A stretch of DNA of 64,000 bases from a virus, in IMG/VR virus record IMGVR_UViG_3300032294_002055, positions 1 to 64,000 of that record; one strand, written 5' to 3'. The notes under the pieces are model-generated. The model saw only the letters and a list, made by a program, of their open reading frames with translations, had not been told where the DNA came from and searched no databases. The translations under genes were made by a program, and so were the position numbers. Below are positions 1-64,000 of the stretch, in pieces. Position 1 is the stretch's first letter. Each line of letters starts with the position of its first letter.

Positions 1-1
1 A

Positions 2-427
2 ATGGTAGAGATGTTTGATGATTACCTGAAGAATGAAGATTTAGGTAAAATATTATTAAGAACTGGTTACAATAATGGAGCAGAACATGTGCTTCATTTT
101 GCTGGTTTCAAAAGTGGACTTGTTCATAGTCTCGCCAATGGAAATGATATGCCTGCGCAGCTCGAAGCATTGTTTATGGCTAACGGTTATTTGTTAGCTC
201 GTAACGGCTGGCTGAACCAGCGCGCTAATGCTGTCGGTCTGCATAATGCTAGAAATATTCTACAGGCTGCTAAGCAGGGTGGTGTTGAGGAGCAGAAACC
301 TTCTCCGTTCGCTGGAGTTGCAGATATTCTCAGTGCTGAGATGCTTAACAATCTTCAAGTTGATGCTACTGTGCGCCTACAAAAAACCCAGGACTTTTAT
401 GCCGGGAAAAATATTGTAGATGTTTAA
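2..427 (+). CDS. Hypothetical protein upstream of head genes, possibly 5'-truncated
   Basis: A 141-aa reading frame opens at the second base of the window, so the true start may lie outside. I do not recognise the family. The protein is mostly helical in appearance, with no signal peptide or membrane segment. It ends 49 bases before the next head-module gene and shares its direction, so it is probably part of the same late structural operon, where a portal or portal-associated gene would be expected upstream. That role is position only; no motif supports it. Confidence 0.6.
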   Translation: MVEMFDDYLKNEDLGKILLRTGYNNGAEHVLHFAGFKSGLVHSLANGNDMPAQLEALFMANGYLLARNGWLNQRANAVGLHNARNILQAAKQGGVEEQKPSPFAGVADILSAEMLNNLQVDATVRLQKTQDFYAGKNIVDV

Positions 428-476
428 TCGTCCTTGCTTATTGTAGGGTTTAGAAGTATCCTTATTAATATCAGTT

Positions 477-2117
477 ATGAACCACCAAGCCATCATTGAA
501 CAACTCAGCGTTTTGGCTCCTAAACTTAAGGCAGCAGAGTCCCCTGAAGCTGTTTTGGTTAAGTACGCTAGCGACCGTAATTTATCACCTGCCCAATTAG
601 AAAGAATTGGACAGGTATATAATATTGCTAAGACCTTGAATTTCATGGATAAATCCGCCAATCGTGGCGATTCATTCCGTGTTCTTGACACACAGAAAAT
701 GATGTCAGACTTTACTTCTTTTAAACCTAAACAGGAAAAAGAAGCTACCAATAATACTGACTGGAATAGTTGGTTTGACGCTCCTTTATCTAAAGCAGCC
801 TCCAGTTCAAATCCTGATGACATTAATTCTTGGATCGATTCTACTGAGAAGAGCGCCAAGATTGTTGAGGAAGATGGTAAATATACTGTTTATAGTGAAG
901 ATGGCGAAAAGAGACTCTCTAAACCAGGCACTAAAGAAGAAGCAGTTAAGCGTCTGCGTCAGGTCGAGTATTTCAAGAAGCACAAGAAGGCAAATACCGT
1001 GCCTAATCTTTTAGCTATGGCTAATGATTCAGAATATGCTTCCGCAGTAACTTCTGAAATTGCTTCATTACCTAAGACAGCTGCAGAACAAATTAAAAAT
1101 GAACTGCGCGAAGAATCTGCATTCAGATTTGAGATGGAAACATCCAAACAAATCATGGATGACTCTGCTGAAGAAGCACGTAAGATCGCCAGTGAACTTC
1201 TGGAAATGCATCGTGTTAATCCTCTGCCATTTGCAGCAATGGAGCATGACGCTTACTATTGTTCAGAAGATACGGCAGGTACTAAGGCTGCTACAGAATT
1301 TGTGGCTAACTTCTTCAAGTCTAAAGGCTGGGAATTAGAAAGACATGATTTTTCCAAGGGTATGCCTAAGCTTGCCCGAGATCGTCATAATATCCTGCCT
1401 CTCTTTAATTCCTTACTGGACCAACTTGAGTTACATAAATCCGCTTCCGTATACGTGGAGGAACTTGAAAAAAAGTCTGCAGCTACGGAGACTGAACGTC
1501 GCCGTAGAAATCAAGTAGATACGGATGTTGATTTTCCTGAATCAGGAAGAGGTCGTCGCAGAGATCAAGAAAGTGATGTTGACTTTCCTGAATCAAGTTC
1601 AGGTCGTAGACCTTCTATCGTAGATTTAATTTCAGGCAGTAAAAACAAAGAACAGGACAAAAGCACCGCAAATGTTGATTTAAACTCAGCTAGAGAAATT
1701 ACTAAAGGGTTGGTTGGTATGTATGATCCTACAACATACACTAATAAACAGACCCAAGATTTCATCAGTAGTGTTTTAAAGACACCTGAATTGTCTGGCA
1801 AAAATAAGAGACAGAAGGAAGTAGATATTGCTGCTGACGATGTGGGTCGCGTTACGGAGCTTCAACGTCTTTTGCTGACTGACCCTATTATTGGAGAAGC
1901 TGATCCTGATACTGTTGTAAGTCTGTACAATACTTTAGCTAAAGCTAATCCTGAAATTGTTAAGGATAAAAACCTGCTTAGATTTGCTTTACGTGAAGCA
2001 TTACAATATGATGCCGTGCCGTTACATACTTATAAGGATTTAATCTCTATGGGTAAAGATCGTGCAGACATGCAGGAAAAAATGCAGAAATTAGAAGACC
2101 GCAAATATTCAATTTAA
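477..2117 (+). CDS. Head-module protein of unknown function, Lys/Glu-rich
   Basis: A 546-aa hydrophilic, charged protein with no recognised domain. Around residues 348-378 it carries two copies of a short unit, DVDFPES followed by GRR, in a low-complexity linker. Before and after the linker lie helix-rich segments. Several K-[SAT]-A-[SAN] tripeptide motifs occur (KSAN, KAAS, KSAK, KSAS, KSAA), a pattern shared with other head proteins here and possibly related to protease maturation. No Shine-Dalgarno precedes the ATG. It sits upstream of the prohead protease and one base before the next gene, so an internal head or portal-associated role is plausible but unproven. Confidence 0.75.
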   Translation: MNHQAIIEQLSVLAPKLKAAESPEAVLVKYASDRNLSPAQLERIGQVYNIAKTLNFMDKSANRGDSFRVLDTQKMMSDFTSFKPKQEKEATNNTDWNSWFDAPLSKAASSSNPDDINSWIDSTEKSAKIVEEDGKYTVYSEDGEKRLSKPGTKEEAVKRLRQVEYFKKHKKANTVPNLLAMANDSEYASAVTSEIASLPKTAAEQIKNELREESAFRFEMETSKQIMDDSAEEARKIASELLEMHRVNPLPFAAMEHDAYYCSEDTAGTKAATEFVANFFKSKGWELERHDFSKGMPKLARDRHNILPLFNSLLDQLELHKSASVYVEELEKKSAATETERRRRNQVDTDVDFPESGRGRRRDQESDVDFPESSSGRRPSIVDLISGSKNKEQDKSTANVDLNSAREITKGLVGMYDPTTYTNKQTQDFISSVLKTPELSGKNKRQKEVDIAADDVGRVTELQRLLLTDPIIGEADPDTVVSLYNTLAKANPEIVKDKNLLRFALREALQYDAVPLHTYKDLISMGKDRADMQEKMQKLEDRKYSI

Positions 2118-2118
2118 T

Positions 2119-2538
2119 ATGGAAATTAGATCCACTATTCGTTTAACTAATAACCTGTATCAGGCAGAGATCTCATTAGGCGAGAATGGTTTAACGCCTG
2201 TAGAGAACGAAGCGCTGACTCGATTTGGACAGCCGTCTATTGAATGCGGCGGTGCGTTCGGCACGACAGGTACTACTGGTGCAACTGGTACAAATACTTA
2301 TTTTACCTTACCTGCTAATGCCAAGCTGTTCCCGGCTAACTTTCCTATAAAAGAAAGTTTCAGTCTTTTGGATTTTCCAGTCGGCACTACTGCTCCTCCT
2401 AATGCCGCTCAGCGAGCTGATCTTTGGAGAGATACAATCGTTTCTAGAATTACTACTGGTGTACAAGAAAAAAGAGCTGAATCTGCTTCTTCAGATATCG
2501 GTACCATCGTACAAAATATTGACACCACTCCCGTTTAA
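2119..2538 (+). CDS. Small head-module protein of unknown function
   Basis: A 139-aa protein starting one base after the previous stop (TAA-T-ATG), so translation is probably coupled. The middle has a short Gly/Thr run (GTTGTTGATGTNT), reminiscent of a flexible turn-rich loop, and the C-terminal third is charged. There is no membrane segment or enzymatic motif. I do not recognise the family. Position between the 546-aa protein and the protease suggests a virion or assembly component. Confidence 0.7.
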   Translation: MEIRSTIRLTNNLYQAEISLGENGLTPVENEALTRFGQPSIECGGAFGTTGTTGATGTNTYFTLPANAKLFPANFPIKESFSLLDFPVGTTAPPNAAQRADLWRDTIVSRITTGVQEKRAESASSDIGTIVQNIDTTPV

Positions 2539-2544
2539 TATTAT

Positions 2545-3273
2545 ATGCAAGATATAGCAGAAAAATTAAAATCATTTGCCGGGCAGGCAGGTGAGGGTCT
2601 TAATAAAGGACTGGATGTTTTGAAAGACAAAGCATCGCAAGCTGGTGACTATCTTCAAGCCAACCCTACTCTTGCTGCTATGCTTCTCGCTGGTGGTGGC
2701 TCTGGTTTGCTTGGCGGTTATTTAACGTCACAGCAATCTGAAGAAGAAGGAGAAAGTAAGGCTTCTCGCCGTGGAAGAATTTTAAGAAACGCTTTATTAG
2801 CTGCTGCTGCAGGCGCTGGTACGGTAGGTTTAGGTGCTGCTGGATACAAAAGATTAGCTGAGGCAACTCCCGCAGGTAGCCTAAATCCTGTTCAAGAGAA
2901 ACTAACCAGTCCTTTTGCTAGAGGCGCTGGCGCTGCTGGTGTAGGTGCATTAGGTTATCTAAAAGGCTTAGGTTTGGATGAAGAGGATTTAGCTCAAAAA
3001 GCGAGATCTTTTTTACGTCCCGCTGATCAGCTAGCTGCTAAAGGTATGAAACCTTCAGAAATTATTTCCTTTGCTGAGTCCAAGGGATTCTCGGCCAGAC
3101 CTAGCGGCTTTATAAATCCAGCAATTAACAGATCTCCTTTATTAGATAAAGCCTTAAAATTATTGGTAGGTACATCTCGCGGCGGACAACTTGCTCGCGG
3201 CGGTGCTGCCGTTGGTTTATTGCTGCCAGAAATAATTGGCGGGGCTAAAGATTTAGTGCTTCAAAACGATTAA
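2545..3273 (+). CDS. Gly/Ala-rich protein with hydrophobic segments, possible internal or ejected virion protein
   Basis: A 242-aa protein with an amphipathic N-terminal helix (residues about 1-40) followed by Gly/Ala-rich hydrophobic stretches at roughly 45-60, 85-105 and 125-145 and another near the C-terminus. Such segments could insert in membranes, as seen in some ejected proteins, but they are glycine-rich and may simply be packing helices. It follows the upstream gene through TAA-TATTAT-ATG. No homologue is recognised. A Lys-Ala-Ser motif occurs near residue 73. Confidence 0.7.
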   Translation: MQDIAEKLKSFAGQAGEGLNKGLDVLKDKASQAGDYLQANPTLAAMLLAGGGSGLLGGYLTSQQSEEEGESKASRRGRILRNALLAAAAGAGTVGLGAAGYKRLAEATPAGSLNPVQEKLTSPFARGAGAAGVGALGYLKGLGLDEEDLAQKARSFLRPADQLAAKGMKPSEIISFAESKGFSARPSGFINPAINRSPLLDKALKLLVGTSRGGQLARGGAAVGLLLPEIIGGAKDLVLQND

Positions 3274-3279
3274 TATTTT

Positions 3280-4746
3280 ATGGATAAGATTCATTACCAA
3301 ACGGACCAAGAAGATTTGCTGCGTCTTTGTGACGGTCAGATGTTCACGCTGTATGATGACAATATTAAATCAGCTGCATCAGATACATACACCAAGGAAA
3401 TGCTTCGTGAATATGCTCCTGATAAAGATCACTTCATGCTGCATGTTGTAGCCATGGGTGATCAGGAGACTTATGGTCCGAATAAAAATGGTGATGGATT
3501 TCCTAAAGAAGCTTTAGAAAAATATCATCCTACATTTATTAGCGATGGTTGTTTCTTCCGGGAACATAGAAATCGTTGTCAGCAGACACAGGGTATCGGC
3601 TCCATTAAAGCATCTGCATATAATCCTAAAATGCGTCGTGTGGAATTAATTGTCCACGGTAATAAGGAAAAGGCAGCTAAGGAATATGAAATGGCTAAGT
3701 CTGGTAAGGCTTTATCATTCAGTATGTCCTGCAGAGTTCCTTACGATATTTGCAACTGCTGCGAAAAGAAAGCCTCTTCCCCGGCTAATTACTGCGATCA
3801 TTTAAAGCATAACATGCTGCAGTATATGCCTGAGTTTAAGAAGTACGCTTTTGCTATTAATGATAAACCTAAATTCTTTGATATTTCTGCTGTTGAAAAA
3901 CCTGCAGACAGAATTGCTCATTATTTAGACTATGCATTTCCTGCTGGTGAAAAATCTGCATCATTTAATGGTGTAATTACAGGCTCTCAATGGGCAGCAT
4001 TCGAAGGAGTTAAACTTCCCGGTAATGAGCCTACATGGGAACCTAATCAATATTCACTGCTTGAAAAATTAGCTGCAGCTGAAGATTATGTGTCTCATAT
4101 TCTGACTACTAAGTCTGCGTCTAAAGATCAGAAAGCAGCTTTCGTTCGTGATGTGGTTACTAACGCCTTCGGCGCAGAACTGGAAGAAAAAGAGATTGAG
4201 AAACTTAGAACTTTACAGGTCGGTACTATGTGCCGGGAACTTGCGAAGCGTGCTAGTATTCTGCCATTCAATTCTTTCATAGCATACGCTACTGGTAGGA
4301 CTTTACAGGAAACTAAAGATGATCCTATCACTAAGCGTGCATGCTCTATGCTTCCTGATATTTTCAAGAAGCTCATGACTTCTAATTGCGGCTGTGAATT
4401 AGGTAATATGTTTGACAGTGGCTCAGAATATTCTTGTGGTGCTGACGCTGCAAATGATGATGAAGTTCAGAAGTTGATGGATATGGCTGAACAGAAGTTC
4501 TCCATAAAGACTGAGCCTGTTAAGAATCGTGTAATGACGATTATGATCATTAAAGGTGCCAGTGAAAAAGTTCTTAATCGTTCTAATATCCAATTAACAG
4601 AAAACTTTGAGAATCGCGCATTAGCTCTTGCAGAAACTTATGGACTGTATAAACTTAGCGCATTACAAGATATAATGAATTTTCATGGCGATGAAATCGA
4701 TGAAGCACAATATTTGCTTACCGTAGGACAAAACCTTGAAATATAA
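3280..4746 (+). CDS. Prohead (capsid maturation) serine protease
   Basis: A 488-aa protein whose N-terminal half looks like a herpesvirus-fold phage prohead protease. Residues about 50-220 hold the domain: NKNGDGFP (69-75), the likely catalytic histidine in REHRN (H96), the beta-strand VELIVHG (121-127), and the likely nucleophile in LSFSMSC (S148). A cysteine/histidine cluster follows directly (C158, C161, C172, H174), which I read as a zinc knuckle. The C-terminal half (230-488) is helical and extends well beyond the minimal protease. K-S-A-A at 30-33 and K-S-A-S at 225-228 are possible self-processing sites (inference). The gene lies before the scaffold-like protein and capsid protein, the usual place. 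The ATG follows TAA-TATTTT. Confidence 0.85.
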   Translation: MDKIHYQTDQEDLLRLCDGQMFTLYDDNIKSAASDTYTKEMLREYAPDKDHFMLHVVAMGDQETYGPNKNGDGFPKEALEKYHPTFISDGCFFREHRNRCQQTQGIGSIKASAYNPKMRRVELIVHGNKEKAAKEYEMAKSGKALSFSMSCRVPYDICNCCEKKASSPANYCDHLKHNMLQYMPEFKKYAFAINDKPKFFDISAVEKPADRIAHYLDYAFPAGEKSASFNGVITGSQWAAFEGVKLPGNEPTWEPNQYSLLEKLAAAEDYVSHILTTKSASKDQKAAFVRDVVTNAFGAELEEKEIEKLRTLQVGTMCRELAKRASILPFNSFIAYATGRTLQETKDDPITKRACSMLPDIFKKLMTSNCGCELGNMFDSGSEYSCGADAANDDEVQKLMDMAEQKFSIKTEPVKNRVMTIMIIKGASEKVLNRSNIQLTENFENRALALAETYGLYKLSALQDIMNFHGDEIDEAQYLLTVGQNLEI

Positions 4747-4775
4747 TTGACATCTTTAACTTCATAACAGATATT
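4747..4775 (+). promoter_or_regulatory. Sigma70-like promoter before the scaffold-like gene
   Basis: TTGACA (4747-4752), a 17-base spacer and GATATT (4770-4775) lie in the only gap of the early head cluster. The predicted start is near 4782, leaving a leader of about nine bases before the ATG at 4791. The first 16 bases match those of the element at 14109 except for one base. Confidence 0.5.
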
Positions 4776-4790
4776 TAACCAATTCCTCAA

Positions 4791-5981
4791 ATGGACACGA
4801 CAAAACCACTCCAGTTCGCCAGCGTACTCGACCGCATCAAGTCTTTCCAACAAAGTAAGCTTGCTGCTGATACTTCTTCTGTGAAAGATCCCGCAGATAA
4901 AGGTACTGTTGGAATCCCCCGCGATCCAGAAAATACCCCAGCCAAAGAAAACATGCCTGAAGATCAGGACAACATGGGTTCTAACGAAGGTACCAAGCTT
5001 GAAGATAGCCAGCTTCATCCTGTATCCACTGGCAAGAATGTTCCTTCTGCCGCCAATGGTAACGCTAAGGAAAATGTTTCTTCTTCCACCGATTCCCTTA
5101 GCAAGATCGCTAAGCGTGTTGCTTCAGTCACCAGCAAGCTTAAGAGCGCTGGTATGCTGAACGCAAAAGATGAAGACGAGTGCAAAGCCGAAAAGCCTAA
5201 GATGGACAAAATCGAAGGTGAGCCTGAATCAGCTGAAAACACTGATAAGGGTAATAAGACTAAGCCTCCTTTTGGTAATGTTAAAGGTAAGGATGAAAAG
5301 ACCGAAAAAGAAGCTGCTAATGATTCAGTTGCTTCCGACCTTTCGCCTGAAGCTCTTATGAAGCTTGCTTCTACCATCATTGCTACAGAAGGCGGTCTCG
5401 CCGCTGTCGAGCCTGTGCTTATGAAGGCCGCTGGCGTTGAAGCAGCTAGACAAATTATGGCGCAGGCCGTAGACTCTTATAGTAACTTCGTTCAGCAGCA
5501 GGCTGCTTATGAAGAATATGCAAAACAAGCTTCTGCTGCCCAGCACCAGGAAAACGCTGCTTTTGAAGAGTTCTTCAAATCTGCTTCCGAACAAGACCAG
5601 CAGCAGATTGTGAAATTCGCTGCAGTGCATGGTGAAGCTCTTGGTAATATCGAAAACGATATGCTTAAGCAGGCTTATATGCAAGGAGCGCAAGATGCCG
5701 CTGCTATGGAAGACGCTGGTGGTGCGCTTCCCGGAGCAGAAGGTCCTGCCTCTATCGAGCAGATCGCTCAGTTACTTGAAGCTATGGTTGCTTCTGGCGA
5801 AATCGATGAAGAAACCGCTATGGGTATTCTTCAGGAACTTGCATCTGCTGACGCTGGCGCTGCTGGCGAAGCCGAGGCTGGTGAAGCTGCCGCCGAAGGT
5901 GCTGAAGACGAAATGGCTAGCGAAGAGTTCAAACAAGCTTCCGAACTTTGCGCTGAATTAATTTCTAAAGTCCAGAAGTAA
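4791..5981 (+). CDS. Scaffold-like / prohead core protein
   Basis: A 396-aa, strongly acidic and Ala/Glu-rich protein. Residues 1-180 are polar and disorder-like with many Lys/Glu/Asp/Pro; residues about 185-330 form long Ala/Gln-rich helices; the C-terminus (about 335-396) alternates Ala, Gly and Glu. This composition and the location between the protease and the capsid protein fit a scaffold that is digested by the protease. Many K-x-A-[SA] sites (KLAA, KEAA, KSAS, KQAS, KAAG) are spread along the chain, consistent with multiple cleavage sites. The function is inferred from composition and synteny, not from a recognised family. Confidence 0.6.
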   Translation: MDTTKPLQFASVLDRIKSFQQSKLAADTSSVKDPADKGTVGIPRDPENTPAKENMPEDQDNMGSNEGTKLEDSQLHPVSTGKNVPSAANGNAKENVSSSTDSLSKIAKRVASVTSKLKSAGMLNAKDEDECKAEKPKMDKIEGEPESAENTDKGNKTKPPFGNVKGKDEKTEKEAANDSVASDLSPEALMKLASTIIATEGGLAAVEPVLMKAAGVEAARQIMAQAVDSYSNFVQQQAAYEEYAKQASAAQHQENAAFEEFFKSASEQDQQQIVKFAAVHGEALGNIENDMLKQAYMQGAQDAAAMEDAGGALPGAEGPASIEQIAQLLEAMVASGEIDEETAMGILQELASADAGAAGEAEAGEAAAEGAEDEMASEEFKQASELCAELISKVQK

Positions 5982-5985
5982 TATA

Positions 5986-6399
5986 ATGCAATCCAAATCC
6001 AACATCGTTTCTAAAGTAGACTCCGAGATTCTAGACATTTGTTTAGAGGCTCTGGAGGAAGTGAAAGCTGCCTACGTCGAAGCGCAACAACAGCAGAACC
6101 GCATTGTTGAGTTGGAGAAGGTTGCTGCTGAAGCCAATACTACTAAGATTGATGCGGCTCTGGTCGACCAGACTATCCGCAATCTTGTAGCTAGTTCATT
6201 TTTAGAAGCCGGGCATTCGGAGAAACTTGCATCAGAGATCAAGAAAGATCCTGCAGTTGCTCTTCGTTTAGTCCAGCGCTTCATAGAAATTTCCACTCCC
6301 CCCTTCTCTGAAGGTCAGGGAGTTGAGAAAACCGCATCCGAAGATACTAATCTTGGCGATCCTGATGGGTGGTCAAGAATTTTATCTAAAGGCGCATAA
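5986..6399 (+). CDS. Small helical head-module protein
   Basis: A 137-aa, alpha-helical protein (coiled-coil-like around residues 15-45) that follows the scaffold-like gene by four bases (TAA-TATA-ATG). A K-T-A-S motif occurs near the C-terminus. No family is recognised. The next gene is preceded by a strong Shine-Dalgarno, so this is probably the last of the translationally coupled, lower-expression head genes. It could be a core or vertex component. Confidence 0.65.
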   Translation: MQSKSNIVSKVDSEILDICLEALEEVKAAYVEAQQQQNRIVELEKVAAEANTTKIDAALVDQTIRNLVASSFLEAGHSEKLASEIKKDPAVALRLVQRFIEISTPPFSEGQGVEKTASEDTNLGDPDGWSRILSKGA

Positions 6400-6419
6400 A
6401 CCCCCCAACCCCAACTAAC

Positions 6420-6425
6420 AAGGAG
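6420..6425 (+). promoter_or_regulatory. Strong Shine-Dalgarno site for the decoration-protein candidate
   Basis: AAGGAG lies eight bases upstream of the ATG at 6434. Most other genes in this cluster lack such a site, which marks this gene for high expression. Confidence 0.8.
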
Positions 6426-6433
6426 ACACTACA

Positions 6434-7075
6434 ATGCCTAGATCAGGTCTTGTCAATACTCGTACCAAACCGAGAGTCACAGTTCTTCGCGGCTTCGATC
6501 CGAACGCCCCGATGACTCTGACGCAGTCGCTCCCTGTCAAGTCAGGACAAACCATCCTGTCGGGCCAACTCGTTTCCTCATCATGGGATTCCTCTGTGAA
6601 TCAACATGTGTGGAGCCTTGGCCCTGGCACTAACGCCACGCCCCATATTGCTCTGCAAGATGGTGCTGATCAGGACGTGTCCGAAGCTGGCAAACTCACC
6701 GGGCTCTCATGCGCCGGTCAGTTCGAAATCCAAACCGCCTACTATACTGGCTCCAACATTGCAGTTGGTGCTTTAGTGGTTCCTTCTTCAACAACCGGCT
6801 CGATTGCTCCTACGTCCGCTACCGGACAAATCATTCTGGGTATGGTCACCCGCGCACCTTCTGGCGAAGGTATGACACCTAATCCAGTTCCTGGATTTGG
6901 CGTTGGCGCTCAGTATGCTCCTATCACCATTTCTCCGTCTTACACGGGCGGCGTTACTGGCGGTGCTACTGGCCCTGGTGCGGTTTTCTATCCCGGCATC
7001 GATTCAAGCTCGACCCCTCCTGCTCTTGTCATTACTTTCGCTACCGCGTATAATGGCACGAAGACAGTTGCGTAA
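6434..7075 (+). CDS. Capsid decoration / head-stabilising protein candidate
   Basis: A 213-aa beta-rich, Gly/Thr/Ser/Pro-rich protein with no long helices and no membrane segment. It sits directly upstream of the major capsid protein, has its own strong SD, and uses more C-ending codons than its neighbours, like the capsid gene. A small, highly expressed beta protein at this location is commonly a decoration or capsid-stabilising protein. The assignment rests on position, composition and expression signals; no diagnostic motif is seen. Confidence 0.55.
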   Translation: MPRSGLVNTRTKPRVTVLRGFDPNAPMTLTQSLPVKSGQTILSGQLVSSSWDSSVNQHVWSLGPGTNATPHIALQDGADQDVSEAGKLTGLSCAGQFEIQTAYYTGSNIAVGALVVPSSTTGSIAPTSATGQIILGMVTRAPSGEGMTPNPVPGFGVGAQYAPITISPSYTGGVTGGATGPGAVFYPGIDSSSTPPALVITFATAYNGTKTVA

Positions 7076-7088
7076 CCTCAACTAATAT

Positions 7089-7094
7089 AAGGAG
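7089..7094 (+). promoter_or_regulatory. Strong Shine-Dalgarno site for the major capsid protein
   Basis: AAGGAG stands nine bases before the ATG at 7104, within an AT-rich spacer. Confidence 0.8.
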
Positions 7095-7103
7095 ATATAA
7101 TAT

Positions 7104-8054
7104 ATGTCGCAAGAAGCCAATTTAGAATCAACCGAAGTTCTTAGCAAGAAACTCCTCGACGCGATTTCTCGCGCTGATGACGGCCTGCTCAAGAACGCCT
7201 CGGACGCTGGTACCCAGATGATTCGCCGTAGGTTGCGTGAAAACGGTTTCAGCCGTTTGATCCTCCCCTACAAGCAAGTCTCTGACGCTGACCTCAATTA
7301 CCTTCCTGACACCGAATTACCGGTGATCGTGGAAGAAATGGAGCCAGAGTCACCTGGAGCCAAAGCGATCCCGTTCAATGACACAGCTGATACTGCGTTC
7401 TATCGCGGTGACAAGTTTGTGGTGTTTTTCTGCAAAATCACCACTCCCGAGTTCACCAAGAACGTCGACGAGCTGCGCACATACAAGAACGACCTTCGTC
7501 AAGTGATCACCGACAACGCTCTGAAGGATATTCAGACCGAAGAAGATGGTCGCTTCATCAAGGAAGTTGACCGTATCTGCGCTGCTGGTGAAGCTGGCGT
7601 TGACCAGGATGTAACCATCAACTCATTGATCACGCGTTCTTCATACGCAGAAGCTCTTAGCTTCCTCGAGGATCGTAACCTTAACAACGGTGTGTTCCTC
7701 ATGAACCGCCGTACCGCTAAGGACATCCTGCGTCTTGATCGTACCGCGATCGGTGGTGACCTCGCAGAAACTCTGTTCAAGAGTGGTCTTAGTGGACTTC
7801 AGTCCGCAGAGATCATGGGCGTTCGTCACATCTTCACCATGAAGCGCGATCTCGTTGCTGATGGTGTGGTGTACCAGTTCGCTGAACCGAATTTCCTTGG
7901 TCGTGCTTACGTCCTCCAGGACGTCACCATGTACGTAGAGAAGAAGAAGGACATCCTTCGCTTCTCCGCACAGGAGAAGATCGGTATCACGTTTGCTAAC
8001 GTGGCTGGTCTGAACAAGGTGACCTTCAATGGCGCTCGTATCTCAGCCGTCTAA
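7104..8054 (+). CDS. Major capsid protein
   Basis: A 316-aa protein with the make-up of an HK97-fold capsid protein: a charged helical N-terminal arm (1-50), then a mixed alpha/beta core. Residues about 90-180 (FYRGDKFVVFFCKITTPEF and following) would form the E-loop and spine-helix region, and the C-terminal part (about 255-316) contains a beta-rich stretch ending in GITFANVAGLNKVTF. Supporting context: it follows protease and scaffold genes, has the best SD in the region, shows optimised codons, and is followed by a strong terminator. A K-N-A-S motif at residues 30-33 could be an N-terminal maturation site (inference). Confidence 0.85.
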   Translation: MSQEANLESTEVLSKKLLDAISRADDGLLKNASDAGTQMIRRRLRENGFSRLILPYKQVSDADLNYLPDTELPVIVEEMEPESPGAKAIPFNDTADTAFYRGDKFVVFFCKITTPEFTKNVDELRTYKNDLRQVITDNALKDIQTEEDGRFIKEVDRICAAGEAGVDQDVTINSLITRSSYAEALSFLEDRNLNNGVFLMNRRTAKDILRLDRTAIGGDLAETLFKSGLSGLQSAEIMGVRHIFTMKRDLVADGVVYQFAEPNFLGRAYVLQDVTMYVEKKKDILRFSAQEKIGITFANVAGLNKVTFNGARISAV

Positions 8055-8076
8055 TATCGGTTAGATCAACTGTACT

Positions 8077-8108
8077 GGGCCGCAGGGGTAAAATCCTGCG
8101 GCCCTTTT
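8077..8108 (+). terminator. Rho-independent terminator after the capsid gene
   Basis: A 10-bp GC-rich stem (8077-8086 with 8095-8104) and an 8-base loop are followed by TTTT. It separates the highly expressed capsid genes from the neck/tail genes. Confidence 0.9.
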
Positions 8109-8138
8109 ACTTTACTAATGACAAGAGTTAAATTAGAG

Positions 8139-8146
8139 TATAAATT
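8139..8146 (+). promoter_or_regulatory. Possible late-type promoter (TATAAATT) before the 405-aa gene
   Basis: TATAAATT lies just after the capsid terminator and eight bases before the ATG at 8153. It resembles the T4 late -10 consensus TATAAATA and has no good -35. If used, the transcript would be nearly leaderless. Confidence 0.35.
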
Positions 8147-8152
8147 ACTAAT

Positions 8153-9370
8153 ATGAGCAAACATCTTGCTACCCACCCGGATTTTATCAAAGCATTTGTA
8201 TCTGAATGTTTTTCTAGAGGATTTAATGAAAAACAAGCTTCAGAACTTTTAGAATCTTATGCTAAAGCCGAATTTTATCGTACAGATAAAGATTTCAAAG
8301 AAGGCGTAGACTCGTTTTTTAAAGAAGCCAATACTGTACCCAAGGCCACTTTGAATTTAATTAAAGCGTTAGCTTCTTCCGCAAAAGGTAAGCCTGGAAT
8401 TTCAACGCCAATACTTTCAGGAGCAGCTGCAGGCGCTCTTGCTCCTGAAGGCGTGCTACCAGATGATTTCCAAGGCGGTGCGCTTTCTGGTGCTGCACTC
8501 GGCGCATTGCTTGGTGCTGTGGGTACTAGAGGTAAAGGTTTAGGTGCATCTTTGAGTAGACTCGGTAAATCTGTTTCCAAAGGTGGTGTTGGGCGTACTG
8601 CTTTAGGCGAAGCTGGACGTTTAGTTACTAATAAATCTATCCTTAAAGGTACGGGTAGAGGTATTCTTGGCGGACTCTCAGCTGCTGGCGTTTCTCAAGC
8701 TATGGACCAAGGTTTAGGCAGTCTCCTTCCCGGAAGAAAACCTAGCATTAATCCTAACACTGGTATGCCTTGGTATATGAGGGATGGCGCGGCTGCAACA
8801 CAGTCAACTAATACTGCAGTGGCAGATCCTTTTGAATTACCGCCTGAAATAATGGCACGGCTTAGTGCCGGAAGTGGCGGAGGACAAGCTGGTGCAAATA
8901 TGACAGGACCTCTCGGAGACCTGGCAAATAAAAAGAACCAGTTGCTGACATTAGAAGGTCAAATTTCCACATTACAAAATTCACTTCCTTCCGGGGCAAC
9001 TCCAAGTTCTTATGCGCAAAGACAATCAATTCAGAATCAGATAGATAATCTGAAAATGCAGAGAAATTCATTGGTGGGAAATATTGGTTCTTTAGAAAGA
9101 CAAATTAATACTGATAAATCCAACATGTTTAATTCTGCTATTGAAGCACAGCGCTTGGCGGAGAGAGGGCTTTCATCTACAAGAAATGAATTTGATACGC
9201 TTAGACGTAGACAGCAACTGGCAGCAGAAGGCGGTTTCCTCGGCGGTGCCATGGGACTATACAACCGCATGACCGGGTTAGATCGTCAGCTTGCTGAATT
9301 AGATCCTGCCTATGCTGGTTATGAAAATGAAATCGAGCAAGCTAGAAAATTACAGGAATTAGCAAGATAA
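8153..9370 (+). CDS. Head/neck-region structural protein with Gly-rich and coiled-coil parts
   Basis: A 405-aa protein. Residues 1-60 are helical and contain K-Q-A-S and K-E-A motifs like the head proteins. Residues about 75-200 are Gly/Ala/Leu-rich and moderately hydrophobic. Residues about 255-400 form a coiled coil with many Gln, Asn and Leu (NQIDNLKMQRNSLVGNI and following). No family is recognised. Its place between capsid and connector-like genes suggests a virion protein, perhaps internal; the coiled coil plus Gly-rich hydrophobic region recalls ejected or minor structural proteins. Function unknown. Confidence 0.7.
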   Translation: MSKHLATHPDFIKAFVSECFSRGFNEKQASELLESYAKAEFYRTDKDFKEGVDSFFKEANTVPKATLNLIKALASSAKGKPGISTPILSGAAAGALAPEGVLPDDFQGGALSGAALGALLGAVGTRGKGLGASLSRLGKSVSKGGVGRTALGEAGRLVTNKSILKGTGRGILGGLSAAGVSQAMDQGLGSLLPGRKPSINPNTGMPWYMRDGAAATQSTNTAVADPFELPPEIMARLSAGSGGGQAGANMTGPLGDLANKKNQLLTLEGQISTLQNSLPSGATPSSYAQRQSIQNQIDNLKMQRNSLVGNIGSLERQINTDKSNMFNSAIEAQRLAERGLSSTRNEFDTLRRRQQLAAEGGFLGGAMGLYNRMTGLDRQLAELDPAYAGYENEIEQARKLQELAR

Positions 9371-9374
9371 TATT

Positions 9375-9791
9375 ATGGCATGTATCACATCAGAAGATGT
9401 TAGAATGTATATCTTTGATAGAAGTATCGAAGATAACGATCTGCTTTTAGACTTAAACTTTAGCGAGGAAGAAATCGCTAACTGTATGGTCAGAGCAGCT
9501 CGGGAATATGCTAGTATTCCTCCATATACAAGCACAGTGTCTCCTGCTTGTTTACCTGCTGATACCAATATGTTTCTGGATGCAATCGTCGCGCAGTTAT
9601 ACATGAGTGAGATGAATAAATTGATGCGCAATGACATTGATTATACATCTGGAAATGTCACTACAAATTTAGTGGCAAAAAGGATTAAACATTTAGCCGA
9701 CTTAGTTAAATTCTATCAGGAGCGATTTAAGCTTGCAGCTAAGGAATGGAAAATTAGTGAAAACGTCAGTGCAGGTTTCTTTCATTATTAA
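9375..9791 (+). CDS. Head-tail connector/adaptor candidate
   Basis: A 138-aa, predominantly helical protein (helices at about 3-15, 30-45, 68-85 and 100-125). Small helical adaptor proteins typically follow the capsid gene, and the C-terminal aromatic tail is compatible with a ring-forming connector. It starts four bases after the previous stop and its stop overlaps the next start. Adaptor is my inference from size, fold impression and synteny. Confidence 0.5.
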   Translation: MACITSEDVRMYIFDRSIEDNDLLLDLNFSEEEIANCMVRAAREYASIPPYTSTVSPACLPADTNMFLDAIVAQLYMSEMNKLMRNDIDYTSGNVTTNLVAKRIKHLADLVKFYQERFKLAAKEWKISENVSAGFFHY

Positions 9792-10612
9792 TGAGCAATC
9801 CATTTTTAAATGTTCATATTCAGCCTTCGTATGCGCGGGATCAGGCTGTAATTAACTGGACTGTCCGTCCTGGATATGCCGGTGCGGAATACTATGTATT
9901 CAAATCATACAATAAAGGCGTAGCGCCTTGGAAGTTGGTAAATGAGGAGCCTGTTTATAATAATATGCTCCAAGATCAAAATCTTTTTGTAGATGGCGAT
10001 CCTTACTACAGAGTGTTGATGGTTTGGAATGGGCAGGAGTTTGATAGTCCCATTGTAGGCACATTTGATAAATTATCTAAAGCTCAATATGGCGGTGTAA
10101 GCCGCATGATGCAGCTTGAATATCTGCGTATGAGTACTGGTAACGGTATTCAGGTTTTGCATTATATCCCATTAATTGATGGTGAATATGTGGAAGGCGT
10201 AGATCCTGATACACAGCAGATGTATAGCGTCCCATGTAAAGATGATTATACAGACAATTTAGGAGAGATGTTCAAAGGTGGTTTCGCTAGCCCGGTTTAT
10301 ACATGGATTGAAATATCCAGGTTTGGAGATGACGTAAGAACAGAAAGTGAAGATGGTACCGGTGTTAATAACAAACTAATTCATCAAGGTAGGCTTCTAG
10401 CATTTCCAAGACCTAAACCAAATCATTTAATTATACATCCTCCTACAGACAATAGATATGTAGTGACAGAAAAAGTGCAGGGTAATTTTTTTAGAGGCGT
10501 ATTCCCTATATCTTATGATGTAGGCCTTCAATTACTGAGAAAATCTGATCCAAGATATAAGGTTGCTGTACCTTCTCCTCTTCCAACTCCTTTATGGGCT
10601 AAATATGAATAA
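9791..10612 (+). CDS. Neck/tail-completion region structural protein
   Basis: A 273-aa beta-rich protein starting at a TAATG overlap with the previous gene. The N-terminus (1-90) looks like a fibronectin-like beta sandwich: alternating aromatic and hydrophobic strands such as YYVFKSYNKG and YYRVLMVWNG. The C-terminal half is mixed. It lies between the adaptor candidate and the sheath, where neck and tail-terminator proteins are found. No family is recognised, so the neck assignment is from position. Confidence 0.55.
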   Translation: MSNPFLNVHIQPSYARDQAVINWTVRPGYAGAEYYVFKSYNKGVAPWKLVNEEPVYNNMLQDQNLFVDGDPYYRVLMVWNGQEFDSPIVGTFDKLSKAQYGGVSRMMQLEYLRMSTGNGIQVLHYIPLIDGEYVEGVDPDTQQMYSVPCKDDYTDNLGEMFKGGFASPVYTWIEISRFGDDVRTESEDGTGVNNKLIHQGRLLAFPRPKPNHLIIHPPTDNRYVVTEKVQGNFFRGVFPISYDVGLQLLRKSDPRYKVAVPSPLPTPLWAKYE

Positions 10613-11240
10613 AGAAGATTACGTTCAATTATTTAATTGTATGAGCGAACCATTGAATGGTTCTAATTTACGTACAATATTTTTGTTAATGACTAGGGCT
10701 CATTATTCTGATTCAAAGAATTTTGGGTATTTAGAAGAGCAATTAAAATGCGCGGTATGGAATTCAGATCATTCTAAATCAGCATTAGAAATCGATCCTT
10801 CCTACCAATATGATATTAACAGAGATAACCGTAAACCGGGTATTTATGTTGGTGTAGATCAGCCTTGTCAGTTTAGTAAAGTTGACCTTGCAGCGAGGCA
10901 AGGTAATATCCCGGATAATAGCGGTTTCTTCTCAGGACAATTATTGCGCACAGCCGTAAGTTTCATTCATGTATTTGAAAGCGCAGATCAAGCTTTATTA
11001 GCGGCGGACTGCACTGCTTCATTCTTTGTTGGTATTAAGGAATCGCTACGCAATAAATTAAATCTTAGTTCTTTTGAACCTATTTCTATTTCTCCTCCAG
11101 CCCTCATAGAAAAAGCGCCAGAAAGATTCTTTAGAGTTGACGTGATCTTCGGAATATCGTTTAATTATAGCGTGTTAGTGAATATAGAAAGTCACCGACT
11201 TAAAAAATTCGCTATTGAATTCGCGCCACAAGCGAGTTAA
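10605..11240 (+). CDS. Tail-terminator/neck candidate
   Basis: A 211-aa protein. I take the ATG at 10605, which overlaps the previous stop by eight bases; an upstream TTG at 10563 in the same frame would add 14 hydrophobic residues and a longer overlap and seems less likely. The protein is mixed alpha/beta, with no membrane segment or enzymatic motif. Position directly before the sheath gene is typical for tail terminator (gp3/gp15-like) proteins, but the sequence alone does not prove it. Confidence 0.55.
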   Translation: MNKEDYVQLFNCMSEPLNGSNLRTIFLLMTRAHYSDSKNFGYLEEQLKCAVWNSDHSKSALEIDPSYQYDINRDNRKPGIYVGVDQPCQFSKVDLAARQGNIPDNSGFFSGQLLRTAVSFIHVFESADQALLAADCTASFFVGIKESLRNKLNLSSFEPISISPPALIEKAPERFFRVDVIFGISFNYSVLVNIESHRLKKFAIEFAPQAS

Positions 11241-11296
11241 ACTTGCAAAGAATCATTTTCCCATTAAAGTATAGTAACTTCACACCTTAGAAGAAT

Positions 11297-13639
11297 ATGC
11301 CTATCCCCAATTACGTTCGCCCGCAACTCACTATTGAGCAAATTCTGCAGCGTACCCCCGATGCTACCACGGATCGTATTTCCGCTGTTGTTATTGGTCG
11401 CGAATATTTAATCAATCGTGTAGGCGTTACTTCAAATGTTTACAGCGTTAGTTTCAGCGCTACTGGTTATTCTGGTACTGGTGCTACTTCTGGTATTCCT
11501 TTCAAAGTCTACGATGCGGCTTCTAGCAGCTATCAGCCTTTAGACACTTCAGTGTACAGCGTCACTGCTGGTAATACTGATCTGTATATTCAGAATGGCG
11601 AAGGTATCCATTTGGATCTGAACCAAGCTGCTATGGATGGTGGTTCTCCTGGCGTGTGGAGAGTCAAGAGCGCGGAAAGCCCTAACGCACTTGTATTCTA
11701 TTCTGCTACTGATAAAAAGTTAGTGTCTTCTTCTACTGCAGAACTTTATTCAGAACTTGATGGTCGCTCATTAGCTGTGGGTGATATTTTCTATGTTTCC
11801 GAAGGTGTTACTGCCACTCCTCGCCGTCGTACTGTAACCGCAGTAACAGCAAATGAAGTTACTCTCAGCGGTCCTATTGTAGGTTCTACTGCAGCAACTC
11901 CAGTAACGGCAACTTTGGGCGCTACCGCATCTAACGCAACAGCTTTAACATTAGGTTCAACTGCCGGACTGACCGCAGGTCAGCCTGTTATCAGTCTTTC
12001 CGGGACTGCCTCGTTCTTCTCAGCAGGTACTTACATCTCAGCAGTTGGTTCTACTGGCGTAACGCTCAGCGCAGGTGTGACTGCTGTTAACGGGTCTACT
12101 ATCAGCTTCTCAAATCTTCTGTACTCGCTTCAGTCAACTATCATAGTTAATAAAAATTTAGCTACCGATCAGTTCACTGTTGATGTTACGAATACACAAG
12201 TTACTACTGATGCTAATCCTACAGTTGACATTGCAGAATTTGATACAGGTTCTGAAGCTCGTACGCTTAAGGACGGTCGCGGCAACCTTCTGGTTTCATA
12301 CAGAGCTCTGCGCGCTCCTACATCTACCGAATCTTTAATCGAGATCTCCACTGTCTCCGATATCACGGATAAGCTGGGTACGATTGACATGGAGAATGAA
12401 ATCGCCTTCGGCGCTAATGAGGCTTTCTCAGGTTCTCAAGGTAAAGTAATCTATGCTCTGCGCGTTGCGGATGACACGACTACAGCATATACAACAGCTC
12501 TCAAGAAAATTGAGGCTACGGATATGGTGTATGCGCTGACTCCTATGACTGATAAGCTGACTGTGCAGCAGATCGTTACTACGCACTGTGAAGCTATGTC
12601 TCGGAAGGATGTCAAAAACTTCCGTAGATGTTACGTCGGTACCGACTCCCCCGGAGAATACGCTGCGCTGGCTAGATATGATGGTTCTCCTATTCAAGTT
12701 GCAATTACAGTAAGTCCTTCATCTGCTCCAGTCCTTGACGTGGTTACTGCAGGTGTAAATCTTGAAACTGTAGGCCTTGTTCAAGGTGACATCGTAAAAA
12801 TGATCGACTCTCTTGGTAACTACACCGGAGCCGAGTATATAATTTCTAACGTCACTGACGCTAATACCGCTTACCTTACCACTGGTCCTGCTTCTAGCCA
12901 GACCCAGGTGTTTGCTGAGTTCTGGAAAGCTGATACTCCTGAAAGCCAAGCTGCTTATGTTGCTGATGTTTCAGCCGCATTGGGTAGTCGCCGGGCAGTG
13001 AACATATGGGTTGAAAACGGCACGCGCCTTATCGACGGTGTTCGCACTGTGATCCCAAATAAGTATGTTGCTGCTGAAGTCGCTGGTCTCCGTTCTGCTG
13101 TGATTCCTTGGCAGGGTCTGACTCTTACCGAGATCAACTCTATCACAGACGCTCCTGCTATGTATACCCGCTACACAAATACACTGCTCAACACAGTGGC
13201 TGCAGCTGGTACATTCATTGTCACCCAGGAAGCTGAAAGCGGCGGTGTATTCATCAGACACCAGCTTACTACGCAATCAGATGCAGGTAGCCTGGCTTAC
13301 GAAGATAGCATCGGTGTTTCACTTGATGCAATCTCCTTCCAAATCAAAGATGCCTTGAATGTCTTTGTGGGTCGCAAGAATGTGACTCGCCAGACACTCG
13401 AAGAAATCTACGATACAGTTTGGACAATCTTAAATGGCGCGACCACCTCAGCAGCTATTGCTGATTACGGTCCGCAGCTTAATGGATTCACCAACAAGGC
13501 TGGCGAGAGAAACAAAGTGGATGTTACCGTTCACCCAACTCTTAAAGATAGAGTTCAGGTTTACGCCAGACTCCTTATGCCTCTGCCTCTGAATACGCTT
13601 GAAGTGATTCTTGATGCTTCAGTAGACTTCGCACTTTAA
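11297..13639 (+). CDS. Contractile tail sheath protein
   Basis: A 780-aa protein, in the size range of large myovirus sheaths. The N-terminus opens with the proline-rich extended arm (PIPNYVRPQLT) common in sheath proteins; the middle (about 180-290) is a Thr/Ala/Gly-rich inserted beta domain; the C-terminal 250 residues carry the conserved sheath core, ending in DVTVHPTLKDRVQVYARL and a final beta-strand that in known sheaths joins neighbouring subunits. The tail-tube candidate follows at once, the standard order. A 56-base gap precedes the gene with a TATAGT box but no well-spaced -35, and only a weak SD. Confidence 0.85.
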   Translation: MPIPNYVRPQLTIEQILQRTPDATTDRISAVVIGREYLINRVGVTSNVYSVSFSATGYSGTGATSGIPFKVYDAASSSYQPLDTSVYSVTAGNTDLYIQNGEGIHLDLNQAAMDGGSPGVWRVKSAESPNALVFYSATDKKLVSSSTAELYSELDGRSLAVGDIFYVSEGVTATPRRRTVTAVTANEVTLSGPIVGSTAATPVTATLGATASNATALTLGSTAGLTAGQPVISLSGTASFFSAGTYISAVGSTGVTLSAGVTAVNGSTISFSNLLYSLQSTIIVNKNLATDQFTVDVTNTQVTTDANPTVDIAEFDTGSEARTLKDGRGNLLVSYRALRAPTSTESLIEISTVSDITDKLGTIDMENEIAFGANEAFSGSQGKVIYALRVADDTTTAYTTALKKIEATDMVYALTPMTDKLTVQQIVTTHCEAMSRKDVKNFRRCYVGTDSPGEYAALARYDGSPIQVAITVSPSSAPVLDVVTAGVNLETVGLVQGDIVKMIDSLGNYTGAEYIISNVTDANTAYLTTGPASSQTQVFAEFWKADTPESQAAYVADVSAALGSRRAVNIWVENGTRLIDGVRTVIPNKYVAAEVAGLRSAVIPWQGLTLTEINSITDAPAMYTRYTNTLLNTVAAAGTFIVTQEAESGGVFIRHQLTTQSDAGSLAYEDSIGVSLDAISFQIKDALNVFVGRKNVTRQTLEEIYDTVWTILNGATTSAAIADYGPQLNGFTNKAGERNKVDVTVHPTLKDRVQVYARLLMPLPLNTLEVILDASVDFAL

Positions 13640-13661
13640 TCCTTACCCTTAATATAAATAT

Positions 13662-14093
13662 ATGGCCCAAGACTTTTTCGGTTATAACAGAACAGTAGGT
13701 TCAAGCAATCAGCTTTCTAGTTCTGAATTTGCAGCGCTTACAGTAGGTTCGCGTGTGATGCTCTGTCAGAGCGTCAACGCTTCTTACCAGCAGGAAGTAC
13801 GTCCTATTTACGAGGTAGGTAATCCCTCCATCTTCTTCGTACCCGGACATGCATCTGGTGCAGTAGGTTTTTCTCGCTTAGCTGGTGAAGGTAGCTTCTT
13901 CTCTCAGCTTAGAGACAATAACTGCGGTCAGATTACTCCTGTTAGTATCAACTCATCTGGCAGCGCATGCTTCACTGGTAGCGGTACCCTCAATTTTGCT
14001 GGTGCTGTTATTCGTAGTGTGTCACTTACCATGACTACCGGCGCAATTGAAATCACCGAGCAGGCTGATTTGATTGTGGCTTCCATGAGCTAA
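13662..14093 (+). CDS. Tail tube protein
   Basis: A 143-aa beta-rich protein directly downstream of the sheath, in the position and size range of gp19-type tube proteins. Strands end in a helix-poor C-terminus (TMTTGAIEITEQADLIVASMS), consistent with a Hcp/tube-like beta barrel. It is followed by a strong terminator, as expected for an abundant protein with sheath and tube co-expressed. An AT-rich TATAAATA sequence touches the start codon but is too close to serve as its promoter. Confidence 0.75.
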   Translation: MAQDFFGYNRTVGSSNQLSSSEFAALTVGSRVMLCQSVNASYQQEVRPIYEVGNPSIFFVPGHASGAVGFSRLAGEGSFFSQLRDNNCGQITPVSINSSGSACFTGSGTLNFAGAVIRSVSLTMTTGAIEITEQADLIVASMS

Positions 14094-14108
14094 TACTTTC
14101 GGTAATTC

Positions 14109-14137
14109 TTGACATCTCTAACTTAAAACCTTAAATA
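14109..14137 (+). promoter_or_regulatory. Possible promoter overlapping the tube terminator
   Basis: TTGACA (14109-14114) with a 17-base spacer and a weak -10 (TAAATA, 14132-14137). The -35 and following bases match the 4747 promoter at 15 of 16 positions, which is why I list it; the -10 is poor and overlaps the terminator stem. Confidence 0.35.
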
Positions 14138-14168
14138 GCGGTTATCGAAAGGTAGCCGCTATTTTTTT
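14133..14168 (+). terminator. Rho-independent terminator after the tail tube gene
   Basis: A 9-bp stem (14133-14141 with 14156-14164) is followed by a run of T. It ends the sheath-tube transcription unit. Confidence 0.85.
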
Positions 14169-14172
14169 TATT

Positions 14173-16704
14173 ATGATTACTCCAAAAGGCGATGCAATGT
14201 CCGCAGGTTCTAATCAGCCTGGATTAACTCGCATAGAAGCAGGTCGTGTTTACACGGGCATTATTAAAGAGACGCATCATGGCGATGGGCTTTACACAGT
14301 AGAAGTTGATGGAATTGGAACAAACATTACTTGTGTATGGGCTGCTGGCATATTCTCTCCTATTCTAGGAATTAGAACCAAGTACTATCCTACATTGGAT
14401 ACTAAAGTTGCAATGCTGGCTACAGGTCTAAATTCTGGATGGATCATTACTACTGCGCCTAGTGAGAAGTATGACTCAGCAGCAGGAGGTGCGCTTACCA
14501 TGGCGGGTGTTCAGCTAGACGAAGAAAAGCTTGAGCCTTTCGAGCAGGAACTGAGCGGTATGGGATTAAGTGTAACTAATCCTAATGATTTGCTGGAAGG
14601 TGAATTTGCTATAGCCAATAATTTTGGTGTAGCTATTCAATTCCTTACTACGTTAATTAAAATGCAAGCTTCAGAGCGGGCAAAGATTGAAGCCTCGCTT
14701 ATGGATGACATGGTGAGAATTGTTAGCGAAACATTTAAACACTACAGCTCATTTGGTGATTTCCAAATTTATAATGACGGTAGATTGAATGTAAGATTTG
14801 ACGGGTCTAGTTATGAGTTTGAATCTTTTGGTAAAGAAAATAATACCGATCCTCTTGTTAATGCTAATAACAAACAGGTGGAATTCCAGAAAACATATAA
14901 TGAAACTGGCAGATGGAGATTTAGTGAATACATTGGTTTCCTTGGTGATTTTATTCACACCTTTGTAACTGAACCTAATGCTACATTAGCTTCCATTGCT
15001 GAAGAAGCTACCCGTCCTGGAAAGGCTCGAATGCAGATGCATAGCGATGGTACAATCTTGATGCAGAGCGTAGCAGACATAACCATTGAGCGCGTATGTC
15101 GTGTTGTATCACCTACAGAGGTTAAAAGACAGGATGACCCAGAAGGTAATAAGAAAAATGAATTCGATAAGCTTAATAAAGAATATCTGAAGATTTGGAG
15201 CTACGGTAAAGACATGAGTAAAGCGCATTATGCATCTTACCAATTAAGGCAATATGCACGTTGGCTATCCTGCTTCCATTCCTTTGCCCGGTTTCATCAA
15301 TTAGATAAAGACTGGAAGCTACCTAAAGAAACTGATTTTGAACATTCATGGACTAATCAGGAACAAGATGTAGAGCAGGCAAATGCAGGGCAAGACACCC
15401 TGTATGATGTGTATGCTACATTCAGAATTATGAGAGATGGATCCATATTAATTATGGATGGATTTAATTCTGCTATATCTATGGTGAGAGGTAATATTCA
15501 AATGTCGGCAGTAAGGCATATTGAATTAGATGCTGCCGGGGATATTAGAATTAATGCAGGGCAGAACCTGTACATTAAAGCACGACGTAATATTGAGATC
15601 TCTGCTATTGTAGGCGGTCTTACATTGAAGGCACGTACATGGTGGAAAGCCCTGTGTGAATGGGGAACAGTATGGATTAAATCTGACGCAATCGATCCTT
15701 CTTCTGGACAAAGTATTCCTACACCTGAAGATGCTACACAAGATCCTGAACCAGAAGTTCACGGTGCTGCTATATTCTTAGACGCTGCTAGAGGACAGAC
15801 TTTAATTCAAAGTGAAAGGAGAGCTACTGTATCTGTCATTGGTAATCCTGATGATAATGATTCATTAACTGATACTACGGCTTCTGTTGTTATTCAGAGT
15901 AAGAATCAGGATGTTCGTTCTATTGCTGCAAGACATGCAGCTGTTAAATCAGAAGGACGCAGCCAAGGAAAGATTATTTTAGATTCCGCTAATGCTATTA
16001 TTGTTACTGCATTTAGCTTCTTAATGAAGATTAAATTAATATTTGATATCAATAAGAAATTTACATTACGTAGTGATAATATTGTTAATGTGGAAGAAAT
16101 CCGCAGTAAACGAGCGCATTCTGAACAGACAATTTCTGGACCTGAGAATAAAGGCGTTGATCATGAAAATGATAGGATTCCACACCACGGACACGGACAT
16201 CATATTCTTAAATTTAATGGAGATGCAACACCTATTGAATTTGCAGACAACGAAGAAGTACAGCAATTAACTGACTATACTTCGGCAGATGTTAATGAAG
16301 TTAATCCTCATGAAGATGTAGGCGATCCTGCTAACGGACCTGATTGGGCGTATACCGCAGAAGATAAAACATTTAATAATCAGGGGTATGTAGAACAACC
16401 TTTAGAAGATGAAACATTCCAGCCTATGGCGCAGCAAAGATTAGCTGAAGATGGTACAGATAATCTTATTGATAAAGCATCTTATGAAGAATGGGATTGG
16501 GAAAATGATAATGCTCTTAAACCGGGTATAAGAACTGATACTTCTAGTCGCCCATTCCCCGGAGCAGCAGCCCAGGAAAAGAAATTTACAGCTGGACAAC
16601 CATTGCATCAGCCTTTAGATGAAGAGTATTCGGCGCAGTCTCCTGACAATGCGCAAGATCCTTTAAACCAAGCAATCACTCGCAAGTTTATCAAATACAG
16701 TTAA
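14173..16704 (+). CDS. Baseplate central spike / gp5-VgrG-like protein
   Basis: An 843-aa protein. Residues about 20-100 look like the OB-fold of gp5/VgrG spikes (GRVYTGIIKETHHGDGLYTVEV onward in short strands). Residues about 420-520 show the alternating pattern typical of spike beta-helices (IELDAAGDIRINAGQNLYIK, RRNIEISA). Near residue 671 there is a His-rich HHGHGHH segment; HxH motifs coordinate iron at the apex of known spike tips. The last 165 residues are acidic and look disordered, which is unusual after a tip. An alternative start is the ATG at 14197. Placed after the tube terminator and before the tail chaperones. No lysozyme domain is seen. Confidence 0.65.
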   Translation: MITPKGDAMSAGSNQPGLTRIEAGRVYTGIIKETHHGDGLYTVEVDGIGTNITCVWAAGIFSPILGIRTKYYPTLDTKVAMLATGLNSGWIITTAPSEKYDSAAGGALTMAGVQLDEEKLEPFEQELSGMGLSVTNPNDLLEGEFAIANNFGVAIQFLTTLIKMQASERAKIEASLMDDMVRIVSETFKHYSSFGDFQIYNDGRLNVRFDGSSYEFESFGKENNTDPLVNANNKQVEFQKTYNETGRWRFSEYIGFLGDFIHTFVTEPNATLASIAEEATRPGKARMQMHSDGTILMQSVADITIERVCRVVSPTEVKRQDDPEGNKKNEFDKLNKEYLKIWSYGKDMSKAHYASYQLRQYARWLSCFHSFARFHQLDKDWKLPKETDFEHSWTNQEQDVEQANAGQDTLYDVYATFRIMRDGSILIMDGFNSAISMVRGNIQMSAVRHIELDAAGDIRINAGQNLYIKARRNIEISAIVGGLTLKARTWWKALCEWGTVWIKSDAIDPSSGQSIPTPEDATQDPEPEVHGAAIFLDAARGQTLIQSERRATVSVIGNPDDNDSLTDTTASVVIQSKNQDVRSIAARHAAVKSEGRSQGKIILDSANAIIVTAFSFLMKIKLIFDINKKFTLRSDNIVNVEEIRSKRAHSEQTISGPENKGVDHENDRIPHHGHGHHILKFNGDATPIEFADNEEVQQLTDYTSADVNEVNPHEDVGDPANGPDWAYTAEDKTFNNQGYVEQPLEDETFQPMAQQRLAEDGTDNLIDKASYEEWDWENDNALKPGIRTDTSSRPFPGAAAQEKKFTAGQPLHQPLDEEYSAQSPDNAQDPLNQAITRKFIKYS

Positions 16705-16708
16705 TATC

Positions 16709-17440
16709 ATGAGCCAAGTAAATCCTGAAGATGTAAAAGCGTTCCTTTCTCAACAAGAGCAGAACACAGAAAATGTAGAGGTTACAACTGAGTCCCAGAT
16801 ACCAGGGCATGAGGTTATTAATCTTGACGAGGCGCGTAAACAGCAAGAGCAAGAACAGGCAGAGGTTAAAGCGCTGCACGATAAGGTGGAGGAAGATCGC
16901 AGCAAATTGTTTGAGCCAGATAAAGCTAGCCTAGCACATTTATCTTCTTGGGTATTTGCTGCTGGTAATCTTGAAGCAAAAGTTGATGCAGAAGACAAGG
17001 CGTTATACCTCAAATCTCTTTTAAACGATATTCCTCTAGCGCTTAATATAAAATTAGAAATGGGTATTAATTTTGTAATTAGAGCTACTACTAATTACGA
17101 TCTCGATGTTATTTTTAAATGTCTTGAAAAATATAGCGAGGAAAGTAAAATTCCTGGTCCTGCTCAATATGCAAGTCTGGTGCAGAAATGCGCAGCTGCA
17201 ATTCAGATTATTAAATTTGGAGATCAGCCATTAAATCCTCCTACGTTTACGTACGGTCAAAATAGCGTTGAAAAAGATGCGGAAATTTTAAGAGAACGTA
17301 TTGAAACTGTCCTTGGTAAATGGGCGTGGCCTAAATGGAATACTGCTATAACTGCACTTAGAATTTTTGAAGCTAAACTTGCTCTTTGCAATGAGAATGC
17401 GCGTCAGGCAAATTTTTGGCAGACCGCAGATGCCAATTAA
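16709..17440 (+). CDS. Tail assembly chaperone (short form), frameshift donor
   Basis: A 243-aa mostly helical protein with a Gln/Glu-rich N-terminus. It lies just upstream of the tape-measure candidate and ends in a canonical -1 frameshift signal: slippery A-AAT-TTT in the correct frame at 17410-17416, then a stem-loop. This is the arrangement of lambda G/GT and of tail assembly chaperones in many tailed phages. Terminating at 17440 gives the short protein; slipping gives a 365-aa fusion with the next frame. The sequence itself is not one I recognise, so the assignment rests on position and the recoding signal. Confidence 0.7.
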   Translation: MSQVNPEDVKAFLSQQEQNTENVEVTTESQIPGHEVINLDEARKQQEQEQAEVKALHDKVEEDRSKLFEPDKASLAHLSSWVFAAGNLEAKVDAEDKALYLKSLLNDIPLALNIKLEMGINFVIRATTNYDLDVIFKCLEKYSEESKIPGPAQYASLVQKCAAAIQIIKFGDQPLNPPTFTYGQNSVEKDAEILRERIETVLGKWAWPKWNTAITALRIFEAKLALCNENARQANFWQTADAN

Positions 17441-17460
17441 TGCTGGTAGCCTATCTGCGG
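17410..17460 (+). promoter_or_regulatory. Programmed -1 ribosomal frameshift signal
   Basis: The heptamer AAATTTT (17410-17416) is read A-AAT-TTT in the donor frame, a classic X-XXY-YYZ slippery site. After a seven-base spacer an 8-bp perfect inverted repeat follows (17424-17431 with 17453-17460, 21-base loop). A shift of -1 after codon 17414-17416 enters the frame that is open to 17805. The loop holds the donor stop and the TAATG that could also start the downstream frame. Confidence 0.8.
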
Positions 17461-17805
17461 GGGCTGTTAAAACCTGATTATCCACAGGGCGTTCGGTCCG
17501 TAATCAGAGAGAACTTTATTTTGCAGGCTCTTTCTAGAGAGCTGGATGCAAAAGAAATGCTCGCGCGCGTAGAGCATGAGGGAACCTTTATTGCTTTAAT
17601 AACGCATGACAATGCTAACAAGCTATTGAAACACCAAGATAAAATGTTATCTTTGGCTTTCAATAACTTCAGACACAAGGCAGAAAAACACAGCAATAAA
17701 TCAATTAACATGGAAGCTATTGATAAACTATTATCTACTTATGCTGCGCTTAAGAAACAAGGCATGGTAGGTCTTAACCCCGCAACCGCTGACAATGTCA
17801 ATTAA
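17416..17805 (+). CDS. Tail assembly chaperone extension (-1 frame, GT-like)
   Basis: A 129-codon open frame entered by the -1 shift at the slippery site. The expected fusion is 236 residues from the upstream frame plus 129 here, 365 in all. An independent start is also possible at the ATG 17440-17442, which overlaps the donor stop (TAATG) and would give 121 residues. The segment is helical and basic, fitting the T domain that recruits the tape measure in lambda-like systems. Its end overlaps the start of the tape-measure candidate by 11 bases. Confidence 0.65.
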   Translation: MADRRCQLMLVAYLRGLLKPDYPQGVRSVIRENFILQALSRELDAKEMLARVEHEGTFIALITHDNANKLLKHQDKMLSLAFNNFRHKAEKHSNKSINMEAIDKLLSTYAALKKQGMVGLNPATADNVN

Positions 17806-20461
17806 TCCATCCTTTTTTGCTAACACTAGTGGTTTAGGTCCTCAGACAGGAGGATTTAGTCCTACGCCTGCTGATGCTATTTCTTCTGCTTTTAGGCAGG
17901 CTTCAAGCAATGGATTATTAGAATATTCTTTATATAGTTCGCCGCGTGTAAGAGCATTATCCGGGATACTGGCTACTGGTCTGGCAGGTGATCCTGCTCA
18001 AGCTGCAAGACTTTCAGGTCAAAGTCAGCTATTAAAAGATGTATCTGCTTTAGCTGTAGCTGCAGGTCTAGTTCCCGGAGGTAGCCCCATGCAGCTGGCT
18101 TCTAGCGTGCAGCAAATGGTAGGTACGCAGGGTTTCAATGTAGGTGGAAACTTTGGGAGAAATAGTCCTGTGTTTGGTGGCGGCGTTATTACTGACATGA
18201 TGTCTCGAAGTGTTTTTGATGCTGTCAAAAATAACTTTTATGACAAAATAACGGACTTACCGAAAAGAGCAGCACATGGTTTGAACATGACTCAAATGTC
18301 AGAAGCCATGAATCAGTTAACCGCTAGAGGCGCTTTTCGTGGTATAGACATTGGTGAGCTTAACATGGATAAGAATGGCAAAGTCGATTTTAAGCTCGAT
18401 AAGCAAAAAATGGAAAGGGTTAATAAAATATTCACTGATTATGCTGGGATGCTTAAAGATGCCAGAAAAATTTTTGGAGACCTACCTATAGCTGATTTAA
18501 CACAAAATGCGGAGCGGTTAATCGGTACTTCTTTAAGAGAGTCAGGTAGTATAAGCGCTATGAGAAATCGTATGGCTAACATACAGGCTACATCTGCTGC
18601 TTTCGGTTTAAATCCAGCAGCTGTTGCAAACAGGATGATGGACATGACTGATTCTTTACAGATGGCTATGTATGCTAATGCTATGAAAGATCCTCGCATG
18701 TCTAGAGATCCGCATATGCAGGCAATTACTGCTACGGCATTTGGACGTAATGCTGCGGATATTTCGCATGCCGCTATAACAGGAGGTTTAGAAGCGGCGC
18801 ATACTTCGACTGTAACATCCAATCTCTATGCTGAGAAAGGTGTATACATACCTACTATGAGTAGCGAAGATGCCGCTCAAGTTTTGGCCGGAACTATGCA
18901 GCAGATGCAGACAGGTCGAGACGAGCATGTGATTGGTAATGTTCTCGCAACAAGACACATGCTTTCTACTGGTAAAATAAAAGATCCTGTGCTCGCAGCT
19001 AAATTAAAGGATTTAATGAATAAAACAATGTCGGCGGGCAGTGTTCAACAATCTGCTGAATTAAATCAGCAGATTGCGACTACATTAGCCGCAAATGGCA
19101 TCAACATAGATAATTATAAAATGGGGCGTACAGATGCTGAAATGCGGCGTGAGTTAGATCCAGCTAGCAGCAAAGCCCAGTCATACGCGGAAGAAGTAGG
19201 TGCGCGACGACGTCTTGTAGAGGAAGGCACGATAGAAATGCATGAAAGAGGAGATGATTTTGGTTTATTTAATCCTGAAACTGGAGAAAAGAACAGAGAG
19301 CTATTCTCAGATTTCATGAGCGGAGTAAATAAAAAATCGCTAGATTCTCTTCTTGGTGCTGTGGGGGCTAATGGCGAGATTAATCAAGATCAATTAAATA
19401 AGGTATATGAAAGTACACCTATGTTGGCGCAGGCTATGCCTATGGCTAAGTTTAAAGAAATGATTTCTTCTTTCGCAAAAGACCCGGCTCGCGCAAAAGG
19501 TAATCTTGTAGATCAGATTAACGCAATGGCTACCACGATGCACCGAGGCTCTCGTTTGGCTGCTACAGGGTCTGCGCAAGAACGCTTAATGGCGGAGGAG
19601 CGTGCAGTTAAAAGCTATTTGCAAACAACTTCTTTAGGAGAGGGTATTGACCAGGAAAGTTTAGGTACTGAACTTATGCGTGGGTTTTTTGGTGCTGGTA
19701 AAATTGATAACGAGGTTGTTATGGCGAGTCTTAAAAACAAAGGACAACTCGCCAGCTTTACCCAAAAAGCTGGTAATATGGGATTAGATTTAAATACTGA
19801 ATCGTTAGGTAAATTGTCAGATACTATTGGCGCAGATAGTATGGCTAATATTGCTGCCGAATTAGGTATTGATCCCAGCGATAAAAAAGCATTAGCTGCT
19901 GCGCTTGGAACACCTCAAGGCTTTGCAGTTTTGCAGCGGAATCTTGGCACCAGCGGTATGCGAGTCAACAAAGATGGTACAGTTTCATTTGCCTCTGGCG
20001 CGGCTTTAGAAGAAGAAACTAAAGCTCTAGAGACGCAGGCTATGATGACTGCCGCTAAGAATTTGCTTGGCTCAGATAAAAAAATAGGCGGAGATCTAAA
20101 TACTGAAGAAGGTCGTGCGCAATATAATAAAGATGTATTAAACGAGCTGACGAAAGACAAGGGCAGCAGACTTACTGAGCTGGCAAAAACATTCAGCGAT
20201 ACTGATTTTTCCGGTAAAGAATTTGAAGCACTTTCTGCACTTTCTAAAAGTAACCCTGCCATTAGAAAAGCTATTCAAGATTCTGCTAAAGCAGCTAGAG
20301 CAGAAGGCACTGACGCAGGTAGAGAAAAATATAAGCAATTGAGCCGCTTAGACCGGGAACTTGCCGCTGATGCTGGCGGAGGAAATAAATATTTAGGCGT
20401 GCTTGAAATTATGTCAGAAAGTCTTACTCAATTAAAATTATTCCAAGAATCTGGAGGTTAA
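17795..20461 (+). CDS. Tape measure protein candidate
   Basis: An 888-aa, almost entirely helical protein, rich in Ala, Met, Gln and Gly, with no recognised enzymatic domain and no clear transmembrane helix. It follows the frameshifted chaperone pair, which is the expected place for the tape measure. If the whole chain spans the tube at about 1.5 angstrom per residue, the tail would be near 130 nm (estimate). A Gly-rich N-terminal region (about 1-130) precedes long helices. The lack of an obvious hydrophobic segment is somewhat atypical, so another large tail protein remains possible. Confidence 0.6.
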   Translation: MSINPSFFANTSGLGPQTGGFSPTPADAISSAFRQASSNGLLEYSLYSSPRVRALSGILATGLAGDPAQAARLSGQSQLLKDVSALAVAAGLVPGGSPMQLASSVQQMVGTQGFNVGGNFGRNSPVFGGGVITDMMSRSVFDAVKNNFYDKITDLPKRAAHGLNMTQMSEAMNQLTARGAFRGIDIGELNMDKNGKVDFKLDKQKMERVNKIFTDYAGMLKDARKIFGDLPIADLTQNAERLIGTSLRESGSISAMRNRMANIQATSAAFGLNPAAVANRMMDMTDSLQMAMYANAMKDPRMSRDPHMQAITATAFGRNAADISHAAITGGLEAAHTSTVTSNLYAEKGVYIPTMSSEDAAQVLAGTMQQMQTGRDEHVIGNVLATRHMLSTGKIKDPVLAAKLKDLMNKTMSAGSVQQSAELNQQIATTLAANGINIDNYKMGRTDAEMRRELDPASSKAQSYAEEVGARRRLVEEGTIEMHERGDDFGLFNPETGEKNRELFSDFMSGVNKKSLDSLLGAVGANGEINQDQLNKVYESTPMLAQAMPMAKFKEMISSFAKDPARAKGNLVDQINAMATTMHRGSRLAATGSAQERLMAEERAVKSYLQTTSLGEGIDQESLGTELMRGFFGAGKIDNEVVMASLKNKGQLASFTQKAGNMGLDLNTESLGKLSDTIGADSMANIAAELGIDPSDKKALAAALGTPQGFAVLQRNLGTSGMRVNKDGTVSFASGAALEEETKALETQAMMTAAKNLLGSDKKIGGDLNTEEGRAQYNKDVLNELTKDKGSRLTELAKTFSDTDFSGKEFEALSALSKSNPAIRKAIQDSAKAARAEGTDAGREKYKQLSRLDRELAADAGGGNKYLGVLEIMSESLTQLKLFQESGG

Positions 20462-20464
20462 TCA

Positions 20465-20938
20465 ATGGCCATACTATCACCATGTCGAGGTAATGTTTAT
20501 AAAGTGGATCCAACGGGCGGCGAAGGTAATAGCTCGGGGGATATTGGATTTTATTACATTCCAGATCTTAAAGCTAAAAAAGGACCTGGAGACGCGCTGC
20601 TTGTCATGAGCGTCAGTCCGCAGAAAAGCGATGTAGTAGCTCCAATAATTACCTTAGAAAATACTAGAATACTTTATTCATTCGGCGCTAATTTTGGAAA
20701 CATAACTATATCAGGTATGATATTACTTGGTAAATCAGGAAATCCCGGGGAGTCATTGAAAACGCTTGTAGACTTCTTTGAAGAAAAAAGAGTGTCTAAA
20801 TCGACTAGCCCCATAAAGGTATCGGGACCTGGCACGGCTTGGCAAGTATTCTTGACAGGTTTAAATATTGGTGAAGCCGATAGTGTGAACAACACGCAGT
20901 CTTTTGCTTTGACGGGTATTATCGCAGAACCTAAATAA
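20465..20938 (+). CDS. Baseplate / tube-initiator-like protein
   Basis: A 157-aa beta-rich protein with a good SD: the last codons of the upstream gene supply GGAGG seven bases before the ATG. The pattern of strands with a central helix (SLKTLVDFFEEKR, about 98-110) resembles tail-tube-like folds that occur in tube-initiator or distal-tail proteins. This is an inference from fold impression and position after the tape measure. Confidence 0.5.
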   Translation: MAILSPCRGNVYKVDPTGGEGNSSGDIGFYYIPDLKAKKGPGDALLVMSVSPQKSDVVAPIITLENTRILYSFGANFGNITISGMILLGKSGNPGESLKTLVDFFEEKRVSKSTSPIKVSGPGTAWQVFLTGLNIGEADSVNNTQSFALTGIIAEPK

Positions 20939-20941
20939 CAT

Positions 20942-21703
20942 ATGCGTAACGCTGTATTACATTTAATTACAAACAAGTCTGGAGACTTTGGTTCATCTGT
21001 TTTACCAGAGAATAGTTTCTATGCTCCCCATACACCAACAGAAGCTGAAGCATTTATCAGATCTAGGCTGTTAATTAATGACTCTAATTATCATTTAGTA
21101 AACAGCATGTTAGCTGTCTACGCATTTCCAGAAATACTTTCTGATTTCCGGGAAACTTCTAGGACATTTGATTTTAAAGATTTACAAAAAAATGTTGTGT
21201 CAATAGCAGGAGCATCCTATGCTAATACACCAACAGAAAATTTTAATATTGTAAATGTGCCTGATACTTTTCCTTCTGCCAGTTATTTTAATTGGACTAT
21301 TAAATATCAAGATTATGAAAATCTAGTTTTCATTGGTTGCGATACTAGCTATACAATTCCGTATACTTTGACGGAAACAGTACAAGATGCTATTACTTAC
21401 AGAATCATATCTGCTGACTGGCCCGTTGTAACTGGAATTAAGGGAGGCTTCTCTTTAGATCCTTCTACAGATTGGAGTACTGGTAATTCATTTTCTCTGA
21501 CTGTGTACCCTGCAATATTTCCATATGAAGCTGCAATTAATTATGTAAACAAATTCGCAGAGACAGCTACGCTATTAACTAATACGGGATTAGCGCGTAA
21601 CTATTATAATGCGCAATCGTACATTGAAAAATATGCTACACTAATGCTTGCTTTAGCAGATGCAGATAATAATAACCCTAAAGTAGCAAGTACTTGTAAC
21701 TAA
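20942..21703 (+). CDS. Baseplate-region protein of unknown function
   Basis: A 253-aa mixed protein without recognised motifs. It starts three bases after the previous stop and ends two bases before the next start. The central part is beta-rich with many aromatic residues; a helix near 200-245 ends the chain. Between a tube-like protein and the hub candidate, it is probably a baseplate component. Confidence 0.6.
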   Translation: MRNAVLHLITNKSGDFGSSVLPENSFYAPHTPTEAEAFIRSRLLINDSNYHLVNSMLAVYAFPEILSDFRETSRTFDFKDLQKNVVSIAGASYANTPTENFNIVNVPDTFPSASYFNWTIKYQDYENLVFIGCDTSYTIPYTLTETVQDAITYRIISADWPVVTGIKGGFSLDPSTDWSTGNSFSLTVYPAIFPYEAAINYVNKFAETATLLTNTGLARNYYNAQSYIEKYATLMLALADADNNNPKVASTCN

Positions 21704-21705
21704 TT

Positions 21706-23163
21706 ATGGCCGCTGCAAATAAAGTTGAAGTAAGAAAGCCAAAAGTCACCATACCCGGTGAATCTACTGATTCTATTACTTATCGTGCGACTGTTCCTGT
21801 CAGTTCTTCTATAGCGGGCTGTCCTGCTATACGTTATTCCTCTCATAAAGCTGGAGGAGATAGAATAGAAAATCCTACAGCTAAAGAGTTAATTGCAAAA
21901 ATAGCGGAAGCTCAAACTAAAATGTTTGAAGCTCCTACTAAAAATGAAATCATAATAGAAGATGGCGGTGGTAATTTTGTTGTGTTTCAGGGTTACGACA
22001 CAGGGCCTCACCATGATCTAATGTTTGGCGGTGTAAATAATGGTAAAAGTTTAGTGCATCGCTGTGCGCGTCTTTTCTTTATTAATACTTCAATTTATAT
22101 GCCACCTCGAGCGAAGCCTGGGGAAAAGGTACCTCCAACAGCTGCAGCAGTTACGACTCTCAATGCAGCCAAAAATCCATGTGAAGCTCTAAAAATAGTT
22201 TTAGAAAAAATTATAAAAGATAGCAAGGTTACTTTAGGCGCAGACACTACAGAAAATAAAATTCGTAAAAAGATACATGCGGATAATTTAAAGATATTAA
22301 ATGAAGAGTGGTACCCAATTTTAAATGCTAGTACAGAGTCTGGGATTCCTGCGTGGGAATCTGCTATGAATACTAAGCCACTTAGACTACAAATATATAC
22401 TCAAATTAGAGACGTCTATTTAGGCGGTACTGCTGACTTCTCTTCGATTATTTCTACATTTGAAAATTTATTTCAGATGAGGTTTATACCTGGACATATG
22501 GGCACGACCTCGGGAAAATTTATTCCTTTGTCCGCACTACTTTCAGATGCTGAAGATAAAGAAGTAAATATTGCAAGTCTATCCATGAATCCCGGACCAA
22601 GAAAGTTTCTTGCTCCTACCGCAGTTGCTATTCGCGGACTACCTTCAGATGAATTAGATCCTACAGCTGCTGCCCAGTCTTCAGCGGGACCTGGTATGAT
22701 TTCATGGCCTGATCCCCTACCTGAAGCAGGACAGACATTAGTAATGCAACTGCCTGCATGGTTACCTTCTAGTATGTTTCCTAACTTCATTGTTAAAGGA
22801 GGAACTAATTTAGATTTTAAAGCAAACTTTGAGGCAGTTAAAGGTATAGAAGCTCAAAAACTTTTAAGCGCGTTTTTAGTAAAAAGAATTTGTTCTGATA
22901 TTGCGCGGTTAGCTTACAATGACATTTCTTTACAGGATGCTGTTGCGACTATTGTTTGTCCTTTGGATGTCAGTTGGGAGCTAGGTAAACGCTATTCAAT
23001 TAAGCAACCTAGTACTACCTCCGGAGATAGTTCAGTTTTATTCTCTGGCTTCTTGAGAGATGTTCAACATAGAGTAAGTTCTAATCCATCAAAAGCAGAG
23101 GCAACTACACAGTTGACTTTTTCTCATGTAGAAGCTACTGGATTTACTTTACCTAATAAATAA
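21706..23163 (+). CDS. Baseplate hub protein candidate (gp27/gpD-like)
   Basis: A 485-aa protein. The C-terminal 75 residues contain a beta-barrel-like ending (LGKRYSIKQ ... FSGFLRDVQHRVSS ... TQLTFSHVEATGF) that matches the general plan of hub proteins, in which a G-x-V-x-x-V-x-H strand pair is followed by a Thr-rich strand. Residues about 30-120 are mixed alpha/beta and the middle is Pro-rich. Position after the tape measure fits. The hub call is moderate: length is larger than T4 gp27 (391 aa) and the spike is encoded elsewhere (14173). Confidence 0.45.
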   Translation: MAAANKVEVRKPKVTIPGESTDSITYRATVPVSSSIAGCPAIRYSSHKAGGDRIENPTAKELIAKIAEAQTKMFEAPTKNEIIIEDGGGNFVVFQGYDTGPHHDLMFGGVNNGKSLVHRCARLFFINTSIYMPPRAKPGEKVPPTAAAVTTLNAAKNPCEALKIVLEKIIKDSKVTLGADTTENKIRKKIHADNLKILNEEWYPILNASTESGIPAWESAMNTKPLRLQIYTQIRDVYLGGTADFSSIISTFENLFQMRFIPGHMGTTSGKFIPLSALLSDAEDKEVNIASLSMNPGPRKFLAPTAVAIRGLPSDELDPTAAAQSSAGPGMISWPDPLPEAGQTLVMQLPAWLPSSMFPNFIVKGGTNLDFKANFEAVKGIEAQKLLSAFLVKRICSDIARLAYNDISLQDAVATIVCPLDVSWELGKRYSIKQPSTTSGDSSVLFSGFLRDVQHRVSSNPSKAEATTQLTFSHVEATGFTLPNK

Positions 23164-26100
23164 TGGACAGAGACCAACAACGGCAAAATAAACGTAATAT
23201 CGTTTCTGGATTTTCCTGTACTGCGGGTGCTGAGTTGCCTTCTATTATAAGTCCTACAGGTAGACCTGGGGCTGCTTGCGATCCTGCACCTACAGCGCCA
23301 ATACCTTTTGCTGCTGTTACTCCTCCGCCTTGTCCTCCGCCGCTTCCGGTCCCTTTAAATCTTCCTCCGGGACTCACGGTTATTAATGACATTACAACTG
23401 CTTACTGTCCATCAACTGGGGGTTACAGTGTAACGGGAACTACTGCTTCTACAGTAGCCGCAGGCGCTCAACAACAGATTGTACTTTTTACTGCTCTAGC
23501 AAATATCACGGAGAACCAGTTAAATTATTTGTATGAAGTAGTTCCTAGTTCTAGTACAGCGATTATTTCTGCTGCTTTGAGTGGCGCTACTAGTACGGTT
23601 ATCAATTTAACGCATTTAAACTATGCGCAGTCTGAAGAATTAATAATTACAATTCAGGATGCTAAATTTACAGTCAATACTTTGGCTGTAGAGCAAGCAC
23701 GTAATCTTCTTGTCTGCCAGGTAGAGAATAATTTACAAGTAGCGCAATGCCCTAGCGGTGCTTACTTTGGTCCTACCGCAGCAGTACCCCCTGGACTGCC
23801 GTATGTTCCTTCTGCTACATCTTCGACTGGATCTGTTTTAGTTACATTTGCTTTGACTCCTACTGCTGGTGGTCAAACAGCATTTACTCTGTTAAATATC
23901 CCAAGTCTTACCGCAGCTGCAGCACAAGCTAATAGCTTAGCTCTTGCACAGGCGGAAAGTACTTTACGCTGTGTGTACGGTAACGCAGCCACAGCCGCTG
24001 CTTGCTGTACTTCTGAAGCGCCAGGAAACAATTTAGGATTCACTTACTGTGTTCCTGCGACTGGCCCGACTATACCGGGATCAGCTACTGCGGTGGGCTA
24101 TTTTTCGGTAGCCGCTAATACAATTTTTTCGGTAGTTTCCGCTACTGAAGCGAACAGTGTAGCTAGAGAATTATCTAGAAATTCTTTAAACTGTTATTTT
24201 CCTAGTACAGGAACTACAGCTACATGTGCAGGAACCGGACCTACTGGTTTAGGCTTGACGGGTCCTTTTGCTCCGACTTCTACCACGTCAATATACCTCG
24301 AGCCCGGCGCAGTAATTTTATATGACTTGGATTCCAGTGTTACTGCTGCCAATCAACAAGCTTTGTTGCTTGCTCAGGCATCTCTTAATTGTTTCTGGAG
24401 CAACGCGGAGCAGACAGCGTTCTGCCCGCCTTCGGGTACCTTTACTGCAATTAATAATATAATATATAATTTAGCAGCTAGTGAAACTGCTTCTGCTAAT
24501 TATTCCAGTACTGTTTCCGCAGATACTGTAATATCCTATGAAAGTTATTTTGAGGCCAACCAGCAGGCTTTACAATTAGCAAGAGCTAATCTTTCATGCA
24601 CATATTGTAACAATGCAGTTCCTGCTACTTGTAGCGGAGGTGTAAATGCGACTATAGGAGCTGAAGATGATTTAGTTTGTAATGTTATTGCAGAGGTGGC
24701 GCAAAATACTGCAATATCTCTAGGTAGTATTTTAGTCAATAATTCTGAAGGTGGTATTAACTGCTGTTATGGAAATGACCCAGTAGAAAATACACTTCTG
24801 TGTGGGCCTGACGCTTTGTACGACCCTGCTTCTACATTCACTAGCGCTGACAGCTTCTTCCTCCCGGCTAACATTATAACAGTATGTCAGTCGACTACAG
24901 CACCACCGCCTCCTCCTTTACTCTGGTCTTATGAAAATCTTTTTGCTACTAATGTAGCAACTGTAGGCTGTTGCTCGGACATTCTTCTGTGTGGAGGAAT
25001 TACAGGGTCTTTAACTGCGCTACCTCCGATTTGGGCTGAAGCCACTAATCTATTTAATGGTTTAGGAATTGGTGCTACTTTTTATACTGACGAATCAGGC
25101 ACTACTCCATATACATTCCCAGCTGGATCTGCATTTGTTGTTTCCAGATCTGGCGCTAGATACTATAGAAGCATTACGGGTTCTCCTGGTTATACTGAAA
25201 ATTTAGCAGCATGTACCGCATGTCAGGGATTAACGGGTTATGCGTTTAGAGGTGCGACATTAGGAAACTACTTTGCTGCCAGCGCTACGTACGCTTACGC
25301 GGATATATTCTGCGGCGGGCCTACTGCTCAGAATATAACTCTATACACTGCTTCGCTCAATCCATTTGCAGCTATACCTAATTCTTGGTATTTAGATCCT
25401 TGCGGTTTAAGTGCATTTAACCCTGTAGTTGCTCCTGGCTCCACTAATTATTATTACGCTGGACATTTATCTGGTACTACAGGCACTATGCTGGTATTCA
25501 ATACGCAGGGTGCTAATACTTCTGTACTAGATGGGCAATACAGTACTACTGCTTGTCCTGTATCTAAATATCCTTATGCTGTATACATAAACAATACGGC
25601 ATGTAGTACTGCTAGCGGAGCTACAACTTTGTACGGTACGACTGCTGCGCCTAACTTATTCACTTCTTATACAGGCTCTACTGTATTCTACGCACAGCAA
25701 TTCAATGATAGTTCCGTATACTCTTATCCTTCAGGCACAGGCTACATAACTTATGTAGCACCTGATACGACTTTTTATACTAGAGTTATAAACGGTTCTA
25801 CTGCAGGCGAACTGATTCAATGCAATACCCTGTATAGTGTTACTGTACAATGGTCGAATACAGCAGCAGCTGATGTCTGCAATTATCCTAATCATTTCGA
25901 TCCATCTAATACCGGGATTTATAATTCAAACATAAGGTCATTATGGTGTAATGTGGAAAACCCATTTACTAATGGCGCATCCGCTAAATTTTATACGAGT
26001 CCTTTTCCGTTTAATGCCAATCTCTTTAAACCTGGAGTTTCTGGTACTGTTTACCTCTCCAAGTTTTCTCCCGGAGATACATATAGAAACGCTTATAGAG

Positions 26101-28721
26101 AATATACTTGGAGTAATACAACCTCGACTTTAAAAAGTTATACAGGCGATTTTAAAGCCAGCCCATTCCTAACATCAACTGTTTGGGCTCACAGTGCTAC
26201 AGCAAATTTAATGGGTGCTACTGCTGTAGGTACTAGACCTTATACTAAATTTTTATTAAATGCTTCTGGTTGTACAGCTAATTCTACGTATTCAGATATT
26301 AAAGTAGCACTACCTCAAAACCCTAGCATACTTTCTAAAACTTATAAGACTATACCTTTTGCGCCTGTTGCTAATGACTTATATAGTAAGTTCTTGCTGT
26401 TCGATGGTATTGGTTATGAACTGTCCTCCAATGCATCCGGTACAGCGAGCAATACTAGCTTTGTTCTAAATGATCTTACCAAGGTTGGCGCTGGGTTTAC
26501 TGGTGCTATTGTGCGCGCCGCTAATCAGCAGTTAATCGGTAATTACCAGTTTGGTTTTCCAAACTTTACTGCGATTCCCACTTATATTTCTAGCATCAAT
26601 ACAACTTCAGGCGCGATTAGTCTTGGGGGTTATTACAACCAGATAAACACATCTTTTTCTGGTACCGCTGTATATGTTACAGGTTTCAAAATAGAAGCAG
26701 GCAACTGGACTGGCTCTCAATTCACTTGTTACGGTGATTTGTGCAGTAAGGTTGATGTAGGTCATTCTATATACTCATATTACACCGGACCATTGGGTCC
26801 TACTTCTTCTTTTGGTTATGTTACCAGAGTTGTTGGAAACACTGTATACTACACAGGAGCGCCGGGGTATAATAACTTTGCTTCTTTTGATATAGGTACT
26901 GGTGCCTCTCACGGCTCAGGACATGTTTATATTCAAGGTAAGCAATTCACTCGATTCTGGGGCGACGATAATAAAACCCAACCTTTGTATTTTGATTTAC
27001 AAAGTAATGCTTATAATTATTTATGGACGCAGACTGATGGTAGCACCTCGCAGCTTGTTAATTACACATCTTCAAAAAATTTAGTATTGGGAAATACAGC
27101 TGGTTCTACGGCTTCTTTTATAATAGCGGGTGTTAATTACAATTATACTCCAGCTACGGTAGCGCCACGGCCTTACAGCTATTACACTGGAACTAGTGTT
27201 ACTTACGAACCCCTGACAAATCAATATCTTACCGATAGCTACTATTATAATTGCGACGGAACTGTAGATCTTGTAGGTGAAGTTGTCCCTTTTACAACTC
27301 TAGGTATAATAGATAGTTGCTGCGACACTGTTGCTCCTGCTGACTTTTATTTAGGCGGTACTGTGTCAGCCTGTATGTACTTCAGCACGTACGGTACTGC
27401 GGGCGTTGACCACTCTTACTGTTCTGCCACTTGTGATAGAGTAGAAATAGGTAACGGGCAATATTGGCAAGGAGGTACTACATTAAATGGTACTTATATT
27501 GTAGAGGGTGTGCCCGAAGGAAGTTATGGTCCTTCAGGTCAGCAAGGGGGTGGTGCAGGACCTATAGTGGCTCAAGGATTGTTTGATCTGTCTTTTGCTT
27601 CTACTTATTTTGTAGCTGGTAATAAAGTAAATGTTTATCCTTGTAACGCAGCATTTGGTAACATTGCACCTGCGCCGACTTTATCTTTTGGTTGGACGCG
27701 CGAGTTTATAGGTTATTACGATACTTCCGATCCTTACGATCCTATATATCCTTTCGACTACTCTTATCCCGGAGGAGGTACAGCTGTAAATTCGCCAACT
27801 TATTTTGCTCAGCAAAATGGTGCGGGTCTTAATGTCGGTTATGTATTTAAAGAATATGAGCCTGCAATAAGTCCTGGACAGCCTGCGGCAGAAACAGGTT
27901 GTAATTGCGGTAACTTTACGGCCATAGAATACAGCTTAACTTCTGGTAGACGCTACAGTATATGGTCAACAACTGCAGAAGCTTGGTCGACGGTGTATCA
28001 AAACGAGCCAGGTGATTATCCTACCATGGTTTTTAACTCATGTACCGCAGGTTGTACACCAATATACACATGCACTGATCGTGACGATTGTGACTCAGGC
28101 GCTCCAGGCCTTCGTGCTGCTCCCGCTTCTTTAGAAGTTATAAATTATAATCCTTCAGAATTACCTTCTTTTGATTTTACTTCAGCGCCTAGCGTAGGCG
28201 GTACTGCTGAGGATCTTAAAGCGGAGGCCACGGCCATTGCCCAAACTTTAGTTAATAGTTTTGTACGTTGTTATTATTTAAATGATACGCAAGTAGGACA
28301 AGAATGTCCAGGTACTGATATAACCGCCTCTATAGGACAAGTAGCTGCCGGGGAAGTTATAAGTTTTTATAGTAAAGAAGACGCAAACAATAGAGCGCAA
28401 GATATAGCAAATTCTAGAACTGTATGCCTTAATAGCAGTATTATAAGTGGCGCTGGTTGCGCTTCTACTGAAATATCCAATGCCGAAGGTAGTGATGACA
28501 ATGAGCTAATCGATGTTTCAATGACATTTCCAAAAAGTGGTTGCGTTTTCAGTCCAACTATTTCTATTACAACGAGCTTAACATTAGAACCTTTAAGTTT
28601 CACGCCAGTTACTATTTGTACTGGGGGAGGTGAAACTATAACTCGCTATCTACTTGGCATAGATGGTGACTACTCCGGACAAAATGTAAGCGTACCTGTT
28701 AAATTTCTAGATCCTCCTTAA
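23163..28721 (+). CDS. Giant cysteine-rich repeat protein, probable tail/baseplate fibre
   Basis: An 1852-aa protein, the largest gene here, starting at a one-base overlap with its neighbour. The N-terminus has Pro-rich stretches (TPPPCPPPLPVPL). Five related units follow at about residues 173-480, each a helix of the type A-N-x-x-A-x-x-L-A-x-x-x-L-x-C-x-Y followed 7-12 residues later by another Cys; two more copies lie near the C-terminus (about 1690 and 1745). The middle 1000 residues are Tyr/Thr/Ser/Gly-rich beta repeats with regularly placed Cys. No enzymatic motif. Such a Cys-rich, threonine/tyrosine-rich surface protein is compatible with an adhesin or baseplate decoration. The unit layout recalls bacterial surface modules of the DUF5977 kind, unverified. 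Confidence 0.65.
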   Translation: MDRDQQRQNKRNIVSGFSCTAGAELPSIISPTGRPGAACDPAPTAPIPFAAVTPPPCPPPLPVPLNLPPGLTVINDITTAYCPSTGGYSVTGTTASTVAAGAQQQIVLFTALANITENQLNYLYEVVPSSSTAIISAALSGATSTVINLTHLNYAQSEELIITIQDAKFTVNTLAVEQARNLLVCQVENNLQVAQCPSGAYFGPTAAVPPGLPYVPSATSSTGSVLVTFALTPTAGGQTAFTLLNIPSLTAAAAQANSLALAQAESTLRCVYGNAATAAACCTSEAPGNNLGFTYCVPATGPTIPGSATAVGYFSVAANTIFSVVSATEANSVARELSRNSLNCYFPSTGTTATCAGTGPTGLGLTGPFAPTSTTSIYLEPGAVILYDLDSSVTAANQQALLLAQASLNCFWSNAEQTAFCPPSGTFTAINNIIYNLAASETASANYSSTVSADTVISYESYFEANQQALQLARANLSCTYCNNAVPATCSGGVNATIGAEDDLVCNVIAEVAQNTAISLGSILVNNSEGGINCCYGNDPVENTLLCGPDALYDPASTFTSADSFFLPANIITVCQSTTAPPPPPLLWSYENLFATNVATVGCCSDILLCGGITGSLTALPPIWAEATNLFNGLGIGATFYTDESGTTPYTFPAGSAFVVSRSGARYYRSITGSPGYTENLAACTACQGLTGYAFRGATLGNYFAASATYAYADIFCGGPTAQNITLYTASLNPFAAIPNSWYLDPCGLSAFNPVVAPGSTNYYYAGHLSGTTGTMLVFNTQGANTSVLDGQYSTTACPVSKYPYAVYINNTACSTASGATTLYGTTAAPNLFTSYTGSTVFYAQQFNDSSVYSYPSGTGYITYVAPDTTFYTRVINGSTAGELIQCNTLYSVTVQWSNTAAADVCNYPNHFDPSNTGIYNSNIRSLWCNVENPFTNGASAKFYTSPFPFNANLFKPGVSGTVYLSKFSPGDTYRNAYREYTWSNTTSTLKSYTGDFKASPFLTSTVWAHSATANLMGATAVGTRPYTKFLLNASGCTANSTYSDIKVALPQNPSILSKTYKTIPFAPVANDLYSKFLLFDGIGYELSSNASGTASNTSFVLNDLTKVGAGFTGAIVRAANQQLIGNYQFGFPNFTAIPTYISSINTTSGAISLGGYYNQINTSFSGTAVYVTGFKIEAGNWTGSQFTCYGDLCSKVDVGHSIYSYYTGPLGPTSSFGYVTRVVGNTVYYTGAPGYNNFASFDIGTGASHGSGHVYIQGKQFTRFWGDDNKTQPLYFDLQSNAYNYLWTQTDGSTSQLVNYTSSKNLVLGNTAGSTASFIIAGVNYNYTPATVAPRPYSYYTGTSVTYEPLTNQYLTDSYYYNCDGTVDLVGEVVPFTTLGIIDSCCDTVAPADFYLGGTVSACMYFSTYGTAGVDHSYCSATCDRVEIGNGQYWQGGTTLNGTYIVEGVPEGSYGPSGQQGGGAGPIVAQGLFDLSFASTYFVAGNKVNVYPCNAAFGNIAPAPTLSFGWTREFIGYYDTSDPYDPIYPFDYSYPGGGTAVNSPTYFAQQNGAGLNVGYVFKEYEPAISPGQPAAETGCNCGNFTAIEYSLTSGRRYSIWSTTAEAWSTVYQNEPGDYPTMVFNSCTAGCTPIYTCTDRDDCDSGAPGLRAAPASLEVINYNPSELPSFDFTSAPSVGGTAEDLKAEATAIAQTLVNSFVRCYYLNDTQVGQECPGTDITASIGQVAAGEVISFYSKEDANNRAQDIANSRTVCLNSSIISGAGCASTEISNAEGSDDNELIDVSMTFPKSGCVFSPTISITTSLTLEPLSFTPVTICTGGGETITRYLLGIDGDYSGQNVSVPVKFLDPP
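23682..24650 (+). repeat. Five protein-level helix-Cys repeats inside the giant protein
   Basis: Repeat units begin near 23682, 23925, 24147, 24345 and 24552, at roughly 200-base spacing. They match at protein level (Ala/Asn-rich helix, L-x-C-x-Y, then Cys) but are diverged in DNA. Two more copies lie near 28219 and 28380. Confidence 0.6.
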
Positions 28722-28726
28722 CCGTA

Positions 28727-29128
28727 ATGAGTAAATTAGAACTATATATTTTGGGTTCTTTGTGTGTTAGCAGTATGATGATGTGGTGGTTTACCACAAA
28801 TCTACCTATACACATTGTTCAAATACTGCATAAACTTGGGCTGAAGAAAGACGATAAAGAATTCTGGGAATCAGACACGCCTATACACTTGTGGACGCAG
28901 TTTGATTTTAGTCAGTGGAAAATGCGTAGCATTCCTGCCTGGCTAGATGAACTCACCTCATGTCCCGGATGCTTTAGCATGCACTTGAGTTTTTGGATTT
29001 CTGCTGTTTTCTCAATTTTAACCTGGACAGGTTACGACTCTTTTATATTGTTTTTACTTGCTTGGTTAGGTTGGCCATATATTAGTAACATCAATTTAGC
29101 TATTCTAAAAAAACTAAACAAACACTGA
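28727..29128 (+). CDS. Small membrane protein with a CPGC motif
   Basis: A 133-aa protein with three hydrophobic segments, at about residues 5-25, 84-102 and 104-121. A CPGC motif lies just before the second segment (SCPGCFSMHLSFW), followed by a possible re-entrant turn. It is probably an inner-membrane protein. A membrane protein in a baseplate operon is unexpected; it could be an assembly factor or an infection-stage protein. Function unknown. Confidence 0.65.
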   Translation: MSKLELYILGSLCVSSMMMWWFTTNLPIHIVQILHKLGLKKDDKEFWESDTPIHLWTQFDFSQWKMRSIPAWLDELTSCPGCFSMHLSFWISAVFSILTWTGYDSFILFLLAWLGWPYISNINLAILKKLNKH

Positions 29129-29129
29129 T

Positions 29130-29621
29130 ATGAGCGAAACGCAGCAAACAGAACCAAAGCCTAGAGCTAGAATTATCTATATGTATCGGATGGTTCAGGG
29201 GAATAAAGTCCGCTGGAAATTCGAAGTAGATAATCAGATGGTTATATTAAATGAAGGTCCTGCAGAAAACCAGCCTACAGAAATTCAGCAAAATACATCA
29301 ATACCTGGGCCTAAGCCTGTTGATCTTCAACCTGATGCAATGATGCAGTATAAAAAGGTTCTTGAAGAGCGTGGTATCACTTACAGTACAACCTCTACAG
29401 GTCAGGTTATAATTCAAGATATTCCAGCTAAAGAAAAGATAATCATGCAGTTCTTTGATCTGAACGCGCCATGCCCTGACGTGCCTGGATTAGAAGATAT
29501 TAGAAATAGGTATAAACAAGAATACGATCAAGCAGGTGGAGCTGCCTGTCCTTCATGTCAGCTTAATACGCTGCAAAGAAAGTATAGAGAAATATTGAAA
29601 GCAAAACTACCTAATGGCTAA
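29130..29621 (+). CDS. Small protein with C-terminal CPSC motif
   Basis: A 163-aa polar protein. The C-terminus carries C-P-S-C-Q followed by a basic helix (LQRKYREILKAKL). The same layout, C-G-Q-C-Q then a basic R-K-F helix, ends the next gene, so the two appear related in their C-terminal module. A single CxxC cannot hold zinc alone, so dimerisation or pairing is possible. Function unknown. Confidence 0.65.
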   Translation: MSETQQTEPKPRARIIYMYRMVQGNKVRWKFEVDNQMVILNEGPAENQPTEIQQNTSIPGPKPVDLQPDAMMQYKKVLEERGITYSTTSTGQVIIQDIPAKEKIIMQFFDLNAPCPDVPGLEDIRNRYKQEYDQAGGAACPSCQLNTLQRKYREILKAKLPNG

Positions 29622-29814
29622 TCGTCCATATGACCACATGATTGCGGGTATATCTAATTACCCAGATCTTGAAAAAAGGCTTTCTGCAGAACTTGCGTAT
29701 TCAAAGCCTTCCGGGTCGGGTTGTGGTCAGTGCCAAAAGCAAAAGATCATTAGAAAGTTTAAATCTTTATTAGATCTAAGACGTAAAAAAGAACCGCCCT
29801 CTCGGCGGTATTAG
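29614..29814 (+). CDS. 66-aa protein with CGQC motif
   Basis: A short basic protein overlapping the previous gene by eight bases. The C-terminal C-G-Q-C-Q-x-x-x-I-I-R-K-F segment and Lys/Arg-rich tail mirror the C-terminus of its neighbour. The stop codon lies at the edge of a small GC-rich hairpin. Function unknown; the arrangement suggests a partner or a truncated duplicate of the preceding gene. Confidence 0.6.
   Translation: MANRPYDHMIAGISNYPDLEKRLSAELAYSKPSGSGCGQCQKQKIIRKFKSLLDLRRKKEPPSRRY
29793..29809. other. GC-rich hairpin at the end of the CxxC genes
   Basis: ACCGCC (29793-29798) pairs with GGCGGT (29804-29809) around a five-base loop. On the plus strand no T-run follows, so it is a weak terminator at best; on the minus strand it is followed by a T-rich stretch. 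It sits just before the sigma-gene promoter. Confidence 0.4.
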
Positions 29815-29815
29815 C

Positions 29816-29844
29816 TTGAAAGTCAGTCATATTTAAACTATAAA
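29816..29844 (+). promoter_or_regulatory. Sigma70-like promoter of the phage sigma gene
   Basis: TTGAAA (29816-29821), a 17-base spacer and TATAAA (29839-29844). The predicted start is at about 29851, only a few bases before the ATG at 29854, so the message would be leaderless or nearly so. Confidence 0.6.
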
Positions 29845-29853
29845 TGTAGTTGT

Positions 29854-30570
29854 ATGACTGGCGCTAAACCCAATAGTCTTGATTCAGCGTATGCTGCTTA
29901 CTTAACTGATCCAAATCCTGATCGGTTAAATGATGTTGTCGATCACCTTACGCCTGTTATTAATTATAACTTATCTACCATTAATGCTAGTGGTAATAAT
30001 TTAATTAAAAATAAAGCGAAGATATTTGCTGCACAAGCAGTGAAAAAATTTGATCCCAATTCAGGTGCTTCTTTACCTACCTGGGTAAGCGGACAGTTGA
30101 TGCAGCTGAAGCGTTACAATAGAGAAGTGAATCAGCCGGTTAAAGTTCCTGAGCGTGTTCAACTCGATGCCTACACAATATCTCGGGCAGAGAAGGAATT
30201 CTATGACAAGCATAACAGGGAGCCTGATGTAGAAGAATTAGCGGATTACGCTAAGATGCCGAGAAAAAGAATCGAAAAGGTTCGCCGCTCGTTTAGAGCT
30301 ATGCCTAGCCAGGGAGCTATAGGTGAGGGTTTCACTCAGACAGAAACAGACTTTGGGGCTGAAGCTTTAGATTACGCTTATAAAGATGCTGACCGAGTTG
30401 ACCGTAAGATCATAGAAATGAAAACGGGATATGGTGGTAGATACGAACCCATGCCGCCAAATAAAATCTCCGCTATGCTGGGATTAACTCCAAGTCAATT
30501 AACTCGCAGGTCTATTAAACTATCCTTGAGAATTCAGGAGATAGAAAAAAATTTACAGGATATTCAATAA
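29854..30570 (+). CDS. Phage RNA polymerase sigma factor (sigma70 family)
   Basis: A 238-aa protein with the layout of a compact sigma factor. The N-terminal half (about 20-100) is helical, with a core-binding-like region ending in GASLPTWVSGQLMQLKRYNRE, resembling region 2. Residues about 120-150 (REPDVEELADYAKMPRKRIEK) match the region 3 signature found in sigma70 proteins. The last 45 residues (MPPNKISAMLGLTPSQLTRRS) form a region 4-type helix-turn-helix. It probably directs host polymerase to late genes. It has its own promoter and sits unusually within the baseplate genes. Confidence 0.8.
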   Translation: MTGAKPNSLDSAYAAYLTDPNPDRLNDVVDHLTPVINYNLSTINASGNNLIKNKAKIFAAQAVKKFDPNSGASLPTWVSGQLMQLKRYNREVNQPVKVPERVQLDAYTISRAEKEFYDKHNREPDVEELADYAKMPRKRIEKVRRSFRAMPSQGAIGEGFTQTETDFGAEALDYAYKDADRVDRKIIEMKTGYGGRYEPMPPNKISAMLGLTPSQLTRRSIKLSLRIQEIEKNLQDIQ

Positions 30571-30571
30571 T

Positions 30572-30928
30572 ATGAAGATGATTGAACAGTTCCTGCCTGC
30601 AGAAGCAGAGCAGAGATTAATAGATATTAACGCCTGGGTGCAAGCCGCACCTCAGCGTTATGCTGCTGAATACTATTCATCGTTTACTGCTTTTGTAGAT
30701 CATCTTAAAAGTTTGGTGACTGCGGCTAACGCAGCAGTGCAAACAGAAGAAACTAAACAAGATCGCATTGAAAGAGCCAAGCTAATGTATGCAGCTGCTA
30801 TTTACCGGGACTGTAAATACTCGTTGATGCATAGAGGCAGACTTCAAGAATTAGGTATAAACAACATGTACCGAGAAGCTTATGAAGTTGGAAACTTTGC
30901 TAATCTATCTCAAAGTCCTTTAGAATAA
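30572..30928 (+). CDS. Small helical protein downstream of the sigma factor
   Basis: A 118-aa helical protein starting one base after the sigma-factor stop (TAA-T-ATG). It contains no recognised motif. Translational coupling to the sigma factor suggests a linked function or just operon packing with the following baseplate genes. Confidence 0.6.
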   Translation: MKMIEQFLPAEAEQRLIDINAWVQAAPQRYAAEYYSSFTAFVDHLKSLVTAANAAVQTEETKQDRIERAKLMYAAAIYRDCKYSLMHRGRLQELGINNMYREAYEVGNFANLSQSPLE

Positions 30929-30937
30929 TTAGTGTAT

Positions 30938-31333
30938 ATGGAAGGAATTAAAATCAATTTTTTGAACGGCGATATCTATATCGAACCCACGGAAAAAGTC
31001 ACTGGGTTCGATGCTACTATTCAAAATGCGCTGGTCAATATTGGTACACGGCAAGGTACTGACCGAACATACCCAACCAAAGGAACTACTATTTTAAAGA
31101 GCGCAGTAGAAGGTAAAATAGTAGGCTTGAATATTGCCAACCATGAATCGCAGATAGCTGCTATAGACACACTATTCTTTTCTCGAGAGTATGAAACTTC
31201 CACTGATTTATCCATAAGACTTGGTAAAGTGTTTATGGATACGTTATCTTATGATGGTACAAAATTAAGAATAAATTCAGCATTCGTCAACTTTTCGGAT
31301 ACCATCACTAAAGGTACAGTAACTATTTTATAA
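30938..31333 (+). CDS. Baseplate wedge gp25-like protein candidate
   Basis: A 131-aa protein; I use the ATG at 30938 rather than the GTG two codons upstream. Size and layout fit the gp25-like baseplate family: a helix (ATIQNALVNIGTRQGTD) leading to the typical turn before TYPTKGT, then a helical middle and C-terminal strands. The next gene is J/gp6-like, and gp25 homologues are commonly adjacent to J. Sequence similarity as judged by eye is modest. Confidence 0.5.
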   Translation: MEGIKINFLNGDIYIEPTEKVTGFDATIQNALVNIGTRQGTDRTYPTKGTTILKSAVEGKIVGLNIANHESQIAAIDTLFFSREYETSTDLSIRLGKVFMDTLSYDGTKLRINSAFVNFSDTITKGTVTIL

Positions 31334-31334
31334 T

Positions 31335-33068
31335 ATGGCACTTGATTTCATTAACACTTATTTTCCTGATGTAGCGGATGTAACGCAGGAACAACTGTTA
31401 TCTGCACGCACAAGGCTGGATACAATACTAAAACAGAAATATGCTAACTTGGATACAAGACCTAACTCTGTATTTGGAGATTTAGGTTTAGCTCCTTATG
31501 CTTATTTAGTTGCCTGTCATGAAATTGCTATGGAGCGATTCATGAGCGACTTAGATTTAGAGCAGGTAGCAAACGGTATTATCTATAACTGTGACTTTGT
31601 TAAAAAGTATATTCAAAATTTTGCTACGGTAGATCAGACCACCTTAAAGTCTTCAGGTGTGATCAGATTAGTTTTTTGCGCTGATAGTACTTATACAATC
31701 GATAGAAGAGCTAGATTTATATTTGATACGGAAAATGAGTTTACTCTGCGTCTAGCTAACCCGGGATCTCTAGATGTTCTGCCTGTGGGTTCAGTTCCTT
31801 CTCCTTTCACTAATGAGTATGTGTTGAAACAGATTTCAGAGACAGAGTATGCAATTGATATTGGTGTAGTCGGTACTATGGTCAGTCAGGTTTCAGCTGG
31901 GGCTGTAGGTACTACAGATTACACAGTAACAGATTTAACGAACATTCTGGCAGTCACGAATTTTGAATTTGGTCTGCCTACAGAAAGTTTAGCTACTCTT
32001 GCTGCAAAAACAAGAGAGGCGTTCTACAGCGCCACCCTTACCACTCGCTCAGGTGCTAACAATTACTTAGCTAGAGAATTTCCAGATCTTGCAGCTACCT
32101 CCCCTATTCTTCCTGGTGACACAGCTGCTGTTCGTGCTGCTGTAAATCCATTAGGTGTAGCAAACGGTAAGATGGATATTTGTGTGCAGTCCAAAAACTT
32201 TGGTACTACTGTGTCCCAAACTCTGCAGCTTACCTACAGCGCTTCTGGTGCCTCAGGTCCTGCTTACTATGGAAAGTTGGACCTACTGGAAGTACCTCAG
32301 GTAATTGATTCTATTCAGTATTCAGGCGATACAACAGTTGAGTTAGGTATTAAAGGCCCTACAGGTAAAATTAATGTATTGAGTAAAAGCACGGATTTTT
32401 CTAAAGCTCCTCTACTTACATCTGCTTATTCTACATACGAAGATTATTGGATTCGTATCGTAGCTCCGTCTGCCTCTGGCTTTGACTTCGATCCTATCAA
32501 TGACATAAGCGGCGCACAATTCAATTACTTCACAATTAATTATAGAGCTGATCCTCTTGTTAAAGTGGTATCAGATACTTTAGGTAGCTCAAACTTAACT
32601 CCTATCGGTGTTGATGTTTTGGTTAAGGGATATGTACCCATCTATATTAATTCTTTACTGATTACCTATACGAAGAAAGCAGGCGTGCGTGTAGCATTAG
32701 AGACAGCAAGAGATGAAATATATAATTATTTCAAAACACTAGGCTACAATAAAATTTATGCTGCCAGTAAGATTTATGATGCGATGTATTATGCTGGCGC
32801 AGATGATGTTGTGTCTATTTCAGTAAACTCTCAGATTCAGTGGTCAATTGCCGACAAGATTATCCCGGCTTCTGTTACTGCAGATCCTGCCGGGCAGACT
32901 GGATTTGATGCTGCATATGCTGCTAGCTTACCGTTACCGGCGAATGTTTATAATAATCTTTCTGCTACTGCTGCTTTTGAATCTACAACCTATAGTGTGA
33001 TGGAAGCAAGAAACAGAGGTTATTATTTACCTTTGGAAAACATCTTATTCTCTGAAGTCATTTATTAA
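31335..33068 (+). CDS. Baseplate wedge protein, gp6 / baseplate J-like
   Basis: A 577-aa protein resembling baseplate J (gp47 of P2 / T4 gp6). It opens with a helical N-terminus, followed by beta-rich inserted domains and a C-terminal helical region (about 440-500) with the J-type pattern of GVRVALETARDEIYNYFKTL and IYDAMYYAGADDVVSI, the conserved part that joins wedge subunits. It follows the gp25-like gene by one base. The assignment is good on pattern and order. Confidence 0.7.
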   Translation: MALDFINTYFPDVADVTQEQLLSARTRLDTILKQKYANLDTRPNSVFGDLGLAPYAYLVACHEIAMERFMSDLDLEQVANGIIYNCDFVKKYIQNFATVDQTTLKSSGVIRLVFCADSTYTIDRRARFIFDTENEFTLRLANPGSLDVLPVGSVPSPFTNEYVLKQISETEYAIDIGVVGTMVSQVSAGAVGTTDYTVTDLTNILAVTNFEFGLPTESLATLAAKTREAFYSATLTTRSGANNYLAREFPDLAATSPILPGDTAAVRAAVNPLGVANGKMDICVQSKNFGTTVSQTLQLTYSASGASGPAYYGKLDLLEVPQVIDSIQYSGDTTVELGIKGPTGKINVLSKSTDFSKAPLLTSAYSTYEDYWIRIVAPSASGFDFDPINDISGAQFNYFTINYRADPLVKVVSDTLGSSNLTPIGVDVLVKGYVPIYINSLLITYTKKAGVRVALETARDEIYNYFKTLGYNKIYAASKIYDAMYYAGADDVVSISVNSQIQWSIADKIIPASVTADPAGQTGFDAAYAASLPLPANVYNNLSATAAFESTTYSVMEARNRGYYLPLENILFSEVIY

Positions 33069-34497
33069 TGAACAACATCTTACATAACAAGCATTTTGTT
33101 TTCGGGGACCTGGGTGATTTCTGGTACCGTCAACAAAGTGAATCGAATGCAAATGGTATTCAGTTCGCTCGCACCTTATCGCATCTTGTGGATAACAATG
33201 GTGCGGTCAGTGATATGTCTGGATCTATTCAAAGATTGAGCGGAGATGGAAGAGTATATAAGAGTAACTATACTATCCCATTTAATCCCTTTGATGTAAG
33301 GATATTAAATTTTAATATCAATCAAAGATATAAGACAGGTAGCTTTCCGACATTAACAGTAGCTAAACCAGTAAAGTATTCTTTACCCAATACTGGCGCA
33401 TTACAGATTGAGGCTTTACCTGTCGATACTCCTTCACCTGCTCCTGAAAGCCTTACAACTAATTTAAGCAACACTTTAGCTGATAATGATTATGGGAACT
33501 TTTGGTTTGAACTAGAGGACTCAAATAGAACAGTGCTTTTCAGTACTGATGAAGCACGCCCTCTTTACTTTGTTCCTATACCTCTGACTATCGAGCCAAT
33601 ATCGATTACCACAAATACTCGAGAACTAACTACAGGTTGTAGTTTTATAGCTGGTCCTGGTTACTTATTATTTTTTGAAGATCCTTATACATTGTTTCCA
33701 GACAATTTAATTTTTGTACGCAATTCTGTATCCTTAGAATCGCATACAATGGATTATGTGTATCAGGTAGATAACGTATACTCTGATGGTCGTTACATCG
33801 CAGCATACATGCGCACTACGCATTCTGCAGATGCTCTGAAACTTGCATTATCAGAAGTAGCAGGACTACCTATTCTACATGAAGATTCTGTACTGCAGCA
33901 AATATACGAGAACTACGATGTAACTATTTATGAGTTTGATACTCAGGTAATTAGCGTACCAAACTATATTGAGCACGACGCATTATCCATCGGAACTACC
34001 TACCCGGCAGGAACTATTTTCGGCAGTGAATATGTAAAAATATATTCAGCCGCTAATGTATCCGATTCTCCCTGGTACCGTACTTCTGATTTAGCTGCTG
34101 TGTGGGCTACGTCTGGTTTGTCTCTCAATACTATTACGCCTTTCTCTGGAATAAAGGTTCCTGATGCCACCGGTACTTTTGCTTATAATGGTTCTACTGC
34201 TGGTGGTGGTACGGCTCACTATTATTTGACCGGGATTACTGGCGGGAATACAGGAGCCTATTGGTCATTCGTTCGTTCATCAGAAACGTACACAGATAAG
34301 TATTTAGCAGATGTAGCTGGCGTAACACTTGGCGCTACCGCTAACTGTATTAATTTTTATTTTAATAATATGCTTACTTATAACGCTATAGTTATAAAGT
34401 TAAGAACACAAGAATTAGGTAGTGAGCGTCATCAGAACGTGATGTCATTCATCAGAAGAGATTTGCCTATTAATGTCACTCCTATTATATTAACGTA

Positions 34498-34498
<1 letters not shown>
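33068..34498 (+). CDS. Baseplate wedge/tail protein after the J-like gene
   Basis: A 476-aa protein starting on the stop of the J-like gene (TAATG) and ending on the start of the next. Mostly beta-rich with many Tyr, Thr and Asn; no recognised domain. In contractile tails the gene after J is often the wedge gpI or a fibre attachment protein, a role I only infer by position. Confidence 0.55.
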
Positions 34499-38144
<3,646 letters not shown>

Positions 38145-38148
38145 TATC

Positions 38149-38535
38149 ATGATTCCAGATACTGACTTCTACAAAGCAGTCATGCTAACTTGCCCGGGTA
38201 GGCCGTTTATGCTTTCCCCTGAAACTTATGATGGGCTTACTATGTTAGACGGCGGCGATAAACCAACTTTGGCTGAAATTGAGATGGCTTGGGCTAACCG
38301 CCCACCAGAAGTACGTAAATGGCAAAACGTAGAAGAGTTTGTAGCGGAGTTTACATTGACAGAACTGGCTATGATCGAGCTTAGCCAAGTACCAAACATT
38401 GCAGCGCTACGGCTTAAGTTAAACACCTGGCTTAGCGCTATTCACTCTGACGATCCTCTCGTCGTACAGGGACGGTCTGAACTTGTCGATGCAGGTATTC
38501 TTACAGAACAAAGGGCAACAGAAATATTTGGTTAA
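38149..38535 (+). CDS. Small protein after the fibre, possible fibre-assembly factor
   Basis: A 128-aa protein, helical and acidic in its second half (VEEFVAEFTLTELAMIELSQ). Small proteins at the 3' end of fibre genes are often fibre chaperones or assembly factors; this is inference. It ends convergently with the minus-strand zinc-ribbon gene, sharing TTAA between the two stop codons. No terminator hairpin is seen at the junction. Confidence 0.55.
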   Translation: MIPDTDFYKAVMLTCPGRPFMLSPETYDGLTMLDGGDKPTLAEIEMAWANRPPEVRKWQNVEEFVAEFTLTELAMIELSQVPNIAALRLKLNTWLSAIHSDDPLVVQGRSELVDAGILTEQRATEIFG

Positions 38536-41012
38536 CGTAGATTCATATTAGCCATAAGCTTATCTGCATCAAACTCCTCAGTGAGTGCAGGTGTAGTATG
38601 GTAATAAGAGTTCAGCGCTTCTAGCATACTCTCTGCGTCCACATCTATCTGTTCATCTGTTATAGTGACAGATTTAGATATTTGTTTTAGCTCATATTCT
38701 AGACCTTTAATATCGTCCACCTTATCAAATGCCTTTTTGCTGATCTGTAATTTATGAGCGTTGATATTTCTAATGAAGTAATCTTTGACTTCATCTATTC
38801 CAATACGGCTGAGCATATTGTCCAGATTTTCAAATGGCGTCTTACTAGCGGGCCAAGATAAAAGACCACAGGAATCTATGATAACCTGCGCACCTTCCTT
38901 CGAATAAGCATTAGCCCGAGATACGCTGTGTTCTTGTTGAAAGTTTTCTGCCTGAGTTTGTAATGCCCACTCAGCTATTTTCTTTGTTATAAATTTTAAT
39001 GTAGCCTGCGCTTTATGTACGACATCTAAAGAAAAGTTTTCATTGATGACAGTACCAGCGTCACATAGAATAAAAGCTGACAAACTGCTTTTATTAATTT
39101 GTGAAGAAGAATATCCAACAGCGTAAAACGGAAAGCCTCGAACACCTGGTATTTCTTCTCCTCTCATGTTCTGGTTTAATTGCAGTACTGCTGTCTGTCC
39201 TAGCGATGCAAAAATTTCTGACAACAATCGACGTGCTTCTGCATTGTTGTAAATAGGTAGAGGCTTAACCTGCATACTCAAAAATGTACGCACAATAAAT
39301 GATGCGGCCTGGTTAAGTATGTTAACAATGACTTCAGGTAGATCATGGTGCAGAGCACAAACATCTGATATATCAGTCGTAAAGCTGGATAGCGTCGGAA
39401 TTATCGGATGTAAGTATTTCTTGCCTAACCTAGAACCTTTACGATCTGCTATGAAATAAGGAGCGTAGAATGAGGATCTCCGGGGAGACCAACCTAGCAT
39501 TGGTATACCCTCTGTCTTGGTCAATTGAGACACCTGTTCCCGTAGGTAAGTAGTTAAATATTTAGCACCACTTCTTTCCATCACAGTGGGAATATTTATT
39601 TCAGTATTAGATACTCCCATAGTAGCACGTCTGGCTGCTTTCTCTAATTCCGTAATCTTATCTATCTCTTCCTGTTTTAGAATGATAGGGTATTTATCAT
39701 TATTAAATAAAAGATTCCCTGCGTGGAATATATCTGTGGATTCTGTGAATACGATGTTCTGTTCTAACTCAATTGTGAAGTTACTAATATTATTAGTATA
39801 GACATCATTGTTGTGTTTCTTTATGGAGTACCCATATGGATTACTGAATAGTGTAATCTTATCATCCTTGTACACTGGCAGCGTCTTGAAGAAGTTACGT
39901 ACTTCATCTGCTTCTTCAAAATATCTATTGGCGTGTAACTGGACAAGAAGTTCCTGGCGGCTTTTATGATTTAGTTCTACCAGAGGAAGAATACTACTGA
40001 TGGGCATTTTCTTCTTTAGTTCTTTAACCACGCATTTGAGTATAAACTCGTTTGCGTCCACTGGTGTATAATCGGCATGTAATCCTACTTTATTTTCAGA
40101 CACAGTTAAGTCTGGAATATAGCGCTGCAATGTACCAGCAACTCGTAAGTCAGAATGATTTTCTCCACTAGCAATATACGTAGCCGAAGGAAGAACAAAT
40201 GATTCACCTGATGCAGTAGCGTCTACCATCATATGCAAGCAGAGCATCTCAGGATTAACTCTGCTATATTGTGTATTAAGCTTTGCTGCTTCTGCATACG
40301 TATATGCAACCTTAGTTTTCTTACACCCGGGGTGTCTCTGTAGCAGTGAGAAGAAAGACGTTCTAGATGGTAATATATTAATCTTCTCTGGCTTAGAATC
40401 AGGAGTCTTTAAAACCAGTAAATGACTGATGGTATGGTAATTAACAAAGTAGGGTAGTACAATGTAAGGTCCTGTAATGTTTATATTTTTATCAGGATAT
40501 ATATTTTTTATTAGCTCTTTTAATACATCAGTTTCTTGTGCGCTAATAACGAAAACAGAATGACGCAAAGCTTCAGGATCTAATCCCTGTGCTCTCAACG
40601 CACTTCTGTACTGAATAATTTTAATATTGTTTTGAGAACCATTCAGCGCGTTCTTTAAAAAGAAATCAAATATCTTTCTTTTATTTTTTAATTGGGTTGT
40701 AATTAGCTTTTGATTTTTATATACAATAGAATTCTTTAATTTATCATCCAGTATATTGTTGAGCGTTTCTATGGCTTGGCTCCATCCGCAAACACCCTTG
40801 GCTACTAAATAATCGATCGATGATCCAGCACGGAAAGTGCAGAAGCTATTTTCACATACAAATTCTTTATCCAGAATGAATAATTTGCTTTCGCATTTTG
40901 GACAATTTGTAGTATATTCTCCGCTTAGACCTACATGCAATTCTTCGCCCAGCAAGTGTATTAACTCGATGGGATTTATAATTTGATCCAAAGTTTGAAC
41001 GCTCAATTCCAT
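38532..41012 (-). CDS. 826-aa zinc-ribbon protein, primase/replication-like
   Basis: An 826-aa minus-strand protein with an N-terminal zinc ribbon, C37-x2-C40 and C53-x4-C58, followed by GSSIDYLVAKGVCGWSQAIETL (about 62-85). This layout resembles the CHC2-type zinc domain of DNA primases, where the ribbon is followed by a helix-rich I-D-F-V/L motif. I cannot point to a TOPRIM or helicase motif in the remaining 740 residues, and a TOPRIM primase is present at 62914, so this is probably not the main primase. It could be a primase paralogue or a different replication or packaging protein. The gene is expressed from a divergent promoter. Confidence 0.6.
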   Translation of the reverse strand: MELSVQTLDQIINPIELIHLLGEELHVGLSGEYTTNCPKCESKLFILDKEFVCENSFCTFRAGSSIDYLVAKGVCGWSQAIETLNNILDDKLKNSIVYKNQKLITTQLKNKRKIFDFFLKNALNGSQNNIKIIQYRSALRAQGLDPEALRHSVFVISAQETDVLKELIKNIYPDKNINITGPYIVLPYFVNYHTISHLLVLKTPDSKPEKINILPSRTSFFSLLQRHPGCKKTKVAYTYAEAAKLNTQYSRVNPEMLCLHMMVDATASGESFVLPSATYIASGENHSDLRVAGTLQRYIPDLTVSENKVGLHADYTPVDANEFILKCVVKELKKKMPISSILPLVELNHKSRQELLVQLHANRYFEEADEVRNFFKTLPVYKDDKITLFSNPYGYSIKKHNNDVYTNNISNFTIELEQNIVFTESTDIFHAGNLLFNNDKYPIILKQEEIDKITELEKAARRATMGVSNTEINIPTVMERSGAKYLTTYLREQVSQLTKTEGIPMLGWSPRRSSFYAPYFIADRKGSRLGKKYLHPIIPTLSSFTTDISDVCALHHDLPEVIVNILNQAASFIVRTFLSMQVKPLPIYNNAEARRLLSEIFASLGQTAVLQLNQNMRGEEIPGVRGFPFYAVGYSSSQINKSSLSAFILCDAGTVINENFSLDVVHKAQATLKFITKKIAEWALQTQAENFQQEHSVSRANAYSKEGAQVIIDSCGLLSWPASKTPFENLDNMLSRIGIDEVKDYFIRNINAHKLQISKKAFDKVDDIKGLEYELKQISKSVTITDEQIDVDAESMLEALNSYYHTTPALTEEFDADKLMANMNLR

Positions 41013-41024
41013 ACTTCAATTTTC

Positions 41025-41033
41025 AGTATAGCA
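41025..41033 (-). promoter_or_regulatory. Extended -10 promoter for the zinc-ribbon gene
   Basis: On the minus strand the sequence reads TGCTATACT, an extended -10 (TGn-TATACT). The predicted start is about five bases before the ATG at 41012. The -35 is poor. Confidence 0.5.
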
Positions 41034-41070
41034 CAATCCAAGACGTGCGCGACAAAGAATTTAGAATCAC

Positions 41071-41099
41071 TTGACCTCATTTAAATTTACGGCGATAAT
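41071..41099 (+). promoter_or_regulatory. Sigma70-like promoter of the divergent 350-aa gene
   Basis: TTGACC (41071-41076), a 17-base spacer and GATAAT (41094-41099). The predicted start is near 41106, at the annotated ATG 41105, so either the message is leaderless from 41105 or translation starts at the next ATG, 41111. Confidence 0.6.
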
Positions 41100-41104
41100 T
41101 ACTT

Positions 41105-42157
41105 ATGACTATGGACTTCACTAAAGACCAAAACCCCACCGCGCTTTACGAAGTAGGCATTAAGGCTGGAGACAGCTTGCCTAACTATGTCAAAGAAGCG
41201 TCTATTCTTCAAGAAGAAGATTTGGTATCTTTACATGATTGTGCATTTGCTGATCAAGCAAATAGATTACATCCTATTCATACAAAGGCGGCTACATACA
41301 TGAGCGCCGTATATCTTGCCGGTGAAGGTAAGATCGATTCTAAAGAATTTGCTGCCGTAAAAGAAGCAGCTGCATTATTTGATATTGAACAAGATATTGA
41401 AGATGCCGTCGCTCTTTTACCTCAGGTAGAAAAGTCAGCGCATGAATTGGCTACTGAAAAATATGCGCTTAGCTTCCAGATTGAAGAAGAAGATACTTGG
41501 AAAGCTTACGCTATTAATAATGATGTAGACGTAACTAAGGCTGCTACGGAAGTTGTACGTGACTGGAATGACGAACACATTCCTACTGACTGGTTCTTCC
41601 ACGCAGCGCGTAACATTGTTAAAAGAGCTAATGAGTTGAATATCCCACGTAACGATATTCCTGAAAAGGTATGGCGTTTCGGTGAGGAGCGTCTTGTTGA
41701 CTTTGATAATGTTGACTACGCTATTGGCGAGCGTGCTCGCGCTGGCGTTACCGATGTGTCTGAATATGCGCAAGCACTCAAGCAGGCTTCTGCTGGAGAG
41801 GTTACTGTCGAGCAGGCTATTGATACTTGGATGGGTTTAGACGCTGCAAACAATATCAGCCATAAGCGTGTCACTTCGCCTCATGAGGCTTTCTACTCTG
41901 GAGCTAAGGTTGCTTACTTACAGGATCTGTCAGAAAAGAATATCTTTGTTTCTGAAGTTATGGTACCTGCAGAAGAATTCAGTAAATTAGCTGCTGACAA
42001 TTATAAGGCTGTAAGAATGGCCTTTCGTAAAGAGGCTGCTGATAATATCATTAATATTCTTTCTGAAAAGGATGCCGCTAAGACCTCGGCTAAAATTGCC
42101 AGCCTTGAAAGTAATCAACAGAAACAATTGTTGAGTTTACTTTTAAAGGTGGCATAA
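41105..42157 (+). CDS. 350-aa acidic helical protein, unknown function
   Basis: A soluble, acidic, helix-rich protein with many Ala, Glu and Lys. It contains several K-x-A motifs (KEAS, KSAH, KEAA, KQAS) like the head proteins, raising the possibility of a virion or internal protein. Two ATGs, 41105 and 41111, are possible starts. No family recognised. Expressed with the next gene. Confidence 0.65.
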   Translation: MTMDFTKDQNPTALYEVGIKAGDSLPNYVKEASILQEEDLVSLHDCAFADQANRLHPIHTKAATYMSAVYLAGEGKIDSKEFAAVKEAAALFDIEQDIEDAVALLPQVEKSAHELATEKYALSFQIEEEDTWKAYAINNDVDVTKAATEVVRDWNDEHIPTDWFFHAARNIVKRANELNIPRNDIPEKVWRFGEERLVDFDNVDYAIGERARAGVTDVSEYAQALKQASAGEVTVEQAIDTWMGLDAANNISHKRVTSPHEAFYSGAKVAYLQDLSEKNIFVSEVMVPAEEFSKLAADNYKAVRMAFRKEAADNIINILSEKDAAKTSAKIASLESNQQKQLLSLLLKVA

Positions 42158-42163
42158 TGCCGT

Positions 42164-42793
42164 ATGCTCGACACATTTCCGTTTGATAAACGATTAGCTG
42201 CGGATCTCTTAGCCGATACCGAAACAACGGCTACGGTATTGCATATGATCATCTTGGCCGCTTACGGAGATGAAGTGTATGGTTCGCTAGAACACGGCAT
42301 TGAACCTGCAGATCCTGTGGAGTTGTGGATGCGTCTTAAAGAAGACTTCTCCGTTAATATCCCGGAGTCCAATGAGAACAAAGTAAATGCTTTGATGTTG
42401 GCTTTATCCACGGAAGCTTTCTATGATGATCCATTGGCATTCATCAGCATATGTAATGCTTTGTATTCCGGGGATCTCGGTGACTTAGTTAATGGTGCTC
42501 TCGAGGATTTAACTATGCCAGAAATGCTCTGGGGTATCTACGAGGTAGAACTTAACCGTGGAGACTCTGAAGGATTTGCTTTGCCTATTGATAGACTGAT
42601 TGATGAGATCATTAAAAATGAAGCAGAGGATAATGAGGAATTAGAAGAAGTCGAAGTAGTTCCTTACTATGAAAAGTTTGTCGCGGAAATGCGCGATGAC
42701 ATGCTTGTTCAGATGCGTATGTTGGGAGTGGATGAGATGGTCATTAAAAAGATATTAAAAGAAGATCTGACACCGGCTCCAGAGTTATCCTGA
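42164..42793 (+). CDS. Acidic protein downstream of the 350-aa gene
   Basis: A 209-aa strongly acidic protein of helical character; the C-terminus (EMRDDMLVQMRMLGVDEMVIKKIL) looks like a helical bundle end. It starts six bases after the previous stop and ends convergently, overlapping the terminase 3' end by nine bases. No family recognised. Confidence 0.6.
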   Translation: MLDTFPFDKRLAADLLADTETTATVLHMIILAAYGDEVYGSLEHGIEPADPVELWMRLKEDFSVNIPESNENKVNALMLALSTEAFYDDPLAFISICNALYSGDLGDLVNGALEDLTMPEMLWGIYEVELNRGDSEGFALPIDRLIDEIIKNEAEDNEELEEVEVVPYYEKFVAEMRDDMLVQMRMLGVDEMVIKKILKEDLTPAPELS

Positions 42794-44674
42794 AATAGCA
42801 CCGCCTAAATCAAAACCTCCATGAGGGTTAAAGAACTGCGTCTGCTGTCCCGGATTAAATGTTTCTCTAAATATATGAGTTAGTGCGGGGTCTTCAAGAA
42901 TAGGCTCATTCAGGATAATGCGAGCAAGACAGAAAGCAAAGTTGATCGCGTGCAGAGTATCGTCTGCTTTTGATCCATGGCGTTGATACCTAAACCCTGA
43001 ATTACCTCCAACTGTTTCTGTTGGTACGCGATAAAGATTTAATAATTCAAGAAGTCGTTCTTGTGCAAGTTCCCAAGCGTAACAACGAATTCTTCTGTTT
43101 TTAATAGCCTGATAAAGACTAGTAATGGATTCAGTTCTGTTCAGTGAATACTGGTTGAACCAACCGGGGCCGCTACTGGGTGCTTTAATAAGCGCAGACT
43201 GTGGACCTACGTAACCGAAGATGAAATGTCTCTCTGGGCGAATAATGGGATTCTCGCGCAGAAGCATATTATACGCAGCACCCACACCAAAGTCAGAAGC
43301 TATACCTATGCAATGGTAAGCCTTATGATCTTCACAGATTTGGTTTGAAATGCTTCTATAGTCCATACCAGAGTACTGTCTGATATGTAAAATCTCAATA
43401 CTACCATCCCAGCAAATACCGAGGATGACATGTACGGTGTATGATACTTTAGTTTTAGAGGCTGGGTTATAATCAGAACCACCCCAGTCACATCCTGACA
43501 CTGTGTACTTATAACGCCCCTGCTCAGGGCCTGATAAACTTTTTAATGTCTCAGGCGTTTCAGGTAGAACACACATGTTCTTTAGATCCTGTGTTGTAAT
43601 TTCCCTCATACCCTCTTCTGTGGGAATACCTAAAATTTCCTGTAGGAACTTTTTAATGTCGTAGCTCTGGAAGGCATTCCAGATTTCCATCCATTTCTGA
43701 GGAATGTTAGCGTACTCAGGAATAATGATCTGAGGAATATGGAAGCCTAAGTAACCCTGATCAAAATTAGATTGAAGCTGGTGCACGAATCTACCATCGG
43801 TTACATCAATTACTTTTCCTGTAGCCGGATTAGTAATTCCTTGAGGCTGAATAGATTTAAGGACATCGTCTTTATCAGAGCAATTAAGCCAGCCATGTCC
43901 TGCGCTATTGGAGTGATAACCGGGAGCTCTGATTAACCAGGCAGACTGACTAGACTCTAGAAATTTAGTTTCTAATAATGAGTCAGTAATAGTGGATGTA
44001 CCTGCATAAATAGTGGTAGGCATACGTGATGCCTTTTGGCACTGTTCAATATCAGGAAGGAAGTCGGGATCAAGTAACTGACACTCATCAAACAGCGCTT
44101 CGTCTGTAGTTTTAGAACGGGCCTCTTGTGTGTCCGTTAAACACTTGACCATCTGAATTACGGACTCGTTTGGATACTCTTTATATTTTAAGTTCTGTCT
44201 ATAATCTTTATGTACCTGATAGAACCTAAAAGCCCTCTCCATTTCCCGAACACGGTTCGCGTATGTATCCAAGAATGATTGGTGCGGAACGATATACATA
44301 CTGCGCCTTTTACGCATAATGTGTGCGTACATTAACTGCCTAGCAGATAGCGACGTAGACTTTCCAATCTGACGTCCAGCGCGTATACTCAGAAAACCAC
44401 CAATCTGCATATGAAACATTGCAAACGAATATGGCCTTGCGGTACAGGATAGTGGCTTATCGTATGGGTACTGAGGAAAGAAGTAGGGAACAAGCAACCC
44501 AGCATTGTATTTGCAAAGTCTATAAATATCTATTATCCTACTGGCAATTTTGTCACTGCCGTGCGGGTCTCCTTCAGTTTCTTTTTCTAATCGTTTGATA
44601 TCGTCAGTTAAAGCTTTAAGCTTATACCGAAACTCCGCATTTGTTTTGACTTCCCAGTTTAAATCGATGTACAT
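42785..44674 (-). CDS. terL: Terminase large subunit (DNA packaging ATPase/nuclease)
   Basis: A 629-aa protein with a complete terminase layout. ATPase: Walker A GRQIGKST (about 100-107), Walker B ALFDECQ (D196, E197). Nuclease: acidic residues in GCDWGG (D396), IASDFG (D461) and SKADDTLHA (D571/D572), the usual RNase-H-type triad. The chain matches the T4 gp17 size range. It drives DNA into proheads and cuts the concatemer. It is encoded on the minus strand, away from the head genes. Its start codon is only two bases from the divergent start of the gene at 44677, so its promoter must lie inside that neighbour. No small terminase subunit was recognised in the window. Confidence 0.9.
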   Translation of the reverse strand: MYIDLNWEVKTNAEFRYKLKALTDDIKRLEKETEGDPHGSDKIASRIIDIYRLCKYNAGLLVPYFFPQYPYDKPLSCTARPYSFAMFHMQIGGFLSIRAGRQIGKSTSLSARQLMYAHIMRKRRSMYIVPHQSFLDTYANRVREMERAFRFYQVHKDYRQNLKYKEYPNESVIQMVKCLTDTQEARSKTTDEALFDECQLLDPDFLPDIEQCQKASRMPTTIYAGTSTITDSLLETKFLESSQSAWLIRAPGYHSNSAGHGWLNCSDKDDVLKSIQPQGITNPATGKVIDVTDGRFVHQLQSNFDQGYLGFHIPQIIIPEYANIPQKWMEIWNAFQSYDIKKFLQEILGIPTEEGMREITTQDLKNMCVLPETPETLKSLSGPEQGRYKYTVSGCDWGGSDYNPASKTKVSYTVHVILGICWDGSIEILHIRQYSGMDYRSISNQICEDHKAYHCIGIASDFGVGAAYNMLLRENPIIRPERHFIFGYVGPQSALIKAPSSGPGWFNQYSLNRTESITSLYQAIKNRRIRCYAWELAQERLLELLNLYRVPTETVGGNSGFRYQRHGSKADDTLHAINFAFCLARIILNEPILEDPALTHIFRETFNPGQQTQFFNPHGGFDLGGAISG

Positions 44675-44676
44675 AT

Positions 44677-44913
44677 ATGGCTTTCTCTTACACAGCTAAT
44701 TCTTTAAGGCACATCCGTCCCAATCGTTTTTTTAAAGCTAGATTTAGAAATATTAGATGGAATAGAGATGATACTATTGTTGTTGACAGCGCTCCTGTCA
44801 ATGATAATAAATTCGTACCTACTGACCCTGAGATAGTAAATGAGCAGCTGCTCAATACATTGAATAACACAAATGCCAAACTCGAAAGAATCAGAAACCG
44901 CTACAACGGATAA
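44677..44913 (+). CDS. Small basic protein next to terminase
   Basis: A 78-aa basic protein (SLRHIRPNRFFKARFRNIRW near the start, then acidic) with no recognised motif. It is divergent from terminase with two bases between start codons and overlaps the next gene by 41 bases. A DNA-binding role is possible but unsupported. Confidence 0.55.
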   Translation: MAFSYTANSLRHIRPNRFFKARFRNIRWNRDDTIVVDSAPVNDNKFVPTDPEIVNEQLLNTLNNTNAKLERIRNRYNG

Positions 44914-45331
44914 AGTTGATAAGGCGGAAAATAAATTGTCTGAGAATTTTCAAAAAGCTCTTGAAGCGCTTCAATATATCGCTAAAAAGCTTCCAGAAAC
45001 TGAAAAGGCATTTGACCCCGTATCTTATTTAATTAAATCTCTCAAAGACAGCGATGTCCTAATCGAGTATAAAATTATAGCTCACAGTAAGAATGGAGAA
45101 ATATTTAATATTGAAGGAGTAAACAATCTACCCAGACTGTTTGATGAATCGATGCTTCCAGAAGCGCCTACCAATTTTGAACATGCATTTAACTCCAGTA
45201 TTATTCGTCCTGCGTTAAATGCCTTCATGAAATACACTCGGGATAAAATTGAAGAATACAAGAAACCAACTTCAGTCTCCCAATCGTTAATGCTACCCCC
45301 TACAGATAAGACAGACTTCATATCAGAATAA
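44873..45331 (+). CDS. Small helical protein upstream of thymidylate synthase
   Basis: A 152-aa helical, Lys/Glu-rich protein. It overlaps the previous gene by 41 bases and ends four bases before the thymidylate synthase start, so the three are likely co-transcribed. I do not recognise the family. The overlap could be shortened by choosing a later start, but no later ATG is obvious before residue 65. Confidence 0.55.
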
Positions 45332-45335
45332 AGTT

Positions 45336-46934
45336 ATGATTGAGTACCAAAAGTTAATGAGTCATGTGTTAGAGAATGGCGTGTACAAAATGGATAGAAC
45401 TGGCACAGGTGCTATCTCTGTATTCGGTACACAGAGTCGTTACAATTTAAATGAGGGCTTCCCTCTAGTGACGACAAAGAAGATGTTTACCAGAGGCGTA
45501 ATTGGCGAGCTTCTATGGTTCATAGAAGGTAATACCAATGCGCGTTACCTGGAAGAAAAATACGGAATTAAATTCTGGAAAGATTGGGCTGACCCTGAAA
45601 CTGGGGAGCTTGGTCCTTTGTATGGTAAGCAGCTACGGAATATTGAGTATTCTTATTGGATAGAGCCGAGACTACGCGTTCAGCCTCCAGAAGAATTAGT
45701 TTTAACGCCTATCTTTGATAAGAATGTTGTTGTGGATTATTTGTCTGGTGAGTCGGTATATTTGGGTAAAACAATACAAACCAAAGAATGCGGACTTTGC
45801 ACAGTTATTAAAGAAATTTCAATACCTGGAGAGAGAAGCCAATTCGATGTAAAATTCCACGATACAGGTTACGTACGTCGTGTAGATTATGCAACTGTAC
45901 AAACTGACGCAATTAAGGACCCATACTGTCAGTCTGTATATGGCGTAGGTTACTACGGCGAGTTCGCTGAAGACGAACACACATCTATGTTAAAAAATGT
46001 GTGGCGTGAAATGCTGCGGCGCTGCTACAACTCTAAAAGTGATTCTTATAAAAGTTACGGAGCTAAAGGTATTCACGTAACCCCGGCGTGGCTTTGCTTC
46101 GCTACTTTCAACAAAGACGCTAGAACTTTAACGAACTGGAACTGTCGTTTAGAATATGGTGCCGAATATGAGTTGGATAAAGATGTGCGCTATGCCGCCA
46201 ATTACTACAGTAAAGAAACTTGTATGTGGTCTTCCAAGCTGGAGCAAAGCTACAACACATCGACTAATAGACCTTTCAAATGTGTAAATCCTGCAGGTGA
46301 AGAATTTTTCTTTCGTTCAGTAGGGGAAGCAAACAGAAAGTTTAATTTAAATGTTTCTGCAGTGCATCGTTGCCTAAATGGAGAACTTCAAACGCATCAC
46401 GATTGGAGTAATTTTGAGTATGTATGTGAGGAGGGTAAAGTTTGTAGGACGCGAGTGATTGATCAGCTAAAAGAGGTTATAGCTGAAATTAAGCATAACC
46501 CTAATAGTAGAAGATTAGTCATTAGTTTATATAATCCTCACGAGTTGGATAAAATGAACTTACCTCCTTGTCATGGTAGCGTAATTCAATTTTTTGTAGA
46601 TGACGAAAAAAGATTGAGCTTACATATGTATCAGCGAAGTGGAGATGTATTTATAGGTGTCCCTGTAAACATTGCCAGCTACTCATTGCTGTTAATGATG
46701 GTTGCTCAGGTTACTGGTTATACACCGCATGAATTTATTCATACTATCGGTGACGCTCATTTATATTCCAATCATATTGAGCAAGCCAAACTCCAGCTTT
46801 CCCGAGAACCTCTGGAAAGTCCTATTATGAAGATCAATCCCAATATTAAAAATATTGATGGCTTCAAATATACGGATTTTGAATTGGTGAATTACGAATG
46901 TTATCCTGCTATCAAAGCAGAGATTGCCGTTTAA
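45336..46934 (+). CDS. thyA: Thymidylate synthase with an in-frame endonuclease-like insertion
   Basis: A 532-aa frame in which residues 1-103 and about 372-532 make a normal ThyA (dUMP to dTMP using methylene-tetrahydrofolate) of about 265 residues. Seen: DRTGTG near residue 20, ELGPLYGKQ (91-99), SRRLVIS (391-397), the active-site LPPCH (C412), QRSGDVF, LYSNH. Between YGKQLRN and RVIDQL about 267 residues are inserted, open and in frame. The insert has the layout of phage mobile HNH-like proteins: a beta module with [24 protein letters not shown] (195-210), [10 protein letters not shown] (223-232) with [15 protein letters not shown] then YSKETC, and a NUMOD-like C-terminus ([20 protein letters not shown]). 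No intein signature (no N-terminal Cys, no HN at the end). Confidence 0.85.
45648..46449 (+). mobile_element. Putative homing-endonuclease-like insert in thyA
   Basis: About 800 bases inserted between the codons for YGKQLRN and RVIDQL of thymidylate synthase, keeping the frame. The encoded region resembles free-standing phage HNH/NUMOD mobile genes. The exact borders are uncertain to within some 10 codons. No flanking ribozyme core is visible, and about 35 residues precede the recognised endonuclease part. Confidence 0.6.
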
Positions 46935-46953
46935 TTAACCTACTATATTTATC

Positions 46954-46983
46954 AAAGGGGTGCTCGTAACTGGGCACCCTTTT
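46954..46983 (+). terminator. Rho-independent terminator after thyA
   Basis: A stem formed by 46954-46963 and 46974-46983 (core GGGTGC/GCACCC) with a 10-base loop and a TTTT tail that also pairs with AAA on the 5' side. Confidence 0.75.
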
Positions 46984-47003
46984 GTGTTATATAAATTTGT
47001 ACG
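46984..47003 (+). promoter_or_regulatory. Conserved promoter, copy 1 (GTGTTATATAAATTTGTACG)
   Basis: The sequence at 46982-47003 is identical over 22 bases to 50170-50191. TATAAAT at 46990 resembles the T4 late -10, and no -35 is found at the usual distance. It lies between the thyA terminator and the ATG at 47035. Since both flanks of the -10 are conserved, it is likely a phage-specific promoter. Confidence 0.6.
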
Positions 47004-47034
47004 CACCGGAATTATCTAGGACGTACTTCACGTT

Positions 47035-49032
47035 ATGTTCTTACACATCAAACAACAAGTACAGAAGCGCTTTAATGAGCTTCTGCAAAATGGTCCCGTA
47101 TTTTGCGTGGACGTCGATAAGGAAACGATCTGGGAAATGTACCTCGCTGCATTCCCGGAACAATACAGACAGGAGAATACCTGTAACTGCTGTAAATCTT
47201 TTATCCGTCAGTTCTCAGGACTGGTAGGTATTAAAGATAACAAGGTCCTTACTCTGTGGGACTTTGAATGCACCGATCCAGAGTATACTAATTCGGTTAA
47301 GGCAATGAGGGATTATATTCTCTCCTGCAAGATCGATTCAGTTTATGTTAATTCGTTCGCCAAGCTGGGAACGGATAAAACACCGGATACAAAACGCAGT
47401 CTGGTTTGGGAGCATTATTTTATTAATCTTCCCAATAACATGGTGATGCGTGAAGAAAGAATCGGACCGCATCAAGGTAATGCTAGGGATAATAAAAATG
47501 TCCTGAAGCGTTCTCTGGATGAGCTCACTGATGAAGCAGTGAATACTGTCCTTGAGCTGATTGATCAGAATTCTCTTTACCGGGGTAACGAACATAAAAC
47601 TACACTGACTGAATTCCTTAAACTTAAGGAGCAGTACAAGAAGGTTCCTAATGCTCTTCGAGATAACTTCTGCTGGGTGCAGTCTACCAAGACTCATGCT
47701 GCAGTCTGCCGTATTCGTAATACGTCTATCGGTACGCTGCTGGTAGATCTGTCTGAAGGTCGCGACCTTGATAGCGCTGTCTCTGCGTTTGAACGCGTGG
47801 TGGCTCCCGCTAACTACAAGCGCCCTACCGCGCTGGTTACACCCAGGATGATTGAACAGGCGCAGGAACGTCTGACTGAGCTGAATATGCTTGGTTCACT
47901 TGAACGTCGTATTCTGGACAGCCGCGATCTCAATGTTAATAATACATTGTTCGTGCATCGTCCATCTGGTGGCGGTGTTTCCGATATCTTCGCAGACCTG
48001 AAGAAAGACACCATTGTCAATCCTAAGAGTCTGAATAAAGTTGAGGAGATCAGCATTCAGGACTTTGTGGATAAAGTTCTGCCTACTTCCAAATCTATTA
48101 AAGTTCTTGTGGAGAATATTCACATGCCGAACTTTGTTACTTTGGTCGGCGCTAAGAACCCGGATGATCCTACCATGTTCAAGTGGGGAAATAATTATTC
48201 CTGGGCATATACAGGGGATGTGACTGACTCGATCAAAGAGCGTGTAAAAGCTGCCGGTGGTAATATCACTGGCGTTCTGCGTATCAGTTTGTCATGGCAT
48301 AACCATGATGATCTGGATCTGCATGTTCATGAGCCTAAGGGTTATCACATATACTTTGCTAACAAAATGTCACTGTCTCCATCAGGCGGTATGCTGGATG
48401 TAGATATGAATGCAGGTGGCGGTACAACTCGCGAACCAGTAGAAAATATCTTTTGGTCCGGAGAACCAAAGATGGAAGGTAAGTATTCTGTTGTTGTGAA
48501 TAATTACTGCCGCCGTGATAATAAAGATGGGGGCTTTGAGGTTGAGATTGAGTACAACGGTGAAATTGAAACTTTCACTTCTAGTACCAATGCAGCCACA
48601 GATAAAAATTTTAACATTGCTGAATTTAATTACACCAAGAAAGATGGTGTTCAGTTTATTAATTCTAGCGGTAAATCTAATATCGCTAAATATAATTCCA
48701 GAGAGAAGTGGGGTGTAAAGACCGGGCAGTTTGTTCCTGTTCGTGCTATCACTCTTTCTCCTAACTTCTGGAATGATACATCAGGAAACAAACATTATAT
48801 GTTCCTGCTGGAAGGTTGTAAATCGGATGAGAAAACTCGTCCGTTTTTCAATGAGTTCCTTAAGCCTGAGCTTAGTGCAGATCGCAAGGTCTTCGAAATC
48901 CTGGGCAGTAAGGTAAATGTAGACAAGGCGGAAGATGAGCTGTCTGGTATCGGTTTCTCCGACACCGTACGGAATCATGTTTTCGTTGAAGTCGAAGGCA
49001 CATTCAAGCGTGTCGTCAAAGTTAAGTTCTAA
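47035..49032 (+). CDS. YfaP/DUF2135-type domain protein
   Basis: A 665-aa protein. The N-terminus has W-E-M-Y-L-A-A-F-P and a cysteine cluster C50-N-C52-C53 with FIRQFSGLVGI, a pattern I associate with a family of large-phage proteins. The C-terminal third (about 405-520) has RISLSWHNHDDLDLHVHEPKG, typical of YfaP/DUF2135, a beta domain with D-x-D-L-H. Function unknown in phages. It is transcribed alone from the conserved promoter and followed by a highly codon-optimised small gene. No membrane segment or signal peptide. Confidence 0.7.
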   Translation: MFLHIKQQVQKRFNELLQNGPVFCVDVDKETIWEMYLAAFPEQYRQENTCNCCKSFIRQFSGLVGIKDNKVLTLWDFECTDPEYTNSVKAMRDYILSCKIDSVYVNSFAKLGTDKTPDTKRSLVWEHYFINLPNNMVMREERIGPHQGNARDNKNVLKRSLDELTDEAVNTVLELIDQNSLYRGNEHKTTLTEFLKLKEQYKKVPNALRDNFCWVQSTKTHAAVCRIRNTSIGTLLVDLSEGRDLDSAVSAFERVVAPANYKRPTALVTPRMIEQAQERLTELNMLGSLERRILDSRDLNVNNTLFVHRPSGGGVSDIFADLKKDTIVNPKSLNKVEEISIQDFVDKVLPTSKSIKVLVENIHMPNFVTLVGAKNPDDPTMFKWGNNYSWAYTGDVTDSIKERVKAAGGNITGVLRISLSWHNHDDLDLHVHEPKGYHIYFANKMSLSPSGGMLDVDMNAGGGTTREPVENIFWSGEPKMEGKYSVVVNNYCRRDNKDGGFEVEIEYNGEIETFTSSTNAATDKNFNIAEFNYTKKDGVQFINSSGKSNIAKYNSREKWGVKTGQFVPVRAITLSPNFWNDTSGNKHYMFLLEGCKSDEKTRPFFNEFLKPELSADRKVFEILGSKVNVDKAEDELSGIGFSDTVRNHVFVEVEGTFKRVVKVKF

Positions 49033-49068
49033 TCCCAAACAAACCAAACAAACCAAACAAATAAAACA
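49033..49068 (+). promoter_or_regulatory. A-rich leader with tandem AAACAAACC-like repeats
   Basis: The 36 bases between the stop of the YfaP-like gene and the ATG at 49069 are nearly free of G and consist of tandem AAACCAAAC-type units. There is no SD; an unstructured A-rich leader could favour ribosome loading. Confidence 0.45.
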
Positions 49069-49464
49069 ATGGCACTCGAAACACTCGTAATCAAAGCCGC
49101 TCGTAAGAAGTGGCGCTTCGCAACCACCAAAGGTCACCTCAGCTTTGAGGACCTCTGGGATCTTAGCCTGGAGGCGCTCGATAAGATCGCCGTCGCTTTG
49201 GATGAGAAAATCCAGAAGGGCGGACGTAAGTCCTTCATCACCAAGCGTACCGAAAGCATGACCGAAGAACAGGGCATGTTTGATCTGGTTTCTTACGTGA
49301 TCGAAACCAAGATGGCAGAGGCTGATGCCGCTAAGGATCGCGCTGCTAAGCGTGGCCAGCGTGAGTTCCTTGAGGAGCTCAAGAAGAAGAAGCAAATCGC
49401 TACTCTCGAGGGTCTGTCTCTCGAGGAGATCGATAAGCAGATTGCTGCGCTTGGAGAAGAGTAA
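49069..49464 (+). CDS. Conserved small phage protein with WRFATTKG...EDLWDL motif
   Basis: A 131-aa basic, helical protein. Residues 15-40 (KWRFATTKGHLSFEDLWDL) match a motif I recall from many unrelated phages, followed by LDKIAVAL. Residues 100-131 are Lys/Glu-rich helices. Function unknown. Codons are strongly biased to C/G endings, indicating high expression. A strong terminator follows directly. Confidence 0.7.
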   Translation: MALETLVIKAARKKWRFATTKGHLSFEDLWDLSLEALDKIAVALDEKIQKGGRKSFITKRTESMTEEQGMFDLVSYVIETKMAEADAAKDRAAKRGQREFLEELKKKKQIATLEGLSLEEIDKQIAALGEE

Positions 49465-49473
49465 CTAAACCAC

Positions 49474-49510
49474 GCCGCCAGGAGTTAATTCTCCTGGCGG
49501 CTTTCTTTTT
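49474..49510 (+). terminator. Rho-independent terminator
   Basis: An 11-bp perfect GC-rich stem (49474-49484 with 49491-49501), six-base loop and TTTCTTTTT tail. It is the strongest hairpin in the right half apart from that at 50665. Confidence 0.95.
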
Positions 49511-49514
49511 ATCT

Positions 49515-49778
49515 ATGGATTTAATCGCATCGCTTGATACCTTTGAACAAAACTTATTAAAAATATCAGAGGAAGAAAATAAGTTTCCATTAGGTCTTAG
49601 TGAAGCTGAATTTAAGGCTTCATTTGTTCCTCAATTTTTAGCTACCATGGCTGCTAATAGATTTAATGATTATTGCGCCATGGATAAACAAGAAGAAATA
49701 TCTTCTTTGCCTTTTGAAGATGCTGAATTTTTAGCTGAAGAGGTTTATAAAAAATATTACGAATTTAAAAATGGATAA
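49515..49778 (+). CDS. 87-aa acidic protein
   Basis: A small acidic, helical protein of unknown family beginning four bases after the preceding terminator. It overlaps the next gene by eight bases. No motif seen. Confidence 0.5.
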   Translation: MDLIASLDTFEQNLLKISEEENKFPLGLSEAEFKASFVPQFLATMAANRFNDYCAMDKQEEISSLPFEDAEFLAEEVYKKYYEFKNG

Positions 49779-50148
49779 AATTTTAAACTATATCAAAGAA
49801 CAACTACAGCTTACCAAAAATCAGAAAACATATACTGATTGGGAAGAAGCTAGAAGAGAAGGAGCTGAAGGTGTTCTTGAAGATTTGCTAGAACAATTTT
49901 CAAAAGTTAATACCGAGGGCACTCAAACCAAAATCGAGTTACTGTACAACGGTGACTATCCCGGGCACCCATGTGTGCGTGTAAACGATAAATGGCTTGA
50001 TTCTAAAGAAGAAGTATCTCTATGTAAATTCTTTAATGTTAACGACCTTAAAGAGTTATATGATAAAGTAGGGCTGTCCAAAGATTGGGACGGTACAATT
50101 AGCGAAGAGCATAAACCTTTTGAAGGTACGCTCTCAATTCATAAATAA
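49771..50148 (+). CDS. 125-aa protein of unknown function
   Basis: A soluble, acidic protein with helical N-terminus and short beta segments (IELLYNGDYPGHPCVRVNDKW). It is the last gene before the non-coding RNA locus. No family recognised. Confidence 0.5.
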   Translation: MDKILNYIKEQLQLTKNQKTYTDWEEARREGAEGVLEDLLEQFSKVNTEGTQTKIELLYNGDYPGHPCVRVNDKWLDSKEEVSLCKFFNVNDLKELYDKVGLSKDWDGTISEEHKPFEGTLSIHK

Positions 50149-50171
50149 TATTTGCAATACTTAGTATTGTT

Positions 50172-50191
50172 GTGTTATATAAATTTGTACG
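50172..50191 (+). promoter_or_regulatory. Conserved promoter, copy 2, of the non-coding RNA locus
   Basis: Identical to the element at 46984-47003 over 22 bases. TATAAA is at 50178-50183. Transcription would begin at about 50190 and run through the RNA domains to the terminator at 50665. Confidence 0.6.
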
Positions 50192-50214
50192 GCAGTTAAT
50201 ACCTGTTGTGCAAT

Positions 50215-50358
50215 AAGCGTGTGGCGGAATGTAAAACGCAATTTCGTAAGTATAGTGGGAAACTGACCAGCCCAACGTAACTTAGGTAATCAGTGAACTG
50301 TCAGTCTAGCTGAGAACGAAGTTGGAGTCTATTGCAGGTTCAAATCCTGCCACGCTTA
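50215..50358 (+). ncRNA. tRNA-like RNA with an enlarged anticodon domain
   Basis: Acceptor helix AAGCGTG (50215-50221) pairs perfectly with CACGCTT (50351-50357), discriminator A50358. The T arm is perfect: GCAGG/CCTGC around TTCAAAT (50334-50350). A D arm GCG/CGC with loop GAATGTAAAA (50224-50239) is preceded by TG, as in tRNAs. A five-base-pair anticodon stem is possible (50241-50245 with 50324-50328) with a standard five-base variable region, but the enclosed loop is 78 rather than 7 bases. Inside it helices 50262-50267/50300-50305 or 50272-50276/50321-50325 with 50281-50285/50310-50314 could form (alternatives, partly exclusive). No encoded anticodon is evident. It may be an intron-bearing or altered tRNA, or a tRNA mimic. 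Confidence 0.6.
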
Positions 50359-50365
50359 AAATTAA

Positions 50366-50494
50366 ATTGCTCTTAAAGCGCCCACGGCGTACCGAATGGT
50401 ATTCTGTGACGGTTACAAGGCCGAATGCCTCGACTGGGTTTACAAAGTCGGTGCTGCTCTGCGCCTTTGCAGAGAACGTTGAGTAAGAGCAATA
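50366..50494 (+). ncRNA. Structured RNA domain: hairpin rosette closed by a 10-bp helix
   Basis: ATTGCTCTTA (50366-50375) pairs perfectly with TAAGAGCAAT (50485-50494). Within this helix lie consecutive hairpins: 50378-50390 (five bp), 50391-50400, 50405-50417 (five bp), 50418-50430 (AGGC/GCCT), 50431-50450 (CGACT/AGTCG) and 50457-50474 (CTCTGC/GCAGAG). The region has no credible coding frame. I know no family with this exact layout. Confidence 0.6.
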
Positions 50495-50547
50495 TTGGAA
50501 TGATATTAGTATAATGTTATTAGAGTAACTTCTTGGTAATAATATAA

Positions 50548-50647
50548 GTCAGCGAACAGGTTCTGCAAAACTTGTGGCGTCTGACCATCCCGATGAAACA
50601 ATACCCAGCACATCAACAAGTACGCAGGCATGCAGAAGTTGATTGTG
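50548..50647 (+). ncRNA. Third RNA domain: two large hairpins
   Basis: A hairpin at 50548-50585 has GTCAG/CTGAC at its base and ACAGGTT/AACTTGT (50556-50562 with 50569-50575) above. A second at 50609-50647 has CAC/GTG, a bulge and ATCAAC/GTTGAT (50612-50617 with 50638-50643), with a GCA/TGC tip. It precedes the terminator and probably belongs to the same transcript as the tRNA-like domain. Confidence 0.5.
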
Positions 50648-50664
50648 TCCTAAGTTGTAGGAGA

Positions 50665-50698
50665 GCGTCCAGGTAGAAATACCTGGGCGCTTTTCTTT
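50665..50698 (+). terminator. Strong terminator of the non-coding RNA locus
   Basis: An 11-bp stem (50665-50675 with 50680-50690) capped by a GAAA tetraloop and followed by TTTTCTTTT. It also lies just downstream of the minus-strand kinase-like gene. Confidence 0.95.
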
Positions 50699-50704
50699 TA
50701 TATA

Positions 50705-51340
50705 TTATGTAATATAAGGATCTACCAGATAAGGGCGTCCTTGCGGCGAAAACATAATATTTCCTGATCCTGCAATATCGCTTATATTAACAGGTCCTTT
50801 AGCAGTCTGCATAGTTGCAGTATTTGGTAACCCGCCTGCTCTAAAACTTTGGTATTTTTTAGCGGCAGGTATAGAAACTCTCTCCGGGTTCAGTGTAGAT
50901 TTTTGAAATCTCTGTACAAAGTCTAGCCACTGTTTTTTATTACTAGAAGGTAGTGATAAAATTTCTTTTAGAATATTACCTGTAGGAGGTATTGGATTCA
51001 ATCTTGGAATAGCATAACCTCTTCCACCTCTAATTACAGATAGAATATTCGGGAAGATATCCGAAGATGAAAATAGGTTTTCTATAGCCTTAATTCTTTT
51101 CTCATTAATAGGCGATGCCTTAGATGAAATTAATTTTAATGCTGAAGGACCTTGTCCTCCAGTAAAGCTTTCATAAACTCGCCCTTCTCCACCAGCGCCA
51201 AGCATCTTCGGTTTCCCGGATATGTCTTTTAATAATCTTGTTTTATTAACAGGAAGAGCAGCGATTAGTTTCTCTATACTCTGTGGCGACATTCCTTTAG
51301 CCAAAGCACGAACCCAAGCAGGTGATGCCTGTTTATTCAT
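50705..51340 (-). CDS. Protein-kinase-like fold protein, probably degenerate
   Basis: A 211-aa protein; I start at 51340 (MNKQASPAW), because the longer frame from 51433 would overlap the divergent gene. It has a glycine-rich loop GAGGEGRVYESF and the VAIK-like lysine ALKLIS, then a middle helical region, and ends with GNIMFSPQGRPYLVDPY, resembling the N-x-x-x and D-P/DFG strand of kinase-like folds. The usual HRD motif is not visible and the C-lobe is short, so it is either a pseudokinase or a minimal, non-canonical phosphotransferase. The N-terminus begins with K-Q-A-S, as in head proteins. Confidence 0.6.
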   Translation of the reverse strand: MNKQASPAWVRALAKGMSPQSIEKLIAALPVNKTRLLKDISGKPKMLGAGGEGRVYESFTGGQGPSALKLISSKASPINEKRIKAIENLFSSSDIFPNILSVIRGGRGYAIPRLNPIPPTGNILKEILSLPSSNKKQWLDFVQRFQKSTLNPERVSIPAAKKYQSFRAGGLPNTATMQTAKGPVNISDIAGSGNIMFSPQGRPYLVDPYIT

Positions 51341-51400
51341 ACCGCTAATTAAATTTATTTTATTTTTATTCACACAAATACAATAAACCATTAAAACAAC

Positions 51401-51616
51401 ATGACAATTGTAAAAGCACGCATTACAGAACAACCTAAATCGATGTTTGATCCCATGCCCGAAGTATGGGTTACATATGAAGATGGAGAAGAAGAAAAGC
51501 TCTTCTCTTATTATCCAGATGAGATTTCATTTGATGCCTCTGAATTTGTAGGCTTAACAAGAGAACAAGCAATGAGTCTGTATACTAAAAAAGATGTAGC
51601 GTATCTGAGGTCCTAA
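51401..51616 (+). CDS. 71-aa small phage protein
   Basis: A short beta-like protein (VWVTYEDGEEEKLFSYYPDE) without known motif, divergent from the kinase-like gene with a 60-base AT-rich gap that should hold the promoters of both. The next gene follows after one base. Confidence 0.5.
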   Translation: MTIVKARITEQPKSMFDPMPEVWVTYEDGEEEKLFSYYPDEISFDASEFVGLTREQAMSLYTKKDVAYLRS

Positions 51617-51617
51617 T

Positions 51618-51824
51618 ATGATTAAAAAAACTAAATTGCTATGGGCGTTTGAACGCGCTAGTGAAGCTCGCCCTGAAAAAGATATTGTATACCGTGTTGA
51701 AGATTGGCTTGGTATGTGGACGCCGATTATAAACAGAGCAGGATTAATTTTATCTTTAAGCGATCCTTATGGAAAAAAACAAGAAGCTAAGAAAATATGT
51801 GAGGCGCATTATCAAACACACTAG
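51618..51824 (+). CDS. 68-aa small protein
   Basis: A small basic protein with Trp residues, one base after its neighbour. No family recognised. Followed by a 65-base AT-rich stretch before sbcD in which I see no gene. Confidence 0.45.
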   Translation: MIKKTKLLWAFERASEARPEKDIVYRVEDWLGMWTPIINRAGLILSLSDPYGKKQEAKKICEAHYQTH

Positions 51825-51889
51825 CTGTAGAAACAACTATATAAAAAATAAAATAGATAAAGATAAATGTAAAAATCTAGAAGACACGC

Positions 51890-53032
51890 ATGATTAAAAT
51901 TATTCACACCGCCGACTGGCATCTGCGCGATATGCAGTTTGGCAAAACCGCTCGCGCTCAAGACTTCACTGACTCAGTGTTCCGTATTGTGGACATTGCC
52001 GTTGAAAATGAAGTTGATTATATTTTATGTGCTGGAGATATCCTAAACTCCAAGCGTCCTAGCAGTAGAAATATTGCAGACTTGATTCGCCTGAACCAGA
52101 AGCTTCTGGCAAATAAAGTTAAGCTATTTGTTATCACTGGTAACCACGACAAATGCCATCCTTCCTGGATTAAAGTATTGCAGGAAGAAATGCAGGAGAA
52201 TGGTCAATGCGCTATTTATGATATCGATTTCCAGCTTAAGCGTATTCAAAGCCGAGACGGTAATTACTATACAATCTATGGTGTGCCTGATATGGCTCCG
52301 GATGATTTCCGGGAGAAGAGCGTGGATTTTCCTGAAGCTGACTTCATGATGTTCCATGCGCTAATCAAGGACTTTGCAGCATTTGATGCTGGTGACAAAG
52401 TTCTCAAGGTCAGTGACCTACCATCAGATAAGTACAAAGCTATTCTACTTGGCGACATCCATGTTCATAAATACATTGATCTGGAAAACTGTGTAGTCGG
52501 TTATCCCGGCTCTACTGAGTTGTGCTCGCGTAATGAGAGTGTAAATAAATATGTAACGCTATTTACGTTGCAGGATAATGGTACTCTGGAAAGAGAATCC
52601 ATTCCTCTGAAACTGAATAAGCCTATCATTGCTGAGGATGTGCATACTGTTGAAGAAGCTAATTCTTTGCTTATTAAAATTAATGAGCTAAAGGATCAGT
52701 ATCCAACTATTCTGGTGCGTAAAGATCCTTCATTTACAGATCTGTATATGCGTATTGCTCGCATTGTAGACACTAGTAAATGTATTATCCGTGTCACCAA
52801 TTTACAGCCCGCTGGGTTTAAACTTATTAATATTGTCAGTCGTAGAACTGATAATCCTGTAGGTAAACAACCTGTAGATTTTGTATCTGACTATTTCCCA
52901 AATGGTTCTGATATATTTGAATTAGCCCAGGCTCTTTGTGACCCCCAGGCAGCTGCTCCTCATCTGATTGAAAACTTCATAGACAAACGACTATATGCGA
53001 ATCAAAAACCTGCTGATAAAAAATTTGGGTAA
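51890..53032 (+). CDS. sbcD: SbcD/Mre11-like nuclease (T4 gp47-like)
   Basis: A 380-aa calcineurin-like phosphoesterase. Metal-binding motifs in order: HTADWHL (D9, H11), CAGDIL (D50), TGNHD (N85, H86, D87), FHALIK (about 155-160) and GDIHVHKY (about 190-197). It forms the recombination/DNA-end processing complex with the SbcC-like ATPase, whose start lies inside this gene (38-base overlap), a sign of tight coupling. Length is typical for SbcD and T4 gp47. Confidence 0.9.
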   Translation: MIKIIHTADWHLRDMQFGKTARAQDFTDSVFRIVDIAVENEVDYILCAGDILNSKRPSSRNIADLIRLNQKLLANKVKLFVITGNHDKCHPSWIKVLQEEMQENGQCAIYDIDFQLKRIQSRDGNYYTIYGVPDMAPDDFREKSVDFPEADFMMFHALIKDFAAFDAGDKVLKVSDLPSDKYKAILLGDIHVHKYIDLENCVVGYPGSTELCSRNESVNKYVTLFTLQDNGTLERESIPLKLNKPIIAEDVHTVEEANSLLIKINELKDQYPTILVRKDPSFTDLYMRIARIVDTSKCIIRVTNLQPAGFKLINIVSRRTDNPVGKQPVDFVSDYFPNGSDIFELAQALCDPQAAAPHLIENFIDKRLYANQKPADKKFG

Positions 53033-55532
53033 ACACAAACATCTGGAGGCAACTCTAGATGGGTCTGTTGTAGGATTGATGGGACCTAATGGTTCAGGTA
53101 AATCCACCATTCTTAAATTAATTCATTTCCTGATTACTGGCTGGACACCCGCCAAGGAAACACAGGAATCATTTATCCGTAAAGTAGATCCAGACCTGGA
53201 AGTTGAACCTGCGTTTGGTTTAGCTGAAATGGAATTCTCTGCACAGGGAAACACATATAGGATTAGTCGCAAGATTGGATCTCCCTCTTCTAGAAAGCTT
53301 GCTAAGCTCGACAGTAAGGGAGCCGAAATCAAAGAAGACACCTATACTCGGGCAGATGAAATTCAGGCTACTTTAACTGATATTCTTGGTGCAGATAAAT
53401 ATGCTATTGATAATGCAGTGTTCCCGGAGCAGGGTGCCTTGGATAAAATCCTATTTGGCTCCCAGGCAGAACGTGAGGAGTTGTTGGTAAAACTTCTCCT
53501 ACTTGGACACATGCAGAAGGTAGCAGATGTAGCTGCAGGTAAGATTAAAATACTAGGCTCTGAGATCCAGGACTTCTCGACTTTGCACGATGAGTTACAG
53601 GCATCTAGAAATAGCGCAGAAGTAGATCTAGCTAATGCTGAAGAACAGCTGATGCGTACTCGCAGTTATGATGCAGAAATTAAACTGTATGAAGACTGGG
53701 AGCGTGCAGTTAATGAGCTGACATCTAATTCATCTCATCTGCTTAATGCTAAAAATGCTGCGCGTGTAAATGATGAAAAAGCTAAAGCTACGTTGGACGA
53801 ACAAGCTTCCAAACTTGGTTTAGTTTTGAAATCACCAGATGAGTTGGGCGACTGGATTGAGAAGCTTAAAAATAAAATTAAAGCTACACGCCAGACGGTG
53901 ACCACACTGCAGGATACCAAAAGTAAAGCTGTGCAGTACAAGAGCATCAAGGAACGCGTAGATAATTATAATAATGATCTTACACAGCTCAAAGCTGATT
54001 GCCCTGCTGCTGTAGACCCTAACTTGATTTCTGCTCTTGATATGGGAATCCGGGAGCAGCAGAATCGAGAACATTACAGATCACAGATCGCTGATGCTAC
54101 TACCAAAGGTAAGGAAACTCGAGACAAGATTGATAGACTTACCGAAATTGTTAATGAGCTATCCGCTGAGTTGAAGGATGTCGAAGATAAAGAACAGGTC
54201 TTATCTAATGAGAGATCATTGTTCAAAACTATCACCGATACCTGTAAGCTTGCGCTAGACAGTGGCTGTACTGCTGATTGTCCTGTATGTGGCGAAAATG
54301 TATCTCATGAAAAACTGAGGTCCAGATTCGAAACATACAATACAAAACTAATGGAAGCTTCCAATAAGCTACGCGATATTGGTGCTATTCACGCTCAGAC
54401 GAGTAAACAGCTGCGTGAAATGCAGCATGACCTTACTCAACGGCAGACGTTACTGACTGTTTATATTAAACAGTATAAAGATAACAAAGCATTACTTGAT
54501 GCTGGTGAAGATCAGGATGTGCAGGCTCTAAAAGCTGAGTTTACACGTCTAAATAATATCAATGCTAAGCGTGCTTCTGATATCAAAAATATAGAGAAGA
54601 TTGAATATGAAATTAAGAAATTAGAATTTGCTCTTCAAGGTTACACCGAAGAAGAAGTTAAAAGTTTCAATGAGTTAGACCTTACCGCTTTGGATAAAGA
54701 GGTAGTTGAACTCAATGATAAGGTCGAGCAATGGAGCTCTAAGCTGGATGAGTTGTCTAAAACTTATATGACGATCAACCAACTTATTTCAGCTAGAGAA
54801 ACGGAGATTAAACGCTCCGAGGAATTTGCTGCTGCATGTGAAAGCTTCGCTCTAAAAAGGGATGCAATCTTTGATTCTTTTCCGCCGCAACTAAAGCACT
54901 TAGTTGAGCAAGGGGGTGAGATAAAAGACACTCTGATAGAGAACAATAAAATATTTAATCAACTGGAAGCAAAAGCTGCACAGCTTAAAGTCCAAGCCAA
55001 TGGTATACGTAAACGGTTACGTGAAATTGAGGAAAAGATAAAACTAGATGCAGAGAAGCGTGCTGTTATTCAAGAGTTACAGCGCGTGGTACATGCATTC
55101 TCAAGACAAGGTATTCCCATGTCTTATGTTCAACATAAGTTTGATAGCCTTGTTAGTATGACTCAGGACAATCTGGAAATCATGGATGCGAACTTCGCTA
55201 TTATTCCGCATCCAGCGAAGCCAGTGAGTCTGCAGTTCTACCGCGTAGATGAACCGGGCCAGGTATTGTTCGATCATGACAAACTGTCAGGCGGTCAGAA
55301 GGTTAGGCTATCTATTGCCTTCCTTCTTGCTGTTCAGCAGCTAGTTATCCCCGATCTGGGCTTCTTAGTATTAGATGAGCCTTCTACCCATTTGGACGAG
55401 GAGGCTAGAGAAAATTTAAAAGAGCTCTTGCTTAATCTGAATCAACAGCTAGAAAGTACGGATACTCAAATTCTCGTCTGCGATCATGCTAGAGAACTGG
55501 AACCTGCTTTTGTAAATGTAATTCAACTATGA
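52995..55532 (+). CDS. sbcC: SbcC/Rad50-like ATPase (T4 gp46-like)
   Basis: An 845-aa SMC-like ATPase. Walker A GPNGSGKS at 30-37; long coiled coils on both sides of a zinc hook C-P-V-C near residue 430; signature LSGGQ near 764; Walker B FLVLDEPS near 790-798 with a following His. It partners with the SbcD-like nuclease. T4 gp46/47 work in recombination-dependent replication and host DNA breakdown; the same is expected here. Confidence 0.92.
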   Translation: MRIKNLLIKNLGKHKHLEATLDGSVVGLMGPNGSGKSTILKLIHFLITGWTPAKETQESFIRKVDPDLEVEPAFGLAEMEFSAQGNTYRISRKIGSPSSRKLAKLDSKGAEIKEDTYTRADEIQATLTDILGADKYAIDNAVFPEQGALDKILFGSQAEREELLVKLLLLGHMQKVADVAAGKIKILGSEIQDFSTLHDELQASRNSAEVDLANAEEQLMRTRSYDAEIKLYEDWERAVNELTSNSSHLLNAKNAARVNDEKAKATLDEQASKLGLVLKSPDELGDWIEKLKNKIKATRQTVTTLQDTKSKAVQYKSIKERVDNYNNDLTQLKADCPAAVDPNLISALDMGIREQQNREHYRSQIADATTKGKETRDKIDRLTEIVNELSAELKDVEDKEQVLSNERSLFKTITDTCKLALDSGCTADCPVCGENVSHEKLRSRFETYNTKLMEASNKLRDIGAIHAQTSKQLREMQHDLTQRQTLLTVYIKQYKDNKALLDAGEDQDVQALKAEFTRLNNINAKRASDIKNIEKIEYEIKKLEFALQGYTEEEVKSFNELDLTALDKEVVELNDKVEQWSSKLDELSKTYMTINQLISARETEIKRSEEFAAACESFALKRDAIFDSFPPQLKHLVEQGGEIKDTLIENNKIFNQLEAKAAQLKVQANGIRKRLREIEEKIKLDAEKRAVIQELQRVVHAFSRQGIPMSYVQHKFDSLVSMTQDNLEIMDANFAIIPHPAKPVSLQFYRVDEPGQVLFDHDKLSGGQKVRLSIAFLLAVQQLVIPDLGFLVLDEPSTHLDEEARENLKELLLNLNQQLESTDTQILVCDHARELEPAFVNVIQL

Positions 55533-56011
55533 GTGATGTAGCTACTCTGTATAATGTGAAGATCAAACTGACTTCTTCATGGCTGGGCAATCAAAGAACT
55601 CGAGAAAACGTACGTCGTTTTCGCCGGGATCGAGATGGTAAACTTGCTGTAGATATGGCTCAATGGAGCTGGACCTTTCAGCAAGCTGCCGAAGCTTTGC
55701 ATATGTCAGACATTGATACGGATACTATTCGTCCACAGATGAATATCGATCCTCCATCTTTAGTTTTATACAGACGTAACTACACTCACAAAAATAAGCA
55801 GCAGCACGAAATGTTTGAAGCCATTCGCGAAAACTGTGTTTTAACAATCAAAGTTTTAGTGACGGCTACAGACAAGCAAGATAAGTTTGCTCCAGATCTG
55901 GCTAGGCTCAGAGACATATTCAAATTCACTGGTATGTTTCTGGGTCTCAGCCCTTGGGGCGGTCAATACGGCTATGGTCGTTTTGATGTAGAAGACATAA
56001 CCCCATTGTAA
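55529..56011 (+). CDS. 160-aa protein coupled to sbcC
   Basis: A mixed protein with no recognised motif. It overlaps the sbcC stop (ATGA-type), so translation is coupled. The C-terminus is Gly/aromatic-rich (FLGLSPWGGQYGYGRFDV). A role linked to recombination is possible only by context. Confidence 0.6.
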   Translation: MSDVATLYNVKIKLTSSWLGNQRTRENVRRFRRDRDGKLAVDMAQWSWTFQQAAEALHMSDIDTDTIRPQMNIDPPSLVLYRRNYTHKNKQQHEMFEAIRENCVLTIKVLVTATDKQDKFAPDLARLRDIFKFTGMFLGLSPWGGQYGYGRFDVEDITPL

Positions 56012-56035
56012 AACAACAAACATTAAAATAATATT

Positions 56036-56332
56036 ATGGCAGAAAAATCTCTAGATGTAACTTCAATAGCAGACGCTCAACAAAAAGTCTCAGACATACA
56101 AGTCGTAGGTAATGGTGATTTATTTAAGGTGCTGTGCAAGGCCTCGTCCAAATCTCAAGGCTGGATGAAGTCTACAAAAGCTATGCAGTTGTATAACGGT
56201 TGTGTGGTGCAAGTCACTACACAGCAAGGCGACAATGTAGCGGAGGCACTAACCTTTGTTCCTGATGTGTACATCGTTCCTGACGTGAACGGAGGTCACA
56301 GGCTTATGGTAAAAGGAGAAGAGTACCTTTAA
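56036..56332 (+). CDS. 98-aa small protein
   Basis: A small beta-rich protein (NGCVVQVTTQQGDNVAEALTFVPDVYIVPDVNGG). No family recognised. The last gene before a terminator. Confidence 0.55.
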   Translation: MAEKSLDVTSIADAQQKVSDIQVVGNGDLFKVLCKASSKSQGWMKSTKAMQLYNGCVVQVTTQQGDNVAEALTFVPDVYIVPDVNGGHRLMVKGEEYL

Positions 56333-56364
56333 GCTTATTTGTAAGCAGTAATGTTTAATTCAAA

Positions 56365-56402
56365 TATAATACGGGATAGTAATATGTCCCGTATTATATT
56401 TT
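56365..56402 (+). terminator. Rho-independent terminator
   Basis: A 12-bp perfect stem (56365-56376 with 56387-56398) followed by TTTT. Ends the sbcD-sbcC operon. Confidence 0.85.
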
Positions 56403-56470
56403 ATTATGTGATGAAATCAGACCTCTTTAATTTACTTATCAGAAATAATAAATTTGAATGAGACAATGAA

Positions 56471-56815
56471 ATGACACAAGAAGAAAAAAATATCAAACTA
56501 GCTGAGGCCGATGGTTGGAAACTGGAGTGGAGAACCATCAGAGGTAAGCGAGTTAGGCGCGCAGTCAAAAAGGCTCCAGGCGTAGTATATCAAAGAGAAA
56601 CTTTCTTTAACTACTTTGAAGATTTGAATGCGGTGCATGAGTTGTGGCTATCATTACCAAGAGTAAGTCGAATACTAGTTGTAGCTAACTTAGCAGACAT
56701 GCTCGGCCTACCAAAAGGCGAAGAAGACGAAATCGGTGAATTGGAGGAAGCATTATTTTCCGCCACCGCCGCGCAACGCGCCGAAGCAATAGGTAAAACT
56801 TTAAAACTATGGTAA
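56471..56815 (+). CDS. Phage ABA sandwich-type small protein, copy 1
   Basis: A 114-aa protein with the layout of the phage ABA-sandwich family: EEKNIxLAxADGWxLxW at the N-terminus, NYFEDLNAVHELW in the middle and RAEAIGKTLKLW at the end. The family is widespread in phages and of unknown function. The next gene is a paralogue, with 47 bases of identical DNA at the 3' end. The start at 56471 is the only one before the conserved N-terminus. Confidence 0.7.
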   Translation: MTQEEKNIKLAEADGWKLEWRTIRGKRVRRAVKKAPGVVYQRETFFNYFEDLNAVHELWLSLPRVSRILVVANLADMLGLPKGEEDEIGELEEALFSATAAQRAEAIGKTLKLW

Positions 56816-56821
56816 ACTATG
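56775..56821 (+). repeat. 47-base direct repeat, copy A
   Basis: Identical to 57207-57253; covers the conserved C-terminal codons, the stop and the ATG of the following gene. Confidence 0.85.
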
Positions 56822-57247
56822 AAACAGGAAGAAAAAAATATCTTACTTGCTAAGGCCGATGGCTGGCGACTTCGCTGGCAAAACAGAGGTGGTGGTGATT
56901 TATTCGATGAAAAACCAGATGGGCATGCCTGGCAAGTTTGGACACCGCCTCAAAAATGGTGGGATACCCTCGCTGGAAAAACGGCAATACGAACTGGTGA
57001 TTTTTCTATTTGCGCTCCACCTAATTATTTTGAAGATTTGAATGCAGTACATGAGTTGGAGGAGCTGGTTTGGATTGATCGATATCGTTACGACTACAAC
57101 AATAATCTTGACCGTGTGGTTGGCGCAACTCCAGTAAAAGGCCACGAAAGTAAGGTCGGACCTTGGTTTTATGAAGGTACTAAAGCACGTCGTGCCACCG
57201 CAGCCGAACGCGCCGAAGCAATAGGTAAAACTTTAAAACTATGGTAA
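56819..57247 (+). CDS. Phage ABA sandwich-type small protein, copy 2
   Basis: A 142-aa paralogue of the previous gene sharing EEKNIxLAxADGW, NYFEDLNAVHEL and the C-terminal RAEAIGKTLKLW. The middle is expanded. The start ATG overlaps the 47-base repeat. Tandem duplicates with perfect ends point to a recent duplication or exchange. Confidence 0.7.
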   Translation: MKQEEKNILLAKADGWRLRWQNRGGGDLFDEKPDGHAWQVWTPPQKWWDTLAGKTAIRTGDFSICAPPNYFEDLNAVHELEELVWIDRYRYDYNNNLDRVVGATPVKGHESKVGPWFYEGTKARRATAAERAEAIGKTLKLW

Positions 57248-57253
57248 ACTATG
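57207..57253 (+). repeat. 47-base direct repeat, copy B
   Basis: Identical to 56775-56821; ends in the ATG of the 49-aa membrane protein gene. Confidence 0.85.
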
Positions 57254-57400
57254 TTTGAAGGATTTGATACAGGCTCACCATGGGGCGATGAAGACGGGCA
57301 ACCAGAACCACCGCCTCCTCCTTGGTATATTCAAATTCTAATTTTGATTACAGTAGCTGCAATTATTTGGGCTATTTACGAAGGTATTAAAAGTTTATAA
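57251..57400 (+). CDS. 49-aa membrane protein with Pro-rich N-terminus
   Basis: A small frame of 49 codons. The first 24 residues are acidic and Pro-rich (QPEPPPPPW); residues about 26-44 (IQILILITVAAIIWAIYEGI) are a clear transmembrane helix. The start lies on the end of the 47-base repeat and it stops two bases before the helicase gene. Function unknown; size and topology fit a phage inner-membrane microprotein. Confidence 0.6.
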   Translation: MFEGFDTGSPWGDEDGQPEPPPPPWYIQILILITVAAIIWAIYEGIKSL

Positions 57401-57402
57401 TA

Positions 57403-58842
57403 ATGAGTAAAGAAGTACATCTCATGTGGGATGATTCTGTACTGACTATTGCCCCGTCCAGCCCTGCGCTGGAAAAGTTTCTAACTTATCGGGAAAAGAC
57501 GTTGGCTCAGGATCCAAAATGCCCATGGAAAAAAGTTACCAAGGTAACTGTAAATCCTTTATATAAAGTCGTCAGCCAGCAGAATGGATACAATGTTATC
57601 CAAACCATGCAGGGCATGTGGCTTAAAGTAAAAACATTTCTAGAGACGAATGGATGGGATGTAAAGTTCTATGACATGCGCATAGCCTTCCCTAAACCTC
57701 GTTTAGATTTAATGTGTGGTTTCAGGTTTAAGCAGCAGGAATTGCTGACTTCATTTTTGAACACCAACTGCAGCGGCTTACTTGGTGCGCCCACGCGGTA
57801 CGGAAAAACGACATTAATTAAAAATACATTAAGAGCATTTCCAAATGTTCACACTGTAGTCACTGCTCCCGGTGCAGATCTAGTTAAACAGCTTTATGAG
57901 GATGTTAAAGAAGCACTCCCGCATAGAGAGGTTAAACTTATTGGCGCAGGTTCAAATAAGAGTCCATGCGATGACATCAATGTCGTTAGCATGGATAGCT
58001 TACATAAGTGTGACGCTGCTGCTTGTAAATTATTATTGATTGATGAGCCGCATGCATGTGTCACAGACAGTCGTTTACCTGAACTGACTAAGTTTGATAA
58101 GGCACGTCGCATTGGCTATGGCGCTACACTTAAAGGTAGATTCGATCAACGCGACATTCTAATTGAAGCTTTGATTGGTCCCGTAATTGCAGAACGCACA
58201 TTCCAAGAAGCTGTAGCTGAAGGTGCTGTGTGTCCTCTAATTGTATACATGATTGTCATACCTTTAACTGGTCATGCCGATGATCGTGATCGCGCGTACA
58301 AGGCGCATTTATTTAAAGGCGAGCGTGTAGCAAAAGCTGTGCGTTGGATTTGTCATGAACTTCTTCCTCAGGACTGGCAGACTCTGCTTTTTATTAAAAA
58401 TGAAGAACAGGCTGAATACTTTTTAGATTGGGTTGGGCAGGATGGCACTATTGCCATGGCCAAACGCATGACTAAAACAGAGCGAGAAGAGCTCATGGAG
58501 AGAATGCGTGGTGATGAAATTAAACGCTGCCTGGCTAGCGAAATCTATGCGCAGGGCGTTACATTCAATCATGTCCGTTCTCTTATTAACCTGAGTGGCG
58601 GAGGAGCGAATACATCTACAATTCAGAAACCTGGCAGACTTGCAGAAGTTCGTCCAGATAAGAAGTGTGGCGTAGTATTCGATTTCTTCTTTACCCCGGG
58701 AACTGGGAAGGGTGGCGGTATACAAGCTTTATACAGAGAGTCTATGGCTCGAGTTAAAGCTTATACTGAAAAAGGTTATGAGATTATTTTCGTAGACAGT
58801 TATAATGAGCTTGAGTCTTCGTTTAAGACTAAAGCTATATGA
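57403..58842 (+). CDS. Superfamily 2 DNA helicase (UvsW-like)
   Basis: A 479-aa helicase with RecA-like domains. Motif I GAPTRYGKTT (about 128-137); DExH motif II as DEPH (about 213-216); motif III-like YGATLKG; motif V/VI region with INLSGGGA and QKPGRLAEVRP (about 408-418), a variant of Q-x-x-G-R-x-x-R. About 110 N-terminal residues precede the core, as in T4 UvsW. T4 UvsW handles branched DNA and R-loops. Conserved gene order next to sbcCD fits this role. Confidence 0.8.
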   Translation: MSKEVHLMWDDSVLTIAPSSPALEKFLTYREKTLAQDPKCPWKKVTKVTVNPLYKVVSQQNGYNVIQTMQGMWLKVKTFLETNGWDVKFYDMRIAFPKPRLDLMCGFRFKQQELLTSFLNTNCSGLLGAPTRYGKTTLIKNTLRAFPNVHTVVTAPGADLVKQLYEDVKEALPHREVKLIGAGSNKSPCDDINVVSMDSLHKCDAAACKLLLIDEPHACVTDSRLPELTKFDKARRIGYGATLKGRFDQRDILIEALIGPVIAERTFQEAVAEGAVCPLIVYMIVIPLTGHADDRDRAYKAHLFKGERVAKAVRWICHELLPQDWQTLLFIKNEEQAEYFLDWVGQDGTIAMAKRMTKTEREELMERMRGDEIKRCLASEIYAQGVTFNHVRSLINLSGGGANTSTIQKPGRLAEVRPDKKCGVVFDFFFTPGTGKGGGIQALYRESMARVKAYTEKGYEIIFVDSYNELESSFKTKAI

Positions 58843-59186
58843 ACATGTCGCATAAAAGATTCAATATGATTCATCTGTTACGCAACCTCGCTAGATTTTT
58901 TACTAGCTATCAAATAGCTTTACCTTGGAAGATAGGAGACACAGTCGTCGATGACCTGACAATGACCTTGGCTAAAATTCAAGGTATTGAATGGTCAGAG
59001 GGAAAAGTTATTGATTCCAAAGGACGCAGGCAGCATTATTCTGGCTGCGTAGTCCTATGGTTAGACAATGATTATCTTGACGGAGGTCGTCATCCATGGG
59101 AAGTAAGTGACCCACTATCAACTGAGGAAATATCTAAATGGGACGTATCTCTAAAAAATTACAGGAAGAAAAGCCAAGGTGGTTAA
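58839..59186 (+). CDS. 115-aa small protein downstream of the helicase
   Basis: Starts on the helicase stop (ATGA overlap). Beta-rich with GDTVVDDLT and a C-terminal GGRHPWEVSDPL motif. No family name known to me. It is coupled to both neighbours. Confidence 0.6.
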   Translation: MNMSHKRFNMIHLLRNLARFFTSYQIALPWKIGDTVVDDLTMTLAKIQGIEWSEGKVIDSKGRRQHYSGCVVLWLDNDYLDGGRHPWEVSDPLSTEEISKWDVSLKNYRKKSQGG

Positions 59187-59374
59187 TGACCCCTGAAGAG
59201 TTGGATCATGCTGATGGCTGGTTCATCTATCGTAGGTTTAAAAATAAAACAGAAATGGCTGTCTTTGTTAATGATCCTGGCAACATCGTTGACTTAGACC
59301 ATCGCTATCCTATAGAAAATTATAGACGTAAATTAGATATAGATAAGCACTACATTGCACTACTGAGACGTTAA
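59186..59374 (+). CDS. 62-aa small protein
   Basis: I use the ATG at 59186, which overlaps the previous stop as TAATG in the style of this genome; an upstream ATG at 59138 would add 16 basic residues and a 49-base overlap. The protein begins MTPEELDHADGW and has no known motif. Confidence 0.55.
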   Translation: MTPEELDHADGWFIYRRFKNKTEMAVFVNDPGNIVDLDHRYPIENYRRKLDIDKHYIALLRR

Positions 59375-60012
59375 TGAACGATGATCGCCTAGACGCTGTT
59401 GCTAGAGAAATTCGTAGCCATTACATAGAGAGAAAGCGTGCATTATACAACGACACCTACAAGGTGAAAGCTGGTGACTTTGTTCACTGGCAAAAAGCTG
59501 CAAGACTATGCGAGGAGTTAAAAGCTGCTCCAGAAGTATTTGTAGATGCTGCCTTTTCTCAATGTCGGTCTACGCTTGGTCCTTTTCCAAATGCGATGTA
59601 TGGGCCTGCATGCCGTAACTGGTACACAGCCCATACCGCAGCACGAAAGGCTTATAGACAAGCTAAAGATGCCGCAGAATTAGCAGGGAGAGATCCCATG
59701 TTTGATGCTGAGTCAGATAGTAGCGTTGTCGATTTAAAATATGAAATTGATTTTGTTGAGCGCTCTTTAATTAGGTTAACCGGGACTAAACAAATTAATG
59801 CTGTCACTATTGAATACTTGAACAGCTTGACCACAAGCTACCCAGCACACATTCGTGTTTTGCTTGGGAATGGTAATGATAAGATAAAATTATTCTTCGG
59901 AAAAGATGCCTTAGATTTTTACAACACAAGGCCGCATATGTATCGCGCAGCCCAAACCCTTGGTTATCCAATTAGAGATATTTTGATATGGCTAAGTGCT
60001 CGAAACAATTAG
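59374..60012 (+). CDS. 212-aa helical protein before the DnaB-like helicase
   Basis: A mostly helical soluble protein (RKAYRQAKDAAELAGRD) starting on the previous stop. It overlaps the helicase gene by 25 bases. No family recognised; position suggests a replication-associated role, such as an accessory factor, but this is only context. Confidence 0.55.
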   Translation: MNDDRLDAVAREIRSHYIERKRALYNDTYKVKAGDFVHWQKAARLCEELKAAPEVFVDAAFSQCRSTLGPFPNAMYGPACRNWYTAHTAARKAYRQAKDAAELAGRDPMFDAESDSSVVDLKYEIDFVERSLIRLTGTKQINAVTIEYLNSLTTSYPAHIRVLLGNGNDKIKLFFGKDALDFYNTRPHMYRAAQTLGYPIRDILIWLSARNN

Positions 60013-61502
60013 AAACTTATATAGACAACAATTACAAATGGTTCGAACAAGCCGTTGTAGCTGTTTGCAGAACAAATCTTCAAAGTTTTAAAAAATTCAG
60101 CCCAGTGCTGTGTTTAAAGTCTGGGTTTAAAGATAAACATTCAGATGATTTTGAGGAACACTATCACAACATAATCTATGATGCCATTCGTGGATATAAT
60201 AGTTTATTTGAAGGTGCTAGCGAAAGCGTATTCAGACCTATAGGTACTCAACAGTTACAAACCATGCTCCATGAGCGTGCTAGTAAAGGCGAGATTGTAG
60301 GGTTCTCTGAAATTCCAGATATTATTAAATACTTTGTAGAAGCTATTGAGCCGTTCCCTGGCGGGGAAGACACAGCGTATATAGTTAATACAGGTATACC
60401 ATATTATCTAAAGAACATTAGAGCTAAGAAGATTATTAACAGTGCTTCTTTGCTTGGTGCTAATCTGGATGATTTGACTTTGTTATGTGAAGCGGATGTT
60501 ACGCTTATCAACAAGCTAGATGACGGAGGTAAACTCCTCATTGATATCCCGGATAGAATTGAACTCGCTGACATTTCTGAGTTTGATGATCCTAACAAAG
60601 TTCTTATTGAAACTTTAGATTGTGACATACCTAAATTGAATGAAACTATTTCTTCATTCAGAAAAGGGCATGCCTATTTATTTATCGGAGGTACTGGTTC
60701 TGGTAAAACTATTATTGCTTGCCAGTTAGCAGCTGCTTTCTCTTATATTAATGGAGCATCTGGTTTGTATATCTCTACGGAGCAAAAACACGACGAGCTA
60801 TACAGACGTATCGTTTCTAATAAGTGCAGTATTCCACATCGCACTATTAGTAATGGGATTTTTAAAGATAAGCTTACACCTAATGAGCTTCAGAGATATT
60901 TAGATTTCAGACAGAAGGCAAACAACCTTAACTCTGGAGATGCTCAATTTATTAACTGGGGTAACTTTCAAAAACAGGCAGACATCAACATGATCAAAAA
61001 GATTGAAGATGAAATTGACCTGTATGAAAAAGATAGCGGTAAGAAAGTTGAATATGTAATTCTTGACTGGATTGGCGGTGCGTTGGGATCCATGGCAGAA
61101 GCGGGAGATAAAACTCGCCACATCTACCAGGCTGCAGCCGACGCGTTAGAAGAGCTTTGCCGTAAAAGAAATTTTGTGGCTATTGCTTTTGCTCAGGCTG
61201 TACCATCATCCGTTAATAAAGTTAAGATCGATTCACAAGATCTTTCTGAGTGTAAAACCATGGGCAGAAATTATTCTGCTATCATTGGTATATCCAGCTT
61301 GTACTCGGAAGAGTATGCCAAGCAGGTAGATCAAGAAAAGAATAAGAAACGCAAAGATTATAGGGTGGGCTCTGAATTAGACGAAGCCGCTACCTATGGC
61401 ACGAAGCAGTTCTTATTTATTTCAAAGTCTAGGTTTGGCGATCCAAAAGCTGTGCCATTCAAAAGAGAATACGAGTATCAAAGAATCGCACCATGGGTGT
61501 GA
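59988..61502 (+). CDS. Replicative DNA helicase, DnaB / T4 gp41-like
   Basis: A 504-aa RecA-fold helicase. The N-terminal 220 residues are helical, as in DnaB. Walker A GGTGSGKT at about 235-242 after KGHAYLFI; Walker B YVILDWIGG near 357-365; a conserved Q/T stretch (AIAFAQAV, about 400) and a C-terminal SKSRFG arginine-finger-like strand. It unwinds DNA at the fork together with the primase at 62914. The start overlaps the previous gene by 25 bases. Confidence 0.8.
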   Translation: MAKCSKQLETYIDNNYKWFEQAVVAVCRTNLQSFKKFSPVLCLKSGFKDKHSDDFEEHYHNIIYDAIRGYNSLFEGASESVFRPIGTQQLQTMLHERASKGEIVGFSEIPDIIKYFVEAIEPFPGGEDTAYIVNTGIPYYLKNIRAKKIINSASLLGANLDDLTLLCEADVTLINKLDDGGKLLIDIPDRIELADISEFDDPNKVLIETLDCDIPKLNETISSFRKGHAYLFIGGTGSGKTIIACQLAAAFSYINGASGLYISTEQKHDELYRRIVSNKCSIPHRTISNGIFKDKLTPNELQRYLDFRQKANNLNSGDAQFINWGNFQKQADINMIKKIEDEIDLYEKDSGKKVEYVILDWIGGALGSMAEAGDKTRHIYQAAADALEELCRKRNFVAIAFAQAVPSSVNKVKIDSQDLSECKTMGRNYSAIIGISSLYSEEYAKQVDQEKNKKRKDYRVGSELDEAATYGTKQFLFISKSRFGDPKAVPFKREYEYQRIAPWV

Positions 61503-61523
61503 AAAAAACTTCACATTTGTGTT

Positions 61524-61555
61524 GCGCGACCATCGCGCCTTGCTAACATCGCGCC
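61524..61555 (+). promoter_or_regulatory. GC-rich palindrome and direct repeats upstream of the 488-aa gene
   Basis: A 15-base palindrome GCGCGACCATCGCGC (61524-61538) and two direct repeats CATCGCGCC (61531-61539 and 61547-61555) at a 16-base period. This GC-rich patch stands out in an AT-leaning genome and sits in the gap between the DnaB-like and next gene. Operator or host-factor site are possible. Confidence 0.4.
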
Positions 61556-61559
61556 CCTT

Positions 61560-63026
61560 ATGCTTTGGAAACCTTGTGCCTTCGTTAAGACTGAAGAGAG
61601 ACCTCGCCGTCCTGTGGCTCATAATACGTTGAGTATTCCTGACCACATGGTGATCGCCTCTGAAAGCGATATTCCTGTTCTATCCATAGCGTTGAATTTC
61701 AACAGCTTGGAAGAGAGGACTAAAGCAGAAGTTCTTGCTCTGATTCAGCATATGAATCAGCAGGGTAAATTCGTTTCCAAAGAATGGGTGTTTACACGTC
61801 TTAACTTCAAAGCACGTAAAGCAGATGACATCTTTGCTGAGCTAAAGCGTGAAGGTAAGATTGAGGATTTCCTTGCAGTACGTGGACCACGTCAGCACGG
61901 AACCTATTGGCGCATAGCAGGCAAGAAGGCGCAAAGAGAAATGCAAAGAGTGCATGCATCGATACGCCGCGCTCGCCGCGCTACTATTTTGGAGAGTATT
62001 AACTCTCCTGAAGGTTCTCTGGAAATCAGAGAAGAAGCCCAAGCAAATTCTATTTCCGGGGATGACTTGGAAAAAGAATTTGAATCTGTAGAAAAAATAT
62101 CATTGCGTCATCAAGCGACTTCCCGGAACCATGAAAATGGAGCTCCGGGAGATGGCTTGGAAGGAACGCATTACACAGAGGCAGGATGCTTTGAACGTCT
62201 ATCAAACCCGGAACGTAATCCTACGGAATACGCTCTCATTGAGAAACTTGCAGAAGCATCTGATGACAAAATGCTTACCCCGGCAGCAGCTAGAAGTGCT
62301 GCTAGAAGAATCGATTCAGGCGTCATAAATAAAATGTCTGTCGCCAAGATTTGTAAAATTATTGAATCTAAACAGTTGGTTTACAGTCTTTTAGATTTGA
62401 TTCGTAACTTTGATGAAATCCTCAAAGATAATTGTGATACTATCAGACCCGGTGAACTTGATTATATTAATGACCAGATTAATGAGATGGCTGAGGGAAG
62501 TTCTGAGAACTATGTCTTCAAGGAAATTGCTTTAGCTTCTAAGATGCTTCGTGAACTTGATTCAAATGTTGAAAAGCTGACCTACAATGATTATTATAAT
62601 TTTGTTAGATCCTATTCAATCCCTGTCTATGCTAAACTCGTTGCTCTAAGTCTGTCTAAATATTATAAACCTAGTATCATTAAGTTGTTAGCTGTTGAAT
62701 TTGAAAAAACTCTGTTTTCTGAAATTGCTGCTAATCTGTCTGTATATAATTTCTTAGTTAACTTTAAAAAGTTTAATTTTATTAATTGGTCTGATTTTGC
62801 TGAGCATCGCCGTGAAACTGTTGATAGCCTTAGATGTACTTTATTCATAAACAAACTTCGCAACAGAAAACTAGACATGTTCGCTAGTCAGTTGCATTTC
62901 TTTGACCGCCTATATGCACACGGAAGTCAATACAACTCAGGGTCTATCCTCGAGCACGATACCGAGGGATATTCTGATACTAGCGGAAGCTTTGAGCCGC
63001 TTACATGGACCTGCGGTAATTCGTAA
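61560..63026 (+). CDS. 488-aa protein with possible winged helix, between helicase and primase
   Basis: Residues about 60-100 (LIQHMNQQGKFVSKEWVFTRLNFKARKADDIFAELKREGKIEDF read in parts) have a winged-helix pattern. Residues 110-215 are basic and polar, then long helices to the C-terminus. Its place between DnaB-like helicase and primase suggests a helicase loader, initiator or accessory factor (inference). The ATG at 61560 has no SD. Its 3' end overlaps the next gene by about 110 bases. Confidence 0.55.
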   Translation: MLWKPCAFVKTEERPRRPVAHNTLSIPDHMVIASESDIPVLSIALNFNSLEERTKAEVLALIQHMNQQGKFVSKEWVFTRLNFKARKADDIFAELKREGKIEDFLAVRGPRQHGTYWRIAGKKAQREMQRVHASIRRARRATILESINSPEGSLEIREEAQANSISGDDLEKEFESVEKISLRHQATSRNHENGAPGDGLEGTHYTEAGCFERLSNPERNPTEYALIEKLAEASDDKMLTPAAARSAARRIDSGVINKMSVAKICKIIESKQLVYSLLDLIRNFDEILKDNCDTIRPGELDYINDQINEMAEGSSENYVFKEIALASKMLRELDSNVEKLTYNDYYNFVRSYSIPVYAKLVALSLSKYYKPSIIKLLAVEFEKTLFSEIAANLSVYNFLVNFKKFNFINWSDFAEHRRETVDSLRCTLFINKLRNRKLDMFASQLHFFDRLYAHGSQYNSGSILEHDTEGYSDTSGSFEPLTWTCGNS

Positions 63027-64000
63027 CGAGTCCAACGGCTTTCACATTTATTTACCCTCTCCTGAATGTTTAAAAACAGACGGGAGAAAGGAAATACAAA
63101 GTAAGCATTTAACTGTAAATGCTTCTAGATATAAACAGACAGATGATTGGATTCAAAAGCATGGGCATTTAAGAGATGACCTTGCTAAAGACTACAGTGC
63201 TGTCTGTCACAAAACTAATACCAAGTATAAGGTATCTGATTTGTTAAATGAGAGAAAGTATCCCACTCTAGAAAAGAGAGGGTTACAGAATATATCTTCT
63301 AAAATTATTCAGGCTGCCACACAGCGGGCTGATAGTTTAGTAGATGATGGTAAGGGTAACCTGATTCCTATGGATCCAGGGGTAGTTATTCCAATTACTG
63401 ATTTACCGCCACTTCATCCTGCTGTTGTATATCTAAAAGACAGAGGGTATGATTTGAATCTTTTGTACACGCAATTCAAGTGTTCATTCTGCACACAAGA
63501 AAATCCGGAGAATGCCGCAAAAGGTATTTTCTATAAAAGACTACCGCTTGACTTCAAAGACACGCCGCAAGGAAGAATAGTTTTCTATTCTTTTATTAAC
63601 GGTGTTCAAGTTGGGTGGCAGGCCCGTATTATTGAACGTGTAGAAGGTAATCTAAAATATTATCTTCACCCGTATAAAAATAATTGGGTAGCGACTGAAC
63701 AGAAGCATGCAGAGACTGGTAAATGGGAACCAATTCCCGGGATAGAAATTAAATTAGATGGCTATACCATAGAATGGAAAGTTGCTAAATATAAGACAGC
63801 GTTTGGTATGCAGCGTAATGAAACCCTTATGGGTGTCGATGCTGCTATCAAATTCAATAAAGTATTAGGACTTAAAAAACCTACTGCTTTTATTGTGGAG
63901 GGTCCTTTAGACGCAGCTCGTATTGGTCCAGGATGTGTTGCACTTCTTGGTAAGTATATGAGTGAGCGTCACGCTGACCTGCTGGTTAGTAAATTCAAAA
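62914..64000 (+). CDS. DNA primase with TOPRIM domain, 3' end beyond the window
   Basis: I start at the ATG 62914, since the first 40 residues (DILILAEALSRLHGPAVIR) match the N-terminal helix I expect in this family. Next comes H-x-Y-x-P-S-P-x-C-x-x-x-D-G-R and SKHLTVN, then a Cys pair C-S-F-C in the middle and the TOPRIM motif VEGPLDAARIG at about residues 325-335. It makes RNA primers for lagging-strand synthesis with the DnaB-like helicase. The frame stays open to the window end, so the product is at least 362 residues. It overlaps the preceding gene by 113 bases. Confidence 0.75.
   Translation, partial: MHTEVNTTQGLSSSTIPRDILILAEALSRLHGPAVIRNESNGFHIYLPSPECLKTDGRKEIQSKHLTVNASRYKQTDDWIQKHGHLRDDLAKDYSAVCHKTNTKYKVSDLLNERKYPTLEKRGLQNISSKIIQAATQRADSLVDDGKGNLIPMDPGVVIPITDLPPLHPAVVYLKDRGYDLNLLYTQFKCSFCTQENPENAAKGIFYKRLPLDFKDTPQGRIVFYSFINGVQVGWQARIIERVEGNLKYYLHPYKNNWVATEQKHAETGKWEPIPGIEIKLDGYTIEWKVAKYKTAFGMQRNETLMGVDAAIKFNKVLGLKKPTAFIVEGPLDAARIGPGCVALLGKYMSERHADLLVSKFK

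Follow-up and report, generated by a model that had tools for sequence, protein, structure and literature searches.

What does a phage encode in some 500 bases that hold no credible gene and yet fold into an elaborate structure? The stretch in question lies at positions 50154-50698 of the window, by which we mean the whole DNA analysed, 64,000 nt long (positions 1-64,000 of a 71,877-base, 71.9 kb, IMG/VR virus record). A sequence-only reading had proposed here a structured non-coding RNA with its own promoter and terminator, perhaps of a new class, and comparison with related phages supports that proposal. The window also encodes a large terminase, most like those of Salmonella phage Arash and of Vibrio phages (about 24% identity), tail genes, SbcC/SbcD-like proteins, helicases and an HNH-interrupted thymidylate synthase. 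In the latter (45336-46934), an HNH-endonuclease-type insertion, at about residues 139-355, is in frame within a single 532-aa reading frame. The phage group appears to be uncultivated, since the SbcC-like protein of the window found no match among 50,697 phage records.

That no credible gene lies between 50149 and 50704 was borne out: the open reading frames there are a 58-aa minus-strand frame starting at TTG, a 54-aa frame, also from TTG, at 50322-50486, and a 41-aa minus-strand frame. In L007, a close relative, a 2-nt indel within the loop of hairpin P5 (see below) shifts the plus-strand 54-aa frame, and a coding gene at this place was rejected because the reading frame is not kept in that relative. 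The neighbouring gene (50705-51433, minus strand) is convergent with the RNA; its product found no match in Pfam or PHROGs, and by eye suggests a protein-kinase-like fold (GAGGEGRVYES, GNIMF, YLVDP).

Read from its sequence, the locus 50154-50698 is a stand-alone phage non-coding RNA gene, predicted to comprise a promoter, a 5' hairpin, a tRNA-like domain, a three-domain core and an intrinsic terminator. Its parts are the following.

50154-50159, plus strand: GCAATA, the upstream box of the promoter, 18 bases ahead of the -10-like box
50170-50191, plus strand: TTGTGTTATATAAATTTGTACG, phage-specific promoter core, with an exact second copy at 46982-47003
50189-50209, plus strand: 5'-terminal transcript hairpin, predicted by folding; hairpins of varying sequence follow many other promoter copies
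50215-50358, plus strand: tRNA-like domain in a variable 5' slot, found by ARAGORN with introns allowed; acceptor 50215-50221/50351-50357, T arm 50334-50350, D stem 50224-50226/50237-50239, anticodon-type stem 50242-50246/50317-50321 with about 63 nt extra
50366-50493, plus strand: core domain I, a 10-bp helix P1 and a 4-bp helix P2 around hairpins P3, P4, P5 and P6 (five-way junction), from conservation and covariation
50494-50594, plus strand: core domain II, a closing helix and two hairpins, one with loop CTGCAA (50563-50568), from minimum free energy (MFE) folds
50595-50660, plus strand: core domain III, a GAAACAAY...GTTGTAG helix and an inner stem, with the same MFE fold in five members
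50659-50698, plus strand: intrinsic terminator, a 17-bp stem with GAAA loop and T-rich tail, from a terminator scan; counterparts in relatives

The locus (50149-50704) folded better than 100 of 100 dinucleotide shuffles (z -4.4). For the core alone, without terminator and tRNA-like part, z was -2.7, and two divergent relatives gave -2.6 and -2.9.

Six syntenic phage contigs were gathered by a scan with the neighbouring SbcD-like protein, and the core was found at the same place in five of them. In four (L007, L003, L005 and L008) blastn of the locus showed a clearly conserved 3' part; in L004 the core is compact and divergent (covariance model E 1.3e-6 over its record, 3.7e-6 in a second run). 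The sixth contig, L006, has kept the terminator and is missing the RNA. Six members are therefore known with the window, two of which (the window and L007) are close. Pattern scans agreed: two recovered the four clear members, and L004 came up in a third, along with a chance match, L092. Four pattern matches in cellular genomes proved unrelated, lying in apparently coding sequence, with no core and no model score. The covariance model R1, run over 17 viral contigs, found the six members only, the RNA being absent from more distant SbcD relatives, and distant blastn against the INPHARED phages and PLSDB plasmids found no homologue.

The conserved core spans 50366-50660, about 290 nt in three domains. 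A 10-bp helix closing six hairpins had been described there. The helix stands (50366-50375/50484-50493); inside it are a 4-bp helix and four hairpins instead of six. Covariation on homologues, the check suggested for the locus at the outset, was positive for this domain I. On a MAFFT alignment of five members (without L004), 96.2% of the cells were paired, and 10 pairs showed two-sided changes. On a model-guided alignment including L004, the values were 96.4% paired, with two-sided changes in 15 of 43 pairs and in 24 cells. None of 500 shuffles reached the real values on any measure, and slid controls were 30-46% paired. P1, P4 and P6 are nearly invariant and say little alone; the proof is carried by P3 and P5, and differences among members in the length of P3 and in the P5 loop break any reading frame.

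For domains II and III, five members folded singly gave the same closing helix, the same CTGCAA hairpin and the same domain III fold, and compensatory changes were seen with the helices registered by hand. The inner stem of domain III was weakly supported on the unguided MAFFT alignment, with compensations appearing upon hand registration, and the MAFFT-only count for this domain was not used as support. From these comparisons, the core appears to be the rigid, three-domain 3' part of the family.

The assignment of its own promoter to the locus found comparative support as well. The 22-bp TTGTGTTATATAAATTTGTACG is repeated exactly upstream of another gene of the window, and with up to 3 mismatches it occurs 2 to 6 times in each of seven related contigs, in one orientation per contig; a reversed control pattern had no copies in these seven contigs. 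Across 25 distinct promoter instances of the clade, chosen on the downstream 18-mer only, an upstream G (-18) and A (-15), which were not selection criteria, are invariant and at fixed spacing. We conclude from these sequences that this is probably a bipartite phage promoter serving a set of transcription units; a small hairpin opens many of these units. At the other end, the GAAA-capped terminator that had been proposed was recovered by the terminator scan (stem-loop at 50659-50696), and a counterpart is present in 5 of 5 relatives with the RNA, as well as in L006. Comparison thus shows a transcription unit predicted to run from the phage-specific bipartite promoter to an intrinsic terminator of its own.

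Other genes stand behind the same promoter. In the window it precedes a 665-aa protein (47035-49032) of PHROG 1735 (E 4e-243), a family of unknown function present in 497 phage records with many hosts. In L020, L022, L030 and L037 it lies before a short gene with a structured 3' end and a GC-rich terminator, after which come an HNH-like gene, placed on the opposite strand, and tRNAs; in L020, L030 and L037 this structured 3' end contains ...GGTGGCACATGTGTTGTTGTT....

Does the RNA belong to a known family? Rfam covariance models, including those of tRNA, tmRNA, GOLLD and ROOL, gave no family at gathering threshold over the whole window. With permissive settings over 50100-50760 (661 bases, E up to 10), the matches were all weak, to terminator-like ctRNAs and to the T arm; the ctRNA and drz-agam matches, terminator-like or low-scoring, were rejected as family assignments. 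The possibility of a new RNA class had been raised from the sequence, and an RNA that is conserved in relatives, covarying and unmatched in Rfam is best read as a new phage RNA family. That the locus belongs to a real structured RNA family we regard as almost certain; sequence comparison shows the family together with its predicted structure. As far as the collections searched show, the family appears to be previously undescribed, small and confined to one phage group, and the window RNA would be its type example.

The tRNA-like domain, which had been placed within the RNA, is indeed present; it turned out, however, to fill a variable 5' slot and not to be part of the conserved RNA. The slot holds the tRNA-like element in the window, T-loop minihelices in L007 and L005, a hairpin with loop TGGAAAT in L003, two small ORFs in L008 and nothing in L004. 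In L007 and L005 it is a structured domain that ends in the minihelix (T-loops TTCAATC and TTCTAAC), and between these two we counted eight compensatory changes that are two-sided, one of them in a pseudoknot pair; no pair was broken. A tRNA-type T-loop is therefore found in the slot of three of the six members; L003 has a T-loop-like 7-mer only, and L004 and L008 have none.

This variety of contents lends itself to another reading, in which the core is a 3'-UTR or transcript-end element that stabilises or regulates the promoter's transcript, and the slot is where genes go. It is the main rival, and one we consider decidedly unlikely. The two ORFs of L008 (67 and about 54 aa) do stand between the promoter and the core, the second running right up to P1, and elsewhere in the clade the same promoter drives short coding genes that end in structured terminator regions. 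However, no convincing ORF lies between promoter and terminator in the window, L003, L005, L007 or L004, and L006 has the terminator without any core. Moreover, a 290-nt core of three domains, with many invariant unpaired positions, goes far beyond the needs of a stabiliser.

Those invariant positions could instead mean that the RNA acts by base pairing, as a regulatory antisense or sponge RNA, through the loops CTGCAA and ACAA and the P5-loop GG. In five members the stems change while several loop stretches stay invariant, CTGCAA of domain II among them; this loop is the complement of TTGCAG in P6 and has the palindrome TGCA within it. Yet chance complements are frequent for a 6-nt loop, and a multi-junction architecture is unusual among base-pairing small RNAs, which leaves this reading improbable.

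The perfect acceptor and T arm reported for the tRNA-like domain are both there, a 7-bp acceptor and a 5-bp T arm with loop TTCAAAT. ARAGORN by default found neither an ordinary tRNA nor a tmRNA in the window; with introns allowed, it drew a tRNA-Leu(gag) cloverleaf with a 63-nt insert at this domain. The Rfam tRNA score was 15 bits, below the gathering value of 29, and an ordinary tRNA was rejected on both results. Could this be a true tRNA-Leu with an intron, serving translation, and the remainder of the locus a separate RNA? The cloverleaf, with its insert in the anticodon loop, invites the question, as do a Leu-like D-arm start (GTGGCGGAAT) and the occurrence in relatives of a tRNA-Met with a group I intron (L051). 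But 63 nt are too short for a group I intron, no intron family matched, and the ends of the insert are arbitrary. The D loop is without the usual GG, no CCA is encoded, whereas the true tRNAs of the relatives mostly carry one, and unconstrained folding favours another interior (-38.6 versus -34.9). We hold an intron-containing tRNA-Leu to be very improbable.

A closer likeness is with elements of the tRNA arrays that related phages carry elsewhere in their genomes. Array elements of L053, L046, L051, L054 and L050 have acceptor and T-arm sequences similar to those of the window element, near-identical in L053 and L046; the D-arm start is shared with L053, and the middle is enlarged or deleted. 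Unlike the window element they are located in tRNA arrays, and homology of the interior with L053 and L046 was rejected, as alignments did not rise above interior-shuffled controls and the ends alone match. The array elements (L053 3163-3332; L046 5382-5490 and 7061-7185; L051 11114-11228; L054 about 2042-2128) measure about 85-170 nt; their acceptor and T arms are of tRNA type, their middles enlarged or odd, and two of them, from different phages, are 93% identical. The sequence that precedes the full tRNA-like element of L054 recurs in the tRNA array of G005, where it is followed by a minihelix, GGGCGCGGCAGG-TTCGATT-CCTGCCGCGCCC; in L050 an acceptor/T-arm minihelix takes the place of that fuller element. 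Since minihelix and full element occur behind the same upstream sequence, acceptor and T arm can be what is kept.

A resemblance to GOLLD and ROOL, giant phage RNAs that form cages, had been noted, with no match to either; it was confirmed on both counts. GOLLD has a conserved 3' and a less conserved 5' region, with a linker that sometimes holds phage tRNAs, and ROOL has a linker region of low conservation (PMC12286853). The new family shares the GOLLD-type arrangement of a conserved 3' and a variable 5' region, a likeness of layout only. Like GOLLD, it is phage-borne and multi-junction, and like ROOL it is a large, ornate phage non-coding RNA with a poorly conserved linker. It differs from ROOL in its five-way-junction core and in having no recognised shared motif. 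As to a location near tRNAs, known for these RNAs, no tRNA lies beside the locus, in the window or in the rest of the record, and the relatives have tRNA arrays at other places in their genomes. In the window and its relatives alike, the GOLLD and ROOL models found nothing at gathering threshold, and nothing at E up to 10 in 50100-50760, so that at the sensitivity used both appear to be excluded as families. That the RNA is a divergent GOLLD or ROOL missed by the Rfam models is hardly credible, in spite of its ornate, phage-borne make-up, its variable 5' linker with a tRNA-like element and a clade rich in tRNA arrays, given these searches, a core of about 290 nt against more than 800 in many GOLLD members, and a conservation within the family so high that distance by itself does not account for the lack of a match.

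With tmRNA, the window RNA has in common that a larger structured RNA bears tRNA-like ends (acceptor and T arm). It has neither a match to the Rfam tmRNA model nor a credible tag frame, and the tRNA-like part is missing in relatives. A loosened ARAGORN run gave one spurious, partial tmRNA ('Tag not identified'), and tmRNA was rejected.

As to function, we infer the following course of events. From the bipartite promoter an RNA consisting of 5' slot and core would be made, ending at its own terminator. The T-loop/acceptor module would be read by host tRNA enzymes (RNase P, 3' trimming), which would separate or protect the 5' end of the core, and the processed core might then accumulate during infection as a structural or protein-binding scaffold. 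RNase P recognises the stack of T-stem and acceptor, and the D-loop appears dispensable (PMC4919913). The T-loop domain would most likely mark the transcript for RNase P-type processing; by analogy, a role of the module in processing or protection stands a little short of an even chance. Such processing cannot be required for the core, since L004 and L008 are without a T-loop and L003 has the 7-mer alone. For the core itself, a GOLLD/ROOL-type role as an assembly scaffold is a tentative suggestion, also by analogy, and on the doubtful side. Taken whole, a new RNA family with conserved core, swappable slot, tRNA-enzyme processing and scaffold core is the best explanation we have, and we judge it evenly poised between right and wrong.

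A bolder version, which we think unlikely, would make it a new class of ornate phage RNA, of a fold unrelated to GOLLD and ROOL, self-assembling via its conserved loops and with exchangeable T-loop or tRNA-like linker cargo; if true, the GOLLD/ROOL design would have arisen independently. We know of no established purpose for GOLLD, ROOL and similar structured RNAs, large and costly as they are for a phage. A third RNA, smaller and unrelated, with a similar layout of conserved scaffold and variable linker bearing a T-loop would suggest that their function is shared. The 290-nt core is a tractable target for structure work, and the slot variants (tRNA-like element, minihelix, plain hairpin, ORFs, nothing) form a natural deletion series for the role of the T-loop domain.

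Two further RNA elements were noticed in the relatives. In L051, the group I intron (10128-10344, Rfam 59 bits) appears to interrupt the phage tRNA-Met within the array. In L050 (about 5650-5770, minus strand) and L054 (about 1965-2070), a conserved and apparently structured stretch, CTCRGCTAGGGGACAAGAGGCTCCATGCC...CCCTAGCTGGGATTCC, lies directly upstream of the minihelix or tRNA-like element and is possibly a second non-coding RNA.
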